From positions 54,413-118,412 of IMG/VR virus record IMGVR_UViG_3300047557_002741: a DNA stretch of 64,000 nucleotides. One strand, 5' to 3'. Shown here piece by piece: positions 1 to 64,000 of this stretch. This DNA is from a virus. Made by a program: the position numbers and the translations under genes. Under the pieces are notes generated by a model, which saw only the letters and a list, made by a program, of their open reading frames with translations, did no database searches and was not told where the DNA came from. Every line of letters begins with the position of its first letter. Positions within the stretch are counted from its first letter, which is position 1.

Positions 1-27
1 GAAAAAGTTATGAAGATCTAGAGTCAT
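1..27 (-). CDS. Start of a gene running off the left edge
   Basis: An ATG at 27 opens a frame reading MTLDLHNFF up to the window edge. It lies 24 bases downstream of a perfect T4-type late promoter, so it is probably a late gene. Nine codons are too few to assign a function. Confidence 0.45.
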
Positions 28-51
28 TGAATATTACTTAAACACTGAAGA

Positions 52-59
52 TATTTATA
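52..59 (-). promoter_or_regulatory. T4-type late promoter
   Basis: Reads TATAAATA on the minus strand, the box recognised by gp55-directed RNA polymerase in T4-like phages. It merges with the U-tract of the terminator just upstream and should drive the gene starting at 27. Confidence 0.6.
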
Positions 60-83
60 AAAAAAGCGTCCTTTTGGACGCTT
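59..83 (-). terminator. Intrinsic terminator after the peroxiredoxin gene
   Basis: Arms AAGCGTCC and GGACGCTT pair around a 4-base loop, and on the minus strand a run of seven T follows. It ends the peroxiredoxin transcript, and its T-run continues directly into a TATAAATA late promoter. Confidence 0.8.
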
Positions 84-106
84 CTTTGTTTATTTAAATT
101 TAAATA

Positions 107-634
107 TCAAACAAATTCTTCTTCAAGAATTGTAGATTTGACATAAGTATAGACATTTTCAGGTGTCGATACTTCATAAGGATCTGTGTCGGCATTGTCG
201 CGCTGACCTGCCTCAATGAAAAGTTTCTCGATGATTCCATTATCCACGATTGCAGCATAACGCCAAGAGCGATCACCGAAACCAAGGTTAGACTTATTGA
301 CAAGCATTCCCATAGAACGTGTGAAGTAAGCATTGCCGTCTGGAATGAGTTTTACTTTTTCAATGTTCTGGTCTTGTGCCCAGGCATTCATCACAAACCC
401 ATCATTAACAGAGATGCAGTAAATATCGTCGATGCCAAGACTAATAAAGTCGTCGTATTTCTCTTCGAATCCAGGTAACTGATAGGCACTGCAAGTAGGA
501 GTGAAAGCACCAGGCAAACTAAATACGACCACACGCTTTCCATCGAACAGATCTGCAGTTGTACGAGTTACAAATTCACCTTTTTCACGAAATACAAATT
601 GTACTTGAGGAACTTGATACTGTTCTTTACGCAT
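107..634 (-). CDS. Peroxiredoxin (Prx5/AhpC-TSA type)
   Basis: Predicted 175-aa thiol peroxidase that would reduce peroxides during infection. The peroxidatic motif PGAFTPTC puts the active cysteine at residue 48, and a downstream FGDRSWRYAAIVDNG segment fits the conserved arginine region of the Prx5/redoxin fold. The ATG at 634 was chosen because GGAGG lies six bases upstream; an upstream in-frame extension would run through the hli gene. It starts 11 bases after the 39-aa hli gene, so it shares that photoprotection-like operon. The exact physiological reductant cannot be read from sequence. Confidence 0.88.
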   Translation of the reverse strand: MRKEQYQVPQVQFVFREKGEFVTRTTADLFDGKRVVVFSLPGAFTPTCSAYQLPGFEEKYDDFISLGIDDIYCISVNDGFVMNAWAQDQNIEKVKLIPDGNAYFTRSMGMLVNKSNLGFGDRSWRYAAIVDNGIIEKLFIEAGQRDNADTDPYEVSTPENVYTYVKSTILEEEFV

Positions 635-645
635 TTTAACCTCCA

Positions 646-765
646 TCAAAATACACCAGGAATAATTTGTCCGGTAACAAGGTAAGAACCGGTAGCAGCA
701 ATAAATCCAATCATTGCAGCCCAACCGTTAATACGTTCCGCTTTTTCAGTAAAAATTTTGTTCAT
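646..765 (-). CDS. hli: High-light-inducible protein (39 aa, minimal)
   Basis: A 39-aa single-helix protein of the chlorophyll a/b-binding-like (Hli/Scp) family, expected in the thylakoid membrane where these proteins protect photosystems. The signature ERINGWAAMIGF begins at residue 10 and is followed by a hydrophobic helix ending TGQIIPGVF. A strong AAGGAG ribosome site precedes the ATG at 765. The start overlaps the previous gene's stop (ATGA). It is close to the minimal length for the family. Confidence 0.9.
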   Translation of the reverse strand: MNKIFTEKAERINGWAAMIGFIAATGSYLVTGQIIPGVF

Positions 766-1037
766 TGTTTTTCTCCTTGATACAAATGTTTTTGTTTAAG
801 TTCTGGATTTGGATTAGATGTCTGTTTTGGAGAACGACTTTTATTTTTAATAACAATAAAAGCATCGTTCTGATAAGTTACAGTTCCAAATGGTTTTGCC
901 CATTTTGGATTTGCATCTGGATGTGTAGAAGTTCCTGTTACCGCCACACCTCCAATTTCAACCAACAGTTCATCATTACGATCCCAGTTAAGTTTTTGGA
1001 GGGCAACTCCAAGTTGCCCAAGCATATCAGCACTCAT
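762..1037 (-). CDS. Conserved small protein, function unknown
   Basis: 91-aa protein starting MSADMLGQLG at the ATG at 1037; an upstream TTG is possible but lies inside the preceding gene. The middle is acidic and Gly-rich (VEIGGVAVTGT), the C-terminus Lys/Asn/Gln-rich. No family recognised. It sits between the two hli genes, overlapping the preceding stop (TAATG) and the following start (ATGA), so it is translationally coupled to both. Confidence 0.7.
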   Translation of the reverse strand: MSADMLGQLGVALQKLNWDRNDELLVEIGGVAVTGTSTHPDANPKWAKPFGTVTYQNDAFIVIKNKSRSPKQTSNPNPELKQKHLYQGEKQ

Positions 1038-1123
1038 TAGTAAGTTTCGCAAACTTTCTCTACAGAATAACTCAAAAGAACTAGAAATGCAACTGAAGTA
1101 GTAGTGAAAATTAGTTCAATCAT
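1037..1123 (-). CDS. 28-aa membrane peptide between hli genes
   Basis: Frame opening MIELIFTTTSVAFLVLLSYS and ending VEKVCETY: one hydrophobic helix with a short charged tail. Its ATG overlaps the stop of the upstream hli (TGATG), and its stop overlaps the next start (TAATG). This coupling on both sides is the main evidence that it is real. No known family. Confidence 0.6.
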   Translation of the reverse strand: MIELIFTTTSVAFLVLLSYSVEKVCETY

Positions 1124-1332
1124 CAGATGATACCGAAGAAGAAGTTGCCAGTGATAGCATAAGAAACGATGCCAGCAACAAAGCCGACCATTGCCCAGCG
1201 TCCATTCATTTTCTCCGCTTTCTCAGCATAGGGTTCGATACCATAACGCTCAAGATCTTCTTTTGTCATATACATTGAGGGTTCTTTAGCAAACATATTC
1301 ATTTGACCACGCTCATTGGTTGTTACAGTCAT
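1123..1332 (-). CDS. hli: High-light-inducible protein (69 aa)
   Basis: 69-aa Hli with an N-terminal extension containing a MYMTKEDLERYGIEPYAEKA segment, then the signature EKMNGRWAMVGF and a hydrophobic helix ending TGNFFFGII. Hli proteins bind pigment near photosystems and dissipate excess energy; in cyanophages they help keep photosynthesis running during infection. The ATG at 1332 (MTVTTNERG) is preferred over upstream alternative starts. First gene of a four-gene chain with overlapping start and stop codons that ends with the peroxiredoxin. Confidence 0.92.
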   Translation of the reverse strand: MTVTTNERGQMNMFAKEPSMYMTKEDLERYGIEPYAEKAEKMNGRWAMVGFVAGIVSYAITGNFFFGII

Positions 1333-1358
1333 TCTCTTTTGTAAAGATTTACAACACA

Positions 1359-1387
1359 ATTATATAGCAAATCTAAAGAAAAAACAA
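1359..1387 (-). promoter_or_regulatory. Sigma-70-like promoter of the hli operon, nested in a terminator
   Basis: TTGTTT and TATAAT separated by 17 bases on the minus strand. The -35 box is the end of the pstS terminator's 3' arm plus its T-run. Confidence 0.55.
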
Positions 1388-1408
1388 GGGGGGAAACCCA
1401 CCCTTGTT
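1378..1408 (-). terminator. Intrinsic terminator after pstS
   Basis: AACAAGGG and CCCTTGTT arms with an inner G/C extension, followed by six T on the minus strand, 37 bases after the pstS stop. Confidence 0.8.
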
Positions 1409-1444
1409 AGAAAATGCTGACTTTAGTAAGTATAAATGCCTACA

Positions 1445-2407
1445 TTATTTACCAATACGTCCAACGGCGAGACGTGCTTTGTTTAGGATACTTCCAGAAA
1501 GAGGAACATATCCAAGATCATCAGCAATAGATTGTGCATTAGTGCTCAGAGCATAATTAATAGCGGCACGAATATCATCTGTTTTTGCACCATTACCTTT
1601 CTTATATGCAAGAATCCAAGTCAGAGTAGAAATAGGATAAGCATTTACACCTGCAGGATTGGGATTTTCACCAGCAAGGTTAGAGTCCAAAGTAATACCA
1701 TTTAGAGCAGCGGAACCAGTTGCAGCAGAAGGTCCAACGAACTTACCTGCCTTGTTTTGAAGTACAGCGGCTTGGAGCTTATTAGCACGAACAAATCCAG
1801 TGTTCACATAACCAATCGCACCAGCAGTGTTCTTGATAGTTCCAGAAACACCTTCGTTACCTTTTGAACCAACACCAGTAGGCCATTTGACTGCCTTGCC
1901 GACACCAGGAGCCCAACCACCAAATGCATCTAGAGAGTTAGTGAATGCGAAAGTAGTTCCAGAACCATCAGAACGGTGAACCACAGTCACGGGACCAGCA
2001 GCACAACCAAGTGCCTTCCAATCCTTAATACGTCCAGAGAAGACATCAACAGTCTGCTTCTGAGTCAGTTTCAGTTTACATCCAGGTTTATTGTAAGCAA
2101 CAGCAATCGTTCCACCCACCATCGGAATTTGAACAACACCACGCTTTACCTTTACCGCTTCTGCGGGTTTGATTGGTTCGTCACTTGCGGCGAAATCAAC
2201 CGTTCCCGCAATGAATTGGCGAACACCAGCACCAGAACCAACGGACTGATAATTAACCCTACTCCCAGAAGTTCGTGCATAATCTTGGAACCATCGTTGA
2301 TAAATTGGTGCAGGGAAGGTAGCACCAGCACCATTCAAAGTAGATCCGGCAAGAGTAGCGGCAGGAGCAGCAACCAGACCAATAGCAATAAAGTTTTTGA
2401 GTTTCAT
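1445..2407 (-). CDS. pstS: Phosphate-binding protein PstS
   Basis: 320-aa periplasmic phosphate-binding component of the Pst ABC transporter. Residues 1-19 are a signal peptide (MKLKNFIAIG, then a hydrophobic stretch ending TLA). The mature start STLNGAGATFPAPIYQRWF and the ligand motif HRSDGSGTTFAF are typical of PstS. The ATG at 2407 sits at the signal peptide; an upstream extension is not supported. No transporter permease or ATPase is nearby, so it would work with the host's PstCAB. Upstream repeats resemble a Pho box, implying induction in phosphate-starved hosts. Confidence 0.95.
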   Translation of the reverse strand: MKLKNFIAIGLVAAPAATLAGSTLNGAGATFPAPIYQRWFQDYARTSGSRVNYQSVGSGAGVRQFIAGTVDFAASDEPIKPAEAVKVKRGVVQIPMVGGTIAVAYNKPGCKLKLTQKQTVDVFSGRIKDWKALGCAAGPVTVVHRSDGSGTTFAFTNSLDAFGGWAPGVGKAVKWPTGVGSKGNEGVSGTIKNTAGAIGYVNTGFVRANKLQAAVLQNKAGKFVGPSAATGSAALNGITLDSNLAGENPNPAGVNAYPISTLTWILAYKKGNGAKTDDIRAAINYALSTNAQSIADDLGYVPLSGSILNKARLAVGRIGK

Positions 2408-2444
2408 AAAAAGTTTGTTTAGAAGTGAATTGACTTCGTAAGTA

Positions 2445-2489
2445 ATGATACTAGAAGACAATCTTAAAGTCCACTAAGGTTTGGTTAAG
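2445..2489 (-). promoter_or_regulatory. Pho-box-like promoter of pstS
   Basis: On the minus strand three 7-mers at exact 11-base spacing (CTTAACC, CTTAGTG, TTAAGAT; 2483-2489, 2472-2478, 2461-2467) resemble the cyanobacterial PhoB-binding direct repeats. A TATCAT -10 box follows at 2445-2450 and no TTGACA -35 box is seen, as expected for an activator-dependent promoter. Confidence 0.6.
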
Positions 2490-2503
2490 GTTTTGATTAA
2501 CCA

Positions 2504-2533
2504 ATAAAAAACCACTCCAAAAAGGAGTGGTTT
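2504..2533 (-). terminator. Intrinsic terminator after the porin gene
   Basis: Perfect 10-bp stem AAACCACTCC / GGAGTGGTTT with a 5-base loop, and six T on the minus strand, 23 bases after the porin stop. Confidence 0.85.
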
Positions 2534-2555
2534 CACTCAAGTTATGAGTAGTTTA

Positions 2556-4022
2556 TCAGAACTTGAAGGTAGTTTGAATTACACCACCAAAATTAGAGGA
2601 GTTATCAGCAAGACGCTGATTATCGCTAGCATAGAAGATAGCGGGAGTGATGCTGATGTTGTCAGATACTTGATACTTATAGAAGATTTCAAGCATCGTT
2701 GCCTTTTCAAGGTTCTCACCAGTAGGTGCTTGACCGATAGCAACACCAGCAGAGTTACCGCCAACAAACACGTCTTCCCACTGAAGACCAGCAAACCAAG
2801 ACTGACTATCGGTAGCAGCACTAGGAGTACCACTTACAGTGTTCCAACCATAACCTGCGGAGACAGAAGGAACAATACCAGACTTCTTAGGTTGCCAGTA
2901 TGCGTTCAGAGCATAACCGTTAGAGGTTTGCCCAGGAACCAGAGTACCGGAAGCACCATCAAAACCGTTATAAGTACGAACACGGGTGCCTTCAGTACCA
3001 TAACGATAACCAAATGCAGCACCCCAGTTAGTACCACGATAACCAATTTGTGCGAGAGTATTCAGAGCACCAGTCTCATCAAACTCACCACGAGTGCTAT
3101 CTTGACCTGCTTGTGCAACATAGTTTACACCAGCAACAATACCTTTTTTACCATACTGAACACCAAAACCAGCACCAGTTGCCTTGTTATAAACACCAGG
3201 AGTACCAGCAACAGCAAAGAAGTCAAGAATACCAGACTTATATGCAGAAGGCATCCAGGCAATCTCAGTGTTACGAACTGCTGCACCAGCAGTCAAAGTA
3301 GTGCTTCCGTTGAACACAGGGAATGAATAGTACAGACGATCAATAACTACATTGTTGCCAACTTCACTGGAAGTGTTGTCTGCTTTATCCAGTTTGAACA
3401 GAGAAGAACTGGAACCAAAAGGATCACTGCTGAAGTTAGCAGAACGCAAACGGGTCTTGAGTAGATCCTTACCAGTGAACGAAGTATCCAGGTTCAAACG
3501 CAGATCGTAGTTAAATGCAGCGTGAGTTACATCACCACCTTTGGTATCATAACCAGGAACACCACCAAGAACGAAGTTTGCTTCACCACGGAGTTTGGTA
3601 GTGGTAGAGAACTGGGTTGCTTCCAGTTGACCAACCTGAGTTTCCAGTTTAGAAACAGAACCTTGAATTACAGTCAGTTCATTGCGGAACTCATCAGCAA
3701 GACGCTTGAGTTCATCAGTGTTTTCAGTTACACGATCCAGGCAAGCATTTAGAAGTGCTGCTGCTTCAAAGCGAGTCATTGCTTTACCGCCACCATAGGT
3801 GCCGTTGGGATAACCAGCAACGCAACCATAACGCTCTACAAGGTTGCTGAGTGCCTGATAAGCCCAATCGGTGGGTTGAACATCAGACAGTTGTGAGACG
3901 CTTGTAACCTGCTCAGAAGAGTATTGGTTGACTGCTGCCATATTGAGGTCTGCAGCATTTGCAGCAACAGGAGCAACCATTCCCAGAGCAACAGGTGCAA
4001 GCATCAGTTGTTTGAGTTTCAT
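2556..4022 (-). CDS. SLH-domain outer-membrane porin
   Basis: 488-aa cyanobacterial-type porin (OprB/iron-uptake porin family). Order of parts: signal peptide ending ANAA near residue 24; an S-layer homology domain at about 42-97 (VQPTDWAYQALSNL, GYPNGTYGGGKAMTRFEAA); a coiled coil at about 100-140; then a beta-barrel of alternating hydrophobic strands ending in QTTFKF, whose terminal Phe is an outer-membrane assembly signal. It would alter host outer-membrane permeability, plausibly helping phosphate entry given its place beside pstS. A strong sigma-70 promoter lies upstream and a terminator downstream. Clearly host-derived in type. Confidence 0.9.
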   Translation of the reverse strand: MKLKQLMLAPVALGMVAPVAANAADLNMAAVNQYSSEQVTSVSQLSDVQPTDWAYQALSNLVERYGCVAGYPNGTYGGGKAMTRFEAAALLNACLDRVTENTDELKRLADEFRNELTVIQGSVSKLETQVGQLEATQFSTTTKLRGEANFVLGGVPGYDTKGGDVTHAAFNYDLRLNLDTSFTGKDLLKTRLRSANFSSDPFGSSSSLFKLDKADNTSSEVGNNVVIDRLYYSFPVFNGSTTLTAGAAVRNTEIAWMPSAYKSGILDFFAVAGTPGVYNKATGAGFGVQYGKKGIVAGVNYVAQAGQDSTRGEFDETGALNTLAQIGYRGTNWGAAFGYRYGTEGTRVRTYNGFDGASGTLVPGQTSNGYALNAYWQPKKSGIVPSVSAGYGWNTVSGTPSAATDSQSWFAGLQWEDVFVGGNSAGVAIGQAPTGENLEKATMLEIFYKYQVSDNISITPAIFYASDNQRLADNSSNFGGVIQTTFKF

Positions 4023-4096
4023 AAAAATTTGTTTTTGTTCTATAGGACATTATGTAACTTTGCAAGTAATTGCGGCATTGTCACATCACGGTATTT

Positions 4097-4125
4097 ATCT
4101 TAACACTTTCTCTGGGATCAGTCAA
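4097..4125 (-). promoter_or_regulatory. Sigma-70 promoter of the porin gene
   Basis: TTGACT, 17 bases, TAAGAT on the minus strand; the -35 box overlaps the stop of the preceding glycosyltransferase gene. A late-like GATAAATA overlaps the -10 region, so early and late use are both possible. Confidence 0.7.
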
Positions 4126-4934
4126 GTGCTTTGTTGAACAGAGGAATTCTCAATCACTCTACCAAGATATGGATCATAATTCATAAGAGTTTCGATAGTC
4201 AAATCGGAACCTCTTTGGCTCCAAAAATCTAAAAGACCATTATAATTTCCCCTATGAAAGGTCTCAATATGTTCTGGATGTATAGTAGATCCAAGTTCTA
4301 TTTTATAGAAAAGCAAAGGAATACTATAAGTATTAGCAGAATTATAAATCAAGTCATCGGCAACGGGTCTAGGTTTAACCCCATTGTCTAACTTATACTT
4401 ATCGCCCTTCGTATGAAATCTTAAAAGTTTTTCAGCATGATGCCTGGTTATCATATAACAGGCAGTTGAAAAGTCATTTACGAATCTTTTATGAAGGATT
4501 ACGTGAAGGTCTCCCGTACAAATAATAGCAATCTGAACGACATCCCAATCATAAGGAATGCGGCAGTAAAAATCATCCCAAGTAAAATTCCAATATTTAA
4601 CTAGGTCAAGATTACAATCATCCTCCATAATAATCGCATAAGGAGAATCCGAAGTTTCATACCAATGTTTAATTGCTTTAAGGTGAGAAGTAACGCAACC
4701 AATTTCACCTGAGCTCATTGTCTCAGGATATCTTCCTCGAATAATATCACTTAGATCATCATCTCTACCATCATAAGCAGAAATACGAGTATAATTTTCA
4801 ATTTGCCAATAATCAAATTGCTGCTCCATATATTCCCTTCTTTCTGGTTGACTATCCAGATTGAGATAATATATGGGACCGATATTTCGTAACTTATACG
4901 CTGATTTGTTTTTATCCATTTGATTAATCGCCAT
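4122..4934 (-). CDS. Glycosyltransferase family 25-like protein
   Basis: 270-aa protein resembling family 25 (LPS) glycosyltransferases: an N-terminal PIYYLNLDSQPERREYMEQQ segment, GEIGCVTSHLKAIKHW, and the acidic nucleotide-sugar motif IIMEDDCN. It would transfer a sugar onto a lipopolysaccharide-like acceptor. Last gene of the long polysaccharide operon. The start at 4934 (MAINQMD) overlaps the cupin gene by 11 bases; the ATG at 4919 is an alternative. Substrate not deducible. Confidence 0.8.
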   Translation of the reverse strand: MAINQMDKNKSAYKLRNIGPIYYLNLDSQPERREYMEQQFDYWQIENYTRISAYDGRDDDLSDIIRGRYPETMSSGEIGCVTSHLKAIKHWYETSDSPYAIIMEDDCNLDLVKYWNFTWDDFYCRIPYDWDVVQIAIICTGDLHVILHKRFVNDFSTACYMITRHHAEKLLRFHTKGDKYKLDNGVKPRPVADDLIYNSANTYSIPLLFYKIELGSTIHPEHIETFHRGNYNGLLDFWSQRGSDLTIETLMNYDPYLGRVIENSSVQQST

Positions 4935-5280
4935 TGAGAATTCTAATACTATCACTATCAAAGTGTTCTGTCGAAAATTCAAATAATTCAGTATCTTCTA
5001 AGGCATACATTCTATGCCTTAGTCCAATTGGTATATGAAATTTTTCTCCTCTACTAAGAACTTTTTTTTCTGCTAGTTCAATATTATCACCAAAACTATG
5101 ATATAGTATTATTTTACCAGATTGAACAAAAAATGTCTCGTCTTTTAGAGCATGATAATGCCACGAACATTTTTTACCCTTCACAAGATAAAGAAGTTTA
5201 CCGCAGTATTTTTCAGAGTTTACAATCCATTTCTCAAATCCCCATCCTTTAGGGACAAATTTAATTTCAGAAGAAGTCAT
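4924..5280 (-). CDS. Cupin-fold protein
   Basis: 118-aa single-domain cupin. Metal-site motifs are visible: SWHYHALKDETFFVQSGK (two His, a Glu) and a second motif around IPIGLRHRMYALED. The resemblance is to the C-terminal cupin of mannose-6-phosphate isomerase/mannose-1-phosphate guanylyltransferase, so a sugar isomerase or epimerase role in this operon is plausible but unproven. It overlaps the HAD gene by 14 bases. Confidence 0.75.
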   Translation of the reverse strand: MTSSEIKFVPKGWGFEKWIVNSEKYCGKLLYLVKGKKCSWHYHALKDETFFVQSGKIILYHSFGDNIELAEKKVLSRGEKFHIPIGLRHRMYALEDTELFEFSTEHFDSDSIRILNGD

Positions 5281-5581
5281 TTGAATTCATACCTTTATCG
5301 TCAATGTAATAATCCCCAGAGGGTTTTCCAAGATGAAGTTCGTGAAATTTACATCCCCAAGATTTTAACTGAGAATAAGTAAGATCATAAAAATTCTCAT
5401 AGGAAAGAATTCTTGAATCTTTAAATCTACCCATACCTCTCGCGGTTGAGTAAGTTATATGGTTTCCTTCATCATATAACTTATTTATTTTTTCAATTCT
5501 AGATTGAATTGGGATGGCAAGTTCATAATTACCATTGGTAATGGTACATATTGTCCCATCAATATCAATTACGTACTTCAT
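5267..5581 (-). CDS. HAD-family phosphatase, capsule-type
   Basis: 104-aa haloacid-dehalogenase-fold hydrolase. Motif I is DIDGTICT at residues 6-13 (nucleophile Asp6, acid/base Asp8); TYSTARGMGRF supplies the motif II Thr/Ser region, and DYYIDDKGMN the final acidic motif. It resembles small phosphatases found in capsule and LPS clusters. Next to HldE-like kinase and nucleotidyltransferase genes it could remove a sugar phosphate, although it does not look like classical GmhB. The start overlaps the kinase stop by 17 bases. Confidence 0.8.
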   Translation of the reverse strand: MKYVIDIDGTICTITNGNYELAIPIQSRIEKINKLYDEGNHITYSTARGMGRFKDSRILSYENFYDLTYSQLKSWGCKFHELHLGKPSGDYYIDDKGMNSNDFF

Positions 5582-6326
5582 TTATATCACCTTCAGTAAG
5601 AACATAAGAACCCAAATGCTGAACCGATTTAGTAGCTAAATTTATACACTTCGGTATCGACACATAAAAATCTCTAGTAGTTAGATAAAAATAACAAAGA
5701 GATGCCAAGAAAATATCCCCAGCACCCGTTACGTCATATACATCCACATGAGGTGCCTCAAATCTAACACCATCATAAGTTGCTCCAGACTTTCCATGAG
5801 TAACAATTAGTTTGTTAGAATCTGATATTTTTGCTTGCTCTGCTTCATATTGATTTATCTTTATAATGGCATTTGGAAAGATACTCAAATCCTTTCTCTT
5901 ACTATCAACAAAAATAGGTCCAGAAAAATTTTCACAAAGTTTCTTTATTGAAACTGGATCTATGAGACCCTTATCATAGTCGGATATAACAATGGCATCA
6001 TAATCTAGAAAAGAATCAACTGGTTTACATTCAACGTGAGTTCCTACATCATGTCTCATAATTTGAGTCATGGACTTCAAATCAATGAATCTTCTTTTAA
6101 TAAGTTTTTCTGGATCATTCGTATGGAAGTCACAATCAAGTCCAAAAGATAAAAGATTCAAATATACATTATGTGCCATCCCTATAAATTTTTTTGTTTC
6201 TTTATAGAGATGAACTGGAACAGGGGCTTCTGGACTTAATCTATCACATGTACCATAGACATATTCATCTACGCAACTATCCCCTATCAATAATACCCTG
6301 AATGATTTTTGTGGTTGAGTATTCAT
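5565..6326 (-). CDS. HldE N-terminal-type sugar kinase (PfkB family)
   Basis: 253-aa PfkB/ribokinase-fold kinase like the first domain of HldE (RfaE1), which phosphorylates D-glycero-D-manno-heptose 7-phosphate. Seen: the N-terminal LLIGDSCVDEYVYGTCDRLSPEAPVPV and the catalytic DVTGAGDIFLASL. At 253 aa it is shorter than the roughly 310-aa HldE kinase domain; the region between VPV and the mid-domain looks compressed. Its first codons overlap the nucleotidyltransferase gene by 50 bases. It is encoded separately from its partner domain, unlike E. coli HldE. Confidence 0.85.
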   Translation of the reverse strand: MNTQPQKSFRVLLIGDSCVDEYVYGTCDRLSPEAPVPVHLYKETKKFIGMAHNVYLNLLSFGLDCDFHTNDPEKLIKRRFIDLKSMTQIMRHDVGTHVECKPVDSFLDYDAIVISDYDKGLIDPVSIKKLCENFSGPIFVDSKRKDLSIFPNAIIKINQYEAEQAKISDSNKLIVTHGKSGATYDGVRFEAPHVDVYDVTGAGDIFLASLCYFYLTTRDFYVSIPKCINLATKSVQHLGSYVLTEGDINEVRN

Positions 6327-6678
6327 CTATCCTATCAAAAAATAAAAGTTTAGCTGCGTAGTATGAACCAATTACAGATTTATCTTTCCAGTCAGAACCA
6401 ACGACCATTATATCAGGTTTTACAGATTTTACCAAATCTTCTAATTCTTTATCAGTACTAAAGAATCTAACCTCATCAACTGATTTTAAATTGATTAACA
6501 TAAATGCTCTATCTGCAGCATTATTGATTGGTCTAGATTGCCCCTTCTTTTCCTTTACCCGATAATCCGTATCTATACCAACAACAACATAATCACCCAA
6601 AGACTTAGCGTATCTTAAAAGTTCAAGATGTCCTCTATGGAGGACATCAAACGTACCATTAACAAAAACTGTTGTCAT
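6277..6678 (-). CDS. HldE C-terminal-type nucleotidyltransferase
   Basis: 133-aa cytidylyltransferase-like enzyme equivalent to the second domain of HldE (RfaE2), which activates heptose 1-phosphate. The nucleotide-binding motif GTFDVLHRGHLELL is at residues 8-21 (HxGH variant HRGH), and the C-terminal motif EYSTTKIIQGI matches the ISSTxxI-type loop. The next gene downstream is the matching kinase. Which nucleotide (ADP, CDP or GDP) is used cannot be read from sequence. Confidence 0.87.
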   Translation of the reverse strand: MTTVFVNGTFDVLHRGHLELLRYAKSLGDYVVVGIDTDYRVKEKKGQSRPINNAADRAFMLINLKSVDEVRFFSTDKELEDLVKSVKPDIMVVGSDWKDKSVIGSYYAAKLLFFDRIDEYSTTKIIQGIIDRG

Positions 6679-7652
6679 TGAATTTTGTTGTACCAGTACA
6701 TGAGAAGATCTTCTAAAGTCGTATCAATATCATATTCTTCTTTAAACCCAGTCATTTCAACTAAGTTTGTAGCATCACCATGTTGATAATAAATTTCATG
6801 AGGTCTCCAAAAAGGTTCATGAATTTTTTGTTCTACATTTTTTAAACCAGAAATTTCAATCAGTTTATCAGTAAAGAACTGCATTTTGCGAGGAGTATCC
6901 CCACAGATATTAAAAACATGATTTACTACATCTTTATTAATCATTGCGAGATAATATGCTCGAACAGTATCACGAACATCCATTACTACACGAGTAGTCT
7001 CAAGATTACCAACTTTAAGAACAGGTTCTTGAAGACCTTTCATCATTCTGGCAATTTGATAAGCATCAGATGAGATTGAGAATATTCTTCCCCTACGGGG
7101 TCCAGTATGAGAGAATGCGCGAGTGATGAATCCTTTTAGGAATCCATTATGCATTCTTTCCTGAAGATAAAGGTCTGTAGCGGCCTTTGAAGCACCATAG
7201 GGATTTGCTGGAAAAATTGTATCTTCCCAATGAATCTTTCTTCCATCCTGTCCAACATTTCCGTAAACTTCTGATGTAGAACAGAACATCAATTTACATT
7301 CTAGTTGATGGTCCTGAATTACCTGAATGAGATTCGCACTACCAATTACATTAGTTTCCATTGTCCCAATAGGGTCAATGAAACTTGTTGGAGGATGTGA
7401 TTGTGCGGCAAGATGAAATACTCCATCAAACTGATTTTCTTCAAAAACTTTCCGCATGGATCTATAGTTACAAAGATCTCCATAAAGAAAAGTTATTGAA
7501 TTATAAACTTCATCTCTCACAACATCACGAATATCACTCTCCATACCATTAGTACGGCGAATTAATCCATAAATTTGATGCCCATTTTCATAAAGAAGAT
7601 TTGCCAGATGAGGTCCAGCAAATCCAGTAATTCCTGTAATTAAAAATTTCAT
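6675..7652 (-). CDS. GDP-mannose 4,6-dehydratase-like SDR
   Basis: 325-aa extended short-chain dehydrogenase. Rossmann motif GITGFAG at residues 7-13, active-site STSEVYG at 125-131, catalytic Tyr152 and Lys156 in PYGASKAA, and the GDP-sugar region RAFSHTGPRRG. It would convert GDP-mannose, or possibly a GDP-heptose, to the 4-keto-6-deoxy sugar. The HldE-like enzymes two and three genes away make a 6-deoxyheptose route possible. The start overlaps nothing and is unambiguous. Confidence 0.9.
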   Translation of the reverse strand: MKFLITGITGFAGPHLANLLYENGHQIYGLIRRTNGMESDIRDVVRDEVYNSITFLYGDLCNYRSMRKVFEENQFDGVFHLAAQSHPPTSFIDPIGTMETNVIGSANLIQVIQDHQLECKLMFCSTSEVYGNVGQDGRKIHWEDTIFPANPYGASKAATDLYLQERMHNGFLKGFITRAFSHTGPRRGRIFSISSDAYQIARMMKGLQEPVLKVGNLETTRVVMDVRDTVRAYYLAMINKDVVNHVFNICGDTPRKMQFFTDKLIEISGLKNVEQKIHEPFWRPHEIYYQHGDATNLVEMTGFKEEYDIDTTLEDLLMYWYNKIQ

Positions 7653-7653
7653 A

Positions 7654-8382
7654 TTAGTAAGTTAGATAATCAATGTTATCAAAAAGAAAAAGTCCACGCT
7701 CTTTGTGGGTATTATACCATTTTTCTGGCATAATACAAATACTCTTAAGATTTGGAGAGTATTGTTTAAGAGCAGAACTCAGATGACTAGCGCCACTACT
7801 TAGAGCAACTAAACCATATGCGGAAGAAATTAAATCACAATATCTGAATATATTCTCAACCTCAATGTATCCATCAAATCCAACATCATACGTATTATGT
7901 TTTCCATCAGAAACTTGCTTCGTGAAATACACGGAGACAAATTTTCTATCTGGGTATTCATTTTTTAGATTTTCAAAAATACTTTTAAGTTGATTTTTAT
8001 CATAATCAATACTAATACAACTAAAATCAACAATAAAAATATCTTTTACATCATCATGTTTTTCTGGTTCATAATAAATCTTGGGGCGAGTATTAGTCGG
8101 ATTTAGTCCATGAAACTTTTCCCAATTCAGAATTGTGTTTCCCATAATGTTTGAGTATGGAATTTCTGGAATATCGCCAGCATTCCAAGGGCCCTCTTTT
8201 TTACCTTCAACATATGGATTTTTTCCCCAAACCAATTCATAAATTTCTGAATTTCTGAATGGGGCACTCTCTAAGATATAAGTCTTTTTCCCATGTTGTT
8301 TTGCGAACTCTTCTGGTAAAGTTGAAAACTGCAGACTATCCCCAAGTCCACCATGATATGCTTTTAAAAAAATGTCAGTCAT
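7654..8382 (-). CDS. Probable heptosyltransferase-like glycosyltransferase (GT-B)
   Basis: 242-aa protein. An N-terminal HGGLGDSLQFSTLPEEFAK segment resembles the GxGD acceptor loop of family 9 heptosyltransferases, and ALSSGASHLSSALK near the C-terminus resembles their donor-site GPTHLAAAL motif. It is shorter than a full GT9 enzyme (about 330 aa), so the assignment is tentative. The ATG at 8382 overlaps the upstream stop (ATGA). Confidence 0.55.
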   Translation of the reverse strand: MTDIFLKAYHGGLGDSLQFSTLPEEFAKQHGKKTYILESAPFRNSEIYELVWGKNPYVEGKKEGPWNAGDIPEIPYSNIMGNTILNWEKFHGLNPTNTRPKIYYEPEKHDDVKDIFIVDFSCISIDYDKNQLKSIFENLKNEYPDRKFVSVYFTKQVSDGKHNTYDVGFDGYIEVENIFRYCDLISSAYGLVALSSGASHLSSALKQYSPNLKSICIMPEKWYNTHKERGLFLFDNIDYLTY

Positions 8383-9011
8383 AATACCCAAACTATTTGA
8401 TAACCTTCGTAAATGAGAGTTGCTCCAATGTCATCCATAAAGTCTTTTACATAATTACCCTTACCAATTTTACATCCAGTAAAAAAGGCATCGTGGTCAT
8501 CAACCGCAACTATTGAGCCACTCTTCAACTTATCTATTGCTGCACAAAGTTCTTTTACATGATGCAATTGAGATGGGTGTGGATTATCTCTCTCAATATC
8601 ATACGAATCTAGATAAAGAAAATCTATTTTCTTACTCTTAGGTAAACTCCATAGAAATTTAACAGAATCAGAACAAACAACTTCTGTTTTTTCGGAAACT
8701 AAGGTTGAACAGTAATCAACATTGGATTGATTTATATCAACGGAATATACCTTCCCATCATAGTGATTTACAAACTGGTCAAAGATATATGTTGATGCCC
8801 CATCATCACCAAAAGCAAGGTGGCCATGATCCGCTCTAGTAGTTCCAGTCTCGACAATATAAAAATTTTTATTCTTCTTTTGTTCTAGAAGTTGAAATAT
8901 CTTCAAAAAACTATCAGCACGATTTCTTACTGGATTATTTCCAGCAGGAGAAATCATCCTTTGATAGAATTCATTTTTAAAAACTTCAGAAAAACTTACA
9001 TCATTATTCAT
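8379..9011 (-). CDS. Class I SAM-dependent methyltransferase (Methyltransf_24-like)
   Basis: 210-aa protein with a Rossmann methyltransferase pattern: IVETGTTR (motif I), VYSVDINQSNVDYC (acidic loop), CSDSVKFLW, and IDFLYLDSYD (motif IV region), then IVAVDDHD. It probably methylates a sugar or glycan made by this operon. The final stop overlaps the next start by four bases. Confidence 0.75.
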   Translation of the reverse strand: MNNDVSFSEVFKNEFYQRMISPAGNNPVRNRADSFLKIFQLLEQKKNKNFYIVETGTTRADHGHLAFGDDGASTYIFDQFVNHYDGKVYSVDINQSNVDYCSTLVSEKTEVVCSDSVKFLWSLPKSKKIDFLYLDSYDIERDNPHPSQLHHVKELCAAIDKLKSGSIVAVDDHDAFFTGCKIGKGNYVKDFMDDIGATLIYEGYQIVWVL

Positions 9012-9675
9012 TTAACTTAATACAGAGGACATTACCTGAAAGAATTTTTGAATTATAGCCAAGACTCGTTAGGTCATTCAACAAATTGTTTAATTCGTCA
9101 TACCCACATTTAACTGTGTTTAATCTATCATCATTTGGATTTGGATGGGGTCTTTCAAAGTAAATTATTTTTGGATATATTTTCTCCCCAATAAATTGTT
9201 TTACAATTTCCATATCAAAACCTTCAGTATCTATAACTAAAATATCAACTGAATTTTCATATGACTTCATCAAAGTAGAAACTGTAATCCCATCAACTAA
9301 TTCATAATGATTTTCATCAAAGAGGGTATTTTGGTCATTCTGTCTCAGGAGAAGAGTGGAATGCCCAGACGTTCCTTCATGGTCTATATTCTTATATAAT
9401 TTTACAGGACCATCAACATGAGAAATAGCAACATTTAGAAAATCAATTCTATCTTTCTGGTTTGAGTAATTATCTTTTAGTCTTCCAAATTCATTTTTTT
9501 GCGGTTCAATCAATACAGAGAAAAACCTATCATCATCTTCTATCAAGTCCCTTACAGGATCTTCCATAAAGTTATTATCTGAACCATCATTCGATCCAAC
9601 TTGAATCAAAAAAATATTTTCTCTTCCTTCAAAGTTTGATAGAACAATGTCACGAAACTCTTTAATATCATTCAT
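9004..9675 (-). CDS. FkbM-family methyltransferase
   Basis: 223-aa FkbM-type methyltransferase. FLIQVGSNDGSDNNFM is motif I, LIEPQKNEFGRL the acidic SAM-ribose motif, and VDILVIDTEGFDMEIVKQF the strongly conserved FkbM core. It would O-methylate a polysaccharide residue. The start at 9675 forms an ATGA overlap with the preceding fucosyltransferase; the upstream in-frame ATG is less likely. Confidence 0.88.
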   Translation of the reverse strand: MNDIKEFRDIVLSNFEGRENIFLIQVGSNDGSDNNFMEDPVRDLIEDDDRFFSVLIEPQKNEFGRLKDNYSNQKDRIDFLNVAISHVDGPVKLYKNIDHEGTSGHSTLLLRQNDQNTLFDENHYELVDGITVSTLMKSYENSVDILVIDTEGFDMEIVKQFIGEKIYPKIIYFERPHPNPNDDRLNTVKCGYDELNNLLNDLTSLGYNSKILSGNVLCIKLNE

Positions 9676-10481
9676 ATAATAATCCACTCATTTGGGTATA
9701 AATCTTTAGTATTTTTATCTGAATTGCTTGGACCAAACCACTTTTGAGGGGCAACCACTTTTTTTGAATTTGATAACCATGCTCCCCACCAACTAAAAGT
9801 GCTATTGGCTATGATAGCATCAGAGCACATGGTCATTAAACATAAGTCAACATAACTACTCTTACTTTCAGATACTAAAAACCTATCATCAGAAAATAGT
9901 GCTTGATTTTTACACCAGTCAACATCATCAGAGAATATTATAACACACCTATCAGTATCAAAGCAAGATAATGCTTGCTCATAATAGTCTAAGGATAGAT
10001 TAAAGTGGTTGGATGAGTTAATCAAGAAATCTCCTCTTCTAATATGAAGAGAAATTGGATTTTCAATTTCCTCCATCATCTCTTTACATGGCCCAGATAT
10101 TTCATCAATAAAAGTAAAATCTTCTCGTATTTGACTTTCAATATTCTTGAACCATTTTTCAGATTGAAAAAATCCATAAAGAGAAACTTCATTGGAACAA
10201 AGATTATATAAATCCTCATCAAAATGAAATTGTTTCTCAAAAACTATTGGAGAATGCCCACGGTCTAACAATCCTAGATTATTTTGATTAACATTTGGTA
10301 ATTTAAAGCAATCAAATAATTCAATCCTAAGTTTATTACCAAGAGCATCGACTACAACTTCCTTATGATTTGGAATACACCATTCGTAATTTTTGTGATG
10401 CGCTATACCACGCAATGCTGCGTACTGGAACATCTGATTTCCAAGTTGTCCCAGTTTACCCAAATGATTAAATGCTAACAT
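9672..10481 (-). CDS. Alpha-1,2-fucosyltransferase-like GT11 (copy 1)
   Basis: 269-aa family 11 glycosyltransferase. LGNQMFQYAALRGIA near the N-terminus, the donor motif SLHIRRGDF (HxRRGD), CVIIFSDDVDWC, and a C-terminal ANSTFSWWGAW block are all diagnostic. It would add fucose or a similar 6-deoxyhexose from a GDP-sugar, consistent with the GDP-mannose dehydratase in the operon. A diverged second copy lies at 13640-14551. Confidence 0.9.
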   Translation of the reverse strand: MLAFNHLGKLGQLGNQMFQYAALRGIAHHKNYEWCIPNHKEVVVDALGNKLRIELFDCFKLPNVNQNNLGLLDRGHSPIVFEKQFHFDEDLYNLCSNEVSLYGFFQSEKWFKNIESQIREDFTFIDEISGPCKEMMEEIENPISLHIRRGDFLINSSNHFNLSLDYYEQALSCFDTDRCVIIFSDDVDWCKNQALFSDDRFLVSESKSSYVDLCLMTMCSDAIIANSTFSWWGAWLSNSKKVVAPQKWFGPSNSDKNTKDLYPNEWIII

Positions 10482-11277
10482 TCTTTAACCTCTGCTTCAA
10501 ATATTCTTGAGAAGTAAGATAAGAAACCAATTGCTCTCTACTTTGAGTTCTTATCCACTGCCAAAGATTATGATTATCGATATATTTAGGATTATGATAA
10601 TGCGAGTTATGAGTTCGTTGATGCTCAAAGTGATAGATATAGTCGTTTATTCTTTCAATATTATAACCCAAAGTACTAAACCTAAAATAGAATTCAGAAT
10701 CTTCCTCTCCCCATGAGACAAAATTTTCATTCCACAATCCAGCATTTATCACAGACTTTCTAGAATAAAATTGCGTCCACCCTATGCTAGATGCTTGCTT
10801 CTTGGAATGTAAATTGAGTTGACTAACATCATAATCTTTTGTAAAAGACTCAAAAAGTTGGTCAGAATAATTAACTTGAAACTGAAAGGCTCCACATCCA
10901 TAAGGATACACCAAATCAGCATTTCCATTTAAAATCATATCATATGCTAAAAGGTGACTTTGCTTTGGATATACAACATCAACATCATGACTTGCGATTA
11001 CTTCTGTATCAGATTCAAGTATTAGGTCATTGAGAATTTTAGTTTTATAAAAAAGCGGGTCATCACTTTTTTCAAAAATATGATTCAGATTATCAACAGA
11101 AACAAACTCTTTAATTTTTGGTAAAGCGTGTTTTTTAAAAACAGATTCAGAATCAACCTCCTTTACCAACACTTTAGACTTCGGAAAATGATAAAGTAGA
11201 TAAGAAATAGAAGTTATTATATTTCTTAGTCTATCATCAGATTCAATACGAACCGGAAAGATATAAGTTAAGTTCAT
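10468..11277 (-). CDS. Galactosyltransferase-like GT-A enzyme (copy 1)
   Basis: 269-aa protein with a GT2/GT7 C-terminal-type pattern: FPVRIESDDRLRNIITS near the N-terminus, ASHDVDVVYP with a DxD-like metal site, and GWTQFYSRKSVINAGLWNENF with GEEDSEFYFR, the acidic catalytic region. C-terminal EHQRTHNSHYHNP is shared with the copy at 12838-13650. It transfers an unknown sugar and is paired with a GT11 gene with which it overlaps by 14 bases. Confidence 0.8.
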   Translation of the reverse strand: MNLTYIFPVRIESDDRLRNIITSISYLLYHFPKSKVLVKEVDSESVFKKHALPKIKEFVSVDNLNHIFEKSDDPLFYKTKILNDLILESDTEVIASHDVDVVYPKQSHLLAYDMILNGNADLVYPYGCGAFQFQVNYSDQLFESFTKDYDVSQLNLHSKKQASSIGWTQFYSRKSVINAGLWNENFVSWGEEDSEFYFRFSTLGYNIERINDYIYHFEHQRTHNSHYHNPKYIDNHNLWQWIRTQSREQLVSYLTSQEYLKQRLKNVSI

Positions 11278-12104
11278 TTGAGAACCCTATTTTGGTCATG
11301 GTTTTCATGAAAAATAATATCCTTATGCCTATCAAATACTATTCTAGTATTTTTGTGATGTGCCTTCAATAACCAAGATGCTGGATTCCTGCCATCAGGT
11401 CGAGTACTTCCCCAACTATTATCTGATTCATAATCAATCCAATATGCTCCAACAACTTTGCCCAGTTCCTTAAAGGCTCTGTAACATAAATCAGCATCAT
11501 CTTGATCTTGAGGAGCAAAGACCTCATCAAAATAATTTAACTTAATCATATCAGCATGGTCTATCATTAAAGGACCACGGCACACATTATTCCTTACAGC
11601 AAATATATTTCTACTCAACCCCTCATCCCTATTAATATGAGACTCATATCCAAATATATCACTCCAGCAATTATCAATACTCAAATCTTCTTCTTCTGAC
11701 AAATTAATATGAACACTGTTTTGATTAAATCTATAATTAAAAGCGGAACGTGATGTAACCGCAAAGACATCTATAAATTCGTCGAAAGGTTTCTCAAGTC
11801 TATCATTCCAACCAGTCTCTTTAATGACCATATCATCCTGAACGATAATAACCTTATCTCCTTCACATTCACGTAGTCCAGCATTGTTTGCTTTGGTCTC
11901 AAATACATCTGGAGTATGTACAATCTTTACCTTTACATCTGGAGTACTTTTTACAAAATTATCTACTATTTGCTCTGAAGAATCGGTACACCCATCAAGA
12001 ACTATTACCAATTCATATGGAGAGACCGTGTTATCAACAATTCCCTTTAGAACTTTAGGTAGCAACCAATCCTTATTATGAACCGTTAAGACTATACTAT
12101 GCAT
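11274..12104 (-). CDS. Glycosyltransferase family 2
   Basis: 276-aa GT-A glycosyltransferase. SIVLTVHNKDWLLPKVLKG and LVIVLDGCTDSS at the N-terminus are the classic GT2 opening, and VIIVQDDMVI contains the DDx metal-binding site. A C-terminal DQDDADLCYRAFKEL block is the probable acceptor/catalytic region. It overlaps neighbours by 4 and 13 bases inside the polysaccharide operon. Confidence 0.87.
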   Translation of the reverse strand: MHSIVLTVHNKDWLLPKVLKGIVDNTVSPYELVIVLDGCTDSSEQIVDNFVKSTPDVKVKIVHTPDVFETKANNAGLRECEGDKVIIVQDDMVIKETGWNDRLEKPFDEFIDVFAVTSRSAFNYRFNQNSVHINLSEEEDLSIDNCWSDIFGYESHINRDEGLSRNIFAVRNNVCRGPLMIDHADMIKLNYFDEVFAPQDQDDADLCYRAFKELGKVVGAYWIDYESDNSWGSTRPDGRNPASWLLKAHHKNTRIVFDRHKDIIFHENHDQNRVLK

Positions 12105-12841
12105 CCGTCCTCACCCCACTCATAAACACCATTTGAATATTCAACTCCATCTTTATGCTCTAAAACATTCCATTGAATAAAATTTCTCACTCCAGTATGT
12201 CCCATTACACAAGGGAGATTGTACTTTAACTGTAGATTAGTTATCACACTTTGGTCATGCCTATGGTCCTGAAATCCTTCAAAATTATCTAGGCCACATT
12301 GATTTGGAATATCAGTTACGATTCTTTCATCAGAGCAATAATGAATAAACTCTTCTAACAATTTAACATTGAAGTCTGTTTTTTTAAATGCCATAAATCC
12401 ATCTTCTAGTTGTATGGAATTCCAATATCGTTCCTCATCACAATTCATGTAGTAGAAACAATCCCTCTTAGTAAACCACTTGTTCACTCCAGTGTGATTT
12501 TGAGACACAAAATACTGGTCATTATCTCTCATATAATCAAGGATACATTCCTTTATTCCCGGATAAGGAACGTCACCACAGTCCATATAAACTATTACAT
12601 CTCCTTCCCCAATAAGGTTAAACGCTTCGAGGATAATATAAGGTTTCCACAAAGCATATCCAGACAACCTATCCTTATCTAATATTTTTTTATTTCTTAA
12701 ATAAAAATCAGTAGTTTCTAACCACTCTCTAGAAAATGGTATTACAGCATCGAAGATACTATTTGAAACAACATGTGAGATAAGATTTTCTTGATGCTCG
12801 CGATAGTTTATATCGGAGTAGTTTATATAAAAAAGTTTCAT
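12092..12841 (-). CDS. Probable GT-A-fold polysaccharide enzyme, uncharacterised
   Basis: 249-aa protein. The segments SGYALWKPYIILEAF and VIVYMDCGDVPYPG resemble the conserved core of an uncharacterised group of capsule-cluster proteins thought to be glycosyltransferases; YMDCGD could be the metal-binding acidic motif. No firm family name. Overlaps on both sides place it in the operon. Confidence 0.6.
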   Translation of the reverse strand: MKLFYINYSDINYREHQENLISHVVSNSIFDAVIPFSREWLETTDFYLRNKKILDKDRLSGYALWKPYIILEAFNLIGEGDVIVYMDCGDVPYPGIKECILDYMRDNDQYFVSQNHTGVNKWFTKRDCFYYMNCDEERYWNSIQLEDGFMAFKKTDFNVKLLEEFIHYCSDERIVTDIPNQCGLDNFEGFQDHRHDQSVITNLQLKYNLPCVMGHTGVRNFIQWNVLEHKDGVEYSNGVYEWGEDGCIV

Positions 12842-13650
12842 TTTCTTTTTTTCAAATATTCTTGATTTTTGTAATATTCAATAAGTTCAGATTTATTCAT
12901 AGTCTTAATCTTCTCCCATTCAGAAGAATTAGAATCCATCATTGGATTATTAAACCAAGAATTATGAGTTCTTTTATGCTCTAAGTGGTACACAAAAGAT
13001 GGCAATCTCCCAACTCTATATCCTAAAGTGACATACCTATAATATCTTTCAACATCTTCAGGAGCATAAGCAACGAAGTTTTCATTTTCCATTCCACCAT
13101 CAATATAGACTTTGCGATTGAAGAACTGACAAAATCCATACTTAGCATCATGAATTTTTGATTTTTCCTCTAAGTATTTAAAATTAAAATCATTAACCAA
13201 AAAATCTGTGACTATTTCATCATCAGCAAATACTTGAACTTGATAATCACCGTCACCATAAGGATAAACTACATCTAATTCATCATCAACTATGGCTTGA
13301 TAGGATTTAACATAACTCTCTATCGGGAGTATGATATCACAATCATAGTTAACGACAACTTTAGTTGAAGATTCCAGTATCATATCATTCAGAACTTTCT
13401 GTCTGTGAAAGGAATCTGAGGTAGACTTTTCAAAAATATGAGTTAGATTCGATACATCTCCACAAAATTCCTCTATCTGCGGCAAAGCTTTTTCAGCAAA
13501 AACAGATTCTCTATCAAGTTCTTTTATTATGATTTTAGTATCAAAGTTCGATAATAAAAAACAAGTTGAGGTAATGACGTTCCTCAACCTGTCGTCACTT
13601 TCTATTTGAATAGGAATAATAAAAGTACAATTACTTAAATCAATTTTCAT
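12838..13650 (-). CDS. Galactosyltransferase-like GT-A enzyme (copy 2)
   Basis: 270-aa paralogue of the protein at 10468-11277: both have IESDDRLRN, a KxLDxESVF-like segment, an LTHIFEKS or LNHIFEKS segment, and EHxRTHNS near the C-terminus. NYDCDIILP is the DxD-like site; APEDVERYYRY replaces the GEEDSEFYFR block. Probably transfers a different sugar. It overlaps the second GT11 gene by 11 bases. Confidence 0.8.
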   Translation of the reverse strand: MKIDLSNCTFIIPIQIESDDRLRNVITSTCFLLSNFDTKIIIKELDRESVFAEKALPQIEEFCGDVSNLTHIFEKSTSDSFHRQKVLNDMILESSTKVVVNYDCDIILPIESYVKSYQAIVDDELDVVYPYGDGDYQVQVFADDEIVTDFLVNDFNFKYLEEKSKIHDAKYGFCQFFNRKVYIDGGMENENFVAYAPEDVERYYRYVTLGYRVGRLPSFVYHLEHKRTHNSWFNNPMMDSNSSEWEKIKTMNKSELIEYYKNQEYLKKRK

Positions 13651-14551
13651 CTAGAATAATCCACTCTTCAGGTATTAAGTCGGAGGTATCATTCATGGAC
13701 AATTTGGGTCCAAACCAATTTTGTGGCACAACAATTTTTTTGTCATTAGATTTTTGTAACCACGCACCCCACCAACCAAGAGTGCTTGGAGAAAGAATTG
13801 CCCCATTACATAGAGACATAAGACACAAATCAGTATATGGAACTAGAGAATTTCTAAACTGACCATCTCCTTCTTGACACTGATGTGAATATTTCTCAAC
13901 GGTATCATTCATTAAAAATCTATCATCATTAAAAAATTCTTGCTCCTTACACCATTCAATATCATCAGAACATACAAGAACATTGACACCAGAATCAAAA
14001 TGTTCAAGTGCTTTTTTGTAATATTCAAAACTCAACACAGGGTGATAATCTTCTCTACCAATATTATCACCTCTTCTAACATGAAGAAAAATAACTTCAC
14101 CAACAGAAGAAATAAATTCCTTACATGGATTTAGAATTTCATCAATAAATTCAAAGTCTTCACGGAGTTCATCTTCCACATTCTTAAAGTATTTCTCAGA
14201 CTGAAGATATCCATCAAGGTTTGAACCATCTTCAATATTATTGAATAGTTCTTCATCAAATAAAAATGAATTTTCTGTTACGTTTTTTGTATCAGGATTA
14301 CTGGCACAAAGGTGTTCAAAACTATAACAGTTTCTAGGAGAAACATTAGGATTAATAAATCCAATGTTATTATCTTTTAGATTAGTCAACTTGAATGGAT
14401 GATGAATTCCATAGTTAGCTAATGTCTGATGTTCATCTGGCGGTATACACCAATCGAATCCACGATTAGCGGCAATACCTCTTAAAGCAGCATATTGGAA
14501 CAGTTGATTACCAAATCTTCCATTTGTTCCTAGTCTATCGTACCCAATCAT
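13640..14551 (-). CDS. Alpha-1,2-fucosyltransferase-like GT11 (copy 2)
   Basis: 303-aa GT11 enzyme, paralogue of 9672-10481. NGRFGNQLFQYAALRGIAA, the donor motif FLHVRRGDN, and SPSTLGWWGAWL are conserved. It is longer than copy 1 by about 35 residues, with insertions after residue 60 and near QCQEGDGQFRNS. The four-base overlap with the dehydrogenase gene upstream gives a secure start. Confidence 0.9.
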   Translation of the reverse strand: MIGYDRLGTNGRFGNQLFQYAALRGIAANRGFDWCIPPDEHQTLANYGIHHPFKLTNLKDNNIGFINPNVSPRNCYSFEHLCASNPDTKNVTENSFLFDEELFNNIEDGSNLDGYLQSEKYFKNVEDELREDFEFIDEILNPCKEFISSVGEVIFLHVRRGDNIGREDYHPVLSFEYYKKALEHFDSGVNVLVCSDDIEWCKEQEFFNDDRFLMNDTVEKYSHQCQEGDGQFRNSLVPYTDLCLMSLCNGAILSPSTLGWWGAWLQKSNDKKIVVPQNWFGPKLSMNDTSDLIPEEWIILDEN

Positions 14552-15711
14552 AGATTTACAATAAATATTGGTTCTGTAATGTTATTTTTATCATCGACAA
14601 ATTTTACTCTGTCTTCGTACTTTTCAGTCAAATAATCATAAACTTCATTAAAAATTCTTTTATCATTATGAATATAGACTGAACAACCACTATTTAACAA
14701 ATCAAGGCAAAGTCTATACTGTTGACTTTCAGTTAAGATATCAGTTCCCTTCTTATAGGTAATGTAATCAAAATAGAATGGTTTATTATCTTTATTCATT
14801 TTTAGATAAAAATCACAAACAAACTTAGCATGTTGTTCGTTTATTTTGTCGGTGACTGTACCTAGATTATAGTCTAAACCAACACTATTTGCAAATGCAG
14901 CAAAAGCCCTGTTGTCTCTAGGTAAGCAAGGTCCACCATAACCCAATCCATAATTGAGATACTTTCTACCAATTCTACTATCAGTTCCTATAGCATTAAG
15001 AACACTTACAACTTCATCACCACAATCTGCTAGATGAAGGACATCACCTAACATGTTTGCGTAACTAATTTTTGTGGTCAGGAAACAATTAACAGCAATT
15101 TTAGTAATTTCTGCTGCGGTAGTTGACATAGTACATATAATTGCTCGCGTAGTTTGAATTTTTTGATACAAAGTTCTAATATCAGTAATGGTTTTATCAT
15201 CAGAACCATTACTAGAATCTGTACCAAGTAGAACCATATCAGCATTACGAAGGTCATTTACAATCGAACCTTGAGCAATAAACTCAGGGTTATAAAAAAC
15301 CTTTACATTATTAGGAAGTTGTTTGCGGAAATTATCGCAATCGCCAGGATTTACTGTACACCCAACTACAAAATATTTTTTCCTAGTTAATTGTTCTCGA
15401 TTAAAGTCATCAACAACACTCCAGACAGAGGAAACGTCATAGGAACCATCTTCCAAAGATGGCGTAGCAACGAGAGTGTAAATTAAATCACACTCTCTGA
15501 TAACTTCTCTATTATCTGAAGTTGCTCTAAAGTTTTTAGCAACTTTTAAAAGACTTTGAACTTCAGGTTCATTAGTGACAATTTCTCTTTGATTAAGACT
15601 TTCAACGTAGTCTTCTCTAACATCAGAGACAAGAACTTCATATCCAGACTGTTCGCAAAGGAGAGCAAAGCAAATGCCAAGTCTCCCAGCTCCGATTACT
15701 CCAATCTTCAT
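14548..15711 (-). CDS. UDP-glucose 6-dehydrogenase family
   Basis: 387-aa UDP-glucose/GDP-mannose dehydrogenase that oxidises a nucleotide sugar to the uronic acid with two NAD+. Rossmann motif GAGRLG at 7-12, NPEF at 141-144, catalytic Cys262 in YGGPCLPRD. UDP-glucose rather than GDP-mannose is likelier but not decided by sequence. It is followed by a second GT11 gene and preceded by NAD synthetase, which supplies its cofactor in principle. Length matches the family. Confidence 0.92.
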   Translation of the reverse strand: MKIGVIGAGRLGICFALLCEQSGYEVLVSDVREDYVESLNQREIVTNEPEVQSLLKVAKNFRATSDNREVIRECDLIYTLVATPSLEDGSYDVSSVWSVVDDFNREQLTRKKYFVVGCTVNPGDCDNFRKQLPNNVKVFYNPEFIAQGSIVNDLRNADMVLLGTDSSNGSDDKTITDIRTLYQKIQTTRAIICTMSTTAAEITKIAVNCFLTTKISYANMLGDVLHLADCGDEVVSVLNAIGTDSRIGRKYLNYGLGYGGPCLPRDNRAFAAFANSVGLDYNLGTVTDKINEQHAKFVCDFYLKMNKDNKPFYFDYITYKKGTDILTESQQYRLCLDLLNSGCSVYIHNDKRIFNEVYDYLTEKYEDRVKFVDDKNNITEPIFIVNL

Positions 15712-16448
15712 AGTTTAAAAGTAGGAATGGGTTGCATTTTATGTTGATTTTGTTTATTAAATTTATTAAGAATATCTACTCCAGGACCAGTTCCAAGTTC
15801 CATGGCCTCCTCCAGAACTTCATAAGAACACCCGATTTGGTCTTCATCGGTTCTTCCATCATCCCATAAACCATCTGTAGGAGCGGCATTAATAATACGT
15901 TCATCGATACCAAAATGTTTTCCAAGTTCCCATACTTCGGTTTTGTATAGGTCAGCAATAGGAGCAATATCAACTCCACCATCACCATACTTAGTATAGA
16001 AACCAACTCCATAATCTTCAACTTTATTTCCAGTACCAACAACAATACCACCAACGGTTGTTGCCACTTGGTAAAGTGTTACCATACGGAGACGTGAGCG
16101 ACTATTAGCAAGAGCATGAGAACTCTCGCCATAACCGTTCATGGTTTTCTTAAAGACATTAAAAACATCAGTAAGATCGTAACGTAAAACATTTACATTA
16201 TCAAAATTTTCTTTAAGCCAATTCAGATGAACTTCTGAAAGATTTTTTTGTTCTTCTTTTTGAAGGATTGGCATACCAATAGCATAAACAGGAAGTCCTG
16301 TTTTAGCAGCAATGGTTGAAGAGACTGCAGAATCAATACCACCAGAAACACCAATGACAAGAGATTTTATATTATACTCAATAGTATAATCCTTTAACCA
16401 ACTTACTACTTTAAGTTCAAGTTCATTAAAATTATTAATTCTATTCAT
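15708..16448 (-). CDS. nadE: NH3-dependent NAD+ synthetase
   Basis: 246-aa enzyme that amidates nicotinic acid adenine dinucleotide to NAD+. The ATP-pyrophosphatase P-loop SGGIDS is at 35-40; RSRLRMVTLY, VGTGNKVEDYGVGFYTKYGDGGVD and the DGLWDDGRTDEDQIG stretch are NadE signatures. There is no glutaminase domain, so it uses ammonia. The ATG at 16448 follows a GGAAA site; a TTG two codons earlier is unlikely. Unusual companion for glycosyltransferases. Confidence 0.92.
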   Translation of the reverse strand: MNRINNFNELELKVVSWLKDYTIEYNIKSLVIGVSGGIDSAVSSTIAAKTGLPVYAIGMPILQKEEQKNLSEVHLNWLKENFDNVNVLRYDLTDVFNVFKKTMNGYGESSHALANSRSRLRMVTLYQVATTVGGIVVGTGNKVEDYGVGFYTKYGDGGVDIAPIADLYKTEVWELGKHFGIDERIINAAPTDGLWDDGRTDEDQIGCSYEVLEEAMELGTGPGVDILNKFNKQNQHKMQPIPTFKL

Positions 16449-16450
16449 TT

Positions 16451-17374
16451 TCAATTTCCATGTAGTTTTTGAATTGAATTTAAGAAATCCTTTACGACAT
16501 TATAATACGTACCTTTATTTTTTGCAAATTCATATCCTAATTTTTGCTTTTCCTTTCTAGCATCCTCATTAGTCAAATAGAATTCAACCTTTTCTTGAAG
16601 GTCATCATAATCAGAAACATAAACAGCAACTCCATCTGTTGCTTCTACAGCCATCTCACAGTCAGTTAAAACAACACAACCATAGGCAATTCCCTCAAAA
16701 ACCCTCTCTGTTGGCAGTCCATTTCTGATATTATCATCAGAATTAAATCCTAGGCATATTTTGGAAGTTAAAAATGCCTTACTAATTCGCTCACTTTCTT
16801 CCAAAAATGGAGGCCAATAATGAATGTAGCAATTGTATTTTTCTGAGAGTTTCCTAGACCATTCCTCTTTATACCTACAACCAGAGAATCCACAATCGTA
16901 TACATCATTTCTAAAAGATAGGATAGTATCCAAATCGATTGGATTTATGCTAGCAGCAAAGGGAAGAGCAACATAGTTTGGATGATTCACATATTCACGG
17001 AAGTGCTCACCAAAGTATGAAAAATCAGGTTTCCTATAATATTCGCCCGTAAAAATATATTTCTTGAACGGGAACAATCTATCTCGGTAATGATTGTTTA
17101 GAACATTATGAAATGTCCAAAAAATCCAGGTAGTCTTTTCAAATTTTTTGGACAAATAATCAAAGTCATCCATCCAATCAGATTTTCTTTGGTCGTAAAA
17201 ATTATCACACACTAAGAAAATCTGTTCATCAGAATCTTCTACCCCATCAAATGTGTCTAAAGTATATGTTTCTAACCCATATAAAGAAAATCCATTAACA
17301 AATTTCATACTCATTAAGTAATGAGTTCCTTTAGTAGGATAATCAGGTGTATTCACCAAATAAATTTTTTTCAT
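16451..17374 (-). CDS. Glycosyltransferase, GT-B type
   Basis: 307-aa protein. The C-terminal half reads NIRNGLPTERVFEGIAYGCVVLTD, matching the nucleotide-sugar-binding end of GT4/CgeB-like glycosyltransferases, followed by a DYDDLQEKVEFYL segment typical of this fold. The N-terminal half starts MKKIYLVNTPDYPTKG. The start at 17374 was chosen over an upstream TTG. Substrate unknown. Confidence 0.75.
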   Translation of the reverse strand: MKKIYLVNTPDYPTKGTHYLMSMKFVNGFSLYGLETYTLDTFDGVEDSDEQIFLVCDNFYDQRKSDWMDDFDYLSKKFEKTTWIFWTFHNVLNNHYRDRLFPFKKYIFTGEYYRKPDFSYFGEHFREYVNHPNYVALPFAASINPIDLDTILSFRNDVYDCGFSGCRYKEEWSRKLSEKYNCYIHYWPPFLEESERISKAFLTSKICLGFNSDDNIRNGLPTERVFEGIAYGCVVLTDCEMAVEATDGVAVYVSDYDDLQEKVEFYLTNEDARKEKQKLGYEFAKNKGTYYNVVKDFLNSIQKLHGN

Positions 17375-17388
17375 ATTCAAAAGAAAAA

Positions 17389-18441
17389 TCAATCAATCGT
17401 ATTAACTTGAGAATTAATCCATTCATATGTCTTGGAAATCCCTTCTTCCAAACTCTGAGAATAATCCCAACCAAGTTTTTCGCGAATAAGATCATTATTT
17501 GAGTTTCTTCCACGAACTCCAGTAGGAGCATCTAGATTATATTCTTTATTCACATTCTTAGAAGAAACTTTTGCGGCAGTATCTACAAGTTGATTGATAG
17601 TGACCATTTCTTCTGAACCAATATTAACAGGTCCAATAAAATCGCCATCCATCAGACGCCTAGTTGCTTCGATACATTCATCAATATAAAGGAATGAGCG
17701 GGTCTGTTTACCATCTCCCCACACTTCAATAGTGCCACCCTCTTGAGGTAAAGAAGCTACTTTACGGCAGATTGCTGCAGGTGCTTTCTCTCTTCCACCT
17801 TCCCAGGTTCCTTCGGGACCGAAAATATTGTGGTAGCGAGCAACCCTAACTGGAATGCCATAATTGCGATGATAAGCAAAGTACAGTCGCTCTGAGAAGA
17901 GTTTTTCCCATCCATATTCAGAATCTGGGTTAGCTGGATATGCCGACTCTTCACGACAATCGGGATTATCTGGGTCAAGTTGATTGTGCTCTGGATACAT
18001 GCAGGCAGAACTAGAATAAAAAATTCTGGTTTTATTCACTCCCCTAAAATCATTGAGTTTACGTTGTGCCTCAAGAAAATTAAGATTAATGGTGGCAGAA
18101 TTATGCATGATATCCGCATCGTTTTCGCCAGTAAAAACGAAACCTGCTCCACCCATATCGGCAGCAAATTGATAAACTTCATCAAAAGTGTCAATATATT
18201 TTGATGCTACAAAATGATAAAAGTTCCCAAGATATCCTTTAAATTGAACAACTTTTTCTACGAAAGCAGCATCTCTTAGGTCACCCTGAATAAACTCATG
18301 TGCTTCGGTTTCAGAGAACTCTGGTCGCTTCAAATCTACACCACGTACCCAGTATCCCTCTGCTCTCAGTCTCTTTACCATATGACTTCCAATAAAGCCA
18401 CCAGCACCAAAAACAAGTGCTGTCTTCTTATAATCGCTCAT
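17389..18441 (-). CDS. GDP-mannose 3,5-epimerase-like SDR
   Basis: 350-aa extended SDR close to plant-type GDP-mannose 3,5-epimerase. GAGGFIGSH at 12-20; FYSSSACMYPEH at 141-152, whose Cys147 corresponds to the catalytic Cys of the plant enzyme; catalytic Tyr176 and Lys180 in YGWEK; and the block YHNIFGPEGTWEGGREKAP, typical of GMEs. It would convert GDP-mannose to GDP-galactose or GDP-gulose. First gene of the 19-gene operon; the promoter is immediately upstream, nested in a terminator. Confidence 0.85.
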   Translation of the reverse strand: MSDYKKTALVFGAGGFIGSHMVKRLRAEGYWVRGVDLKRPEFSETEAHEFIQGDLRDAAFVEKVVQFKGYLGNFYHFVASKYIDTFDEVYQFAADMGGAGFVFTGENDADIMHNSATINLNFLEAQRKLNDFRGVNKTRIFYSSSACMYPEHNQLDPDNPDCREESAYPANPDSEYGWEKLFSERLYFAYHRNYGIPVRVARYHNIFGPEGTWEGGREKAPAAICRKVASLPQEGGTIEVWGDGKQTRSFLYIDECIEATRRLMDGDFIGPVNIGSEEMVTINQLVDTAAKVSSKNVNKEYNLDAPTGVRGRNSNNDLIREKLGWDYSQSLEEGISKTYEWINSQVNTID

Positions 18442-18466
18442 AGATTAAATTAAACTCTTTGTATAT

Positions 18467-18495
18467 AGTATACTAAAAAAGGTGGGTTTATGCAA
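18467..18495 (-). promoter_or_regulatory. Sigma-70-like promoter of the polysaccharide operon
   Basis: TTGCAT, 17 bases, TATACT on the minus strand. The -35 box lies across the loop of the terminator at 18474-18501 and the -10 box follows its T-run. Confidence 0.6.
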
Positions 18496-18502
18496 CCCAC
18501 CT
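18474..18502 (-). terminator. Intrinsic terminator upstream of the polysaccharide operon
   Basis: Stem AGGTGGGTT / AACCCACCT with a 5-base loop, then six T on the minus strand. It ends transcripts from the small genes at 18.5-19.4 kb. Confidence 0.85.
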
Positions 18503-18509
18503 CAGTAAT

Positions 18510-18605
18510 TCAGGCTCGCCACCAATTCTTTGACTGGAAATTGGAAACCAGGCGGGAGAGAGTCCCATCCGCACCAACGGCATTTGAGAGATGACGTAAA
18601 CTCAT
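18510..18605 (-). CDS. Possible 31-aa protein
   Basis: Frame beginning MSLRHLSNAVGADGTLSRL and ending NWWRA. Codons upstream of the ATG (reading KWWSQNDPI) are also open, so the true start is uncertain. No ribosome site is clear. It fills an otherwise empty stretch before the terminator at 18474-18502. Confidence 0.4.
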   Translation of the reverse strand: MSLRHLSNAVGADGTLSRLVSNFQSKNWWRA

Positions 18606-18636
18606 AATAGGGTCATTTTGACTCCACCACTTAGTT

Positions 18637-18864
18637 TTAAGAAACTAAGAAAAGTTGGGTTAATTTTGATATTTCGGAGATACCAAAAAATGCACATAGA
18701 AATAGTACATCCCAAAGTTTAAGTTTAATAGCGAAAGGTACTGTGAGTAGTCCTCCAATAACTTTTATTATTAAACCATATTTAAAATCTCCCCATAACA
18801 TAGTTTGATAACCGATTATGAGAAGAATATTTCCAATCCACCGAAGTAAATCAGATTTAGACAT
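18637..18864 (-). CDS. Small membrane protein (75 aa), unknown
   Basis: Three hydrophobic stretches (about 8-22, 30-46, 50-63) separated by short polar turns (GDFKYG, KLKLWD), so probably integral in the membrane. No recognised family. It stands alone between a terminator region and an 80-aa hypothetical gene. Confidence 0.65.
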   Translation of the reverse strand: MSKSDLLRWIGNILLIIGYQTMLWGDFKYGLIIKVIGGLLTVPFAIKLKLWDVLFLCAFFGISEISKLTQLFLVS

Positions 18865-18912
18865 AAGAGGTTTTGCTCCCGACCAGTGCTGTTAAAGTCC
18901 ATCCGTGACTAT

Positions 18913-19155
18913 TTAATCATCCTCATCGTCTGCAATATAACATGGAACTCTATCTGGATCTAACCAACGCGCATAGTCAATGTCTTCCATAGCAGTAGTA
19001 CATTGTAAACCATTATCAAAAAGATAAATGTCATTCCAACGTTTAGTATATTCGTTTTGTTTTTGCATACGATAATCAGGTTTACCGTTGATTTCAATAA
19101 TACCTGCTTCTATAAAGCGATATCCTTCTCGTTCCAAAAGAACTTTGGTTTTCAT
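18913..19155 (-). CDS. Hypothetical protein (80 aa)
   Basis: Begins MKTKVLLEREGYRFIEAGI and ends in an acidic tail DDEDD. The ATG overlaps the stop of the upstream 71-aa gene by four bases. No known family or membrane segment. Confidence 0.7.
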   Translation of the reverse strand: MKTKVLLEREGYRFIEAGIIEINGKPDYRMQKQNEYTKRWNDIYLFDNGLQCTTAMEDIDYARWLDPDRVPCYIADDEDD

Positions 19156-19367
19156 GCTACCTCAACAGATTCCAGATCAGCAAGAACATATTCCATAAGC
19201 ATTTCATAATCATCCAAAGGATCACCAGAAAATACTACACCTTCGTTTTCGTAGTAGCGGCGAACCTTTTTGTAGAGTTTCGGATTCTTTACATCAAGGT
19301 AGAAATCGCCATTTGCCGCGCCACGAAGGGTTTGAACGTCTTTCTTGAATTTTGCTGTGAGAGTCAT
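19152..19367 (-). CDS. Hypothetical protein (71 aa)
   Basis: Starts MTLTAKFKKDVQTLRGAANG at 19367, just after a near-perfect sigma-70 promoter; upstream in-frame codons would lie before the transcription start and are rejected. Basic N-terminus, acidic C-terminus. No family recognised. Confidence 0.7.
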   Translation of the reverse strand: MTLTAKFKKDVQTLRGAANGDFYLDVKNPKLYKKVRRYYENEGVVFSGDPLDDYEMLMEYVLADLESVEVA

Positions 19368-19389
19368 TGTTTTGAATGTTGACCTTAGT

Positions 19390-19418
19390 ATTATAAGGGG
19401 TTGACTTAGAGAAGTCAA
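19390..19418 (-). promoter_or_regulatory. Sigma-70 promoter
   Basis: TTGACT, 17 bases, perfect TATAAT on the minus strand, 22 bases before the ATG at 19367. Confidence 0.8.
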
Positions 19419-19442
19419 GACGGACAGTAGAGTTTCTGTCCT

Positions 19443-19517
19443 ATGCTGGTTGTCGGGATCGAACCGACCTGTCTTGCCTTATGAGGGCAGTGCTTTCTCC
19501 AGAGAGCTAAACCAGCA
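19443..19517 (-). tRNA. tRNA with CAU anticodon (Met, or Ile2)
   Basis: Acceptor stem TGCTGGT/ACCAGCA, anticodon loop CTCATAA (CAT), T-arm GTCGG-TTCGATC-CCGAC. Whether it is elongator Met or a lysidine-type Ile2 tRNA cannot be settled by eye. CCA is not encoded. Confidence 0.85.
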
Positions 19518-19520
19518 AAG

Positions 19521-19592
19521 TAGGGATGCCTGGACTTGAACCAGGATGACTCCGTTATAAGCAGAGCGCATTGACCTTTATGCGACACCCCC
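19521..19592 (-). tRNA. tRNA-Ile (UAU)
   Basis: Acceptor GGGGGTG/CATCCCT with two G-U pairs, anticodon stem CTCTG/CGGAG, loop CTTATAA (TAT), T-arm CCTGG-TTCAAGT-CCAGG. It reads AUA, a codon frequent in AT-rich phage genes. Confidence 0.85.
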
Positions 19593-19605
19593 TTAAGACC
19601 AAATC

Positions 19606-19634
19606 ATTATAGGAGATTTGGAACCCTTCGTCAA
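19606..19634 (-). promoter_or_regulatory. Sigma-70 promoter of the tRNA-Ile/CAU pair
   Basis: TTGACG, 17 bases, TATAAT on the minus strand, just upstream of tRNA-Ile; the -35 box overlaps the stop of the Phd-like gene. Confidence 0.8.
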
Positions 19635-19864
19635 GACCCTTCTTCGTGGTCTGTGTGAATCTTAACTATCTCTTCAAAATCCACATTTGCTTCGTTACAT
19701 ATACTTATCACTTCTTTATACGGAACTATAACAGCGTTTCCGTGCTCACTCGTAATGATAAACGATTCGCCATTTTCAACTCTATCCATTAAATTGTCAA
19801 AATTTGATTGAAACTGTTCGATTGTAAATGTTTGAAGTTCGTTAAGTTCTTGATTCATTTTCAT
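19631..19864 (-). CDS. Phd/YefM-like antitoxin-family protein
   Basis: 77-aa protein with the Phd/YefM pattern: LQTFTIEQFQSNFDNLMDRVENGESFIITSEHGNAVIVPYKEV is about residues 10-52 (the family signature of a short helix pair, an ENGE turn, then a strand hairpin). Such proteins bind operator DNA and neutralise a Doc or YoeB toxin. No toxin gene is adjacent. It may regulate, or protect against a host toxin. Two ATGs (19864 and 19858) are possible starts. Confidence 0.7.
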   Translation of the reverse strand: MKMNQELNELQTFTIEQFQSNFDNLMDRVENGESFIITSEHGNAVIVPYKEVISICNEANVDFEEIVKIHTDHEEGS

Positions 19865-19879
19865 AAAGTATTTTATGAG

Positions 19880-19951
19880 TCGGGGTGAGAGGGATCGAAC
19901 CTCTGTCTTCTTGCTCCCAAAGCAAGCCGTCTACCGCTGACTTACACCCCG
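19880..19951 (-). tRNA. tRNA-Pro (UGG)
   Basis: Acceptor CGGGGTG/CACCCCG, anticodon stem CTTGC/GCAAG, loop TTTGGGA (TGG), T-arm AGAGG-TTCGATC-CCTCT. Confidence 0.92.
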
Positions 19952-20068
19952 TTACTTATCTCTATGTATAAACATAATACCAGCAAAAGGAACAACTGTC
20001 AACCCCATTCCACATAGAAAAAGAAATAATGGATTTGAAGCGAGTGATTCTACGATGTGAAAAATCAT
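19952..20068 (-). CDS. 38-aa membrane protein
   Basis: Starts MIFHIVESLASNPLFLFL at 20068 after a strong GGAGGGG site; one hydrophobic helix runs to FIHRDK. The start overlaps the upstream stop (ATGA). It contains the tRNA-Pro promoter inside its coding sequence. Confidence 0.65.
   Translation of the reverse strand: MIFHIVESLASNPLFLFLCGMGLTVVPFAGIMFIHRDK
19974..20002 (-). promoter_or_regulatory. Sigma-70 promoter of tRNA-Pro
   Basis: TTGACA, 17 bases, TATTAT on the minus strand, within the 38-aa gene and 23 bases before tRNA-Pro. Confidence 0.75.
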
Positions 20069-20265
20069 CTTCCCCTCCAGTTCTTATATTCATAATACAT
20101 GTACTGATCCACTTCGTCAAGTCCTGATAAAGGAGCATTTACTTCACAGTTAGACCATTCGATACAAAACTGTTTAATATCATGATTATGTAGTACAGAA
20201 TGCCCGTACATTCTTATAAAAGAAGACATAGCAAAATTATATCTTTGTTTATTGTGGATATGCAT
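20065..20265 (-). CDS. Hypothetical protein (66 aa)
   Basis: Starts MHIHNKQRYNFAMSSF at 20265 with GGGGA upstream, overlapping the 30-aa membrane peptide by 17 bases. Tyr- and Glu/Asp-rich C-terminus ending KNWRGR. No family recognised. Confidence 0.6.
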   Translation of the reverse strand: MHIHNKQRYNFAMSSFIRMYGHSVLHNHDIKQFCIEWSNCEVNAPLSGLDEVDQYMYYEYKNWRGR

Positions 20266-20341
20266 GTGTAAGTCCCCAATAAATCCAAGACGCAATCAAT
20301 GTAGCATAAATGAAAGTGAAAATAAAAAGTGTTTTAAACAT
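20249..20341 (-). CDS. 30-aa membrane peptide
   Basis: MFKTLFIFTFIYATLIASWIY-type hydrophobic helix ending THAYPQ (residues 1-30). The start overlaps the stop of the acidic 37-aa gene by eight bases. Supported mainly by the tight coupling of its neighbours. Confidence 0.5.
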   Translation of the reverse strand: MFKTLFIFTFIYATLIASWIYWGLTHAYPQ

Positions 20342-20447
20342 TTTCTTCGTCCTCATCTTCATAAGTTGATGGTTCTTCAAACAGTTCTTCCATTTTTTTC
20401 TGAAGAACTCTTTGCTGCAAATTCTCCAAATCTTCTTCTGTTATCAT
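20334..20447 (-). CDS. 37-aa acidic protein
   Basis: Starts MITEEDLENLQQRVLQKK and ends in a Glu/Asp-rich tail; helical and strongly acidic. The ATG overlaps the upstream stop (ATGA). No family recognised. Confidence 0.5.
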   Translation of the reverse strand: MITEEDLENLQQRVLQKKMEELFEEPSTYEDEDEENV

Positions 20448-20623
20448 TTGTCTTTTAATAATTCTTCTATTCTTTTACGCATGTTATTACTATCCTGCTT
20501 TAGATAGTCTCTCAAAGAATAACCTCTCTGTCCTCGCAAAATACAAGTTCCTTGGTAGAACATAGTAGCAGCAAATACTAGTAAAAAAACAATTCCAATT
20601 ATTTCAGAGTAATATTTAGCCAT
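20444..20623 (-). CDS. 59-aa single-helix membrane protein
   Basis: Starts MAKYYSEIIGIVFLLVFAAT (one transmembrane helix), then a basic cytosolic tail ending RIEELLKDK. AGGAGG lies about 11 bases before the ATG at 20623, inside the preceding gene, with which it overlaps by 25 bases. Confidence 0.6.
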   Translation of the reverse strand: MAKYYSEIIGIVFLLVFAATMFYQGTCILRGQRGYSLRDYLKQDSNNMRKRIEELLKDK

Positions 20624-20799
20624 GGAAAAATAGGAGGAATAACTCCAACTAACCTTAAAAGTCCCTCAGCAAATAAAGCAAGAACCACCCAACCAACGCA
20701 CATACTAATGATAGAAGCATTACGATTGTGTCGTCGTATTGCTGCATCGATCATCTCCTGAACTTCAGAACGACTAACAAACTCATCGTGAGGATCCAT
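20599..20799 (-). CDS. Small membrane protein (66 aa)
   Basis: Starts MDPHDEFVSRSEVQEMIDAA, an amphipathic helix, then one transmembrane segment at about 33-52 (MCVGWVVLALFAEGLL), ending FPWLNITLK. The ATG overlaps the upstream stop (TGATG). Unknown function. Confidence 0.65.
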   Translation of the reverse strand: MDPHDEFVSRSEVQEMIDAAIRRHNRNASIISMCVGWVVLALFAEGLLRLVGVIPPIFPWLNITLK

Positions 20800-20948
20800 C
20801 ACTTTTCATCTCCAAGAAACTTTGCCAAAGGGTCTCTTCTAGTTTTAACTATTTCAACTGCTCTTTTATAAAACATATTGTCGGTATTGCCAGAAGTTTC
20901 AAAGGTTTCTTTGATCTTCACCCAATTATCATAGGTGTGTTGATCCAT
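20799..20948 (-). CDS. Hypothetical protein (49 aa)
   Basis: Starts MDQHTYDNWVKIKETFETSG and ends FLGDEK; soluble and helical, with a basic RAVEIVKTRRD segment. First gene of a six-gene coupled chain that ends at tRNA-Pro. A promoter lies 27 bases upstream. Confidence 0.65.
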   Translation of the reverse strand: MDQHTYDNWVKIKETFETSGNTDNMFYKRAVEIVKTRRDPLAKFLGDEK

Positions 20949-20974
20949 AAGGTTTAAGTTGAATACTACTAGTT

Positions 20975-21002
20975 ATTCTAGTAAGTGCTTTAAACTTGTC
21001 AA
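20975..21002 (-). promoter_or_regulatory. Sigma-70 promoter of the small-gene chain
   Basis: TTGACA, 16 bases, TAGAAT on the minus strand, in the gap after the second sugar module. Confidence 0.65.
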
Positions 21003-21038
21003 CTATGTGTTGATATCAAGAAAGTGTTGAAGAAATTA

Positions 21039-21926
21039 TTAAATTTTAAAATGAGAATGAACTTTTTCTAAAAAATTTCTAACTGTATTTACAGATGCTT
21101 CTGACTGTTTTTTAAATACTAATGGTAATAAGTCTATCGTAGATGATGCAAGTTCTAAATCATCAATCCCATAAGCAATTCCTGGCCAAAAAGTAGATCC
21201 ATCTATTTCAGGAAGAAATTGATGCCCTGGAAGATGTTTAGACCATTCATTTCTAGAAACTCCATCCATCGGTTGAACCACAGAAACACACCCGCATAAG
21301 GCGGATATAATTAAATGAAATGTATGAGGATCATAAGAATATAAAATACGTCCTTTTTGATAATAAGAAATATAATCTTTCTGAGTTTTACAGATATCCT
21401 CTAATAAAATAGATTCATTTGAGTGAATTTTATTAGTTTCACTATACCTATTACGTCCTTTTCTAATAATATAAAATTCTTCAGTTCTGTCTTTAATACT
21501 ATTATCACGAACCCATTTTTTATTTAAATGGTAAATGTTCATTATCTGTTCATCAAGGTCACGATTTTTTGTTATGTATTCTGCTGACCAATATACCCAT
21601 AGATCATTTTCTCCCCAAGTAGAAGAAAAATCTGTGGGATTTAGATAATAAAGAATCCATCTAACACATTTTTTAATTCCAAGAGGATTTCCTTCAATAA
21701 TTTCAGGATATATTACAATATCATTTTCAATATCAATTATGTCATGAGTAGCAATAGGTATATTATTAATTAATACAGAAGTGTCAAGTAATGATGAGAT
21801 TTGTAAATCCCAAGAAAACACATAAGCATCATATCCCCAGTCTATTAATATCTGAGCAAGATTATAAAGAGCTGTACAACCTCCACAATCGTTGATTTCC
21901 AATGGAGCGTAAATTATAAATTTCAT
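21039..21926 (-). CDS. Probable glycosyltransferase (GT-B)
   Basis: 295-aa protein beginning MKFIIYAPLEINDCGGCTAL, a GT-B-like acceptor loop with CGG in place of GG, and ending with a donor-half pattern ILYSYDPHTFHLIISALCGCVSVVQP. It probably extends a surface glycan with the sugar made by the two genes upstream, to which it is coupled by an ATGA overlap. Substrate unknown. Confidence 0.65.
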   Translation of the reverse strand: MKFIIYAPLEINDCGGCTALYNLAQILIDWGYDAYVFSWDLQISSLLDTSVLINNIPIATHDIIDIENDIVIYPEIIEGNPLGIKKCVRWILYYLNPTDFSSTWGENDLWVYWSAEYITKNRDLDEQIMNIYHLNKKWVRDNSIKDRTEEFYIIRKGRNRYSETNKIHSNESILLEDICKTQKDYISYYQKGRILYSYDPHTFHLIISALCGCVSVVQPMDGVSRNEWSKHLPGHQFLPEIDGSTFWPGIAYGIDDLELASSTIDLLPLVFKKQSEASVNTVRNFLEKVHSHFKI

Positions 21927-22711
21927 ATTAATTTAATTTTTGGTTTCCAATTAAACATTAAACTCACTCTACGATTTTCCACATGTATGTAAGACTTACA
22001 TTCTTTTTTATTTAACTTGATATTTAAATAACCAAAAGATGAAATTGTAGATAAAATTTCTTTAATTGTTAAACTTTGCGAACCAACAACAAACATTTCA
22101 TGCTTTATATTTAATTTTTTTTCTATACACTTTTGAATCAATTCAATAAAATCATCAACATGTATTATGTCAATTCTAGTGTCTAAATTTGCGTAAAGTT
22201 CAAGTACATTTTCAGTATTAACTATGTTAAAAAGTTTATCAACTAAACCATTAGGTCTATTTAATGGTAAATTTTTTCCTCCCCATATATTAGAAACTCT
22301 TAATACAATAGTTTCACACTCAACGGTTTTCAAAATATTTTCAACTTGTATTTTAAGGTCTCCATAAAGGGTTTTTGAGTTTACTAAAGTATTTTCATCA
22401 ACTGTTCTTTCATATCCAGTATAAAGAGCGGGAGAACTAGATGTAAAAATTATTTTACCATTTGGATTTTTCTTTGAATAAAAATCAAATATTTTTTTAC
22501 TATTAATTACATCATACTTTATAAATTTTTCAAACTCATAATAACTATTTTTTATTGAAGAACTCCAAGCAAAGTGAATTAAACAAGATTTTTTATGCGA
22601 TTTAAATATATCTTGCGGATCATCTCTATACGAAATTGTAGTGATTGGACCTTTATATAGTTCTAAAAATCGTTTTCCTATTAATCCATTTGATCCAGTA
22701 ACATAAATCAT
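21923..22711 (-). CDS. NAD-dependent sugar epimerase/dehydratase (SDR)
   Basis: 262-aa extended SDR. GSNGLIGKRF at 6-15 is the cofactor loop, TSSSPALYTG contains the active-site Ser, LYGDLK the YxxxK pair, and LRVSNIWG the substrate region. Probably reduces or epimerises the keto-sugar made by the RfbH-like enzyme upstream. Strongly AT-rich codon use, more so than the first polysaccharide operon. Confidence 0.82.
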   Translation of the reverse strand: MIYVTGSNGLIGKRFLELYKGPITTISYRDDPQDIFKSHKKSCLIHFAWSSSIKNSYYEFEKFIKYDVINSKKIFDFYSKKNPNGKIIFTSSSPALYTGYERTVDENTLVNSKTLYGDLKIQVENILKTVECETIVLRVSNIWGGKNLPLNRPNGLVDKLFNIVNTENVLELYANLDTRIDIIHVDDFIELIQKCIEKKLNIKHEMFVVGSQSLTIKEILSTISSFGYLNIKLNKKECKSYIHVENRRVSLMFNWKPKIKLI

Positions 22712-22717
22712 ATTTAC

Positions 22718-24016
22718 TTATTTGAATTTAGATACAATTTCTCCAATATATTCTATCATAGGTTCAGTAATAGTTGGAGAGCACCCAACAAAAAATACTT
22801 TTTCTAATACTTTAGATGCATTTGAATATTTTGTATAATCATCTAAATGATTATACCCAGGGTGCATCAATATATTTCCAGCAAAATAATTTCTTGTTTG
22901 GATTTTATTAGATTCTAAGTAATTTATTAATCTATTTTTAATATCTTTTGAATCACAAATAACAGGGACACCAAACCAACTAGTTTCTGCTTGTGGTAGT
23001 TCATTAATACTATGAACTCCAGGGATCTTTTCAAAGTATTCTTGAATTTTTACCTTGTTCAATCTACGAAGATAGTGAATCTCTTCAAACTTTTCAATTT
23101 GAACAGATCCAACTGCCCCCTGAAAGTCCATAGGTTTTAGGTTGTAACCCATCTGGCTATAGACATATTTGTGATCTATTATTCCATCATAGTTTTGAAT
23201 CCAATTATCAAATCTCTTACCACATACACCACATGAAAGAAGATTTTGAGAACCCATACAATGACAATCTCTACCCCACCAAGCAAGACTACGAGAAATA
23301 TTAATCAATTCTTCGTCATCACTAGATATCATTCCACCTTCACCTGTGCAAATATGATGTGCTGCATAAAAAGAACAAGATGCTGCAATCGCATAATCAG
23401 TTAAATACTTATCATTCCATTTACTACCAAGAGAGTCGCAATTATCGGCAACCATATAAATTTTATTTTTTTCGCAGATATCAATAATCTGATCAAAGTT
23501 ATAAGGATTACCTAAAACGGGAGAAGAAAAAATGGATTTAGTTTTTGAAGTTATTTTATCTTCAATTTGTTTTAAATCCCAATTAAGATCAGAAAAATTG
23601 ATATCAACAAAAACAGGGGTTAATTTATTTTGAACGATTGGAGCAATTGTAGTTGGAAATCCAACACATGATACTATAATTTCATCACCATCTTTCCACC
23701 CGAATCTTTTTTTGAGTGCAGCAATCATTATTAGATTTGCTGAACTTCCAGAATTAACCATTAAAGAATATTTTTTATTAAATTTTTTAGAAAATTTATT
23801 TTCAAATTTATTTACCTCTTCACCTGAAGCCAACCACTTACCCTTCAAAAATGAATGAAAAATAGTTTCAATTTCACGATTGTCCCAATAAGGTCCAGAA
23901 TAATAAACATTTGACTCACCAGGAATAAATTTTTTATTACTAGTTATGTAAGGATATAAAGATTCATCCTCGGAAATAGAATTTAAAAAATTTTTAACTT
24001 GTTCCGTCAATTCCAT
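22718..24016 (-). CDS. RfbH/DdhC-like sugar 3-dehydratase
   Basis: 432-aa DegT/AHBA-fold enzyme like E1, the CDP-4-dehydro-6-deoxyglucose 3-dehydratase, which uses PMP and a [2Fe-2S] cluster. Diagnostic: the aminotransferase lysine is replaced by His (SFYAAHHICTGEGG, His220), and the cluster cysteines are Cys251, Cys253, Cys262 and Cys265 (CHC then CGVC). NSGSSANL at 88-95 binds phosphate. It would start a 3,6-dideoxyhexose, as in bacterial O-antigens. A partner reductase (E3) is not visible here. Confidence 0.88.
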   Translation of the reverse strand: MELTEQVKNFLNSISEDESLYPYITSNKKFIPGESNVYYSGPYWDNREIETIFHSFLKGKWLASGEEVNKFENKFSKKFNKKYSLMVNSGSSANLIMIAALKKRFGWKDGDEIIVSCVGFPTTIAPIVQNKLTPVFVDINFSDLNWDLKQIEDKITSKTKSIFSSPVLGNPYNFDQIIDICEKNKIYMVADNCDSLGSKWNDKYLTDYAIAASCSFYAAHHICTGEGGMISSDDEELINISRSLAWWGRDCHCMGSQNLLSCGVCGKRFDNWIQNYDGIIDHKYVYSQMGYNLKPMDFQGAVGSVQIEKFEEIHYLRRLNKVKIQEYFEKIPGVHSINELPQAETSWFGVPVICDSKDIKNRLINYLESNKIQTRNYFAGNILMHPGYNHLDDYTKYSNASKVLEKVFFVGCSPTITEPMIEYIGEIVSKFK

Positions 24017-24044
24017 TTTGTATTATATAAAAAATATTTTTAAG

Positions 24045-24128
24045 CGGAAAGAGTGGGATTCGAACCCACGGTGCTATTAACACGACGGTTTTCAAGACCG
24101 TTTCCTTAAACCACTCGGACACCTTTCC
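24045..24128 (-). tRNA. tRNA-Ser (UGA)
   Basis: Acceptor GGAAAGG/TCTTTCC, anticodon stem ACGGT/ACCGT, loop CTTGAAA (TGA), long variable arm typical of serine, T-arm GTGGG-TTCGAAT-CCCAC. 84 nt. Confidence 0.93.
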
Positions 24129-24138
24129 AATAAAGTCC

Positions 24139-24396
24139 TCAGCGGACTTCAAAATCAAGTCGTCTCACTTTACGTTGACGACGTGCCTCTTGCCAAGCAA
24201 TGTCTTGCGATGACAACACACCTTTACTTTGATTTTGTTTTAAACAGTTTAACATAACAATCTGAGATAAGTCAAGTGCTGAAATCTTATCTCCACGAAT
24301 TGTTGCCATATTTGAGCAACCACAAGTTATAGTTCTTGTTGGATGTCCTTCCAACTCTCTACCGCAAGTACGGCATCTTATTTTTAAGTTTTCCAT
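24139..24396 (-). CDS. Zinc-ribbon-like small protein (85 aa)
   Basis: RCRTCGRELEGH and TITCGCSN give four cysteines in CxxC...CxC spacing, a likely zinc ribbon in residues 8-27, followed by a helical basic half ending RRQRKVRRLDFEVR. Possibly nucleic-acid binding. Sits between tRNA-Ser and the Dps gene. Confidence 0.65.
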   Translation of the reverse strand: MENLKIRCRTCGRELEGHPTRTITCGCSNMATIRGDKISALDLSQIVMLNCLKQNQSKGVLSSQDIAWQEARRQRKVRRLDFEVR

Positions 24397-24404
24397 AATT
24401 TCAA

Positions 24405-24926
24405 TTATTCTTCAGTTGTTTCTTCTTCTATTTCTTCAATAACTTCTTCGATGATTTCTTCTTCTACTTCTTCTTGAACTCTTTTTGAACTTGTATCTGA
24501 AAATGAACGGAGCATCCAAACAAACTTGCCGTGAGACTCCATTAAATCCTGAACTAGATTTGCTGTAGCATATGACTTTTGTTCTTCTGCTTCTTCAGAT
24601 ATTTTACCCATCATATCACAAAAATCAATATTTGATTGAAGAAGGTCAGAAATCATTCCTTCAGCATTCGCAGAACTTGATGCTTCCTTGATTTTGGATA
24701 CTTCAAGAACACGATTTAAACTACTCAAAGGTTTTACGTTCAAATATCTCATATGCTCTGATAATCTATCAATTTCTTTAAAGATAGTATTATACTGCTC
24801 TCCAAAAAGAGTATGAAGTTGTTGAAAGTCCTTTCCAACAACATTCCAATGATAGACCCAAGTTTTATGAAATAGAACAAAAAGTGATGCCTGAGCATCA
24901 CTTAAGAGTTTAAACAGTTTTTCCAT
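24405..24926 (-). CDS. Dps-family ferritin-like protein with acidic tail
   Basis: 173-aa Dps-like protein. Residues 1-140 are the four-helix bundle with the ferroxidase pattern HKTWVYHWNVVGKDF and LHTLFGEQY followed by a FKEIDRLSEH segment. Dps proteins store iron and shield DNA from oxidation. The last 22 residues are almost all Glu, Ile and Val (EEVEEEIIEEVIEEIEEE), which is not part of the family core. A late-like GATAAATA lies 18-25 bases upstream of the ATG. Confidence 0.82.
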   Translation of the reverse strand: MEKLFKLLSDAQASLFVLFHKTWVYHWNVVGKDFQQLHTLFGEQYNTIFKEIDRLSEHMRYLNVKPLSSLNRVLEVSKIKEASSSANAEGMISDLLQSNIDFCDMMGKISEEAEEQKSYATANLVQDLMESHGKFVWMLRSFSDTSSKRVQEEVEEEIIEEVIEEIEEETTEE

Positions 24927-24954
24927 TATACTCTTTTTCTAAGTATTTATCAAG

Positions 24955-25026
24955 TGGGCGATACTGGAATCGAACCAGTGACTCATTCCTTGTAAGGGAA
25001 TTACTCTACCGCTGAGTTAATCGCCC
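24955..25026 (-). tRNA. tRNA-Val (UAC)
   Basis: Acceptor GGGCGAT/ATCGCCC, anticodon stem ATTCC/GGAAT, loop CTTACAA (TAC), T-arm ACTGG-TTCGATT-CCAGT. Confidence 0.93.
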
Positions 25027-25051
25027 GAAAGGTGATGAGTGCCCACCACCC

Positions 25052-25176
25052 GCAGAAGACACTTTCTGCAACGAGCGGGGGTGATCAAGTCCCCGACCTA
25101 AGAAAACTTAGGATTTAATGAGTCGGATATGATGATCCCGACTCTTATGATAGAATCGGATATTTCCAATCCTATC
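25052..25176 (-). other. Structured spacer inside the tRNA array
   Basis: Five consecutive inverted repeats between tRNA-Val and tRNA-Asn: GCAGAA/TTCTGC (25052-25069), CGGGG/CCCCG (25076-25095), CCTAAG/CTTAGG with AAAA loop (25097-25112), GAGTCGG/CCGACTC (25120-25144), GATAG/CTATC (25149-25176). No convincing protein gene. Could be a small stable RNA, as T4 encodes in its tRNA cluster, or processing signals. Confidence 0.45.
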
Positions 25177-25178
25177 AA

Positions 25179-25250
25179 CTCCACAACCTGGATTCGAACC
25201 AGGGACCAAGTGATTAACAGTCACCGACTCTACCGCTGAGCTATTGTGGA
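25179..25250 (-). tRNA. tRNA-Asn (GUU)
   Basis: Acceptor TCCACAA/TTGTGGA, loop CTGTTAA (GTT), T-arm CCTGG-TTCGAAT-CCAGG. Confidence 0.92.
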
Positions 25251-25272
25251 ATAAGAACCTTGTAAGGTTCAG

Positions 25273-25343
25273 AGCGGGTAATCGGAATCGAACCGGTGAC
25301 TCCAACTTGGAAGGATGGCATTTTACCCCTAAACTATACCCGC
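25273..25343 (-). tRNA. tRNA-Gly (UCC)
   Basis: Acceptor GCGGGTA/TACCCGC, loop CTTCCAA (TCC). The anticodon stem has one mismatch (T-T) and the T-stem one (C-A), so it is slightly degenerate. Confidence 0.85.
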
Positions 25344-25351
25344 ATAAGACA

Positions 25352-25380
25352 ATCATAAACTATTTAAGTTTGATTGTCAA
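25352..25380 (-). promoter_or_regulatory. Sigma-70 promoter inside the tRNA array
   Basis: TTGACA, 17 bases, TATGAT on the minus strand between tRNA-Leu and tRNA-Gly. Nearly the same sequence recurs at 26291-26319. Confidence 0.8.
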
Positions 25381-25381
25381 G

Positions 25382-25464
25382 TGCTCCAGAGAAGATTTGA
25401 ACTTCCACGCTTTTTAAGGCGGCGGATTCTAAGTCCGCTGTGTCTACCGTTCCACCACTGAAGC
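25382..25464 (-). tRNA. tRNA-Leu (UAG)
   Basis: Acceptor GCTTCAG/CTGGAGC, anticodon stem GCGGA/TCCGC, loop CTTAGAA (TAG), class II variable arm. The first 21 nt of the tRNA gene double as the last codons and stop of the HNH endonuclease gene. Confidence 0.92.
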
Positions 25465-25908
25465 TAAAGAGTTTCTATTTGAAAAAGTTTCAGTTTGCGA
25501 ATGACAATTTGGGCATAATAATCTTAGATTATTTGGATTATTATCATAAGGAGAACCATTAATATGGTCAACTTGCAATCTTAATTTTTTTCCATTCCAA
25601 ATAGAAGAGATACCACATTCTGAACAATTGTTTCCTCTTTCTTCTACTAATAGTCTATGTAGTATATCTCTTTTGCAAGATTTACCTTTAAACTTTGTAT
25701 ATTCAGAAAGAGATTTCCATTTATTCTTACCACCATATTGCCTGATTTGTTTGGTGTAATCAGGTTTATAGTCAGGTATCCATTTTTTATACCTAGACCT
25801 TAAGGTATCAATTTTACAATTTAATTCTAAGCATAACTCTGTTGGAGATACTCCAGAAAGTAAAGAATCAATAATGTAATCTTTCTTTTGATCTAAGTCT
25901 GTTCTCAT
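25444..25908 (-). CDS. HNH homing endonuclease candidate
   Basis: 154-aa protein (from MRTDLDQKKDY). N-terminal half is a helix-turn-helix-like segment (SGVSPTELCLELNCKIDTLRSR); the C-terminal half is an HNH nuclease domain with CSECG, LQVDHINGSPYDNNPNNLRLLCPNCHSQ, i.e. zinc cysteine pairs and catalytic DH...N...H. A T4-type late promoter (25929-25936) overlaps codons of a longer alternative start (25941), favouring 25908. The end of the gene lies inside tRNA-Leu. Free-standing HNH genes near tRNAs typically act as mobile elements. Confidence 0.82.
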   Translation of the reverse strand: MRTDLDQKKDYIIDSLLSGVSPTELCLELNCKIDTLRSRYKKWIPDYKPDYTKQIRQYGGKNKWKSLSEYTKFKGKSCKRDILHRLLVEERGNNCSECGISSIWNGKKLRLQVDHINGSPYDNNPNNLRLLCPNCHSQTETFSNRNSLASVVER

Positions 25909-25928
25909 TTTGGTAAACTTGCTAGTAT

Positions 25929-25936
25929 TATTTATA
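25929..25936 (-). promoter_or_regulatory. T4-type late promoter of the HNH gene
   Basis: TATAAATA on the minus strand in the context CTTATAAATAATACTAG, 20 bases before the ATG at 25908. Nearly identical to the element before the GIY-YIG gene at 43517-43524. Confidence 0.65.
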
Positions 25937-25974
25937 AGCATATCTACCAATATTTGTGGTGGTAGGAGGGATCT

Positions 25975-26073
25975 CTATGTGCGGACAGAATCACCTTTTC
26001 CTTCATCTAGTCGTAACCAGCGAGAGGGATTGCACTTCCTACATTTTGATGGAGTAAGTGTGATATACCTCAT
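25975..26073 (-). CDS. Possible 32-aa protein
   Basis: Frame MRYITLTPSKCRKCNPSRW to DSVRT, with a CRKC pair. No ribosome site and no family; the stretch 25942-26130 otherwise holds nothing recognisable. Low confidence. Confidence 0.25.
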   Translation of the reverse strand: MRYITLTPSKCRKCNPSRWLRLDEGKGDSVRT

Positions 26074-26130
26074 AAGGATATAACAGTGACTTACCCTCTA
26101 TCACTTTTATATATGAAGATTAATCTTCAA

Positions 26131-26204
26131 CGGGTTAGGAGGGACTCGAACCCCCGACCAACTCATTAGAAGTGAGTGGCTCTATCCATCTGAGCTACTA
26201 ACCC
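26131..26204 (-). tRNA. tRNA-Arg (UCU)
   Basis: Acceptor GGGTTAG/CTAACCC, anticodon stem ACTCA/TGAGT, loop CTTCTAA (TCT), T-arm GGGGG-TTCGAGT-CCCTC. Reads AGA/AGG. First tRNA after the promoter at 26291-26319. Confidence 0.93.
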
Positions 26205-26290
26205 AAGAGACCTCCAGGTTTGTGCATCGTTGAGAGGCATGGGAGGGGCAGGACTTACACAGAGTTTGGACCCCTGTTGCCTATGAGACA

Positions 26291-26319
26291 ATCATACCAG
26301 ACTTAGATTTGATTGTCAA
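26291..26319 (-). promoter_or_regulatory. Sigma-70 promoter leading the tRNA array
   Basis: TTGACA, 17 bases, TATGAT on the minus strand, about 85 bases before tRNA-Arg. The intervening 26205-26290 shows no gene. Confidence 0.8.
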
Positions 26320-26367
26320 GTGATCTCTCAACCACCTTTTAATAATACACTGATTCAGAATCTTTGT

Positions 26368-26799
26368 CTACTTACTTAGGTCAGTTGTAGAACTGTCTAA
26401 GCATCCATCTACCCAAGGTGAACAAAGTCTCATTTCTCCTCCAAGTTTCTTACACTCTTCAGTATAACACTTAGAAGTATCTAGAGACTTCTCTATCAAC
26501 CTCGACAAAGGTATTCTAGAGGTTCCATCGTCTCCTGTCAAGAGTTCATATTCTCTGATTGCTTCATCAACATCACGTTCTACTCTTCGCTTTATAAGGT
26601 TCGGATCTTGCCTTATAACATCGTTGATTATGGTCTGAGGAAACAGAGTCCTCTGAACCTCATCTAAGAGGTCCCAGAGGCGCTCTGAGGGCACTCCTGA
26701 GCATTGTGAGAGGGTTGCTACGATACCACTGAGTATGACGCTTATAAGGATTATCTGCTTCTTATCTGGTCTCTTCTTACCGAAGTTAAAATTGAACAT
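26368..26799 (-). CDS. Hypothetical membrane-anchored protein (143 aa)
   Basis: Basic N-terminus (KKRPDKK), one hydrophobic segment at about 15-30 (IILISVILSGIVATL) followed by a Cys, so a signal anchor or lipoprotein is possible. The C-terminal part has four more cysteines (KCYTEECKK, LCSPWVDGC) that may form disulfides. The ATG directly follows the T-run of the terminator at 26800-26828 with no space for a normal ribosome site. Confidence 0.65.
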   Translation of the reverse strand: MFNFNFGKKRPDKKQIILISVILSGIVATLSQCSGVPSERLWDLLDEVQRTLFPQTIINDVIRQDPNLIKRRVERDVDEAIREYELLTGDDGTSRIPLSRLIEKSLDTSKCYTEECKKLGGEMRLCSPWVDGCLDSSTTDLSK

Positions 26800-26828
26800 A
26801 AAAAAAGAGGAGTAGCAACCACTCCTCT
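26800..26828 (-). terminator. Intrinsic terminator abutting a start codon
   Basis: AGAGGAGT/ACTCCTCT stem with a 7-base loop, then seven T on the minus strand that run straight into the ATG at 26799. A late-like AATAAATA lies just upstream of the stem. Confidence 0.75.
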
Positions 26829-26835
26829 ATATTTA

Positions 26836-27033
26836 TTAAGCAGATGCCTTTGCTTCCTTTCGGGTAGTCTTCTCTTCTGAGATTTCTCCTCTACGTGCCT
26901 TAGCAAGTTTAGTCAATTCTTGAAGTGCTTTACGTGCTCTGGTGCCCGCCGCACTATTTCCGTTTACAAATTTTTCATCTTCGATTTGCCAAGTTGCAAA
27001 TGCATCAGAAATTAGTTGTGTAGTTTCAGACAT
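26836..27033 (-). CDS. Histone H1-like (Hc1-type) protein
   Basis: 65-aa protein with NGNSAAGTRARKALQELTKLAKARRGEI at about 24-51, resembling the short basic Hc1-type proteins of bacteria, whose consensus is GNKxAGxRARKAxQEIKKLAxxxR. Would bind DNA. A perfect GAGGAG ribosome site is seven bases before the ATG at 27033. Flanked by terminators on both sides, so it is a single-gene unit. Confidence 0.6.
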   Translation of the reverse strand: MSETTQLISDAFATWQIEDEKFVNGNSAAGTRARKALQELTKLAKARRGEISEEKTTRKEAKASA

Positions 27034-27085
27034 AATACTCCTCAAAAAAATAATTAGGATTAAGTATATATACGTCTTTTTTATA

Positions 27086-27117
27086 TTAAAAAAGAGGAGT
27101 TTTTACACTCCTCTTTT
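27086..27117 (-). terminator. Intrinsic terminator after the endolysin gene
   Basis: 11-bp stem AAAAGAGGAGT/ACTCCTCTTTT with a 6-base loop, with a T-rich run after it on the minus strand, 21 bases past the endolysin stop. Confidence 0.85.
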
Positions 27118-27137
27118 CAGTTAATTTATTTAATTTT

Positions 27138-27788
27138 TCAAACCTCTACCGTAATCAGTTTGTTGACATATTCATAGGCATAATGTGTTCGGGCACCATG
27201 AATACCCCAACCAATCCAACTGTACGCATAGTTCATGTAGCGATCTATTGATTTACCAGGAGTTTTCATTTTCTCCTCAATTCTTTGCCACTGAACCTCA
27301 TTTGTCAGATAACGTAATTGTGTATGAAGTGCTGATGGATCCCCACCATACTTCTTAGCAAAATCACCCAATCCATAATAACGATCGGCAGATGTCCATT
27401 GGATTAGTCCGTAACCACGCCAGCAGCCACGGTAACTAGTCCTACTACCACCTTCACAAATATTAGGCACGAACATAGATTCTTGCTTAATATTTCCAAG
27501 AATAGTAGCAAGGGCGTTTCTGTCTTTTATACCATAATCCTGGAGAAATGCCAGGGTGGCATTTTCATTCTCATTACACCCTTTACAAATTAGCCTTTTC
27601 TCTTTAGGCTTTGGTGGTGCAACCTCTAGGATTGCTGTCTTCTCAGGTTCAAACTCTTTAATAACGGAATAAGGTTTATCCACTGGAGGGGGAGGACCTT
27701 GCAGTTTATAACTAGAGAAAGGCAGTGATGCCGTATTGGTTGTAACCATTGCAACAAGAGGAACGGCTACAGTAAAGATGTTTAACAT
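27138..27788 (-). CDS. Phage lysozyme-like endolysin
   Basis: 216-aa protein. Residues 1-25 are hydrophobic (secretion or anchor signal), 30-62 a Pro/Lys-rich linker, and about 76-210 a phage-tail-lysozyme-type domain: ATILGNIKQESMFVPNICEGG contains the probable catalytic Glu, followed by GYGLIQWTSADRYYGLGDFA. It would cleave peptidoglycan at lysis. A promoter-terminator pair and a 100-base leader with switching hairpins lie upstream. Confidence 0.82.
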   Translation of the reverse strand: MLNIFTVAVPLVAMVTTNTASLPFSSYKLQGPPPPVDKPYSVIKEFEPEKTAILEVAPPKPKEKRLICKGCNENENATLAFLQDYGIKDRNALATILGNIKQESMFVPNICEGGSRTSYRGCWRGYGLIQWTSADRYYGLGDFAKKYGGDPSALHTQLRYLTNEVQWQRIEEKMKTPGKSIDRYMNYAYSWIGWGIHGARTHYAYEYVNKLITVEV

Positions 27789-27817
27789 TAAAATCGATTG
27801 AACTCTACATCCGTATA

Positions 27818-27847
27818 GAGAAAGGGGTACACCTCTTTCTCAAGAGG
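27818..27847 (-). promoter_or_regulatory. Switching hairpins in the endolysin leader
   Basis: On the minus strand, hairpin A is CCTCTT-GAGA-AAGAGG (a GNRA-type tetraloop, 27832-27847). Hairpin B is a 10-bp stem GAGAAAGAGG / CCCCTTTCTC with one A-C mismatch (27818-27841). They share AAGAGG, so only one can form at a time. Confidence 0.4.
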
Positions 27848-27887
27848 CAATCTCCACGGCTCTAAATCACATTCAAATTCTCATAAT

Positions 27888-27910
27888 AAAAAACCCTGCT
27901 CATAACAGGG
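27888..27910 (-). terminator. Intrinsic terminator directly after a promoter
   Basis: CCCTG/CAGGG stem with a 7-base loop (extended by A/T pairs) and six T on the minus strand. The start site predicted from the promoter at 27919-27947 falls at its first base. Confidence 0.75.
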
Positions 27911-27918
27911 ATTTTAAC

Positions 27919-27947
27919 ATTATAAGTTTTTATTTAGATTCTGTCAA
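27919..27947 (-). promoter_or_regulatory. Consensus sigma-70 promoter before the endolysin leader
   Basis: TTGACA, 17 bases, TATAAT on the minus strand: a perfect match. The -35 box overlaps the stop codon of the upstream 57-aa gene. Confidence 0.8.
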
Positions 27948-28117
27948 TCTTCAGGTTCTAATGAAACAATCTCAAGTTCATCTCCTTCAGGTTCAATCCA
28001 CTCATAAAATTCTGCAAGAATAGCACGAGCGTCCTCTTTATTGATATTCATATCTGCTGCACGATCAAGAGACCAAGTTCTTACGTGTGCCACAATATCT
28101 TCAGTCGTTGCATTCAT
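27944..28117 (-). CDS. Hypothetical acidic protein (57 aa)
   Basis: Starts MNATTEDIVAHVRTWSLDRA at 28117, overlapping the GIY-YIG-like gene by 17 bases; a longer in-frame start at 28177 is possible. Helical, ending in the acidic stretch EIVSLEPED. Unknown. Confidence 0.6.
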   Translation of the reverse strand: MNATTEDIVAHVRTWSLDRAADMNINKEDARAILAEFYEWIEPEGDELEIVSLEPED

Positions 28118-28544
28118 AATAATCTTTTCGGAAGTATCGGGACAAGACATTGGAATTGTAGAATGCTGGTTCTCCATTGTCAAGTCCTTCCGTGAGGACA
28201 TTATTGACGAAGAGTTGTCGTGTCTCTTCGTAGTTTGTTTTGCCTTTTGTTTTATGTAATGATAAGATAGTTCGACTAAAATTTTCTCTGCCCAATTTAT
28301 CAACGTCTTCTTTAAGTTCTGGACAAGACCCATAGTATTCTTTCCAATTAGATTCTGATTTTACTTTACGTTTTTTTCCTTTCGGAGTTCTAAACTGCCA
28401 GAGGTACTTTCTTCCTATGTATTTTCTACCGTTTAGTTTATTTTCTATTAGATAAACAAAACCAAAGTAGTCTCCTATGTCAGCACTAGTAAAAGGATTT
28501 CCATTATAACTCCATGGATTGTCATAGTCAATATCTATACTCAT
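28101..28544 (-). CDS. GIY-YIG-like nuclease-family protein
   Basis: 147-aa protein whose segment FGFVYLIENKLNGRKYIGRKYLWQ at about 28-51 matches the GIY-YIG opening (VYLI...YIGRK), followed by a Lys-rich loop and an ENFSRTIL...YEETRQLF helix with a conserved Glu. Could be a repair or homing-type nuclease; the catalytic set is incomplete by eye. Starts MSIDIDYDN at 28544, overlapping the 53-aa gene by 17 bases. Confidence 0.55.
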   Translation of the reverse strand: MSIDIDYDNPWSYNGNPFTSADIGDYFGFVYLIENKLNGRKYIGRKYLWQFRTPKGKKRKVKSESNWKEYYGSCPELKEDVDKLGRENFSRTILSLHKTKGKTNYEETRQLFVNNVLTEGLDNGEPAFYNSNVLSRYFRKDYYECND

Positions 28545-28689
28545 CAATTATATCAAGGACTTCGTTCAGATATTTATGTGCCAGTCCTTTCATATCCATT
28601 TCTGGGCGAATATGATCCTTATAAAGATTATCTTTTAGTTTTAATACACGAACTCTAAGTTCTTCTTTGGATATTTGATTTTTAGGCAT
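28528..28689 (-). CDS. Hypothetical protein (53 aa)
   Basis: Starts MPKNQISKEELRVRVLKLKD at 28689 and ends DIIDEYRY: helical and charged. The ATG directly follows the T-run of the terminator at 28690-28717, so it has no ordinary ribosome site. Confidence 0.6.
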   Translation of the reverse strand: MPKNQISKEELRVRVLKLKDNLYKDHIRPEMDMKGLAHKYLNEVLDIIDEYRY

Positions 28690-28717
28690 AAAAATAGGGG
28701 AGATTACTCTCCCCTAT
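28690..28717 (-). terminator. Intrinsic terminator abutting a start codon
   Basis: ATAGGGGAG/CTCCCCTAT stem with a 6-base loop, five T, then the ATG at 28689. A TATTAT box lies just upstream, so the hairpin may form the 5' end of the next transcript. Confidence 0.75.
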
Positions 28718-28727
28718 CTATAATATT

Positions 28728-28877
28728 TTAGGTACTTATACCAATCCATTCTTTATAATAGTCATAATCTCCAAACAAATAATCATCACATTCTGCTGCT
28801 TCCTTATATGCGTTCAGGATTTCCTGCTCGCACCATTCATCATAATTGGAATCCTGCGAAAGTATTTTTGGTAACAT
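28728..28877 (-). CDS. 49-aa protein overlapping the end of nrdB
   Basis: Starts MLPKILSQDSNYDEWCEQEI at 28877 with a strong AGGAGG ribosome site inside nrdB, which it overlaps by 38 bases in another frame. Very acidic and Tyr-rich. No family recognised. Confidence 0.6.
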   Translation of the reverse strand: MLPKILSQDSNYDEWCEQEILNAYKEAAECDDYLFGDYDYYKEWIGIST

Positions 28878-29970
28878 CTTGTTTAATTCCTCCTACTACA
28901 TAGGACTCAACTTCCGTTTCTTGTGGTGCCACCTGAAGACCTTTAGAAGAAATCCAGTGCTGAGTCCAAGGAAGAGGATTATTATTTGCTGAAATATCAT
29001 ATTGTGGTTTAAGACCAATTGCCTTAATCCTACGATTTGCAATCCATTCAACATATTGCTGAAGAAGTTTATCATTAAGTCCAATCATACTTCCATCCTT
29101 GAACAGATAATCTGCCCATCGCTTTTCTTCATTTACAGCACGATCAAACATAGCATATGTCCATTCCTCTTCTTCTTTCATAATCTGCTTCATTTCTGGA
29201 TCGTCACCATCACGCCACTTATTCAGAATATTCTGAGTAATAGCTAAATGTTGGTTTTCGTCTCTTGCGATGAGAGAGATAATCTTGGCAGAACCTTCCA
29301 TGAGCTTGAGTTCACCAAAGGCGAAACTACAAGCAAAACTAACGTAGAAGCGAATACCTTCAAGAATATTAACGTTTGCGACTGCTCTGTACAGTTTTCG
29401 TTTAACATCGTTGAGTGATTCCTTTGCGTATGATACTCCTTCAAGATTATGCATCCAAGTATCGGATACACCATACTGGTGTGATGATTGAATGAAGTCA
29501 TCATAAGACTCTGTAACGCTCTTAGCACGCTCCAGAATACGCTCATCGGTCACAATTTTATCAAACACTTCACTTGGATCAGAATACACATTTTTAATAA
29601 TGTAAGTGTATGAGCGTGAGTGAATCATTTCCATGAATCCCCACACTTCCATACATGCCTCCAACTCAGGAAGTGAGCAGTATGGAATAAATGCCATACC
29701 AGGTCCACGTCCCTGAATAGAATCAAGCATAATCTGATACTTCAAGTTAGAAGTATAGATGTGTTTTTGTTCTGGACGAAGTGTTTGATAATCTCCACGA
29801 TCTTTCTGGAGAGACACCTCTTCGGGTCTCCAGAAATATCCTAGTTGCTGAGTAGTTAGTTTATCGAATATGGGATATTTGTATGAATCATATCTTTGAA
29901 TTCCTAAAGGTTTACCAAAAAACATTGGTTGTTTTTTGGTATTAACTTGTTCTGTATTAAAAACAGTCAT
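28840..29970 (-). CDS. nrdB: Ribonucleotide reductase class I beta subunit
   Basis: 376-aa R2 subunit carrying the diiron-tyrosyl radical that feeds dNTP synthesis. Iron ligands visible: PELEACMEVWGFMEMIHSRSY (Glu...Glu..His) and a second EILEGIRFYVSF / DENQHLAITQNI set; a TFAGFQL C-terminus would dock on NrdA. The start at 29970 (MTVFNTEQVN) is preferred to a GTG within the end of nrdA. Encoded right after nrdA. Confidence 0.95.
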   Translation of the reverse strand: MTVFNTEQVNTKKQPMFFGKPLGIQRYDSYKYPIFDKLTTQQLGYFWRPEEVSLQKDRGDYQTLRPEQKHIYTSNLKYQIMLDSIQGRGPGMAFIPYCSLPELEACMEVWGFMEMIHSRSYTYIIKNVYSDPSEVFDKIVTDERILERAKSVTESYDDFIQSSHQYGVSDTWMHNLEGVSYAKESLNDVKRKLYRAVANVNILEGIRFYVSFACSFAFGELKLMEGSAKIISLIARDENQHLAITQNILNKWRDGDDPEMKQIMKEEEEWTYAMFDRAVNEEKRWADYLFKDGSMIGLNDKLLQQYVEWIANRRIKAIGLKPQYDISANNNPLPWTQHWISSKGLQVAPQETEVESYVVGGIKQDVTKNTFAGFQL

Positions 29971-30010
29971 TCCTTTAATTTGTGTTTGCTGATCTTCCGT
30001 TGAAGAAATT

Positions 30011-32308
30011 TTAAACTGCACAGGATTCACACTCTCCCTCCTCTACTGAACTTAACTCACTTAGCAAATCTTGAAGATTGGGTTTCTCTTCTACTACCTC
30101 ATCAGTCTTAATATCATAAGTGTTTTGATAGTAAGAAGTTTTCCACCCGTACTTGTATGTAGTCAAAAAGTCATTTGCCATCACTGAAGTAGGCACCTCA
30201 TTATTATCATAATTTTCTGGATTGTAACTCCAGTTACCAGAAATTGCTTGGTCAAAGAACTTTTGCATTACCGCAACAATATTAATATAACCATTGTTGT
30301 TAGGCATATCCCAAAGAAGCGTATAGTTGTTCTTGAGAGTATGATACTGTGGAACAATCTGTTTGAGTGGTCCTTTTTTACTTTTCTTAACGGACAAGTA
30401 ATCTCTTGGAGGTTCGATTCCATTAGTTGCGTTTGACACAACGGAACTGCTCTCCGATGGCATCTGTGCGGACAGTGTTGAATGTCTGAGACCATATTCC
30501 AAGATAGATGCTCTAAGAGTTTCCCAATCATGTTCTAATTTAACAGAAGTAATTTCATCTACATCTTTTTTGTAAGTGTCAATTGGAAGAATTCCATCGG
30601 CATACTTAGTACGTCCAAAGTATTCACAGTGACCCTTTTCTTTAGCAAGTTGATTAGATGCTTTCAGTAGATAATACTGGAATGCCTCAGTAAGACCATG
30701 AACCGCATCCCATGCTTCTTGGTCCCCATAATTAAATCCAAGTTTTGCCAAATAGTGTGCAAGACCAATAAACCCTATACCAAGTGAACGACGTGCCTTG
30801 GTGGCGATTTCTGCCGCTACTACGGGGTATTTCTGATAGTCAATCAATTCATCCAAACCACGAACTGAAAGGTCACAAAGTTCTTCAAGTTCTTCATCAG
30901 ACTTCACCTTACCGACATTAATAGCAGAAAGGATGCAAAGAGCAATCTCACCACTTGTATCATCAATATGTTGAATAGGATAAGTGGGAAGAGTAATTTC
31001 TTGACAGAGATTGCTCATCTCAACTTTATCTTTGAATGAAGAGTGAGAATTGCAATGATCGATATTCATGATGTATATACGACCCGTTTCAGCCCTTTCT
31101 TTAAGAAGGTTAAGGATAAGTTCTTGCGCCTTAACAGTTTTCTTTTGAATGGACGGATTGTTTTCGTATCCAATATAGAGAGAGTCAAACTCAATTGTTC
31201 CGAAAGAATCATAAAGTCCAGGTACATCATGCGGGGAGAAAAGCGTGATTTCACCGTCCTGAATGAACCTCTCATAAAAGAGTTTGCTGATTTGAATACT
31301 GTAATCAAGTTTACGAACTCGATTATCTTCAGTTCCTTTGTTGTTTTTGAGAACTAGAATATCTTCTATTTCTTGGTGCCAGATTGGGAAGTGGACTGTC
31401 GCGGATCCACCTCGTATGCCATTTTGCGTGCAACATCTGACAGTTGCTTCAAACTTCTTGAGAAATGGTACAACACCCGTGTGTTGAACTTCTCCACCTC
31501 TGATTTTGCTGTTGATGCCACGGATTCTACCAGCGTTGATGCCGATTCCCGCCCTCTGTGCAACGTATCTGCCAATAGCCATATCACTAGTAAAGATACT
31601 ATCGAGGGTGTCATCAACATCAACAAGGACACAGCTAGCAAATTGTCTAAGCGGAGTTCGCACTCCCGCCATGATTGGTGTTGGGATGTTGATTTTGTGT
31701 TTGGAGATTGCGTCATAATACCTCTTGACATATGACATACGGGTTTCTTTTGGATACTCTGCAAAAATAGTCAAAGCAATCATCATGTACATAAATTGTG
31801 GTGTTTCATATACACCGCCACTGCTTCTATCTTGCACGAGGTACTTATCAACGACTTGACGTAGACCTGCATAAGTAAAGAGATAGTCGCGGTCATGATC
31901 AATATAACCATTAGCGCGTTCAATCTCTTCTTTAGAATACTTGTTAAAGATATCATCATCATACACTTCGTGGTTAACACATTGATAGATGTGCTGCTCC
32001 AAAGAAGGTAGTTCTTTCATTTTTCCATAAAGTTGCTTACGCACCGAAAAAAGAAGTAGACGAGCAGCAACATACTGATAGTTAGGATGTTCCAGATCAA
32101 TAAGATCTGATGCGGAACGAATCAGAATTTCTTGAATTTCTGCTGTAGTAATTCCATCATAGAACTGAATACCAGATGTCATTTCAACTTGACTTGCAGA
32201 GACTCCTGCAAGACCTTTACACGACTCTTCAACCATCAAATGCATCTTATCTAGGTCAAGAGACTCAATTCGTCCATCACGCTTTTTTACTTTGGTGCCG
32301 TTACTCAT
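30011..32308 (-). CDS. nrdA: Ribonucleotide reductase class I alpha subunit
   Basis: 765-aa catalytic R1 subunit. An ATP-cone-type N-terminus (KKRDGRIESLDLDKMH), an active-site region with FASCVLVDVDDTLDS and NLCQEITLPT, and the C-terminal cysteine pair ECESCAV that is re-reduced by thioredoxin/glutaredoxin. Converts host ribonucleotides to deoxynucleotides for phage replication. Its ATG overlaps the primase stop by four bases; nrdB follows. Confidence 0.96.
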   Translation of the reverse strand: MSNGTKVKKRDGRIESLDLDKMHLMVEESCKGLAGVSASQVEMTSGIQFYDGITTAEIQEILIRSASDLIDLEHPNYQYVAARLLLFSVRKQLYGKMKELPSLEQHIYQCVNHEVYDDDIFNKYSKEEIERANGYIDHDRDYLFTYAGLRQVVDKYLVQDRSSGGVYETPQFMYMMIALTIFAEYPKETRMSYVKRYYDAISKHKINIPTPIMAGVRTPLRQFASCVLVDVDDTLDSIFTSDMAIGRYVAQRAGIGINAGRIRGINSKIRGGEVQHTGVVPFLKKFEATVRCCTQNGIRGGSATVHFPIWHQEIEDILVLKNNKGTEDNRVRKLDYSIQISKLFYERFIQDGEITLFSPHDVPGLYDSFGTIEFDSLYIGYENNPSIQKKTVKAQELILNLLKERAETGRIYIMNIDHCNSHSSFKDKVEMSNLCQEITLPTYPIQHIDDTSGEIALCILSAINVGKVKSDEELEELCDLSVRGLDELIDYQKYPVVAAEIATKARRSLGIGFIGLAHYLAKLGFNYGDQEAWDAVHGLTEAFQYYLLKASNQLAKEKGHCEYFGRTKYADGILPIDTYKKDVDEITSVKLEHDWETLRASILEYGLRHSTLSAQMPSESSSVVSNATNGIEPPRDYLSVKKSKKGPLKQIVPQYHTLKNNYTLLWDMPNNNGYINIVAVMQKFFDQAISGNWSYNPENYDNNEVPTSVMANDFLTTYKYGWKTSYYQNTYDIKTDEVVEEKPNLQDLLSELSSVEEGECESCAV

Positions 32309-33273
32309 ATTTTCTTCCAGGTAGTAAATTTAAGTTTTGCTTCTAATCCAGAATATGTATTTGATTCTATCACAGACTGCACATCCAGTCCAGATAAAAC
32401 CATATCGTTAATATCCTTTTCTTTTATGTTGGAGGGCCATATTACGACCTTATCTCCTTTACTGATACAGTGTTCAATTCGTCGGTGGATTTCTGCATTA
32501 CGTGGTTCGTTATCATAAATCCACACACAATCGCTAATACCCCACTTACTAATATCACCATCAGCTCCGCAAAGAGCAATTGAGTTGCGAATGAAAGTTG
32601 AGTCGAATGGACCTTCTGTGATGTAAACAGTTTGATCTTTTTTGATTTCATCGAGACCATATATTTTTGGGGCATAATCATCAAGCATTACGGTAATATA
32701 TTTAATCTTACTAGGACCAAGTGCTCTACCTTGAAATCCTACAAGAGTATTTTGATAGAACAGAGGAATAATAATCCTAGGTTCATCTTTAAAAGTATTA
32801 TCGAAGACTTCTTTAAAAGAATTAGTCCACGACTTAAATTTTTCGGCGTAATAATAGTTATATGGGTTTAATTTTCTCTTTACCAAATACTCATTTGTAC
32901 CAGAATTTTCTGATGCTTTTGGTAAATTTAATTTTGGTTTAAACTTTGGTACTTCAAAATTAAACTCCGGTTCATCTACTATAAAATTTTTACCAGTTTT
33001 TCCATCCTTAAATTTTTCAAAAGTATATTGCTTATAGATTGTAGGATCTAATTGCTTAAGAAAGTTGTTAAAAGAAATATTAATTCCACAATTATGACAC
33101 TTAAAATTTGTATTGTTTTTTACTTGATACAAATATCCTCTTGCTTTATTTTTATTTTTTTGAGAATCACCACAAATAGGACAACGAAAATTGTAGAGAT
33201 TGTGCTTTACTTTTTTAAACTTTTGAAATCGCGTAGAAATCAAATTGATGTACTTTACATCAACAAAATCCAT
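32305..33273 (-). CDS. 61: DNA primase (T4 gp61-like)
   Basis: 322-aa primase. Zinc ribbon CPICGD...CHNCG at about 32-60, then a Toprim domain with VYITEGPFDSTF and ALCGADGDIS, plus WIYDNEPRN (the acidic DxD-like site). It makes RNA primers with the gp41 helicase. The start at 33273 (MDFVDVKY) is favoured. The sigma-70 promoter is at 33298-33326. Confidence 0.9.
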   Translation of the reverse strand: MDFVDVKYINLISTRFQKFKKVKHNLYNFRCPICGDSQKNKNKARGYLYQVKNNTNFKCHNCGINISFNNFLKQLDPTIYKQYTFEKFKDGKTGKNFIVDEPEFNFEVPKFKPKLNLPKASENSGTNEYLVKRKLNPYNYYYAEKFKSWTNSFKEVFDNTFKDEPRIIIPLFYQNTLVGFQGRALGPSKIKYITVMLDDYAPKIYGLDEIKKDQTVYITEGPFDSTFIRNSIALCGADGDISKWGISDCVWIYDNEPRNAEIHRRIEHCISKGDKVVIWPSNIKEKDINDMVLSGLDVQSVIESNTYSGLEAKLKFTTWKKI

Positions 33274-33297
33274 AATCAAAAATTAACCTGTTGATGT

Positions 33298-33326
33298 ACT
33301 CTACATGACCTACCCAATTTTGTCAA
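33298..33326 (-). promoter_or_regulatory. Sigma-70 promoter of primase/nrdAB
   Basis: TTGACA, 17 bases, TAGAGT on the minus strand, 25 bases before the primase ATG. Confidence 0.7.
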
Positions 33327-33417
33327 GACAAAGTGACGTGATTATTGCTGTCCATTTAACAACCGAGTTCGTCGCTTTTTGTATGGTGTAGAGAGTGATT
33401 TTCTTTTGAGTTTTCAT
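33310..33417 (-). CDS. Possible 35-aa protein
   Basis: Frame MKTQKKITLYTIQKATNSVV to LDKIG. No ribosome site; a TTGGC/GCCAA hairpin precedes the ATG, and the frame overlaps the primase promoter. Low confidence. Confidence 0.3.
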   Translation of the reverse strand: MKTQKKITLYTIQKATNSVVKWTAIITSLCLDKIG

Positions 33418-33439
33418 TGGCGTTAATGCCAACACTCAA

Positions 33440-33787
33440 TTATTTATTTCTAACTTGATGAATAAAAGAATTTATAGATGAAGATATTACGTTATTAATA
33501 ACAGGAAGAAACAATAAAGCAAAAGCAACTACTCCTGCTGCCATCCATCTAAATTTAAAAAGTTCCTCTATTTTAACTTCTATTTTTCCAACCTTCTCGC
33601 CAATATTGATGTCTTGCTTTATACATTGATCAAGTCTCTCATCATGGACTGCAAGCATTTTGCAGATATTTTGATTTGTTTCACTTAAGGTTTGAATGGC
33701 GGCATCTACACGCTCTACCATTTCCTCGTGAATTTTTACTCTTTCTTCAAGAACTGCAACTTTTATTTTTGAGTCTTGACCGAACAT
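33440..33787 (-). CDS. Coiled-coil protein with C-terminal membrane helix
   Basis: 115-aa protein. Residues 5-75 form a charged coiled coil (LEERVKIHEEMVERVD, LAVHDERLDQ), followed by one transmembrane helix at about 80-98 (RWMAAGVVAFALLFLPVI) and a short basic tail. Architecture resembles XhlA-type lysis accessory proteins, but the family is not certain. Confidence 0.65.
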   Translation of the reverse strand: MFGQDSKIKVAVLEERVKIHEEMVERVDAAIQTLSETNQNICKMLAVHDERLDQCIKQDINIGEKVGKIEVKIEELFKFRWMAAGVVAFALLFLPVINNVISSSINSFIHQVRNK

Positions 33788-33792
33788 TGCTC

Positions 33793-34020
33793 TTATGGGG
33801 TTGATTTTTTTCTCTTTTTAATTAAATCAGTTCTATAAAGAGGTGGTAATCTTCTTGCAACTCCACTTCTACCATCAAATTTTATTTTTTTTGATCTTCC
33901 AGCAGTTGGTCCTTCAGCAGGTGATGTTTCTCCAAATCCACCAGAACCTCCAGGAGAATTTGCTGTCATCATCTCTTCTCTTATTATTGAGATAATCCAG
34001 TCAAGTTTCTTCTTTTCCAT
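33793..34020 (-). CDS. Hypothetical protein, Gly-rich (75 aa)
   Basis: Helix at 1-20 then a flexible stretch ANSPGGSGGFGETSPAEGP and a basic tail RRLPPLYRTDLIKKRKK. Overlaps the upstream gene by 20 bases. Likely virion-associated from its location only. Confidence 0.6.
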   Translation of the reverse strand: MEKKKLDWIISIIREEMMTANSPGGSGGFGETSPAEGPTAGRSKKIKFDGRSGVARRLPPLYRTDLIKKRKKSTP

Positions 34021-34393
34021 TGTAGATTTTATAAAGTTCTCCTAAACATTGTAAGTCAACTTGAATATCGTGAATTCCAGTTTTTGGATATTCTGGAAGT
34101 TTATTCAAAAAAATAATAAATGATTTTAATATAGACCACAATTCTTTTTCTATTTTAAAAAATAACATAGGTGTTGTTGCTTCACCAAAAATATTATAGA
34201 GAATAATAAAATGATTTAAAATCAGATGAATTTTAAGTTCACCTGATTTTTTATATCTTTTCAACAACCTTTTAATATACTTGAAATGATTTAAATCTTT
34301 TTCAAAATCCTCTTTTGTTACTGCTTGAGGGTTTTCATAATTTTTAATGGCAAATAAGAGAAAATTATCCTCATTCAATTCATTGAATATCAT
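34001..34393 (-). CDS. Hypothetical protein (130 aa)
   Basis: Helical, basic protein: MIFNELNEDNFLLFAIKNYE, FKYIKRLLKRYKKSGELKIHL, and a C-terminal IHDIQVDLQCLGELYKIYNG. No family recognised. Directly after the late structural gene at 34400, seven bases apart. Confidence 0.7.
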   Translation of the reverse strand: MIFNELNEDNFLLFAIKNYENPQAVTKEDFEKDLNHFKYIKRLLKRYKKSGELKIHLILNHFIILYNIFGEATTPMLFFKIEKELWSILKSFIIFLNKLPEYPKTGIHDIQVDLQCLGELYKIYNGKEET

Positions 34394-34399
34394 TTAATA

Positions 34400-35161
34400 T
34401 CAAGCAAAAGGATTTGAATCATATAATGGAGTATTTCCAGTAGTAATTCCAGACATTGCAACTAGAACTTCTTTTTTCACTCTCAAATTGCCTTCAGAAT
34501 CCTTATAAGTTTGAATACCAACCCATCCCGAATGAGTCAATTCGTAAGTAGTGGTTGCAGCATCAGCAAGTCCAGCATCAGCAACACCATAGATAGATGC
34601 TTCATAACCACCACTTATTCTATCGAAATTAATGGCATTACCAGAGGTAATAGAAGAAGCAATAGTAGAAGCAAGAGAAACCGTTGTTGATGCGATTGAA
34701 GTAACAACTTTAGAAACACTTCCGCTAACTAAAGTATCACCAACTAAAATACCAGTTGTACTTGCAATTGCAACAACATTAGTTCCAACACCAGAGGTGG
34801 CAGCTGCTGTGGTCGTTACAACAGTCGTTGTTTCAGTTGGATCAGTGAATATCTGTTGATATCTCTTGTCCTTGATAGTGTATTTTGGAAGTTCGCTAAT
34901 ATCAAACTGAACTCCAGAAATAGCAGCACCACTTAATCCACAAGTTCTTCCAATTGACAATTGAGTTGTACTTGCAATACCAACGATTACGGCATCGCCA
35001 TAATAAGTCCCTGCTCTATCACCAAATCTAATTACATCTCCAGTGGCAGCAGCTCCAACTTGACCAAAAGTTGTTCCACTACCAGTTACAATAAGGGTAT
35101 CATAATCCAGAGATACTGTTCCACCAGATCCTTTAGCATCATTATTTCCCCAGAGTGCCAT
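34400..35161 (-). CDS. Probable virion structural protein
   Basis: 253-aa protein, Gly/Ser/Thr/Val-rich with repeated short strands (VVAIASTTGILVGDTL, SIASTTVSLAST), a pattern common in T4-like cyanophage virion proteins. It starts MALWGNNDAKGSGGTVSLDY. The TATAAATA late promoter 34 bases upstream supports late expression. Exact virion location unknown. Confidence 0.7.
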   Translation of the reverse strand: MALWGNNDAKGSGGTVSLDYDTLIVTGSGTTFGQVGAAATGDVIRFGDRAGTYYGDAVIVGIASTTQLSIGRTCGLSGAAISGVQFDISELPKYTIKDKRYQQIFTDPTETTTVVTTTAAATSGVGTNVVAIASTTGILVGDTLVSGSVSKVVTSIASTTVSLASTIASSITSGNAINFDRISGGYEASIYGVADAGLADAATTTYELTHSGWVGIQTYKDSEGNLRVKKEVLVAMSGITTGNTPLYDSNPFA

Positions 35162-35195
35162 GTCTTTCTTCCGTATAAAAATTACTTGATAATAA

Positions 35196-35203
35196 TATTT
35201 ATA
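35196..35203 (-). promoter_or_regulatory. T4-type late promoter
   Basis: Perfect TATAAATA on the minus strand, directly continuous with the T-run of the terminator at 35203-35234. Confidence 0.7.
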
Positions 35204-35234
35204 AAAAAGGAGACTATTACTTTTTGTCTCCTTT
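35203..35234 (-). terminator. Intrinsic terminator fused to a late promoter
   Basis: AAAGGAGAC/GTCTCCTTT stem, 11-base loop, six T on the minus strand. It overlaps the stop codon of the 54-aa gene, whose last codons form part of the stem. Confidence 0.8.
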
Positions 35235-35381
35235 GTGTAAAACTATTCTTAAAAAATTAGTTGTTAAATCTAATAATCCATTCTCTTCAAATTTTTTTGT
35301 TTTTGCTAACCACTCAGAGGCAGTTAGTAACAGACCAAGAACAATAGTTACTCCCCAGTTAGTTACAAAACAAGTAATCAT
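35217..35381 (-). CDS. Small membrane protein (54 aa)
   Basis: Starts MITCFVTNWGVTIVLGLLLT (one transmembrane helix) with a basic tail ending LHKGDKK. The ATG overlaps the upstream stop (ATGA). Its stop lies in the terminator stem. Confidence 0.6.
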   Translation of the reverse strand: MITCFVTNWGVTIVLGLLLTASEWLAKTKKFEENGLLDLTTNFLRIVLHKGDKK

Positions 35382-35551
35382 GCTTGTGGTGTAAAGAGTT
35401 TGTCTTTAACTAACTCAAGAACTACATCATCAATACTATTGTCAGTTGATTTTACATATTTGGTTAAAAGTTCAACAACAAGATTTTTAACTGCCGGATG
35501 AGTCGCAATTGAAATAAGAAGTGGTTTTACCACTGCTACTACTGCACTCAT
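35378..35551 (-). CDS. Hypothetical protein (57 aa)
   Basis: Starts MSAVVAVVKPLLISIATHPA at 35551 with GGAGG seven bases upstream; amphipathic helices, ending KDKLFTPQA. Coupled to the 54-aa membrane protein. No family recognised. Confidence 0.65.
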   Translation of the reverse strand: MSAVVAVVKPLLISIATHPAVKNLVVELLTKYVKSTDNSIDDVVLELVKDKLFTPQA

Positions 35552-35605
35552 GATGTCCTCCGTGTGAAGAGTATCCTGTTCTATTTAGATTTAATTATTT
35601 TAATT

Positions 35606-37513
35606 TTAGATTTCTTTCACGAGAAGATGACGAGTTGAAACTTCTTCATCAACAAGTTCACCATTTAATTCATAAGAAGAAGAAAGTGATTGCAAATTAA
35701 CTCCTCTTTGAGCAGCAATTTTTTGTGCTTGAGATAACTTTTGTTGAGCAGTATCAACATTTTTTCTTGCAGTTAAAACCTGACTAATTTGACTTGTGTT
35801 TTTTTGTTGAGATGATTTAGGTTCCTGTGTTTTTGGCTGAATAAGTTGTGCTGCCACTGATTGTTCTTCAATCTTTTCAATCATTTTAGAAAGAAGTGAT
35901 TCTCTAATTGCTTCCTCTTTAGTTTGAACTTTTTTAGGAAGTCCTTCATGAGATGTCTTAGCAAAATCACGAATTTTCTTTTCACTCATTGAATCAACAA
36001 TGTTAAGAACTTCAGCACTTACTTCAGATCTTGGAGTTTCTCCTCTCTTTACAGAAAGAGCAAGTCCAAAAATCCTTTGCTGTTGCTTACTTTCTGATTT
36101 TTCAGAAAGTTGCAACTCCTCTTTTGTTAAACTTTTTAACAATTCATTTGCTTTTTTACGTTTTTCTGCTCTTTCTTTTTTCGCCTTTTCTTTTGCATCA
36201 ATTTGTGCTTTTACATCCTCAACCGATGGACCACCTTTTCTTCTACGAGCACGACGTGGGTTTTTAGGTCCATCAGTTTTTATTGTCGTAGTTTTTACTT
36301 TTGGATTTGCTTTTGGTTTTGGTTTTGGTTTTTCTGGTGCAGATTTACCGACTCTAGGATTTTCTGATGTTCCTTCAGATGATTTTGGTTTTTTAGGAGT
36401 TACATCTTTTACAGAGACTTTTTTAACTTCCGATTTAGATGGTTTTGGAGATCCTGCAACTTCAATTTTTTTACCAGCACCAATTCCTCTGCGAAGACTT
36501 GGTGCTCTCGTTCCTGTCTTAGAATGAACTTCACTTGGTTTTTCTGGATTTTCTGGTTTTTCAACTTTCGTTTTCTTACCAAGTACTTTTTGAAGACCAC
36601 GCTTTAATTTAGATGCAATTCTAGATAATAATCCAGGTTTTGATACAGAAGTAGAAGAACTATCAGATACTTGAGATTGAGATTTTTCAGATTTGCCATG
36701 TCTACCTCTTTGGTATCCACTCGATACTTCTCTACGTAGTGCTTTTGCTCCTCTTACGGCAACTCCAGCAGCATATCCAGCACTTTTAGCAAGTGCTTTT
36801 CCCACTTTTTTAATAGCAGACTTAACTTTTTTAAGTCTGTCTTCTTTAATGGTAGTATCAGTATCTACAGATTCACTTATGATTTGAGATGATACCTCCA
36901 GAGATTCTAAAAGAATATCTTGAATTTCTAATACATCATAACCTTCTTCAAGGCACTCTAAAAATACTTCTTCTACGACTTGTTCGATCAAATTGTCGCT
37001 GAGAAAAAATATTTCAGATTCTGAAAGATGATCAAGAACTCCTTCAAAATCTTCTATTTCAGAAAATTCTAAAAGAGTTCCTCCAAGATTTTCAATAGAC
37101 TCTCTCATTCCATCACCAAGATCAATAGATGGATTGATGGTAATTTTATTTTCTACTTTCTTTTCAACAACTTTTTCTGATTTTTCAATCTTATCAATTA
37201 CTTCATATAAATCATTTCTCCAATTTGAGAAACCTTCCTTGATTTTTTTCTTTTTCTTAAACTTACCAGAAACTTCTCCTGGTTCATATCCAATACCATC
37301 ATCATCATCATCAAACCACTTCTTAATTTCTTTCGCTTCTTTTACCTTTTTTCTCTTAAACTTACCAGAAACTTCTCCTGGTTCATATCCAATACCATCA
37401 TCATCATTATCCCACCAACGTTTTACTTTTGGTTTTTTTGCTTCATCAAGTTGTTGCCCAATAACTTGATTGAAATAAAGGTCAGTAATATCGTTTACAA
37501 TATTATTATCCAT
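35606..37513 (-). CDS. Large low-complexity structural-type protein (635 aa)
   Basis: N-terminal MDNNIVNDITDLYFNQVIGQ, then two near-identical 17-residue blocks (DDDDGIGYEPGEVSGKF core; the first as DNDDDGIGYEPGEVSGKF), an acidic helical region, and a long Lys/Ser/Pro-rich basic region (220-480) containing KKPKSSEG-type runs. Similar acidic-then-basic layout to the proteins at 38996 and 57728. Likely virion or prohead component; no enzyme motif. Confidence 0.65.
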   Translation of the reverse strand: MDNNIVNDITDLYFNQVIGQQLDEAKKPKVKRWWDNDDDGIGYEPGEVSGKFKRKKVKEAKEIKKWFDDDDDGIGYEPGEVSGKFKKKKKIKEGFSNWRNDLYEVIDKIEKSEKVVEKKVENKITINPSIDLGDGMRESIENLGGTLLEFSEIEDFEGVLDHLSESEIFFLSDNLIEQVVEEVFLECLEEGYDVLEIQDILLESLEVSSQIISESVDTDTTIKEDRLKKVKSAIKKVGKALAKSAGYAAGVAVRGAKALRREVSSGYQRGRHGKSEKSQSQVSDSSSTSVSKPGLLSRIASKLKRGLQKVLGKKTKVEKPENPEKPSEVHSKTGTRAPSLRRGIGAGKKIEVAGSPKPSKSEVKKVSVKDVTPKKPKSSEGTSENPRVGKSAPEKPKPKPKANPKVKTTTIKTDGPKNPRRARRRKGGPSVEDVKAQIDAKEKAKKERAEKRKKANELLKSLTKEELQLSEKSESKQQQRIFGLALSVKRGETPRSEVSAEVLNIVDSMSEKKIRDFAKTSHEGLPKKVQTKEEAIRESLLSKMIEKIEEQSVAAQLIQPKTQEPKSSQQKNTSQISQVLTARKNVDTAQQKLSQAQKIAAQRGVNLQSLSSSYELNGELVDEEVSTRHLLVKEI

Positions 37514-38804
37514 TAGAATAAATGCTTTCTTTTATTTTTCTATACTTATTTATGAAATTGACTCCATATGCCTTTCCACCATACTGAAGATTTTCTTTTC
37601 CTGTTTCAATTGCTCCAGGAGTCTTACTTGCATAATGCTTAAATGCACCTAAAGTTCCTACAAGTGTATTTGGATGAGTTTTATCTCTCATTGGACTATC
37701 CATTTTAACTTCAGTATATTCTGTTAAATCTTTAATCCAAGACTTAAACATATATCCTTCTTCAGTTACACAGATTAGATGATTGGTTCCTCTACGCATT
37801 ACTTCACCAATCAATCCAGTATTTAAATTTTGTATTTTATCTCCGATCTTAAAAATTTTACCAGTTACATAATTTTCACGAAGATTTTTCATATCATATT
37901 TTGGAGCAATCTCCCAAAGATTATAACTTTCTTTTTGGACTTTTGTTTTCTTAATTTTCATTCCTTGACGAACTTGATCAAACAATGCTTGAGTTTCAGC
38001 ATCATCTAATGTTTTTGGTGTTCCTCTTCTAAAAGTTGCAAAGTCATTATCCATTACTGCTTTTCTCATTTTAGATGCAGACATTCCCATCACACCTTCC
38101 GCATCAGCATCTCTAACTCCAGCAGAAATTACACGAATTAAATCAAAGTTGTAAAGATCTCCATTATACTTTTGAGCAAGATTTTCAAATTCTGACTGAC
38201 GATCAGATCCACATACAATATTTACATTTGCATATCCTTCCTCTGCGGCAGTCACTAATACATTGAATATTGTTTTCATATCAGGATCATCAATAATATT
38301 GTCCTCGTATTGAGGAAACATTTTTCTCATATAATGAATTTTAACTTCAGGACTCAAAGGATTTTTTTTCGGATCTTGAGTTCTAGAAGGATATATTTTT
38401 AAGTCTCCACCAACTGATACTTTTTTTGCCATGTTAAAAGTCTTATCATGCCCAATTGTCGGTGGATTAAATCTACCAAATACAATAGTGAGAGTACCAC
38501 CTTCTTCCGGAACTTCTTCTTCTGGTGCTGGTGCTTGAATTCTTTGAGAAGCAGGTACTTGCGCTTTTGTTGATTGTGGTTGTGAGGTTACAGGTGCTTG
38601 TACTCCTTTTGCTTGTGCTGATGGTTCTTTAGATGCTTGTCTGCCATCAAGAAATACCAACTTTCCACCCTCAGTTTTTGCGACCATTTTACCGGAGCGA
38701 TTCAACCATCCACCATGACCATCACCAGTTAATCCTAGTTTTTTGGCCTGTAAGGATGCTTGAGATTCTCTTGCTTCGGATAAAAATCGTAAAAAATTTT
38801 TCAT
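37506..38804 (-). CDS. Nucleotidyltransferase-domain protein in the late region
   Basis: 432-aa protein. The N-terminal MKNFLRFLSEARESQASLQA type leader is shared with other late proteins; residues about 100-280 form a cytidylyltransferase-like domain: LTIVFGRFNPPTIGH (HxGH-type motif TIGH), VNIVCGSDRQSEF, and MSASKMRKAVMDND (ISSTxxR-like). The C-terminal 140 residues (KIFKIGDKIQNLNTGLIGEVM) look like a small beta domain. Enzyme activity is possible; substrate unknown. Ends eight bases into the next gene. Confidence 0.75.
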   Translation of the reverse strand: MKNFLRFLSEARESQASLQAKKLGLTGDGHGGWLNRSGKMVAKTEGGKLVFLDGRQASKEPSAQAKGVQAPVTSQPQSTKAQVPASQRIQAPAPEEEVPEEGGTLTIVFGRFNPPTIGHDKTFNMAKKVSVGGDLKIYPSRTQDPKKNPLSPEVKIHYMRKMFPQYEDNIIDDPDMKTIFNVLVTAAEEGYANVNIVCGSDRQSEFENLAQKYNGDLYNFDLIRVISAGVRDADAEGVMGMSASKMRKAVMDNDFATFRRGTPKTLDDAETQALFDQVRQGMKIKKTKVQKESYNLWEIAPKYDMKNLRENYVTGKIFKIGDKIQNLNTGLIGEVMRRGTNHLICVTEEGYMFKSWIKDLTEYTEVKMDSPMRDKTHPNTLVGTLGAFKHYASKTPGAIETGKENLQYGGKAYGVNFINKYRKIKESIYSNG

Positions 38805-38852
38805 ATAATTGTTTTTATATTTTTATTTATTTTTATCGCTTTTTTATATTTA

Positions 38853-38925
38853 TGGAGATAAGGGGGCACGATCCCCTAACCCCCAGCTTGCAAAGCTGGT
38901 GCTCTACCAATTGAGCTATATCCCC
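38853..38925 (-). tRNA. tRNA-Ala (UGC)
   Basis: Acceptor GGGGATA/TATCTCC (one G-U), anticodon stem CCAGC/GCTGG, loop TTTGCAA (TGC). The T-loop ATCGTGC departs from TTCRANN, so it may be partly degenerate. It stands alone among late genes with its own promoter. Confidence 0.82.
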
Positions 38926-38935
38926 AGGTTTAAAT

Positions 38936-38965
38936 ATTATAAAACCCTCTCAACTAAAAAGTCAA
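38936..38965 (-). promoter_or_regulatory. Sigma-70 promoter of tRNA-Ala, nested in a terminator
   Basis: TTGACT, 18 bases, TATAAT on the minus strand. The -35 box is in the loop of the hairpin at 38943-38972, 11 bases before tRNA-Ala. Confidence 0.65.
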
Positions 38966-38972
38966 GAGGGTT
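38941..38972 (-). terminator. Terminator-like hairpin before tRNA-Ala
   Basis: AACCCTCT/AGAGGGTT stem with a 14-base loop, 24 bases after the upstream gene's stop. The T-run is short (four T), so termination may be partial. Confidence 0.6.
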
Positions 38973-38995
38973 AGAGCAACCTTCCGATTTATTTA

Positions 38996-40153
38996 TCAAC
39001 CACGAGAAGAATCAAGAATGTTATTTCTCCAATCTTCACTCATGTTAACCATGATTGCTTCTGCAGACTCAACACTATCAGCATATCCTTCATCAAGAAG
39101 ATGCTCAAGAACCACATCATAAAGATCAAGAGTTTCAACTTCTTCAATTAAATATGACTCTACTAAATTAGAGGTTTGATCATCACACAAATTCTCAATT
39201 AGGTCGTATGCTTCATAAACATTGTTCACATATCCATCATTAATCAGGTCTTGAACTAAGATATCTAGAAGTTCAAAACTCTCTGAAGCAGTAAGTCTTG
39301 CTTCTCTTTTTTGTGCTTGTATTCTGGATTTTTTGGTTTTAAAAGTACCAGCAGGTTGTCCTTGTTGAACCGTTTCGGATGGACCAGATCCAGAAGCTGC
39401 TGAAGCAAGTTTAGCAGCTGCTGCTTTTCTTCTATCTACGGAAACTGTCTTAGTTTTTGCTGCAGGAAGTGCCGGTCTCTCTTTTCCAGGTTGTCCAATT
39501 CTTGGATTTGCTGAGGTTCCAACTGGAGATGCTTTAAATTCACTAGTATCTCTTCCTCTAGAAGCAGCTGCTTGGCGTCTAGCAGCTCTTCTCATTTCTC
39601 TACCAGTTGTTCTTGCTTTTGCTTCTCTTGCAGATTGTCCACTGAACTCTTTCTTAGCAGCAGAAGCACCTGCTTTAACTGCACTGCCAACTCTCTTAAC
39701 TAGACCAACGATTTTTTCTTTAGCAGACTTAAGTTTACCACCAACTTTTGCAGCACCACCTGCTGCAGCAGAAACTGCTCCAGCACCTAGTGTCTTTGCT
39801 CTTTCTCCTGCTCTTTTTGCAGCACCCTTAATTCTTTCCATTCTTGCTGTTCTTCTTTCAGAAGCTTCAGCAGATCTCTTTGATTTAGTGGTTGATTTAT
39901 TATATGCTTTTGCTTCTTTAGAACCTGCAGGAGCATATGGATTCATTTCTAAAATGAGTCCTTCAAAAACTTGAACACATTCAGAAAGTTCTACACCTTC
40001 AGAAAGAATTTCTTCCATTACTTGATCAAGTTCATTGTCACTTAAATCATCAATAAAAGAAAGATCTTCTTCGATAGAAATATCATCACGAAGTTCTTCA
40101 TCATAAACAGCAACATATGCTTCACACAAACCTCTAATCTGTTTTGAGTCCAT
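38996..40153 (-). CDS. Head-associated-type protein, paralogue of 57728-58798
   Basis: 385-aa protein: N-terminal module MDSKQIRGLCEAYVAVY, acidic helices to 70, an Ala/Lys/Arg-rich basic core (80-290, pI clearly high), and a C-terminal module with VVLEHLLDEGYADSVESAEAIMVNMSEDW. The N- and C-terminal modules recur in the protein at 57728-58798. A late promoter (40181-40188) lies upstream. Probable virion or scaffold protein; no enzyme motif. Confidence 0.7.
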   Translation of the reverse strand: MDSKQIRGLCEAYVAVYDEELRDDISIEEDLSFIDDLSDNELDQVMEEILSEGVELSECVQVFEGLILEMNPYAPAGSKEAKAYNKSTTKSKRSAEASERRTARMERIKGAAKRAGERAKTLGAGAVSAAAGGAAKVGGKLKSAKEKIVGLVKRVGSAVKAGASAAKKEFSGQSAREAKARTTGREMRRAARRQAAASRGRDTSEFKASPVGTSANPRIGQPGKERPALPAAKTKTVSVDRRKAAAAKLASAASGSGPSETVQQGQPAGTFKTKKSRIQAQKREARLTASESFELLDILVQDLINDGYVNNVYEAYDLIENLCDDQTSNLVESYLIEEVETLDLYDVVLEHLLDEGYADSVESAEAIMVNMSEDWRNNILDSSRG

Positions 40154-40180
40154 TTGATAATTTTTATATTTTCTATGGAT

Positions 40181-40188
40181 TATTTATA
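40181..40188 (-). promoter_or_regulatory. T4-type late promoter
   Basis: TATAAATA on the minus strand (context TTTTATAAATAATCC), 27 bases before the ATG at 40153. Confidence 0.7.
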
Positions 40189-40196
40189 AAATAAAA

Positions 40197-40610
40197 CTAT
40201 CCACCTCTTCCTTTTGTGCCATAAGTTCTTCCAGATCTTGCAATATTTGTTCCTCTTCCTCCAGCAGTTCCTTTCTTAGCATATCTGTGCTGAGTAATTA
40301 CATCCGGTTCCGCAGGAAGATCTGTTCTTTGAACATTGCTGGTTGTTCCAACTCTACTTGCAACATCTTTTGGTTTTGATGCATAACCACCAACATATGA
40401 ATTTGGTTTCGTCTGTGGTTTTGGTTTATCGCTAGTAGCAGCTCCTATTTTTGCCTGAGTTCCTGCTTGAAGTTCGCCCGCCTGAACATTTAATTTCTTA
40501 AATGTTTCCATATCGCCTTTTTGCATTGCTTGTCTTGCCTTTGCTCTTAATGCTGCAATTTGAGAAGAAACGTTTTCTGCTTCAGCAATAAACTCCGAAA
40601 AAGTTTTCAT
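40197..40610 (-). CDS. Probable late structural protein (137 aa)
   Basis: Starts MKTFSEFIAEAENVSSQIAA at 40610, a leader shared by many late proteins, with an Ala/Gln-rich helix, then a flexible Gly/Arg/Lys-rich tail (KKGTAGGRGTNIARSGRTYG). A late-like GATAAATA is about 15-25 bases upstream. Function unknown. Confidence 0.65.
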   Translation of the reverse strand: MKTFSEFIAEAENVSSQIAALRAKARQAMQKGDMETFKKLNVQAGELQAGTQAKIGAATSDKPKPQTKPNSYVGGYASKPKDVASRVGTTSNVQRTDLPAEPDVITQHRYAKKGTAGGRGTNIARSGRTYGTKGRGG

Positions 40611-40641
40611 TACACCTAAACACTTTTTAGTATTTATCAAA

Positions 40642-41151
40642 TTAAACCAATTCCATTGGATAATGCTCAGAATCTATGTTTATAGTTTTTTTCTTTTTTT
40701 TCTTTGCTTCGTTAACTGGAGCAAGAGCAAATAATCCAGGATTTTTTTCTCCAAATTTTCTTACGATTGTTCCTGCAAGTCTATTTGCTTCATTTTCTGT
40801 AGGACTTCCTGCCTTACCACTTCCATGAACTCCATAACTATGTTGACCATAATGAGTAAGTTCATGCGCTAATGTTCTTAGAATATCCATAATCTGACGA
40901 CCTTTAATAGAAATCATAATACGATTATCTTTAATCTGACCAAATGCTGCAATTCTTTTTGCAAACTTAGGATCATCAACAAAATGAATTTTTGGTAGTT
41001 TTTTGATTTTTAATTCTTTTTTTACAAAAGGAAGAAAGTTATGAACTATATTTTCAAATTGTTTTGTTGATATTCCTTCTGCAATAAAAGACAGTGAAAT
41101 GATGAACATCTCACTGTCTCTTTGAAGTTTTCTCCACTCAGAAAAATACAT
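40642..41151 (-). CDS. Zincin-type metallopeptidase-like protein
   Basis: 169-aa protein with LRTLAHELTHYGQHSYG (HExxH zinc site, catalytic Glu) and a downstream TENEANRLAG segment where a Glu could be the third ligand. The C-terminal tail is KKKKKKTINIDSEHYPMELV. Could process virion or host proteins. A late-like AATAAATA precedes it. Which protease family it belongs to is unclear. Confidence 0.7.
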   Translation of the reverse strand: MYFSEWRKLQRDSEMFIISLSFIAEGISTKQFENIVHNFLPFVKKELKIKKLPKIHFVDDPKFAKRIAAFGQIKDNRIMISIKGRQIMDILRTLAHELTHYGQHSYGVHGSGKAGSPTENEANRLAGTIVRKFGEKNPGLFALAPVNEAKKKKKKTINIDSEHYPMELV

Positions 41152-41171
41152 TGTCGTTTTCTAAGTATTTA

Positions 41172-41357
41172 TTATTCTCCAACTACAAATTCAATTCCAT
41201 CATCAAGTTGTCGAATCACTCCACGAATATCAGTTACACGAGGAGGAACACTCACTTCATCATAAGTATATCCTTTTTGAGAATCAAACAAAACTTGACG
41301 AACTGCTGCGGCACTACGAGCATCAAGTTTTAGAGTTACTTGTTTTTCTTTAGTCAT
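41172..41357 (-). CDS. Hypothetical protein (61 aa)
   Basis: Starts MTKEKQVTLKLDARSAAAVR; a helix then a beta-rich C-terminus. The ATG overlaps the mazG stop (ATGA), so it is co-translated with it. Unknown function. Confidence 0.7.
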   Translation of the reverse strand: MTKEKQVTLKLDARSAAAVRQVLFDSQKGYTYDEVSVPPRVTDIRGVIRQLDDGIEFVVGE

Positions 41358-41758
41358 AGATCTCCCACCTTACGATTTTCTGAGCGTTCAATACTAAATG
41401 CACCTTCAGGATAACGAGCACTTAGTTTTTCAAAGTTCATTTGGATTACTTCTTCAATAGAAATATCAAGTCCAATACATGCCTGTGAAACATACCACAT
41501 AATATCTCCAAGTTCACGCTTTAGATGAAAAAGATTTTCTTCATTTACAGGTTTACCTTGGAATACAATTTTTTTCACCACCTCAGTAAATTCACCTGCC
41601 TCAGCACTCATACCTACAGCAGCAGTAAGCAATCGCTCAGTAGGAAATCCTTTTTCACGAAGTTCAAGGAGACGATCGATGAAAGGTGTGTGTTCTTTAC
41701 TAGGATTAGAGGTAGTGGCATTAACGAACTCAACATACTTGTTCAAATCAATAGTCAT
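41354..41758 (-). CDS. mazG: MazG-type nucleotide pyrophosphohydrolase
   Basis: 134-aa all-alpha NTP pyrophosphatase. The metal motif GMSAEAGEFTEVVKKIVFQ and the second KRELGDIMWYVSQACIGLD form the ExxE...ExxD set. Cyanophage MazG hydrolyses dGTP/dCTP or alarmone-like nucleotides. Follows the C-terminal helicase fragment with one-base overlap of stop and start. Confidence 0.88.
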   Translation of the reverse strand: MTIDLNKYVEFVNATTSNPSKEHTPFIDRLLELREKGFPTERLLTAAVGMSAEAGEFTEVVKKIVFQGKPVNEENLFHLKRELGDIMWYVSQACIGLDISIEEVIQMNFEKLSARYPEGAFSIERSENRKVGDL

Positions 41759-42180
41759 TAGAATTTAAATCCTTCGAATGTTTTTTTGGGTTTCTTTTCT
41801 TCATAATCATACTCTTCATCCTTTCCGTTGTCAAGAATATCTTGTTGAGCAGATTGTTCGCAATCATAAAGACGCATTTTAGCACGATCAATACCAATCA
41901 CAAAACGCTTATGAATGGTAGGATCATTATAGCGATTCTTAAGTTGTTTAACAAGAATCTGTCCAAGTCCTTCAAGTTCTTCTGTAGAAATCAAAGCAAA
42001 CATCAAGTCAGCAGTAGCAGGCAAACCAAATGACTCTGAAGTATCGGTCAATTCCACATCAGAACTACTATTATGCGTGAGAATATCATTCGCATAGAAC
42101 AGATGATTTCCAGACACTTCAATATCTACAAGTTCTCTTTCATCAAGTTCTTCAATTTTTAGAATTTTTTTCAATAACAT
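41758..42180 (-). CDS. 41: gp41 helicase C-terminal fragment with C-intein
   Basis: 140-aa product. Residues 1-37 are a C-terminal split intein (MLLKKILKIEELDERELVDI, then VSGNHLFYANDILTHN with terminal Asn37), followed by Ser38 as the +1 extein residue and 103 residues of DnaB-family helicase (LTDTSESFGLPATADLMFAL, QLKNRYND). Matches the gp41-1 split intein by recognition. It must trans-splice with the product of 43545-44876 to make a whole helicase. The ATG at 42180 starts the intein; a TTG just upstream is unlikely. Confidence 0.93.
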   Translation of the reverse strand: MLLKKILKIEELDERELVDIEVSGNHLFYANDILTHNSSSDVELTDTSESFGLPATADLMFALISTEELEGLGQILVKQLKNRYNDPTIHKRFVIGIDRAKMRLYDCEQSAQQDILDNGKDEEYDYEEKKPKKTFEGFKF

Positions 42181-42182
42181 TT

Positions 42183-42734
42183 TCAATTCAAAATAGCATA
42201 ACGAACTCTATAAAAAGCAACTAATTGAGGATAAGTCATTTTTCCATATCCATCTTCAACAACTAATGTTTCTGTTCTAGCAGGAGTATAAGAAACCTCA
42301 TAAAGAAACACCATCTTGTTATTTTCTTTGAGTTCCTTTACAAACTTCACAATCTCATCAAAGTTCTCACCCACAACCTTATAAGTTTTTGCTTCAACAC
42401 TCTTTCGGTTATAAAGAGCAGTTGGTCCCAAAAGAAATCCATCAATATAATCTTTGATTTGATTTACATAACCAATCGTATTCTCTTTTAGATTTTCTGG
42501 TTCCTCTTCTTTAAAAAGTTCATAATTCTTTTTCATAGAGGAAAGTGAATTCTCTAACCACTCATCAAAATCAAAAGTGATACAATAGTTTTCTTCTGGA
42601 ATGGGTTCATCTTCCCATTCAAACTTTTTGTTTTCTCCAAACTCTTGGATTTGATTGAAATGAGACACTAATGCCTTATGCGTGTCTTCATCCGTAATCG
42701 CAAGGTTTTCGTTGTATTCATAAGTTTTAGTCAT
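42183..42734 (-). CDS. Hypothetical protein inside the broken helicase gene
   Basis: 183-aa acidic protein (MTKTYEYNENLAITDEDTHK, ITFDFDEWLENSLSS, FLYEVSYTPARTETLVVED). No known family. It lies between the endonuclease and the C-intein gene, overlapping the endonuclease stop (ATGA), so it travels and is translated with it. Could be a former helicase-region neighbour or cargo of the mobile element. Confidence 0.7.
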   Translation of the reverse strand: MTKTYEYNENLAITDEDTHKALVSHFNQIQEFGENKKFEWEDEPIPEENYCITFDFDEWLENSLSSMKKNYELFKEEEPENLKENTIGYVNQIKDYIDGFLLGPTALYNRKSVEAKTYKVVGENFDEIVKFVKELKENNKMVFLYEVSYTPARTETLVVEDGYGKMTYPQLVAFYRVRYAILN

Positions 42735-43495
42735 TTTTTAATCCTCCCACAAACAAATCCTTTTTCAGTATAATTTTCATAATCCCAAATATCAACACAT
42801 AAACATTCTACCACATTATTAATCCAAATAACACCTTTTCCATTTTCCCAACCATTCAATAAGTAAAGATTAATTTCTTCTTTTTTGATAAATTTTCTTT
42901 CTTTTAAATCTTTTTTATGTATCCAAGTTCTACCAGAAGAACATTCTGCTATTTTATTTTTATGTTCCTCTGTAAGTTTTTTCCCTCTTTTACTCTCTGC
43001 TATTTTATTTTTAGTTTCTTGTGAATGATTCGTATTGAATTTTGTGTATAAACCAAGAGAGTATCTATGCTTTTTAGTTTTTCTCATTTTTTCTTTTGAT
43101 TGTGTAGAAAAACTTATTCCATAGTTCCACGCCCTACCATTTCTAATATTCTCTTCTATTTGTTCTTGATTTGCTCCGTGATAGTGTTTCTCATAATTAC
43201 AAGTTTCATATCTCATATTATATCCACATCCATCCATACAATGAGATTTGTATTTACGGATATAATAATCTTCTTTCATTCTTGCTTCACTTTCATCAAC
43301 TTCTTCTATCACCTCAATAGTAAAGTTTCTTTTACCATATTCAATAATAGCATCAGATAGAAGTTTATTTCCTTCGTGCCTTCCAAGAGTAATATGTTCT
43401 TGCAATCTTCTATCCAATTCATTTTTAGTCAATCCAACATAATACATATGCGGATTGACTGCTGTGTTGGTAATTAGATAAATCTTTACTTTCAT
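42731..43495 (-). CDS. GIY-YIG/NUMOD homing endonuclease in the intein break
   Basis: 254-aa protein. N-terminal GIY-YIG-type domain: KIYLITNTAVNPHMYYVGLT is the variant GIY-YIG (YLI...YVG), KNELDRRLQEHI the Arg-containing helix, SEARMKEDYYI the catalytic Glu region. The middle contains NUMOD3-like DNA-binding repeats (SQETKNKIAESKRGKKLTEE and EHKNKIAE). A T4 late promoter precedes it. It is expected to cut intein-less gp41 alleles and spread the broken gene. Confidence 0.87.
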   Translation of the reverse strand: MKVKIYLITNTAVNPHMYYVGLTKNELDRRLQEHITLGRHEGNKLLSDAIIEYGKRNFTIEVIEEVDESEARMKEDYYIRKYKSHCMDGCGYNMRYETCNYEKHYHGANQEQIEENIRNGRAWNYGISFSTQSKEKMRKTKKHRYSLGLYTKFNTNHSQETKNKIAESKRGKKLTEEHKNKIAECSSGRTWIHKKDLKERKFIKKEEINLYLLNGWENGKGVIWINNVVECLCVDIWDYENYTEKGFVCGRIKK

Positions 43496-43516
43496 ATCAG
43501 TAAGTTATACTACTAT

Positions 43517-43524
43517 TATTTATA
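43517..43524 (-). promoter_or_regulatory. T4-type late promoter of the endonuclease
   Basis: TATAAATA on the minus strand (context CTTATAAATAATAGTAG), 21 bases before the ATG at 43495. It would uncouple endonuclease expression from the early helicase transcript, as in T4 I-TevI. Confidence 0.65.
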
Positions 43525-43544
43525 AGAAGTATAACTTACACATA

Positions 43545-44876
43545 CTATTCCTTCACATAAAGATACATACCCTCGTTTAGTCCGCCCTTGATATTCATTT
43601 CGCCCGTTTGAGTTGGAAATAAGTGCTCCTCACTACAAATGATTTCTTTACCATCTTCCAAAGTAATCTTATAAGATTTCTTTTTAGATTTTGGGAAGAC
43701 ATTTAGAACTTCATTATAACCAGTATTTGAAAGCAACAAATCTCCAACTTGAATATTTGAAAGTTCTTTCAGTCCTTGCGGTGTTTGAACTTGTGTTTTC
43801 AAATCCAAGCAATACCCTGAACGAGTAGTTTGAGTAGCACTTACAATCGGAACATTAAACTCAACAGCAAGTCCACGAAGTTCTTCGGCAATTGCTTTCA
43901 CAAAAGTGTACGAATTAATATTTGCATTTCCACGATATCTGGAAGAAGAACAAATGTTAAGATAGTCAATAAAGATAATATCTGGTTTGAATGACTTCTT
44001 AAGAGCAAGTTCGTTAAGAAGAGATTTAAAATGTCCAGCATGAGCAGAAGCAGTTGGATATTCCTTAATAATCAAAGTGCCTTGAGTCTTCTTTGCCAGA
44101 TTATTAACTTTATTTTCAAAAATTTGCTTAGGAAGATCAACGATGTCTTGAATAGGAACATTCAAGAGGTTTGCGTCAATTCTTTCAGCAATGCGTTCTT
44201 CTGCCATTTCCAGCGTAATGTACAAAACGTTCCTCCCTTGGAGCAAGACGGAGCTAGCAACATGGCACATGAATAGAGACTTGCCGACGCCCGTACCAGC
44301 AAGAGCGATATTAAGAGTTTTGTTAGGGATCCCACCTTTCGTGATTTTGTTAAAATATTCAAGATCAAATTCAATTTTATCCTCCTTTTTATGATATGAT
44401 TCGTACCTTTGTTCATAATCTTGTAAGTAATCGTGTCCAATGTGAGTATCAAAACTCACAGAAAGAGCATCAGAAAGAATAGAAGGAATACTATCTCGAT
44501 TTTTCTTTTCATCCTTACCATCAGCAATATGAATTGATTCCATAAGTGCCAAATAAATGGCACGATCACGACACCACTTTTCAGTACAATTTACTAACCA
44601 GTTAAATTCAACTGAAATATCTTCGAGAGAAGAAATCAAATGAATAATCTCTTTAAAAGAAGTGTCATTGATGTCCTTACGTTTTTCTATCTCAATACAA
44701 AGAACTTCTTTGGTTGCTGGTTGATTATATTGCTCAACAAAAGAAAGTATTTCTTCAAATACAATCTTTTGGTTTTGATCTTCAAAATATTCAGATTTAA
44801 TAAATGGTATAACTTTTCTGATGTATTGCTCATTATATAACAGGTTTCTAAGAATTAGAAACTCAACCTTCTCCAT
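43545..44876 (-). CDS. 41: gp41 helicase N-terminal fragment with N-intein
   Basis: 443-aa product. Residues 1-355 are a T4 gp41/DnaB-family replicative helicase (Walker A AGTGVGKS at 193-200, Walker B IIFIDYLN near 300, motif H4 [10 protein letters not shown] at 346-355). Residues 356-443 are an N-terminal split intein beginning with catalytic Cys356 ([36 protein letters not shown]) and ending at a true stop. The break falls in the helicase core, so the fragment alone should be inactive. Starts 14 bases inside the uvsX end. Confidence 0.94.
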
Positions 44877-45870
44877 AACTAAATTCCTTTCGTGCGATTT
44901 CGTCCAATTTTTGCATTACTTCTTCGGTAAAATATACTTCAGGTTCTTTTAGAATCTGTTTAGCATAAAGTTTTTTACCATCAATCTCATAGCGTCCCGC
45001 TACGTTTTTCCAAAGTCCGCCAATCTCACCGAGTTCAAGAAGACCATAATATCGATCAAGACCACGCTCATCATAAAACAAACGAATCTCAACATCTTTG
45101 TTCTCCTTACTCAAACGCGATTTAGCAGTCTTAGCCTTGATAATATTTCCGACCACTTCCGTTCCATCCTTTTCTTTCTTTTTGCTGAGATAAATGATCG
45201 TACTTGCTGCGTATTTGAGTCCAGAACCTCCTCCCATTTCTTTAGTTGGTACGTAAGCTCCGATGACATCGTATGTATGATTTGTGACAATGAGCGGGAC
45301 ATTTGCTTGACCTAGTTTGAGTGTGAGCATTCGAAATGCACCTTTAATAAGTTGAGATTTAGTCATATCTCGAACTTCTTTTTCATTAAGTGCGTCAGTA
45401 ATCTCTTTAGATGTAGAAAGCATACCCAAAGAGTCTAGCACAAACATACATGGTTTGCGATCTTCTACAGGTGCCTTCAAATACATATCTACTGCTTTAA
45501 GTGCCTTTGTACGGAACTCTTCAATAGTAACTACATTAACAACAACTAAACGAGATGTATCAACACCACGACTTTCTAGAAGAGATTTAGTGATAGCAGC
45601 CTCAGTGTCAAAGTAGAGACAGTAACCATCGGGATTAGAATCAAGAAAGTTCTTAACCACGGCGAGAGAGAAAAAAGTCTTTCCAGTAGAAGACTCTCCA
45701 GCAATAGCAGTAATCTTATTCCCAGATACACCGCCAAATATACTACCTGAGACCAATGCATTAAAAACGTATGAACCCGTATCAACATAAGTTTCCGTCT
45801 CTTCTATGTCTGATGCTAATTTAGTGTAGTCATCACCAATTTCTTTTACAATATCTTTAAGAAAATCCAT
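44863..45870 (-). CDS. uvsX: UvsX recombinase (RecA-like)
   Basis: 335-aa strand-exchange ATPase. Walker A GESSTGKT at 58-65, [24 protein letters not shown] (Walker B), and [27 protein letters not shown] (DNA-binding loop region). It pairs ssDNA in recombination-dependent replication and repair, with gp46/47 at 59-62 kb. Starts ATG at 45870, overlapping a 45-aa gene. Confidence 0.95.
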
Positions 45871-45994
45871 GATTTTTCTCCTTATTCAAATAATTTATTT
45901 TATATGACCAAAGTTTAGTATATAACTTAGGATGAACATTTTTTAAAATTTCTATAATTATTTCCAATTCTTTTTTATTGATAGGTAAATACAT
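45857..45994 (-). CDS. 45-aa protein between gp43 and uvsX
   Basis: Starts [20 protein letters not shown] with TGATG overlap to the end of gp43, and overlaps uvsX by 14 bases. Helical and basic; no known family. Coupling at both ends supports it. Confidence 0.5.
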
Positions 45995-48489
45995 CACACG
46001 AAAAAAGATTCCAAGGTTGCGGTTTTTTCTATTTTCCACCCAATAATATCAAGAATTGCCTTAAGTGGTTCTAGAAATGATTTTTCAAATTGTAATTCAT
46101 AATCTATGTATCTGTCAAGATTTAACTCACTAGGAAACTCTTGTATGAATGAAATTACATTTTCATGAATAGTATTTGGTTTCTTAAGGTAAATAAATTT
46201 GATCTTTTCTCCATTTTGTATAAGAGAATATTTACTATTAAGTTTATTTTGTTTTATGTAATAATTAAAAAGAAGTGCTCCCCTAACATGAATGGGAGTT
46301 CCTTTAATATAAATGTCAGAATGTGAGGCATATTTCTGAACATCAGAAGCAGAACGTGGAAATGAAATTTCTTCAGGAGAAAGACTTATAAATTTATTGC
46401 GAGATTCCTCAATAAATTTAATCATATCATCTTCGCTACCACTCATCATAAGATTGAAAGATTCCTTTAGCATCTTACGACAAGGAGATGGAGTAGAAGA
46501 TTTAATTGCTTCAATTCCTTTGATTTTAAGTTTAGGAGATTCATAACGAACTCCTTCACTATCCCATACACTTAAAATATATCTCTTCTTCGCAGTCCAA
46601 ATACCACGCTCAGCAATACACTCACGTTTCATAAACATTTTTTGATCGTAAGCATTCACGTATTCCGCCAATTCTTGGTAAGAATTTTCAATATACTTTT
46701 CAAGTTCCATAGAACAGATCTTATCAAGGAACGAGACAACGCTTTCAGTAGTTTTTTCTCTTCCTTTGTATACAGTTTCAACCAAAGGACCCATATTAAT
46801 ATAAAGAGAATCAGTATCTGAAGCAATAACATAATCTTCACCATCAGTTTTAAGAATTTTGTTGAGATATGAATTCATTTTATTCATAATCCACTGAATT
46901 GATACTTGCCCTGAAAAAGTAATTGCTTCAGCATTCGACAATTTATAGTAACGAAAATACTGATTACCAATAGCACCATAGGCAGAGTTGAGTTGAATCT
47001 TTCGTGCCATCTGAATGTTATTACAGCGAGCAATCTCTTTAATCAATTGCTTGTTCTTCGTTTTTTCATATTCTTGTTCAGCAGCAAGCATCTTCTTTTT
47101 AAAGATTACACGTTCATTGTAAATCTTTTCCATTAATTCTGGAAGAAAACCACGAACATCTTTACGATACATTGCACCATTTGCACAAATTGCATAATCT
47201 TTATACATCTCAAAAGTAAGTTCTTGATTCAGAATCTTATCTACATTGACTGTTGGATGTTTTTCTTCAACCAATGTTTCGGGAGAAATATTGTATTGCA
47301 TAATCAGGTGAGGGTATAGTGAGTTCAAGTCAAAACTCACAACCCAATCGTAAAGTCCAGGAATTGGTTCTTTTACATAGGCACCAGCATATTTTTCATC
47401 CTTACGTTCTTTATTTCGTGGAGGAATTACAATGTTTCTTTTCTTGAGGTATGTGTAGATAATATTGTCCCACATGCGAACTTGATAAAACACATCGGCA
47501 TAATTTACCTTTGCGTCATATGCCATAGTAAGAGCAAGTTCAATCAGTTTCATCTTGTCTTCTAGTTTATCGACAAGTTCTACGTCAATAATATTATACT
47601 CAATAAACTTCTGCCACCCTTTAGTGTAGAAATCTTTAAATGTATCAAATTCAGAGTGATCCAACTTTTTCTGCCCAAGTTCAACTTCGGCAATATAATC
47701 AAGACGATAGGACTCTTGAACTTTATAAGTAAACTTTTTATAAAGATCTAGATAATCAAGTTGAGTTAGTCCACCTACATCAAATGTCGTATGCTTTCGT
47801 CCATTAATAAAGATTTCTCCTTCAGTTACAAGTCCCCAGTTAGAAAAACGCTTCATTAGTTTCTCACCAAGAACACGATTCAGGCGCTTACAGATATAAG
47901 GAACGTCATACAACTGAATGTTCCATCCAGTAATCACATCAGGAACATCAACCATCCAATAGTTAATGAAATGATTGAGAAGTTCATACTCAGAAGGACA
48001 ATGATAGTATGTTACATCCTTACGAGTGTTATTGAATGGTTTAACTCCCCATGTTGTAATCTTCTTAGTAGTGTAATCCTGAATACTAATGGATAAGATT
48101 TCTTCTGAGGCAGATTCTACATCTGGGAATCCACCTTCAGAAGCAACCTCAATATCTAGAGTTACAAGTTTGATTTTGCTAATGTCAAATTTGATTTCAT
48201 CTTCTGGATATTTCTCCGAGATATACTGATAAATGTAACGATCATTTCCGTAAATTTCGAATCCATCTACATTTTCATACTTACTATAAAACTCACGACA
48301 GTCTTTAACTGTACCAGGATTTACCGGTTCAACTGCTTCGTCACTTAATGTTCTATATTTGGATTCTTTTTTAGTTTTTACATAAAGAGTTGGAAAAAAC
48401 TCATCTCTTGTCTCAAATCTTTTTCCATTTTGTACACCGCGAACCAAAAACTGATTTCCAATCAATTGAACATTAGTATAAAAATTCAT
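45994..48489 (-). CDS. 43: DNA polymerase (T4 gp43-like, family B)
   Basis: 831-aa B-family polymerase with a 3'-5' exonuclease (KLVTLDIEVASEGGFP, VITGWNIQLYDVPYI). Polymerase motifs: A FDLNSLYPHLIMQYN, B NNIQMARKIQLNSAYGAIGNQ, C IASDTDSLYI. Slightly shorter than T4 (898 aa). The C-terminus LESFFV is the expected sliding-clamp binding end. Its ATG overlaps the stop of the 89-aa gene (ATGA). Confidence 0.96.
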   Translation of the reverse strand: MNFYTNVQLIGNQFLVRGVQNGKRFETRDEFFPTLYVKTKKESKYRTLSDEAVEPVNPGTVKDCREFYSKYENVDGFEIYGNDRYIYQYISEKYPEDEIKFDISKIKLVTLDIEVASEGGFPDVESASEEILSISIQDYTTKKITTWGVKPFNNTRKDVTYYHCPSEYELLNHFINYWMVDVPDVITGWNIQLYDVPYICKRLNRVLGEKLMKRFSNWGLVTEGEIFINGRKHTTFDVGGLTQLDYLDLYKKFTYKVQESYRLDYIAEVELGQKKLDHSEFDTFKDFYTKGWQKFIEYNIIDVELVDKLEDKMKLIELALTMAYDAKVNYADVFYQVRMWDNIIYTYLKKRNIVIPPRNKERKDEKYAGAYVKEPIPGLYDWVVSFDLNSLYPHLIMQYNISPETLVEEKHPTVNVDKILNQELTFEMYKDYAICANGAMYRKDVRGFLPELMEKIYNERVIFKKKMLAAEQEYEKTKNKQLIKEIARCNNIQMARKIQLNSAYGAIGNQYFRYYKLSNAEAITFSGQVSIQWIMNKMNSYLNKILKTDGEDYVIASDTDSLYINMGPLVETVYKGREKTTESVVSFLDKICSMELEKYIENSYQELAEYVNAYDQKMFMKRECIAERGIWTAKKRYILSVWDSEGVRYESPKLKIKGIEAIKSSTPSPCRKMLKESFNLMMSGSEDDMIKFIEESRNKFISLSPEEISFPRSASDVQKYASHSDIYIKGTPIHVRGALLFNYYIKQNKLNSKYSLIQNGEKIKFIYLKKPNTIHENVISFIQEFPSELNLDRYIDYELQFEKSFLEPLKAILDIIGWKIEKTATLESFFV

Positions 48490-48755
48490 TCTTTAATCAA
48501 ATCCTCGTATTTTTCAAGAAGTGTTGGAGTAGGATCGGCAAGAGTAAGAATCTTATCCGAACTCATCATAAATGTATCTTGTTTTGTAACTCCCATTAGA
48601 AAAGGTTCCAATGTTCTCGAAAGTCCTTCAATTTGTGGTTCTTTTATAAGAAATGGTTTAACTAATTTGCAGTCAGGTTCTCCAATATCAGCACCTATCT
48701 CTTCAATCTGACTGATCAAAATGCAATTATTAACTAAAAACAATATCTTAATCAT
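48486..48755 (-). CDS. Hypothetical protein, paralogue of 62588-62980
   Basis: 89-aa protein starting MIKILFLVNNCILISQIEEI at 48755 after a GGAGG site. The segments PFLIKEPQIE, LEPFLMGVTKQDTFMMSSDKILTLADP and LLEKYEDLIKE align with the protein just upstream of uvsW. Compact beta pattern, possibly Sm-like. Function unknown. Confidence 0.65.
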   Translation of the reverse strand: MIKILFLVNNCILISQIEEIGADIGEPDCKLVKPFLIKEPQIEGLSRTLEPFLMGVTKQDTFMMSSDKILTLADPTPTLLEKYEDLIKE

Positions 48756-48781
48756 TTTAGACAATACCTCCAATAACTCAT

Positions 48782-48810
48782 ATTTTAGCAATAAAAAAAG
48801 GAGGAGTCAA
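48782..48810 (-). promoter_or_regulatory. Sigma-70-like promoter before the gp43 operon, nested in a terminator
   Basis: TTGACT, 17 bases, TAAAAT on the minus strand. The -35 box lies in the terminator stem at 48792-48834 and the -10 box right after its T-run. Confidence 0.65.
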
Positions 48811-48834
48811 CCTGGATTTTGCCAGGTGCTCCTC
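48792..48834 (-). terminator. Intrinsic terminator before the gp43 operon
   Basis: Two-part stem GAGGAG...CTCCTC with inner CCTGG/CCAGG, then seven T on the minus strand. It ends the Hsp20 transcript. Confidence 0.8.
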
Positions 48835-48857
48835 GCGCCGACGATATTCTTTTTTAT

Positions 48858-49040
48858 TTAGTCGCCATTCCCACCACCATCACCAGCACCAGATCCAGGA
48901 TTAATTGGAACTGCTCTACCAGCACCAACATTTGTGATTATAGATTTACCTCTTTTATTGGTACGATAAACTTTATGTGGTTTTGCTGCTGGATACGAAA
49001 TTGTTTTTATTTCGTTAAAAAATTGGCGGAAAGATTTCAT
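48858..49040 (-). CDS. Small late-type protein (60 aa)
   Basis: Starts MKSFRQFFNEIKTISYPAAK and ends in a Gly/Asp-rich tail NPGSGAGDGGGNGD; basic middle. The opening resembles other late proteins here. Possibly virion-associated; no family. Confidence 0.55.
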   Translation of the reverse strand: MKSFRQFFNEIKTISYPAAKPHKVYRTNKRGKSIITNVGAGRAVPINPGSGAGDGGGNGD

Positions 49041-49053
49041 TTTTTATTTTTAT

Positions 49054-49488
49054 TTAGAGATAGTCCTTTCGTGCGTGATGTTCTGGAACTATTTTCCCAA
49101 GTACGATCCGTAGAAGTCCGTCTTCGAATACAACCTCCCTGACTTCTGTGTCGTCGGATAAAGTCCACGCTCGTTTAAAACTTCTGCTAGCCACTCCCTT
49201 GTGGATAAACGTCCTATCCGATTCGGTATCTGCTTTTTGTCCTTCGACAAAAAGTTTTCCATACTCTGTGTATACATTTACTTCTCCTTTTTTGAATCCT
49301 GCAAGTGCAAGTTCCAGATGGGATTCAACATTATTTATTTGAATAAGATTATACGGCGGATAATTTGTAGTGGTTTCATGAAGATTAAATAAACGATCAA
49401 AGTATTCATCCATTCCAATGCTATTGCGAGTAATCTTGTCCATTAAGGATGAAAGATCCGCAGCAGTATACCTTGCGAGGTTAGTCAT
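49054..49488 (-). CDS. hsp20: Small heat-shock protein Hsp20
   Basis: 144-aa alpha-crystallin-type chaperone, a cyanophage core gene. Residues 48-135 are the domain: YPPYNLIQINNVESHLEL, LAGFKKGEVNVYTEYGKLFV, and FKRAWTLSDDTEVREVVFEDGLLRIVLGKIVPE. The ATG at 49488 has a GGAG site; an upstream ATG (17 residues longer) is rejected. Probably helps capsid or replication protein folding. Confidence 0.92.
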   Translation of the reverse strand: MTNLARYTAADLSSLMDKITRNSIGMDEYFDRLFNLHETTTNYPPYNLIQINNVESHLELALAGFKKGEVNVYTEYGKLFVEGQKADTESDRTFIHKGVASRSFKRAWTLSDDTEVREVVFEDGLLRIVLGKIVPEHHARKDYL

Positions 49489-49561
49489 TATAGTAGCTCC
49501 TTTACAGCGAGTTTGTGTTTTGTGGATCCTTTTCGGCATCCAATACTAATTATACAAGAAA

Positions 49562-49598
49562 CAAAAAAAGAGGTATCGGTAAAACCGAACCTCTTTTT
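49562..49598 (-). terminator. Intrinsic terminator after regA
   Basis: Long stem AAAAAGAGGT(A)TCGGT / ACCGA(A)CCTCTTTTT with a 3-base loop, seven T on the minus strand. A TATAAT box for the Hsp20 gene lies 8 bases beyond. Confidence 0.85.
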
Positions 49599-49645
49599 AG
49601 GGTTTTCCGACTTTTGTAGAGACCGCACGAAAGTCTCAATAATAT

Positions 49646-50083
49646 TTATTCGGTTTCTACTACTTTTCCTTTTTTACCAATATTATACTTTTGCTCTAGA
49701 ATCCAATCACCCTTATCCTTATAAGAAAGAACTTTAATCTGATTGAGTGGAGCAATATCAGATACCCTGTCTTCTTTAACGATTGTAATCAATCCCCAAT
49801 CAGCAAGAAGACGTGCAATACGATTGCGACGCTGAACATCATTTACAGTAAGATTTGCGTGCTTACCATCAAGTGCAAATAGTTCTTTAAAGTGGACAAT
49901 GTAATATCTACCCTGCTTATGCAGAATATGGCAAGATTGATAAAGTTTTTTCTCCTTACGTGATGCAACTCCGATGCGGGTCAAAGTTTCACGAACTTTC
50001 AAAAAGTCATCAGGTTCATTAAGAATTACCTCCACCATTTGGTCCTGAGACCAATCAACAGTAGGTTCTACCGTAGTAGTCAT
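49646..50083 (-). CDS. regA: RegA translational repressor
   Basis: 145-aa homologue of T4 RegA, which binds early mRNA start sites and represses translation. NEPDDFLKVRETLTRIGVASRKEKKLYQSCHILHKQGRYYIVHFKELF is the family core; VNDVQRRNRIARLLADWGL follows. Position after gp62 is as in T4. Its start overlaps the gp62 stop by four bases. Confidence 0.94.
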   Translation of the reverse strand: MTTTVEPTVDWSQDQMVEVILNEPDDFLKVRETLTRIGVASRKEKKLYQSCHILHKQGRYYIVHFKELFALDGKHANLTVNDVQRRNRIARLLADWGLITIVKEDRVSDIAPLNQIKVLSYKDKGDWILEQKYNIGKKGKVVETE

Positions 50084-50460
50084 TTTGATCCTCCAGTTTC
50101 AAGTCGTTTTTTAATAAAGTTAATTTGTTCTTTTGTCAGGATTTTCAGTGCTTGAGATGCCTTTTCATTACTATATCCATAATAACGTTTAACACATTCT
50201 AAGTCTGTGATTTTATCCTTACGGAGCCAGGGAGAAAATCTCTTCCGTTTCCTAAGACTATTTAGATAAAATGAATATTGCATATCTTTATCGAGATGAT
50301 GATTCATATTCATTTCATTTGCAAATAAAATAGTATCAATTTGCCCCGACAAACATTTATTGATAATGAATGGAGAATATTCTTTTTTAAGTTCTGGGTC
50401 TTCTTCAATCAAATTTTCTTTCGTAAAGTTGATGGAATTCAACCAATCTTTAAGTTCCAT
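50080..50460 (-). CDS. 62: Clamp-loader small subunit gp62
   Basis: 126-aa clamp-loader partner of gp44. MELKDWLNSINFTKENLIEE, SPFIINKCLSGQIDTILFANEMN, YFYLNSLRKRKRFSPWLRK-type motifs (here YSFYLNSLRKRKRFSPWLRK) are typical. Together with gp44 it loads gp45 onto primed DNA. The start overlaps the stop of the inserted gene upstream (TAATG). Confidence 0.9.
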   Translation of the reverse strand: MELKDWLNSINFTKENLIEEDPELKKEYSPFIINKCLSGQIDTILFANEMNMNHHLDKDMQYSFYLNSLRKRKRFSPWLRKDKITDLECVKRYYGYSNEKASQALKILTKEQINFIKKRLETGGSK

Positions 50461-51575
50461 TATCTTATAATTTCAATTTCATCATCATCAGTCCAAAGTT
50501 CTACTTTGGTCCTAAATCTATTTTCTTTTTTCAGTTTTTCATACCGTTTTGTTGCCTTCTTTTTCCACCAAAAAATAATATTTTCAAGATAAAATTTATC
50601 CCAATTAGGTCCACGAATGAGTTCTTCTTGTTCACCAAGAATTACTTCACGAACATTTGAGTAACCATACTCTGAGATATAAAATCTCTTCTTCTGCGTA
50701 AGATTAAAAGCAGTATCAATCACACAATTAAACTCATCAAGTTTCTCTTTATCTTGAAGAGAGTTTCGAATGATAGAAATCATCTTTGTCTGACGTTTCA
50801 TCTTTTTAGATGATGCCTTGTTATCAGTCAACGGAGTATTATTATTCAAGTAAGTAAACCTATCATGGAGTTTATGAAATATTTCATCATGGAGAAGTGG
50901 AAGAAATTTACTTTCAGTAAGACCCTTATATCTAATGAAAGGTTTGAGTCCATCATATTGAGATGCATCTGTGGTAGAACCATAGAGAGAGGTAGTTTCA
51001 AAAAGAGCAATGTCTTTTTCAAATACTTCGTTAAGAGTCTCACGCGCAAAGTGAGAACAGCACATAAGTGCTAGAAGTTTTCCACCAAGATAGTTGTACC
51101 CAAAAGGTTGAGAAGGAACGATTACAAAACCCATCGCAGCGTGGCGATTAAAAATGGAAAGATCTGGAGTTTTACCCAACCATTCATTCCTAGGTTTTGA
51201 GTTGATTGTGGGAGAACCAAAGCGAATAAATCCAATAACCTTTTTCGTATTCTTCTCAAAAATAACCCAACGCAATTCTCTACCAGGAATATTTGACTCG
51301 TTATTATGCGAAGATACCACCTTAAGCAAGGTGTTGTAATATTCTTGCGGAAGTGCTTGTTGAAATCTATCTCCAACAAACTTGATATCAAACTCCATGT
51401 CATTAGGATGAATGTCTTCATTAAAGAACTCATCATGAAGAGGAACAATAGAGTTATTGGTTTTAATAACTTCTTTCTTTACAAAACGCAGATAATCTTC
51501 AATATTTCCCATGTTAGAGAAATACTGAATAAATTCATTTGCAGACCATTGTGCATCTTGTTCAGAAATAATCAT
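50460..51575 (-). CDS. DruA-like (DUF4338-type) protein inserted between gp44 and gp62
   Basis: 371-aa protein. The core RWVIFEKNTKKVIGFIRFGSP, NRHAAMGFVIVPSQPFGYNYLGGKLLALMCCS and LFETTSLYGS resembles the DUF4338/Druantia DruA family: a basic N-terminus, an IGFIRF strand, a V/L-rich FxIxP segment, then an ETT...YxGLxP block. Function of DruA in host defence is unknown at the biochemical level; in a phage it may act in replication or counter-defence. The assignment rests on pattern only. Starts TGATG-like with gp44. Confidence 0.45.
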   Translation of the reverse strand: MIISEQDAQWSANEFIQYFSNMGNIEDYLRFVKKEVIKTNNSIVPLHDEFFNEDIHPNDMEFDIKFVGDRFQQALPQEYYNTLLKVVSSHNNESNIPGRELRWVIFEKNTKKVIGFIRFGSPTINSKPRNEWLGKTPDLSIFNRHAAMGFVIVPSQPFGYNYLGGKLLALMCCSHFARETLNEVFEKDIALFETTSLYGSTTDASQYDGLKPFIRYKGLTESKFLPLLHDEIFHKLHDRFTYLNNNTPLTDNKASSKKMKRQTKMISIIRNSLQDKEKLDEFNCVIDTAFNLTQKKRFYISEYGYSNVREVILGEQEELIRGPNWDKFYLENIIFWWKKKATKRYEKLKKENRFRTKVELWTDDDEIEIIR

Positions 51576-52516
51576 CGGAATTCGCATTCACACATAATTT
51601 CAGTAAGTGCTGCTAAGAGGTTAATTTCTTGGTCAACCACGAACGCACATTGGTATTGATACTTAGCAATAACAAGAACGGCAGCAGGGATAGATTGGGG
51701 GAGTAAGCAATCATAAAGAGCGTCATAAACCCTGCGAAGAAGGTGAGAAGCATCGTTATCCAAGTTGGAGACCACCCACTTTCGGACTTCAGGAAAGTTT
51801 TTATCCTTGAGAAATTTAACAAGTTCATTTACAGAGATGTCAGAGAAAGATGCAAGAATGCCCGTGTCGATTTTTCCGCCCGTAGCGTACCTCTGACACT
51901 CGTTGAGAACACGTCTGAAATCAGGAAAGTGCTTTGATACAAGTTCCGCAAGGACTTTTTGATCATATTCAATTTTTTCTTGATCCAAAATCGTTTGGAG
52001 ACGTTTAAAGAATGCTCCTGCAAGTTGTTGTTTCTGTTTCCCCTTGATTGTGAAATCGATGACTGCACATCGAGAATGGAGGGGTTCGATGATCTTGTTC
52101 TTGTAGTTGCAGGTGAAGATGAATCGGCAGTTGTTATAAAATGCCTCAATATTTGCCCGTAGTAAGAGTTGTACGTCGTTTCCTGTGTTATCAGCTTCAT
52201 CGATAATGATGACTTTGTGTTTAGAAGATCCCGTAAGTGAGACGGTCGAAGCGAAGTTCTTTGCTTGGTTCCGTACAGTATCCAAGAAACGTCCTTCGTC
52301 GGATCCGTTGATGACATAATAATCTGCTCCTAATTCGTTACATAGTGCCTTTGCAATTGTAGTTTTACCAATACCAGGAGGTCCAGCAAGAAGAAGGTTT
52401 GGAATCTCGCCCTTTTCTACAAACTCCTTAAATGTTTTTTTAGTTTCATCAGGAAGAATACAATCGTCAATTACTTGAGGACGGTATTTTTCCGTGAGAA
52501 GAAATTCACTTGCCAT
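51572..52516 (-). CDS. 44: Clamp-loader ATPase gp44
   Basis: 314-aa AAA+ clamp-loader large subunit. EKYRPQVIDDCILP at 9-22, Walker A LLAGPPGIGKTTIAKAL at about 42-58, Walker B KVIIIDEADNTG, and SRC of the arginine-finger motif (PLHSRCAVIDF). Works with gp62 to load gp45. The gp44-(insert)-gp62-RegA order follows T4. Confidence 0.96.
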   Translation of the reverse strand: MASEFLLTEKYRPQVIDDCILPDETKKTFKEFVEKGEIPNLLLAGPPGIGKTTIAKALCNELGADYYVINGSDEGRFLDTVRNQAKNFASTVSLTGSSKHKVIIIDEADNTGNDVQLLLRANIEAFYNNCRFIFTCNYKNKIIEPLHSRCAVIDFTIKGKQKQQLAGAFFKRLQTILDQEKIEYDQKVLAELVSKHFPDFRRVLNECQRYATGGKIDTGILASFSDISVNELVKFLKDKNFPEVRKWVVSNLDNDASHLLRRVYDALYDCLLPQSIPAAVLVIAKYQYQCAFVVDQEINLLAALTEIMCECEFR

Positions 52517-52519
52517 AAT

Positions 52520-53035
52520 TTAATTTATCCACGAAGGTTTTCTTTCAGGCATTTTAAGGTAATTATCAGACACCCAAGGTTTGGATGCGATGTACCTTTT
52601 GTATGCTTCAAATGTATCAATAGTGTCGTCAAACTTCCACTCCTCAGGCATAGCACGAGCAAATGGAGTCACTTCTGTAATCTTACCCTTTGGAAACAAG
52701 TAATATGCCTCCACAAGAGTTTTATAACAGGAGTGAATTTTATTATACCGCAGGCAGTATTCATCAGACAAGTTCAATCCCCATTTGATTAACCAGTAGG
52801 CATTATGGATACTTTCCATTGCCCACTTGGTACAGGGATGATTGCGGAATGCTCCTTTCTCGGTCTTGTAGGGGGTTCCATCTGCCTTAGGAAGAGTGCC
52901 GTACCCATACCCCCATTTCTCTGATGCCACGATAGAGAGCATCTGACAGCACTCTAGAGGCATCTTAACAATGTGTTTGTCGGGGAGACAAATGGCACTC
53001 TCAGCAGGCCAAGGCGATGTAACGAATATATTCAT
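52520..53035 (-). CDS. Conserved phage hypothetical protein (171 aa)
   Basis: 171-aa protein. The N-terminal core MNIFVTSPWPAESAICLPDKHIVKMPLECCQMLS and the later HPCTKWAMESIHNAYWLIKWGLNLSDEYCLRYNKIHSCY belong to a widespread phage family of unknown function (conserved DKHxxKMxxE and EYxxRY motifs). Possibly DNA-repair related, but no active site is certain. Lies between gp44 and gp45, overlapping gp45 by four bases. Confidence 0.75.
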   Translation of the reverse strand: MNIFVTSPWPAESAICLPDKHIVKMPLECCQMLSIVASEKWGYGYGTLPKADGTPYKTEKGAFRNHPCTKWAMESIHNAYWLIKWGLNLSDEYCLRYNKIHSCYKTLVEAYYLFPKGKITEVTPFARAMPEEWKFDDTIDTFEAYKRYIASKPWVSDNYLKMPERKPSWIN

Positions 53036-53697
53036 CCGAAAGTAGAATCAGGTTCCAGAGCAATATAGTAGCATAGGTCGTGGTTCTTGGATTGGAACCG
53101 TGACAAAAGTTTTTGTGACACAATCACTTCATAAGTTCCAGGAAGGATCTTAATATTCTCCACCTTGAAGTTGAATACAAACTCACTGTCAGTTTCACCA
53201 ACAACAATAGAAAAATCGTTGGAAGTATCATTCTTCTTATCACGGACAACCAGTTTCACAACACCTGCTTCACCAACAGCAGAAATGTCAGGAAGTTGAT
53301 AAACAGCAGCTGCTTTTAGCAGTTTATCCATTTGCTCTGTAGACAGTTCAAAACAAACATCCTCGCTGGGAAGATTGATTGCTTTATCAGGAGGAGTAAC
53401 AATCACACTAGGATCTGCAAAGAAATACTTGGATCGCATCTTACCTTCACGAATGACAACATAACCATCATTCTCAAAGTCCAATTCAGGTGCTTTATGA
53501 AGACCAAGACCATTCAAGAACTGATTCAGATCATAAATTCCAAAATCCTTAGGAAATTGTTCGGTAATCGTTGCTTCAGCAAGGATGTTTTTCATCACAC
53601 TAATTGTTCGAAGTTTGTTTCCTTCCTTAAAAAGAATAGATTGATTGATGCCAGAAAAGTTCTTGAGAACCGAAAGAGTTTTATCGGATAGTTTCAT
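53032..53697 (-). CDS. 45: Sliding clamp gp45
   Basis: 221-aa processivity clamp. MKLSDKTLSVLKNFSGINQSILFKEGN, FGIYDLNQFLNGLGL and DLCYYIALEPDSTFG match T4-type clamps. It tethers gp43 to DNA and, in T4, also activates late transcription with gp33/gp55. The DUF gene follows with an ATGA overlap. Confidence 0.95.
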   Translation of the reverse strand: MKLSDKTLSVLKNFSGINQSILFKEGNKLRTISVMKNILAEATITEQFPKDFGIYDLNQFLNGLGLHKAPELDFENDGYVVIREGKMRSKYFFADPSVIVTPPDKAINLPSEDVCFELSTEQMDKLLKAAAVYQLPDISAVGEAGVVKLVVRDKKNDTSNDFSIVVGETDSEFVFNFKVENIKILPGTYEVIVSQKLLSRFQSKNHDLCYYIALEPDSTFG

Positions 53698-53702
53698 AAT
53701 AA

Positions 53703-54056
53703 TCAGCGAAATTCAGAGAGACCATTTTCTTGACGATTATAGTGTCCGTCAAAGTGGAGAAGCAACATAGCATAGTGAATAACTTTCATCAAATCACGTT
53801 TGCTACGACCATCCTTATCTCCATAGCGAGAACCATATTTGATGATGTTTGCTTGACAGAAAGCAGAAGCAAGTTCTTTTGCTGCCATCAAATCAATTGT
53901 TTGAACATCTTTGTAATCTTGTTGATGTCCGCAGTAGTGACTTCCATAAGTACTCGTCACATAGTCCTGAATGTCTTTCAGGATTTTATCTTCATTGTAT
54001 TTCCAAAGATGATTAGTAGATTCACTCATAGTAATAGTAAAAGTTGATTCAGTCAT
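53703..54056 (-). CDS. Small conserved protein before the clamp gene
   Basis: 117-aa protein starting MTESTFTITMSESTNHLWKY at 54056. A C-terminal YGDKDGRSKRDLMKVIHYAMLLLHFDG segment resembles the short DUF3310-like motif of phages. The ATG directly follows the hairpin at 54057-54084 and has no separate ribosome site. Function unknown. Confidence 0.65.
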   Translation of the reverse strand: MTESTFTITMSESTNHLWKYNEDKILKDIQDYVTSTYGSHYCGHQQDYKDVQTIDLMAAKELASAFCQANIIKYGSRYGDKDGRSKRDLMKVIHYAMLLLHFDGHYNRQENGLSEFR

Positions 54057-54115
54057 AAAAAGAGGAGGCACTTTTTACCTCCTCATATTCTATCAGTTTG
54101 CTTGCCTATCGTCAA
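54057..54115 (-). promoter_or_regulatory. Promoter, hairpin and start codon in direct succession
   Basis: TTGACG, 17 bases, TAGAAT (54087-54115) on the minus strand, followed at 54062-54084 by the stem GAGGAGG/CCTCCTC, five T, then the ATG at 54056. The hairpin is at once the terminator of the CobS-like gene and the 5' end of the next transcript. Confidence 0.65.
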
Positions 54116-55211
54116 TATATTGTTCAGTCCGTTCAGGTTGTGACGGCATTTGGAAATCAGCATCTACTTTATCATAAAGTTCAAGGAATGCTTGTTTGGT
54201 TTCATCATCAAAGCGGTTTACACACACTTGGATTGCCTTTGCTTTATCTTGGAAGATGCTATAGGCACGGATGATATGAACCAAACGGCGGGTACTGATG
54301 ATTTCCTCAATACCACCATCATAAAATGTTTTACGAATAATGTCACTCCAATCAACCAACCGCTTGCAGAAATCACGGTCTTCCACGCCAAGATCCAGAG
54401 CAACGCCTTCAAGGATCTTCTGCTCGGTGGCAGGAGCAGGATAGGACTGCTCAAAGGTCACGGGGAAACGTTCCAGGAATGCCTCATTGAGCACGTTGGT
54501 GCCGATGAACCTACCGTCATCAGAACCCTTGCCCTTAGTGTTTGCGGTGGCAATCACGTTGAATCCAGCAGCGGGTTTGACCCAGCGACCAATCTTCTTC
54601 AGGAAGACACCTTTACCCTCCAGAATGGATTGGAGACACAAGATTTTGTTGGAAGCAAGGTCAATCTCATCAAGAAGAAGAATCGCGCCACGCTCCAGTG
54701 CCTCAATCACAGGACCATTATGCCAGGCAGTATTTCCATCAACAAGACGGAAACCTCCGATAAGATCGTCTTCATCAGTCTCAATAGTGATGTTAACACG
54801 AATCAATTCACGCTTAAGTTGAGCACACGCTTGCTCCACCGAGAACGTTTTACCGTTACCCGAAAGACCCGTAATGAACGTAGGGTAAAAGAGACGGGAC
54901 TGAATAATCTTTTTAATATCGTTAAAGTTACCAAACTTGACGAAGGTATCATCTTTATCAGGAATAAGGTTTTGCTCTACAGGAGGAACCACGGCAGGTG
55001 CTTGGAAAGTACGTTCGATTTCTTCTACCTTTTGTTGAGTTACTTCAAGATTCCATTTACCACGACCGACTTTAAACGGTTCAAGTTTTTTAGTTACAGT
55101 CTGATAGTTAGAGTCATTCAGAGCACACCAAGCACGAATATCGGCACCAGTCACAGTGTTGCCGTAGAGTGCCTGAAGAGAAGTGCGGATGTAGTCGGAA
55201 GAGAGTGTCAT
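54093..55211 (-). CDS. cobS: CobS/MoxR-like AAA+ ATPase
   Basis: 372-aa AAA+ ATPase of the CobS/CbbQ-MoxR group, a cyanophage core gene. Walker A FITGLSGNGKTFSVEQA, Walker B GAILLLDEIDLASNK, sensor ATANTKGKGSDDG, arginine-finger region FLERFPVTFEQ. In bacteria CobS/CobT power cobaltochelatase, but such pairs also remodel other proteins. A VWA/HExxH partner is the next gene upstream. The start at 55211 (MTLSSDY) follows a TATAAT box. Confidence 0.87.
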   Translation of the reverse strand: MTLSSDYIRTSLQALYGNTVTGADIRAWCALNDSNYQTVTKKLEPFKVGRGKWNLEVTQQKVEEIERTFQAPAVVPPVEQNLIPDKDDTFVKFGNFNDIKKIIQSRLFYPTFITGLSGNGKTFSVEQACAQLKRELIRVNITIETDEDDLIGGFRLVDGNTAWHNGPVIEALERGAILLLDEIDLASNKILCLQSILEGKGVFLKKIGRWVKPAAGFNVIATANTKGKGSDDGRFIGTNVLNEAFLERFPVTFEQSYPAPATEQKILEGVALDLGVEDRDFCKRLVDWSDIIRKTFYDGGIEEIISTRRLVHIIRAYSIFQDKAKAIQVCVNRFDDETKQAFLELYDKVDADFQMPSQPERTEQYIDDRQAN

Positions 55212-55241
55212 TCGTTTGTTTTGTTTCAACCTAGTCATTAT

Positions 55242-55268
55242 AAACGAAAAAGGGGTCCTCTTGTGACC
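55242..55268 (-). terminator. Intrinsic terminator before the CobS-like gene
   Basis: GGGTC/GACCC stem with a 6-base loop then five T on the minus strand. A TATAAT box follows 2-10 bases later. Confidence 0.65.
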
Positions 55269-55312
55269 CACATGGTCAGTTCGCTAACTGGTCGTCGAAT
55301 TTCTCAAGTAAA

Positions 55313-55462
55313 TCACTTCAATTCATAATCTGGATATTTTTCTCGAACTTTATCTCTAAATCTACCATTAAATGATGGAGGATTTAGTTCTCTTTTTTGG
55401 GTGATAATTTTATTGTTGTGATCAATATTTAAAAGTTTATCGATGTTGTCAGTTTTTTTCAT
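55313..55462 (-). CDS. Hypothetical protein (49 aa)
   Basis: Starts MKKTDNIDKLLNIDHNNKII; a basic helical protein ending KYPDYELK. Its ATG overlaps the stop of the VWA gene (ATGA), so translation is coupled. No family recognised. Confidence 0.6.
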   Translation of the reverse strand: MKKTDNIDKLLNIDHNNKIITQKRELNPPSFNGRFRDKVREKYPDYELK

Positions 55463-57648
55463 GCTACCAATGAAATAAACTCACCAAGAACTTTTTTATT
55501 TAGTTTCTTAGTCTTCAAAGACTTGACAAAAGCAGATTTGATTTGTGCTTTGGTTGCACATTCATGAACATCAAACTCAGTGTCTTGAGCAAGTGCAGAT
55601 GCAGACATACCAAAGTATGCATCATATCCAGAGTTGGTGATAGTAAAACTTTTCATTTTTTTCCAGTCACTTTGAATTTTTTCATACTGCTTATCAAGTT
55701 GCGAATGATAAAGTTGAATAAAACGACTTGCGTTACGGTTCTCAAGAACACGAATACCAATAAAGTTCATAGAAGAAAACTTATCCTTCAGGTTCTTCAG
55801 AAGAGCGTCAGTAAATGCATGATAACCATAACCAACACTATAGGTTGTTCCAAGTTTACGATCACGAAGAAATGTAGAACCAGGATAAGTATAACCAGTA
55901 CCAAGAACAGGTTCTTTTGAGTAAGAACGACGAACTTCTTTGTGGTAAACAAGTTGATTTGCTTCACCATCAGTAAGAACAATACACTGAACTTTCTGAA
56001 GTTTGTTTTCTTTTTGGAACTTAGGAAGAATTTGATGCAGAGCAATCAATGATTCATTCAAAGGAGTTCCGGACAAAGACATACGATGAGAGAAAGTATA
56101 AGGAGAACTATAAGTCCTACCAAAGCAATAAGCAAGACGCCAGATGTTAAGCAGTTGATGCTCCAGTTCTTTACCAGAAACTTTGCTTGTGAGAATATTC
56201 ATCATTGTGAATGTTTCATCTACAAGCAATAGATTTTCCTTTTTCTTATAGTGAGGAGTGCGATCAGCCGCAAGATACCTATCATTCTCATAATCATATT
56301 CTCCACGACGCCATTCATTAGTGAAAGCATATACTTCAAAGGGAATAGAAACCTTCTTGCAGAACCAAACGAGATTGAAGAGTTGCTTGCAAGTATCAAG
56401 CATCACATCTCCCATAGAACCACTCCAGTCCAGTACAAATACAAGACCATGATTCTTTCCATCAGGAAGTACGGAAACTTTCTTGAATAGATCTTCATTA
56501 TACTTGTAAGTGTGAAGACGGGAGGTATCAAGAACTCCAGTACGAGCAGTTGATGCACGAGCATACTGATCTGCTGCTTTGCGACATTCAAACTCTTTCA
56601 CTAGATAGTTGACTTCTTTCTGAGCAGAAGACTTGAACTTCCTAAACTCAGTATCAGATTCTTTATAAAGATTTGTTGGAGTAATATTTTTTTCTTGTGA
56701 CCAATCATTATGAATTTTTTGTTGATGAGCAAATGAGTTGTCAATATCTTTATGAACTTCAGAATTCTTAGCAATTACGGTGTCAAGATTCAATTGAGGA
56801 ACTTCTACATAGGTATTTTCATAAGGATCATTTCCCACAAGATCACGAATCTTTTCTTCTAGAGAATCTGCAGTGCGAACTTCAGGTTCATACTCATCAC
56901 TAGAAGAATTTACTGGAGTTTGCTCTCCTTGAGCAGTTCCACCATAAGAACCATCATCCTCTTTTGGTTGTGGGTTATCACTCTCACCATCTTGTTCCGA
57001 AGAGGAGTCATTAGTCTCCACTATTTCATTGGCAGGAGACTGAGAGTTTCCTTGAGTTTCGTGCGTATCAAAATCAGAAACTTTTTGTTCTTGCTCTTTT
57101 TCTTTCTTACAATACTTATAAAGTTCTTCAGCAGCAATCAGAACATCGGCAAAAGTTTCTGTTGCAGAAATCAAATTGACAATTTCTGATTCTTCACCAT
57201 CTTCAATAGGAATATAAGTATAATTTCCAATTTTGAAAAGAAGATTTGCACGGTCAGCAAGATTAAATTTAGAAATGTCTTCTTCTTTAATTTGAAAGAA
57301 GTCATCTTCGTTCAGTTCCTTATAACCATTGAAGAAAGTCTTAGCAAGACCTGCATACTTACGTTTCATTAATTTTTCAACGCGAACATCTTCTACAACG
57401 TTCACAAACTGAGCAGGAATCTTTACCGTATCTGTCCAATCCTCATCAGGTGTATAGAGAGCGTGACCGACCTCATGACCCACCAGAAGGTCATATACAA
57501 GACCACTTGCCTTCTCCCATAGAGGAAGCGTAAGAACACGAGTATGGACGTTGAAGCAGGCAGTAGAGACCTTCTTGTGCTCTACCACCAAATCTTCAGT
57601 GGCAAGCAGTTTGGCAAGTTGAGATTTGATTTCGTGACGAACAGGCAT
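55459..57648 (-). CDS. HExxH plus VWA protein, CobT-like partner
   Basis: 729-aa protein. Residues 50-100 carry a zinc-protease-like motif LVGHEVGHALYTPDED (HExxH at 58-62) and a later EDVRVEKLM, a possible third zinc ligand at Glu86. Middle: acidic, Ser/Asn-rich linker. The C-terminal half has a VWA/MIDAS domain LVFVLDWSGSMGDVML. VWA proteins of this kind pair with MoxR/CobS ATPases, the next-but-one gene. Whether it acts as chelatase, protease regulator or chaperone is open. Starts at the ATG (MPVRHEIKS) at 57648. Confidence 0.8.
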   Translation of the reverse strand: MPVRHEIKSQLAKLLATEDLVVEHKKVSTACFNVHTRVLTLPLWEKASGLVYDLLVGHEVGHALYTPDEDWTDTVKIPAQFVNVVEDVRVEKLMKRKYAGLAKTFFNGYKELNEDDFFQIKEEDISKFNLADRANLLFKIGNYTYIPIEDGEESEIVNLISATETFADVLIAAEELYKYCKKEKEQEQKVSDFDTHETQGNSQSPANEIVETNDSSSEQDGESDNPQPKEDDGSYGGTAQGEQTPVNSSSDEYEPEVRTADSLEEKIRDLVGNDPYENTYVEVPQLNLDTVIAKNSEVHKDIDNSFAHQQKIHNDWSQEKNITPTNLYKESDTEFRKFKSSAQKEVNYLVKEFECRKAADQYARASTARTGVLDTSRLHTYKYNEDLFKKVSVLPDGKNHGLVFVLDWSGSMGDVMLDTCKQLFNLVWFCKKVSIPFEVYAFTNEWRRGEYDYENDRYLAADRTPHYKKKENLLLVDETFTMMNILTSKVSGKELEHQLLNIWRLAYCFGRTYSSPYTFSHRMSLSGTPLNESLIALHQILPKFQKENKLQKVQCIVLTDGEANQLVYHKEVRRSYSKEPVLGTGYTYPGSTFLRDRKLGTTYSVGYGYHAFTDALLKNLKDKFSSMNFIGIRVLENRNASRFIQLYHSQLDKQYEKIQSDWKKMKSFTITNSGYDAYFGMSASALAQDTEFDVHECATKAQIKSAFVKSLKTKKLNKKVLGEFISLVA

Positions 57649-57676
57649 TAGTTTGTTGCGTATGAAATCATTATAC

Positions 57677-57700
57677 AAAAAAAAGAGGCCTTGCGACCTC
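57677..57700 (-). terminator. Intrinsic terminator after the basic head-type gene
   Basis: GAGG/CCTC stem with an 8-base loop, eight T on the minus strand, 27 bases past the stop of the gene at 57728. Confidence 0.7.
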
Positions 57701-57727
57701 CTAGTGGACAGTTTGAAAAGTGTCTTA

Positions 57728-58798
57728 TTACATTCCATACTTTTCAAAATCAGCTCGCGCATCTGCAGCTGCTTGCTTATGTTGATTTTGCCTATATTCT
57801 CCGGATTTCGATCTATTTTTTCTCGCCTGAGAAGTTGAATATTTTCTTTCAATAGGAGTATCTAATTTATCTGCCACAATTCTAAGGACATCTCCACGAT
57901 CACCGCCAAGTCTTTTTGCTTGTCTTTCTATTTTTCCTCGATTCATTCTTTTAAATCCTTCGTCTAAAACTTCCCCACACCACTCTTCACTCATATTCAT
58001 AAGAATTACTTCAGCACCTTCAACAGTTTCGGCATATCCTTCATCAAGAAGATGTGAAAGGATGTAGTCATATTCCTCTTTACTGAGAGCACGTCTTCTA
58101 GCAGTAGATGCTCCAAGAGTGCGCCCAAGAGCACCTCCAGCGGCAGTAAGAACTTGAGTGTGACGTTTAACACCTTTATGAGTAGCAACTCTTGCTTGCC
58201 TTGCCAGTCTAGAATCACTTGCTGTATTTAAAGCATCAATTCCAGTTTTAACTGCTTTACCTACAGTTTGAGCGGTTTTTTTAGTCAATTCAATATCCTG
58301 CTTGGCTTTCTTAACAGCACCGCCAAGAGCAGCTCCAAGTCTTCCAGCAATTCCCATTCTAGTTTGAGTTGGAGTTGAGGAAGATGCTGGTTGTTTTGCT
58401 TGTGCGGATGCAACAGCACCTTCTCTTTTCTTAATTACACCAGAAACTCCACCAGAAATACCACCTCTTACGGTTCCACCATATTTTTTAATAGCTGCTT
58501 TTGTGGTGCTTTGCGGTCTGCTTCCCTTAGGTCCAACTAAAATTTTATTTTTCTTATCTGCCATTTTTTGGAGGCGAGTTTGAGATGCCTCTTCCAAATA
58601 AGACTCCTCTACAATTTCATCAACCCAATCAACAAACTCATCTTCACCAAGTTCTTCAATTAGAATATCAATTCCATACTCATTCAGACCCATCTCATAG
58701 AAATACTCAGTAGCAATTTCAACCTCTTCACTAATATACTGAGGTTGATAAACAGAAATATATGCTTCTGAAAGATTGCGAATGTCTTTTGCGTCCAT
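57728..58798 (-). CDS. Head-associated-type protein, paralogue of 38996-40153
   Basis: 356-aa protein: N-terminal module MDAKDIRNLSEAYISVY, acidic helices, a basic Gly/Ala/Lys core (100-240), and the repeat of the C-terminal module (ILSHLLDEGYAETVEGAEVILMNMSEEW), then a charged tail. Shares modules with the protein at 38996-40153. Late promoter TATAAATA 21 bases upstream. Virion or prohead role inferred. Confidence 0.7.
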   Translation of the reverse strand: MDAKDIRNLSEAYISVYQPQYISEEVEIATEYFYEMGLNEYGIDILIEELGEDEFVDWVDEIVEESYLEEASQTRLQKMADKKNKILVGPKGSRPQSTTKAAIKKYGGTVRGGISGGVSGVIKKREGAVASAQAKQPASSSTPTQTRMGIAGRLGAALGGAVKKAKQDIELTKKTAQTVGKAVKTGIDALNTASDSRLARQARVATHKGVKRHTQVLTAAGGALGRTLGASTARRRALSKEEYDYILSHLLDEGYAETVEGAEVILMNMSEEWCGEVLDEGFKRMNRGKIERQAKRLGGDRGDVLRIVADKLDTPIERKYSTSQARKNRSKSGEYRQNQHKQAAADARADFEKYGM

Positions 58799-58818
58799 TG
58801 TTACAAATACTTTTTAGT

Positions 58819-58826
58819 TATTTATA
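58819..58826 (-). promoter_or_regulatory. T4-type late promoter
   Basis: TATAAATA on the minus strand directly after the terminator T-run at 58826-58830, and inside the stop region of the 45-aa gene. Confidence 0.7.
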
Positions 58827-58959
58827 AAAAAGAAGCGCCTCGGTGATGGAGACGCTTCTTAAGTGCTTGTCTTCGGGATTTTGCTTGTCGCAATGCTTGT
58901 GGTTTAAGTTTTCGTTTTTGCTGTTTACCGGAGTTGTGTTGCCAGTTTGGAGTGTTCAT
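58822..58959 (-). CDS. 45-aa strongly basic protein
   Basis: Starts MNTPNWQHNSGKQQKRKLKP at 58959 and ends LHHRGASFL: many Lys and Arg, so a nucleic-acid-binding role is plausible. Its last 13 codons are read through the terminator stem and its stop lies in the late promoter, so it would be transcribed only before termination. Moderate support. Confidence 0.55.
   Translation of the reverse strand: MNTPNWQHNSGKQQKRKLKPQALRQAKSRRQALKKRLHHRGASFL
58826..58860 (-). terminator. Intrinsic terminator fused to a late promoter
   Basis: AAGAAGCG/CGCTTCTT stem with an inner CTC/GAG, five to six T on the minus strand. It lies wholly within the end of the 45-aa gene. Confidence 0.75.
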
Positions 58960-58973
58960 TATTCTTAAGAGGT

Positions 58974-60686
58974 TTAGACTATCATACGCGAAAAACCTTT
59001 GACTTTCTCAAACTTTATGACACTTTCAAATCTGTCCTCTAGACCAGTCTTATGAGAGATGACAAATATATTAGCATCTTTAATGACATAACGGATAATC
59101 TTAAGGAACTCTTCTGTTCCAAATCCATCAAGTGAAGAATCAAACACCTCATCCATAATCAAAAGATTTGTATTGACTGAGTTTTTCATTCTTGCAACTT
59201 CTCTCCAAGTAAAGAGTAATGCAAGGTCTATTCTCATTTTTTCACCTTCACTAAAAGAGGCATATGAGAAATCTTCATGAATTGGAGACTGGACGGTTTC
59301 GTTAAATTCCTCATCAAGAGTGAAGTTAATATAGAAATCCATCATCTGAAGATAACGGTTTACTTGCTGATTTATCAGCGGTAGATACTTCTTAATGATT
59401 TTGGATTTTACTCCACCGTCTTTAAGCAAACTATACGAAAAATCGTAATAGTTGATTGTGTCTTTTTTAGAAGCGAGTTCGTCGTATGTTGTTTTTAAGT
59501 TTTTATTGAAGGATTCTAACTTCTCATGTTCAGAATTTCGGTTTGCAAGTTGTTCGGTAATTTTTTGAATTTCCGATTCAAGATTTCGGATTTGTCTCCG
59601 CAATCCATTAATCTTAATATTGTTTTGAGAAATGCCATTCGTTAAGTTTGAAATCTCCTTCGATAGAGTATTGAATTGACGCTCTCGCTCCTCTTCCTCT
59701 TTAATTGCCTCTTCTAGTTCTTTATAACCAGATTGCAACTCCTTTGCTTTATCTTGAGCGTTCTTAATTCTATTTATTCTAAACTCTTCATCAATGGATT
59801 GTGTGCATGTAGGGCATACCGTATTCTCAGTAAAGAACTTATGTTCTTTTGTAATTGTGGATACTTTTTGAGAAATTTTTCCTTTAAGATTTCCTAGTTT
59901 ACGAAGTTTTTCAGCATATCCAGTAATTGCATCTTGCTCACGAATAAGTGCTCTAAGAGGTTCTTCTACAGACTCATTTTCTTGCGTATATTGTTCAATT
60001 TCTTTATCCAAATCGGAAATTTTCCGATTATTATTGTTTATATTATCTTTTCCTCTATTTTCAAGTTCTTCAATAAATTCTTCCTGCATCTGAACTTTAT
60101 CAAGAAGAGATTCTTTCTTAAGTTCAAGAGTTTTAATTTCATCTTTAATTGAACGAATCTTTTCTTTAATTACAACATTCATAGAAGAAAATATTTTAAT
60201 ATCAAGAAGATCCTCAATTACTTCTCTACGATGAGATGCAGGCAGTTGCATGAAAGGAACAAAAGTACTACTACCCAAAATCACGATTTGAGTAAAAGAC
60301 TTGTAGTTCATCTTTAAAACATTTTGCTCTAACCACTTCTGCTGATCTATAGCTGCAGCAGACTGATCTAAAAGAGAGTCATCACGATAAATCTCAAAAA
60401 TATTAGGTTTGATACCTCTCACCACTTTCCACGAAGTGCTTCCAATATCAAACTCAACCTCAACTCTACAATCCTTATCATTTACAGAATTGATGAGTTG
60501 AGGTTTATTAATTTTACGGAATGGTTTACCAAACAAAGAAAATGTTAGAGCATCAAGAACTGTACTTTTTCCCGCACCATTAGAACCAATAATGAGATTT
60601 GTTGAATTTTTTGTAAAATCAACCTCAGTTTCATGTTGTCCGGTAGAAAGAAAATTACGCCATTTTATAGTTTTAAATAAAATCAT
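58974..60686 (-). CDS. 46: Recombination endonuclease subunit gp46
   Basis: 570-aa SMC/Rad50-like ATPase. Walker A LIIGSNGAGKST at about 31-42, a long coiled coil (200-390) with zinc-hook CPTC in the middle, signature SEGEKMRIDLALL, Walker B LLIMDEVFDSSLDG. With gp47 it processes DNA ends for recombination. It overlaps the DUF3110-like gene by 14 bases. Confidence 0.95.
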   Translation of the reverse strand: MILFKTIKWRNFLSTGQHETEVDFTKNSTNLIIGSNGAGKSTVLDALTFSLFGKPFRKINKPQLINSVNDKDCRVEVEFDIGSTSWKVVRGIKPNIFEIYRDDSLLDQSAAAIDQQKWLEQNVLKMNYKSFTQIVILGSSTFVPFMQLPASHRREVIEDLLDIKIFSSMNVVIKEKIRSIKDEIKTLELKKESLLDKVQMQEEFIEELENRGKDNINNNNRKISDLDKEIEQYTQENESVEEPLRALIREQDAITGYAEKLRKLGNLKGKISQKVSTITKEHKFFTENTVCPTCTQSIDEEFRINRIKNAQDKAKELQSGYKELEEAIKEEEERERQFNTLSKEISNLTNGISQNNIKINGLRRQIRNLESEIQKITEQLANRNSEHEKLESFNKNLKTTYDELASKKDTINYYDFSYSLLKDGGVKSKIIKKYLPLINQQVNRYLQMMDFYINFTLDEEFNETVQSPIHEDFSYASFSEGEKMRIDLALLFTWREVARMKNSVNTNLLIMDEVFDSSLDGFGTEEFLKIIRYVIKDANIFVISHKTGLEDRFESVIKFEKVKGFSRMIV

Positions 60687-60948
60687 GAGTTACATTACTT
60701 GGAGGAATAACAATATCATTTGAGGTAATTACTGTATATTGATAATCATGAAGTTCGCAAGTTTTTATCATAACTTCATCTTCAATTTCAATTACATGCA
60801 TTTCTGGATATCCATCATCTTCTAACATCATAGCATATCTAACTGCATCATCCTCCTCTTCAAACAGATAGAGAATATGATCACCATCATCGTTTAAAAC
60901 GGAATATGCACCTTCAGTTTCTCTGCCGTTGATTGTTAGAATAAACAT
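60673..60948 (-). CDS. DUF3110-like protein
   Basis: 91-aa protein. MFILTINGRETEGAYSVLNDDG, HILYLFEEEDDAVRYAMMLEDDGYPEMHVIEIED matches the cyanobacterial DUF3110 pattern (VxxLFExExDAxRYAxxLExxxFPxxxV). Function unknown; the gene sits between gp47 and gp46, sharing one base with the gp47 stop. Confidence 0.65.
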   Translation of the reverse strand: MFILTINGRETEGAYSVLNDDGDHILYLFEEEDDAVRYAMMLEDDGYPEMHVIEIEDEVMIKTCELHDYQYTVITSNDIVIPPSNVTHDFI

Positions 60949-61988
60949 TAAACCATCTCACATGCCTCTTGATAAACTTCTTGCAATAGTTTTTGAACTA
61001 GTGATTTATCAAGATTTACTTCAGACTCCTCAATATATCTATTCAGAATTGAAAGTGTATCTTCAGATTCAAATACTTCGAAATTTTCAGATTCTTGAAT
61101 ATCAAAATTTTCAATTACCTTAAGTTCCGCAACATTAGATGTGTATAGTTTATCAATAAATTTTTCAAACTTTTTGGTGTCTGTTTTTTTACGAACAACT
61201 ACTTTTACGATTTTATTCTCATATTCTCGTGTATCAAAAGTTTGATAGTTAGTATCTTCATAATAAATGTTATGAAACATTTTATAAGGATTATCAATAG
61301 ATTCGTGATCTAAAGTTTCAGTATCAAAGATAGTAAACCCACGGGTATCACCTACGTCTGTCCAATAAATCTCATAAGGATTTCCTAGATAAAAGACTAC
61401 TCCGTTATTCGATCTAGTGTGATAGTGTCCCGAATAGACCCTGGTGAACTTATCAAATAGTTTGCTTTCCAGACCATGCTCCATGACGATTTGTCTATTA
61501 ACTCTAAATCCTTGGAGTTCAAGGTGCCCCATCGCACACTTGCAAGCAGTCTTTTTAATGAGTTTGAGAGTTTGCTCTTCATTTTCTTGATTAATCCAGG
61601 GTATAAAAAGTATAGGTAGTTTACCCAACATTACTTCTGTTGGTTCAGAATAAACGGTTACATTATCATATTCACGTAGAAGCAAATCTACTGCGTTTAC
61701 ATTATTAGTATTTTTATAATAAGCAGTATGATTTCCAACGATCGTATGAACTCGCACTCCCATTTCCTGGAGACGATCATAATAATTGTTTTTAGCCCAG
61801 GAAAGTGATGAAAAATCAATACCTTTACGACTATCAAATGTATCGCCCATATCAACAACTGTGGTAATCCCGTACTGTTCCAGCGTAGGGAAAAACACGT
61901 CATTATAGAACTTTAAAAAATAATCATGAAAAAGTTTTGAATTTTTTCTGGCACCAAAGTGCTGATCTGTGATGATTGCGACTTTCAT
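60948..61988 (-). CDS. 47: Recombination nuclease subunit gp47
   Basis: 346-aa Mre11-like metallophosphatase nuclease. Phosphoesterase motifs TDQHFGAR at 7-14, VVDMGDTFDSRKG, TIVGNHTAYY, GHLEL and SGHYHTRS. Partner of gp46. Starts MKVAIITDQ directly after gp55, separated by no bases. Confidence 0.95.
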   Translation of the reverse strand: MKVAIITDQHFGARKNSKLFHDYFLKFYNDVFFPTLEQYGITTVVDMGDTFDSRKGIDFSSLSWAKNNYYDRLQEMGVRVHTIVGNHTAYYKNTNNVNAVDLLLREYDNVTVYSEPTEVMLGKLPILFIPWINQENEEQTLKLIKKTACKCAMGHLELQGFRVNRQIVMEHGLESKLFDKFTRVYSGHYHTRSNNGVVFYLGNPYEIYWTDVGDTRGFTIFDTETLDHESIDNPYKMFHNIYYEDTNYQTFDTREYENKIVKVVVRKKTDTKKFEKFIDKLYTSNVAELKVIENFDIQESENFEVFESEDTLSILNRYIEESEVNLDKSLVQKLLQEVYQEACEMV

Positions 61989-62483
61989 TCAATAGCGAAG
62001 TTTAGAATGCACTGCGTCTTTAATCGAATTATAGTCGCTATAGTTGCTTCCGTCAATAGAGTTGTCCTCAAATACTTCAGAGTATCCAGAACGCTCAAGG
62101 ATTTTGTTCTTGATTTCTAACTGACGCTTCTCTCTTTGAATACGACGAAGAAAAGCGTAGTGAATGATTTGAGTGAAGTAAGCAAAAGGATTCTGTGACT
62201 TCTCAGGATTGAAGTTGTGAATATACTGAACGCAGTTTTCAATACCATCGGAAATCATGTCTTCCTTAAACATATAGTTTACGAAGTTAGGTTTAAAGGA
62301 AAGATGATTTGCGATCTTCAGGAAACACTCTCCAATGTAGCGAGGAATGGGAGGTTTTGGTTTTCCTTGAATCTCTGCGATTTCTTTATCTTCGCGGTAT
62401 TTAATCAATGCTGCAAGAAACTCTTTGTTATTGACGTAATGCTCTGACCTCTTTCTTTTGGTCATGACTGCTGTGGTAATCAT
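61989..62483 (-). CDS. 55: Late-transcription sigma factor gp55
   Basis: 164-aa sigma-family protein that recognises TATAAATA late promoters. KPPIPRYIGECFLKIANHLSFKPNFVNYMFKEDMISDGIENC is region 2-like; NFNPEKSQNPFAYFTQIIHYAFLRRIQREKRQ follows. The TATAAATA boxes in this window are its probable targets. Two possible ATGs; 62483 gives the full length. A strong promoter lies upstream. Confidence 0.93.
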   Translation of the reverse strand: MITTAVMTKRKRSEHYVNNKEFLAALIKYREDKEIAEIQGKPKPPIPRYIGECFLKIANHLSFKPNFVNYMFKEDMISDGIENCVQYIHNFNPEKSQNPFAYFTQIIHYAFLRRIQREKRQLEIKNKILERSGYSEVFEDNSIDGSNYSDYNSIKDAVHSKLRY

Positions 62484-62508
62484 AAGTTTTTATCATTATT
62501 ATGTATAA

Positions 62509-62537
62509 ATTATACCATCTATAAAAATACTTGACAA
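62509..62537 (-). promoter_or_regulatory. Sigma-70 promoter of gp55-gp47-gp46
   Basis: TTGTCA, 17 bases, TATAAT on the minus strand, 26 bases before the gp55 ATG. Confidence 0.75.
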
Positions 62538-62587
62538 GGTATTCAAAACCTTGTACAATTACCTTTGTCGAGGTTGAAAAGATTGAT

Positions 62588-62980
62588 TTAGCTATTTTTA
62601 TAAAGCTTTTCTAATATCTCCTTAGCATCATTAACATTAGCAAGATATCCCATTCTACGATTAATTTTAGAATGATTATTCCTATCTTTTACAGATTGAC
62701 GAACATAAGATTGATACATCATAATTATTTCTATATCAGAAGATTCAGAGAGAGTTAATACATCATCAAGATTAATAATAAACATATCTTCTGTTGTTGT
62801 TTTTAACCATGGTTCTATTTTATATCCAACTGTTCCAGATCTACTTTTTATTTCATTAATAATAATTGGGTTTGTAATAATTAATAAGGTTTTATCTTCT
62901 TCTTCAGAAGCTGCTACTTTGGCAAAGATTTCTTCACCTGTTTTAAGTTTTAAAGTTGCATAAAAATCATCTTCTATCAT
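62588..62980 (-). CDS. Hypothetical protein, paralogue of 48486-48755
   Basis: 130-aa protein: MIEDDFYATLKLKTGEEIFAK, LLIITNPIIINEI, YKIEPWLKTTTEDMFIINLDDVLTLSESS, then MMYQSYVRQ. The second half matches the 89-aa protein before gp43. Compact Sm-like or beta-barrel pattern. It overlaps the uvsW end by 14 bases. Function unknown. Confidence 0.65.
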   Translation of the reverse strand: MIEDDFYATLKLKTGEEIFAKVAASEEEDKTLLIITNPIIINEIKSRSGTVGYKIEPWLKTTTEDMFIINLDDVLTLSESSDIEIIMMYQSYVRQSVKDRNNHSKINRRMGYLANVNDAKEILEKLYKNS

Positions 62981-64000
62981 TTTTCTTAAGTTGTATGGTG
63001 ATTATTTCATAATTAAACTTTTCTTCGTTATAAATTTTAATTCTTTCTATCAAATGATTTAAAGTATAATTTTTTCTTGAATTATAAGTACAATCATCAG
63101 AAATATCATATAAGACTGCTTTTGTTTTGTTGTTACCTTTTCTTAGAACTCTTCCAATTGATTGTAAATTACGAATTCTAGACTTTGAAGGTGATGCAAA
63201 AATAACGTTATGTAAATTTTTAATGTTAATTCCTGTGCTAAATGTGCCGTATGATGCAACAATAATTGCATTGTTTTCTCTTTCTGCAATTTCTCTAACT
63301 AATTCTCTTTCCTCAGTATCAACTCCACCATGAATAAAAAATACTTTGCGATCACCTCGCTTAGTATTATTTATCTTTTCATATAAAACTGCTCCATGTG
63401 CTTCTACTCGTGAAAATAAAACAAGAGTATTTCCTTTTAAAGAAAGCGAAAGATTTGTAATAAACTTATTTCTTTGTTCATGTTGAATTAAATATTGAAT
63501 TTCATCTTCATAAGTTTCAAACTTTTGTTGAGGATGTTTAAGAACAAGACAACGAATATCTAACTGAGAAATATGTCCTTGTTCCATCAGTTCATAAGTT
63601 CTGGTAACTTTATATGATGGACCAAACAATCCTTCTAAAACCCATTTATGAGTTTGAGTTCCATCAAGAGTTCCAGTAAATCCAAAACGATATTTTGCAT
63701 GATGAAGTTTAGTCATAATGTCAATAAGTGACTTACTCTTAAATAAATGAGCTTCATCTCCTATAACTACTCCATAGTTTTCAAAGAATGAACGTTCTAA
63801 CTTATAGACAGATTGCCAAGTTGTAATTGTTACCGAATGTTCGTTTGTTTTTTCTCTGCCAGAATAAATTTTATGACAATATGACTCAGCATCCCAACCA
63901 TAATCTTGGAAATCCTTGTACATCTGCTCTACCAAAGATGTCGTTGGAACAACTAAGAGAATTTTTTCTCCTTTATCTACATAATACCTTACAAGGGAAT
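62967..64000 (-). CDS. uvsW: UvsW-like helicase, 5' end beyond window
   Basis: SF2 helicase related to T4 UvsW, which unwinds R-loops and Holliday junctions to switch origin-dependent to recombination-dependent replication. Visible: KILLVVPTTSLVEQM (motif Ia), GVVIGDEAHLF (motif II), FGFTGTLDGTQTH (III), SLVLFSRVEAHG-like (IV), YGTFSTGINIKNLHNV (V), QSIGRVLRKG (VI). Open to the window edge at 64000, so the 5' end is missing. Confidence 0.93.
   Translation of the reverse strand, partial: SLVRYYVDKGEKILLVVPTTSLVEQMYKDFQDYGWDAESYCHKIYSGREKTNEHSVTITTWQSVYKLERSFFENYGVVIGDEAHLFKSKSLIDIMTKLHHAKYRFGFTGTLDGTQTHKWVLEGLFGPSYKVTRTYELMEQGHISQLDIRCLVLKHPQQKFETYEDEIQYLIQHEQRNKFITNLSLSLKGNTLVLFSRVEAHGAVLYEKINNTKRGDRKVFFIHGGVDTEERELVREIAERENNAIIVASYGTFSTGINIKNLHNVIFASPSKSRIRNLQSIGRVLRKGNNKTKAVLYDISDDCTYNSRKNYTLNHLIERIKIYNEEKFNYEIITIQLKKNDRR

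What the first reader, a model, noticed from the sequence alone, without database searches (positions are those of the whole stretch)
42183..43524. Endonuclease-plus-cargo insertion between intein halves, with its own late promoter
The break holds a GIY-YIG/NUMOD3 endonuclease and a 183-aa protein of unknown family, coupled by an ATGA overlap. A T4-type late promoter lies 21 bases before the endonuclease. This delays expression, as T4 I-TevI does with its late promoter in an early gene. A GIY-YIG enzyme in a split-intein break contrasts with the Vsr-like family I recall for other fractured genes. The 183-aa protein has no assigned role.
Basis: partly seen in the sequence, partly recalled or inferred. 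Interest (0 to 1): 0.72.

Follow-up and report, generated by a model that had tools for sequence, protein, structure and literature searches.

The report
Self-spreading split-gene cassette carrying swappable genes
In a marine virus of cyanobacteria, a DNA-helicase gene is cut in two by a split intein (protein pieces that splice themselves together) and the gap holds a DNA-cutting 'homing' gene plus a passenger gene; about 46 related virus sequences show that the cutter is probably held back by an RNA hairpin until late in infection and that the passenger is an exchangeable cargo travelling with it.

Summary
On the minus strand gp41 helicase is split after RSGY by a gp41-1-type split intein. 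The break carries a GIY-YIG/NUMOD3 endonuclease (254 aa) and a 183-aa ORF, with TATAAATA 21 bases before the endonuclease.

(1) TATAAATA lies in the loop of a perfect 11-bp inverted repeat whose 3' arm ends 4 nt before the endonuclease ATG. Early read-through RNA should mask the start; late RNA starting near 43,511 should lack the 5' arm. This is the logic described for T4 I-TevI. TATAAATA is present in 40/40 related loci and the stem keeps at least 9 of 11 pairs in each.

(2) The 183-aa gene is one of several interchangeable cargos: none, 183-aa, a DNA methylase, a late-promoter 'EAY' family, small ORFs. Cargo follows the endonuclease tree (9 changes; shuffles 18) and not the host-gene tree (16; shuffles 15.6). 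One element moved nearly unchanged between hosts whose gp41 N-parts are 74% identical.

A second split-intein break in the same gene (P-loop) also holds cargo of the EAY family. Cleavage and expression timing are untested. I call it a new variant of the known fractured-gene arrangement: a homing cassette with a cargo slot.

The parts
43812..44876 (-). gp41 (DnaB-like helicase) N-extein, ends ...ATQTTRSGY
   Evidence: PHROG 19 1.6e-107, Pfam DnaB_C; extein ends where intein-less cyanophage gp41 continues RSGY-G/A-SSD
43545..43811 (-). N-half of split intein (88 aa, CLDLKTQ...YVKE, stop TAG)
   Evidence: phmmer to PDB 6RIZ/6QAZ gp41-1 intein, E about 2e-50
43529..43539 (-). 5' arm of start-masking hairpin, GTAAGTTATAC
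   Evidence: fold -15.8 kcal/mol, z -3.44; pairs kept 11/11 in 29 of 40 loci, at least 9 in all
43517..43524 (-). T4-type late promoter TATAAATA, in the hairpin loop
   Evidence: present in 40/40 loci; 29 nt before ATG, same spacing as late-type genes; phage encodes gp55 late sigma
43500..43510 (-). 3' arm of hairpin, GTATAACTTAC, ends 4 nt before the endonuclease ATG; predicted late +1 near 43511
42731..43495 (-). GIY-YIG/NUMOD3 homing endonuclease, 254 aa; candidate catalytic residues Y6 Y19 R30 H34 H40 E75 N93 invariant in 18 relatives
   Evidence: TIGR01453 61.5 bits over cut-off 56.05; PHROG 314 and 5123; alignment A2
42743..42748 (-). Shine-Dalgarno GGGAGG inside the endonuclease 3' end; feeds the 183-aa cargo here, and the gp41 C-half in cargo-less relatives
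42183..42734 (-). 183-aa cargo ORF (unknown function), ATGA overlap with endonuclease
   Evidence: relatives in the same break L001-L006, L009 and elsewhere L007, L008, L104, L105, phage B23; AlphaFold pLDDT 80.6, no PDB fold match
42070..42180 (-). C-half of split intein (37 aa, MLLKKILK...ILTHN); start has no Shine-Dalgarno, lies 2 nt after the cargo stop
41758..42069 (-). gp41 C-extein, begins SSSDVEL (Ser+1)
   Evidence: PHROG 19 2.7e-21; +1 Ser in all intein loci, Gly/Ala in most intein-less
61998..62483 (-). gp55-like late sigma factor gene of the same genome (supports late-promoter reading)
   Evidence: 57% identity, E 2.9e-58, G000:C1:116410-116895

Best explanation
This is a mobile homing cassette. 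A gp41-1-type split intein lets the gp41 helicase tolerate an insertion because the two halves are spliced together as proteins. The insertion carries a GIY-YIG endonuclease, inferred to cut intein-less gp41 alleles at the insertion site so that repair copies the whole cassette, plus the first downstream Ser codon, into the recipient. Read-through RNA from the early gp41 operon folds a hairpin over the endonuclease start and keeps it silent. Late RNA starting inside the hairpin (about 43,511) lacks the 5' arm, so the endonuclease is made late. Between endonuclease and C-half is a slot for passenger genes; here it holds a captured 183-aa phage accessory gene that has taken over the Shine-Dalgarno formerly serving the C-half, whose translation now depends on coupling to the cargo. 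Shown from sequence: anatomy, family membership, hairpin and promoter conservation, independent movement of the cassette with its cargo, cargo exchange. Inferred: cleavage, timing, translational coupling. Unknown: what the 183-aa protein does.
For: Mobility: in 31 loci, identity at fourfold sites is 0.51 for N-extein, 0.75 for IN, 0.81 for endonuclease; distance correlation is 0.08 extein-endonuclease against 0.53 IN-endonuclease; L057/L058 have 74% identical N-exteins but 100% IN/IC/leader, 99.8% endonuclease and the same cargo sequence. Cargo follows the endonuclease tree (9 changes, shuffled 18.0, 0/200 as low) and not the host tree (16 changes, shuffled 15.6, 156/200; single cargo clades rejected, AU p 8e-9 and 4e-6). 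Co-conversion of +1 codon: Ser in all intein loci, Gly/Ala in 41 of 51 intein-less. Timing: hairpin and TATAAATA in 40/40; start-region unpaired probability 0.18 in early RNA, 0.62 in late RNA; gp55 present; I-TevI, segB and mobE precedents (PMC2988022). Relay: C-half Shine-Dalgarno -7 to -10 kcal/mol in 5 of 6 cargo-less loci, -1.5 in 5 of 6 loci with the 183-aa gene; deletion remnants L020, L026, L060-L063 all keep a short ORF running up to the C-half ATG.
Against: No cleavage, RNA or splicing data. The stem tolerates a mismatch at one position in 9 of 40 loci, and only one compensatory change was seen, so covariation is weak. The endonuclease has no recognisable Shine-Dalgarno even on late RNA (-1.6), unlike I-TevI. 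No sequence resembling the homing site overlaps the promoter, so I-TevI-style autorepression is not supported. No clear co-conversion tract beyond the first codons. L009 has a moderate C-half Shine-Dalgarno (-6.7) despite carrying cargo.
Confidence: 0.72

Rival explanations
1. The 183-aa protein is a dedicated partner of the endonuclease or intein (immunity protein, co-regulator or targeting factor) that is needed for homing.
For: Close relatives (80% or more) are all in this break directly after the endonuclease, sharing ATGA and Shine-Dalgarno.
Against: Near-identical endonucleases occur with no cargo, a methylase, EAY proteins or small ORFs. The gene has been deleted in L020 and L026 with the endonuclease left intact. 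Distant relatives live free in phage genomes without this element.
Confidence: 0.08
2. The locus is a frozen, vertically inherited relic: endonuclease no longer mobile, retained because gp41 halves depend on it for expression.
For: Some relatives are clearly dead (L060-L063, L084, L086 lost the endonuclease; L076 lost it but kept the cargo; L075 is frameshifted).
Against: Open reading frames with invariant candidate catalytic residues in 18 relatives. Cassette distances are uncorrelated with host-gene distances. Near-identical cassettes sit in divergent hosts.
Confidence: 0.1
3. The inverted repeat is a DNA operator for a repressor (or another protein site) rather than an RNA hairpin that masks the start.
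For: An 11-bp palindrome centred on a promoter is also a classic operator layout; covariation is too weak to prove RNA pairing. I-TevI is an autorepressor (PMC2988022).
Against: No resemblance between leader and homing site (13/20, mostly no better than shuffles). The 3' arm position 4 nt before ATG and the predicted late start at the arm match the T4 masking hairpins. L017 shows a G-U compatible pair and L029 a compensatory pair.
Confidence: 0.12

Closest known systems
Fractured genes with split inteins and a free-standing endonuclease (Dassa et al. 2009, doi 10.1093/nar/gkp095; not held, recalled)
   Same: Conserved DNA-metabolism gene broken by a split intein with an endonuclease gene in the break; the gp41-1 intein itself comes from this work
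   Different: Here a GIY-YIG/NUMOD3 enzyme, a promoter-in-hairpin leader and an exchangeable cargo slot. Whether that paper noted any of these could not be checked
T4 I-TevI / segB / Aeh1 mobE hairpin-plus-late-promoter control (PMC2988022, PMC3014915)
   Same: Late promoter at an RNA structure masking the endonuclease start; endonuclease inside an early operon
   Different: Split intein instead of a group I intron or an intergenic site; no evident Shine-Dalgarno in the masked region; no operator resembling the homing site
HEG-islands (PMC10448857)
   Same: Homing endonuclease genes mobilise neighbouring phage genes as cargo
   Different: HEG-islands have cargo bracketed by endonucleases and no discrete ends. 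Here cargo is inside one intein-bounded element with exact ends and is exchanged within it
Collaborative homing (free-standing endonuclease cutting an intron site; psbA of cyanophages, T3), as described in PMC10448857
   Same: Free-standing endonuclease mobilising a splicing element
   Different: There the endonuclease is adjacent to the gene; here it is inside the splicing element

Membership tests
gp41-1 split intein | Sequence match to the solved gp41-1 intein; Cys1, C-terminal HN, Ser+1; two separate ORFs | tested here: met
   PDB 6RIZ E 1.7e-50; C...HN|S read directly
gp41-1 split intein | Trans-splicing activity | not testable with these tools
   needs expression
GIY-YIG (I-TevI-like) homing endonuclease | Curated family model above cut-off | tested here: met
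   TIGR01453 61.5 vs 56.05; Pfam has no GIY-YIG hit, only weak T5orf172, but NUMOD3 passes
GIY-YIG (I-TevI-like) homing endonuclease | Catalytic residues (I-TevI Y6, Y17, R27, H31, H40, E75, N90; numbering recalled) | tested here: met
   Y6 Y19 R30 H34 H40 E75 N93 invariant in 18 sequences; positional correspondence set by eye
GIY-YIG (I-TevI-like) homing endonuclease | Cleavage of the intein-less allele | not testable with these tools
   biochemistry required
I-TevI-type hairpin / late-promoter control | Stable stem masking the start, late promoter placed so that late RNA lacks the 5' arm | tested here: met
I-TevI-type hairpin / late-promoter control | Consensus Shine-Dalgarno in the masked stem | tested here: not met
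   anti-SD duplex only -1.6
I-TevI-type hairpin / late-promoter control | Operator resembling the homing site (autorepression) | tested here: not met
   best 13/20, mostly no better than shuffles
Fractured-gene locus (split intein + free-standing endonuclease) | Gene broken by split intein, endonuclease ORF in the break, intact gene in relatives | tested here: met

The most novel reading that the evidence does not exclude
Breaks of split inteins in phage replication genes are general cargo-docking sites: a class of intein-bounded mobile elements in which a homing endonuclease spreads exchangeable phage genes, each with its own expression module. Evidence: two unrelated breaks in one gene (gp41-1 site with a GIY-YIG enzyme; P-loop site with an antisense HNH-like enzyme) both hold cargo from the same EAY family with its own late promoter.
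Probability: 0.5. Interest if true: 0.75.

Novelty: new variant of a known kind. Interest (0 to 1): 0.64.

Why it matters
gp41-1 is among the fastest split inteins and a widely used protein-engineering tool, but its natural setting has been little described. This locus suggests why such inteins are split: the break houses a timed homing endonuclease and passenger genes. If true, it gives an intein-bounded mobile element with exact ends that moves phage genes between distant hosts, a testable RNA switch that times homing to late infection, and a clear experiment on whether cargo selects for keeping a selfish element.

Tried and rejected
Dassa 2009 is not held. I-TevI-style operator: not supported. 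Co-conversion tract from extein identity gradients: no clear tract beyond the first codons. Remote homology for the 183-aa protein: no Pfam, PADLOC or NCBIfam family, PDB profile search E >= 0.5, PDB fold search E > 0.1; only uncharacterised viral folds (S-CAM7, E 6.6e-6). Endonuclease against PDB sequences: nothing. Count of TATAAATA in the window as evidence: rejected, equal to chance. An ungapped first comparison of exteins was misaligned and was redone by codon alignment. No endonuclease of this family at any useful identity in the isolate phage collection.

Full report
What is there. The window lies in a 118-kb virus record with T4-like cyanophage gene order: gp43, uvsX, gp41, mazG. On the minus strand gp41 is broken after RSGY. 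The N-half carries an 88-aa intein fragment that matches the solved gp41-1 intein. The C-half starts at 42180 with the 37-aa C-fragment and resumes at SSSDVEL. Cultured relatives have an uninterrupted gene at this point. The break holds a 254-aa endonuclease and a 183-aa ORF.

The endonuclease. It passes the NCBIfam model for group I intron endonucleases (TIGR01453), hits GIY-YIG homing-endonuclease PHROGs and passes NUMOD3. Seven residues at positions close to the I-TevI catalytic set (numbering recalled) are invariant in 18 relatives. No member of this close family was found in the isolate phage collection; the nearest were about 30% identical over part of the protein.

The switch. Between the intein stop and the endonuclease ATG lie 49 bases: GTAAGTTATAC-ttctTATAAATAatagta-GTATAACTTAC-tgat-ATG. 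The 11-bp arms are perfect complements, and the fold is better than all 200 shuffles. The late promoter is in the loop. T4 late promoters start RNA about one turn downstream of the TATA box (PMC2988020), which puts +1 near 43,511, at the first base of the 3' arm. Predicted unpaired probability of the start region is 0.18 on read-through RNA and 0.62 on late RNA. In 40 related loci TATAAATA is always present. The stem has 11 of 11 pairs in 29 loci and at least 9 in all. 42 of 52 leader columns are invariant, against 25/60 and 38/88 third codon positions in the neighbouring endonuclease and intein. The same arrangement is described for I-TevI, I-TevII, I-TevIII, segB and mobE in T-even phages (PMC2988022; PMC3014915). 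Cyanophages are reported to use NATAAATA late promoters and to encode gp55 (PMC2984593), and this genome encodes gp55. Differences from I-TevI: no recognisable Shine-Dalgarno at the endonuclease, and no operator like the homing site.

The cargo slot. Scans of IMG/VR gave about 46 contigs with this intein or endonuclease. By my tally the slot between endonuclease and C-half holds: the 183-aa gene (8 contigs, one of them nearly identical to the window's own virus), its deletion remnants (2), nothing (6), an N6/N4 DNA methylase (3; Pfam 7.8e-29), an 'EAY' family with conserved ends (M.......LQEAY and DIYDIILSHLLDEGYAETPEAAEAIMVNMSEEW; 18), and other ORFs (3), one with a KptA/ART-like stretch and an internal-head-protein-like N-terminus. 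Six near-identical contigs lost the endonuclease and half of the 183-aa gene. L076 lost the endonuclease and kept an EAY cargo.

Movement. Extein and cassette histories are unlinked: the correlation of pairwise identities is 0.08 for extein-endonuclease and 0.53 for IN-endonuclease. L057 and L058 share a 100% identical leader, IN and IC, a 99.8% identical endonuclease and the same cargo, although their N-exteins are 74% identical. Cargo type maps on the endonuclease tree with 9 changes (shuffled mean 18) but on the host gp41 tree with 16 (shuffled mean 15.6). Forcing single host clades for the 183-aa or EAY cargo is rejected. So cargo travels with the endonuclease. The first extein residue after the intein is Ser in every intein locus but Gly or Ala in 41 of 51 distinct intein-less genes, as expected if that codon is copied with the element.

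How the halves keep being made. In five of six cargo-less loci the C-half ATG has a GGGAG(G) Shine-Dalgarno inside the endonuclease 3' end. With the 183-aa gene inserted, that site feeds the cargo and the C-half has none in five of six loci; its ATG follows the cargo stop by 2 nt. The deletion remnants L020, L026 and L060-L063 all retain a short ORF that runs up to the C-half ATG. This supports, but does not prove, a translational relay from cargo to C-half that would also let the C-half be made early while the endonuclease is masked.

The 183-aa protein. Distant relatives occur free in cyanophage-like genomes: phage B23 gp89 32%, L104 49% and L105 35%, and L007/L008 68% next to structural and homing genes. 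It is therefore a captured accessory gene. AlphaFold gives an alpha/beta fold (pLDDT 80.6) with no match in PDB. Function unknown; passenger status is the best-supported role.

Generality. The same gp41 gene has another split intein at the P-loop in relatives. Of about 70 loci with both flanks visible, roughly 20 carry cargo besides, or instead of, an antisense HNH-like ORF (Pfam HNH only 14.7 bits, below cut-off), about 40 carry that ORF alone, and 10 have no insertion (tally mine). Most of these cargos are again EAY proteins. Across both breaks 21 of 22 distinct EAY starts have NATAAATA 27-35 nt upstream, against 1.2% at random positions. So capture of complete late-gene modules into split-intein breaks happened at two unrelated sites.

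Verdict. The view of the 183-aa gene should change from partner to passenger. Families and control logic are each known; the combination, an intein-bounded homing cassette with an exchangeable cargo slot, is to my knowledge a new variant. I could not check what Dassa 2009 reported for these loci.

Noticed in passing
L018:1250-2339, L029:1840-2911, L081:4030-4560, L061:4040-4560 and about 70 loci: Second split intein in gp41 at the P-loop (ALAG|...|TGVGKS) with a very short N part (about 16-20 aa before the stop); contiguous in L061-L063. The break often holds an antisense HNH-like ORF and sometimes EAY cargo. It may correspond to atypically split inteins already described (recalled, not checked).
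   Followed up: partly
L023:2287-2970: A third split intein lies 11 codons after the gp41-1 site, with no endonuclease in its break; gp41 there must be assembled from three polypeptides.
   Followed up: no
window 38996-40153, 40197-40640; cargo in L052-L058, L152-L177: EAY-type proteins begin with LQEAY/LCEAY, and 40197-40640 has MKTFSEFIAEA; these N-termini look like T4 capsid-targeting peptides cut by the gp21 protease (recalled), so many cargos may be packaged internal head proteins.
   Followed up: partly
L153, L159, L196, L205 P-loop breaks; window 40642-41151: P-loop cargo 'MYFKEFL...SISHFLSFIKKELNLSNLPKI' resembles by eye the window's own 169-aa ORF downstream of mazG.
   Followed up: no
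L020:2436-2470, L026:3808-3856, L060:2601-2828: Deletions that removed the 183-aa gene and/or the endonuclease all left a short ORF ending at or within a few bases of the gp41 C-half ATG.
   Followed up: partly
L076:4829-5478: Endonuclease lost but EAY cargo and its late promoter retained: cargo outliving the nuclease.
   Followed up: no
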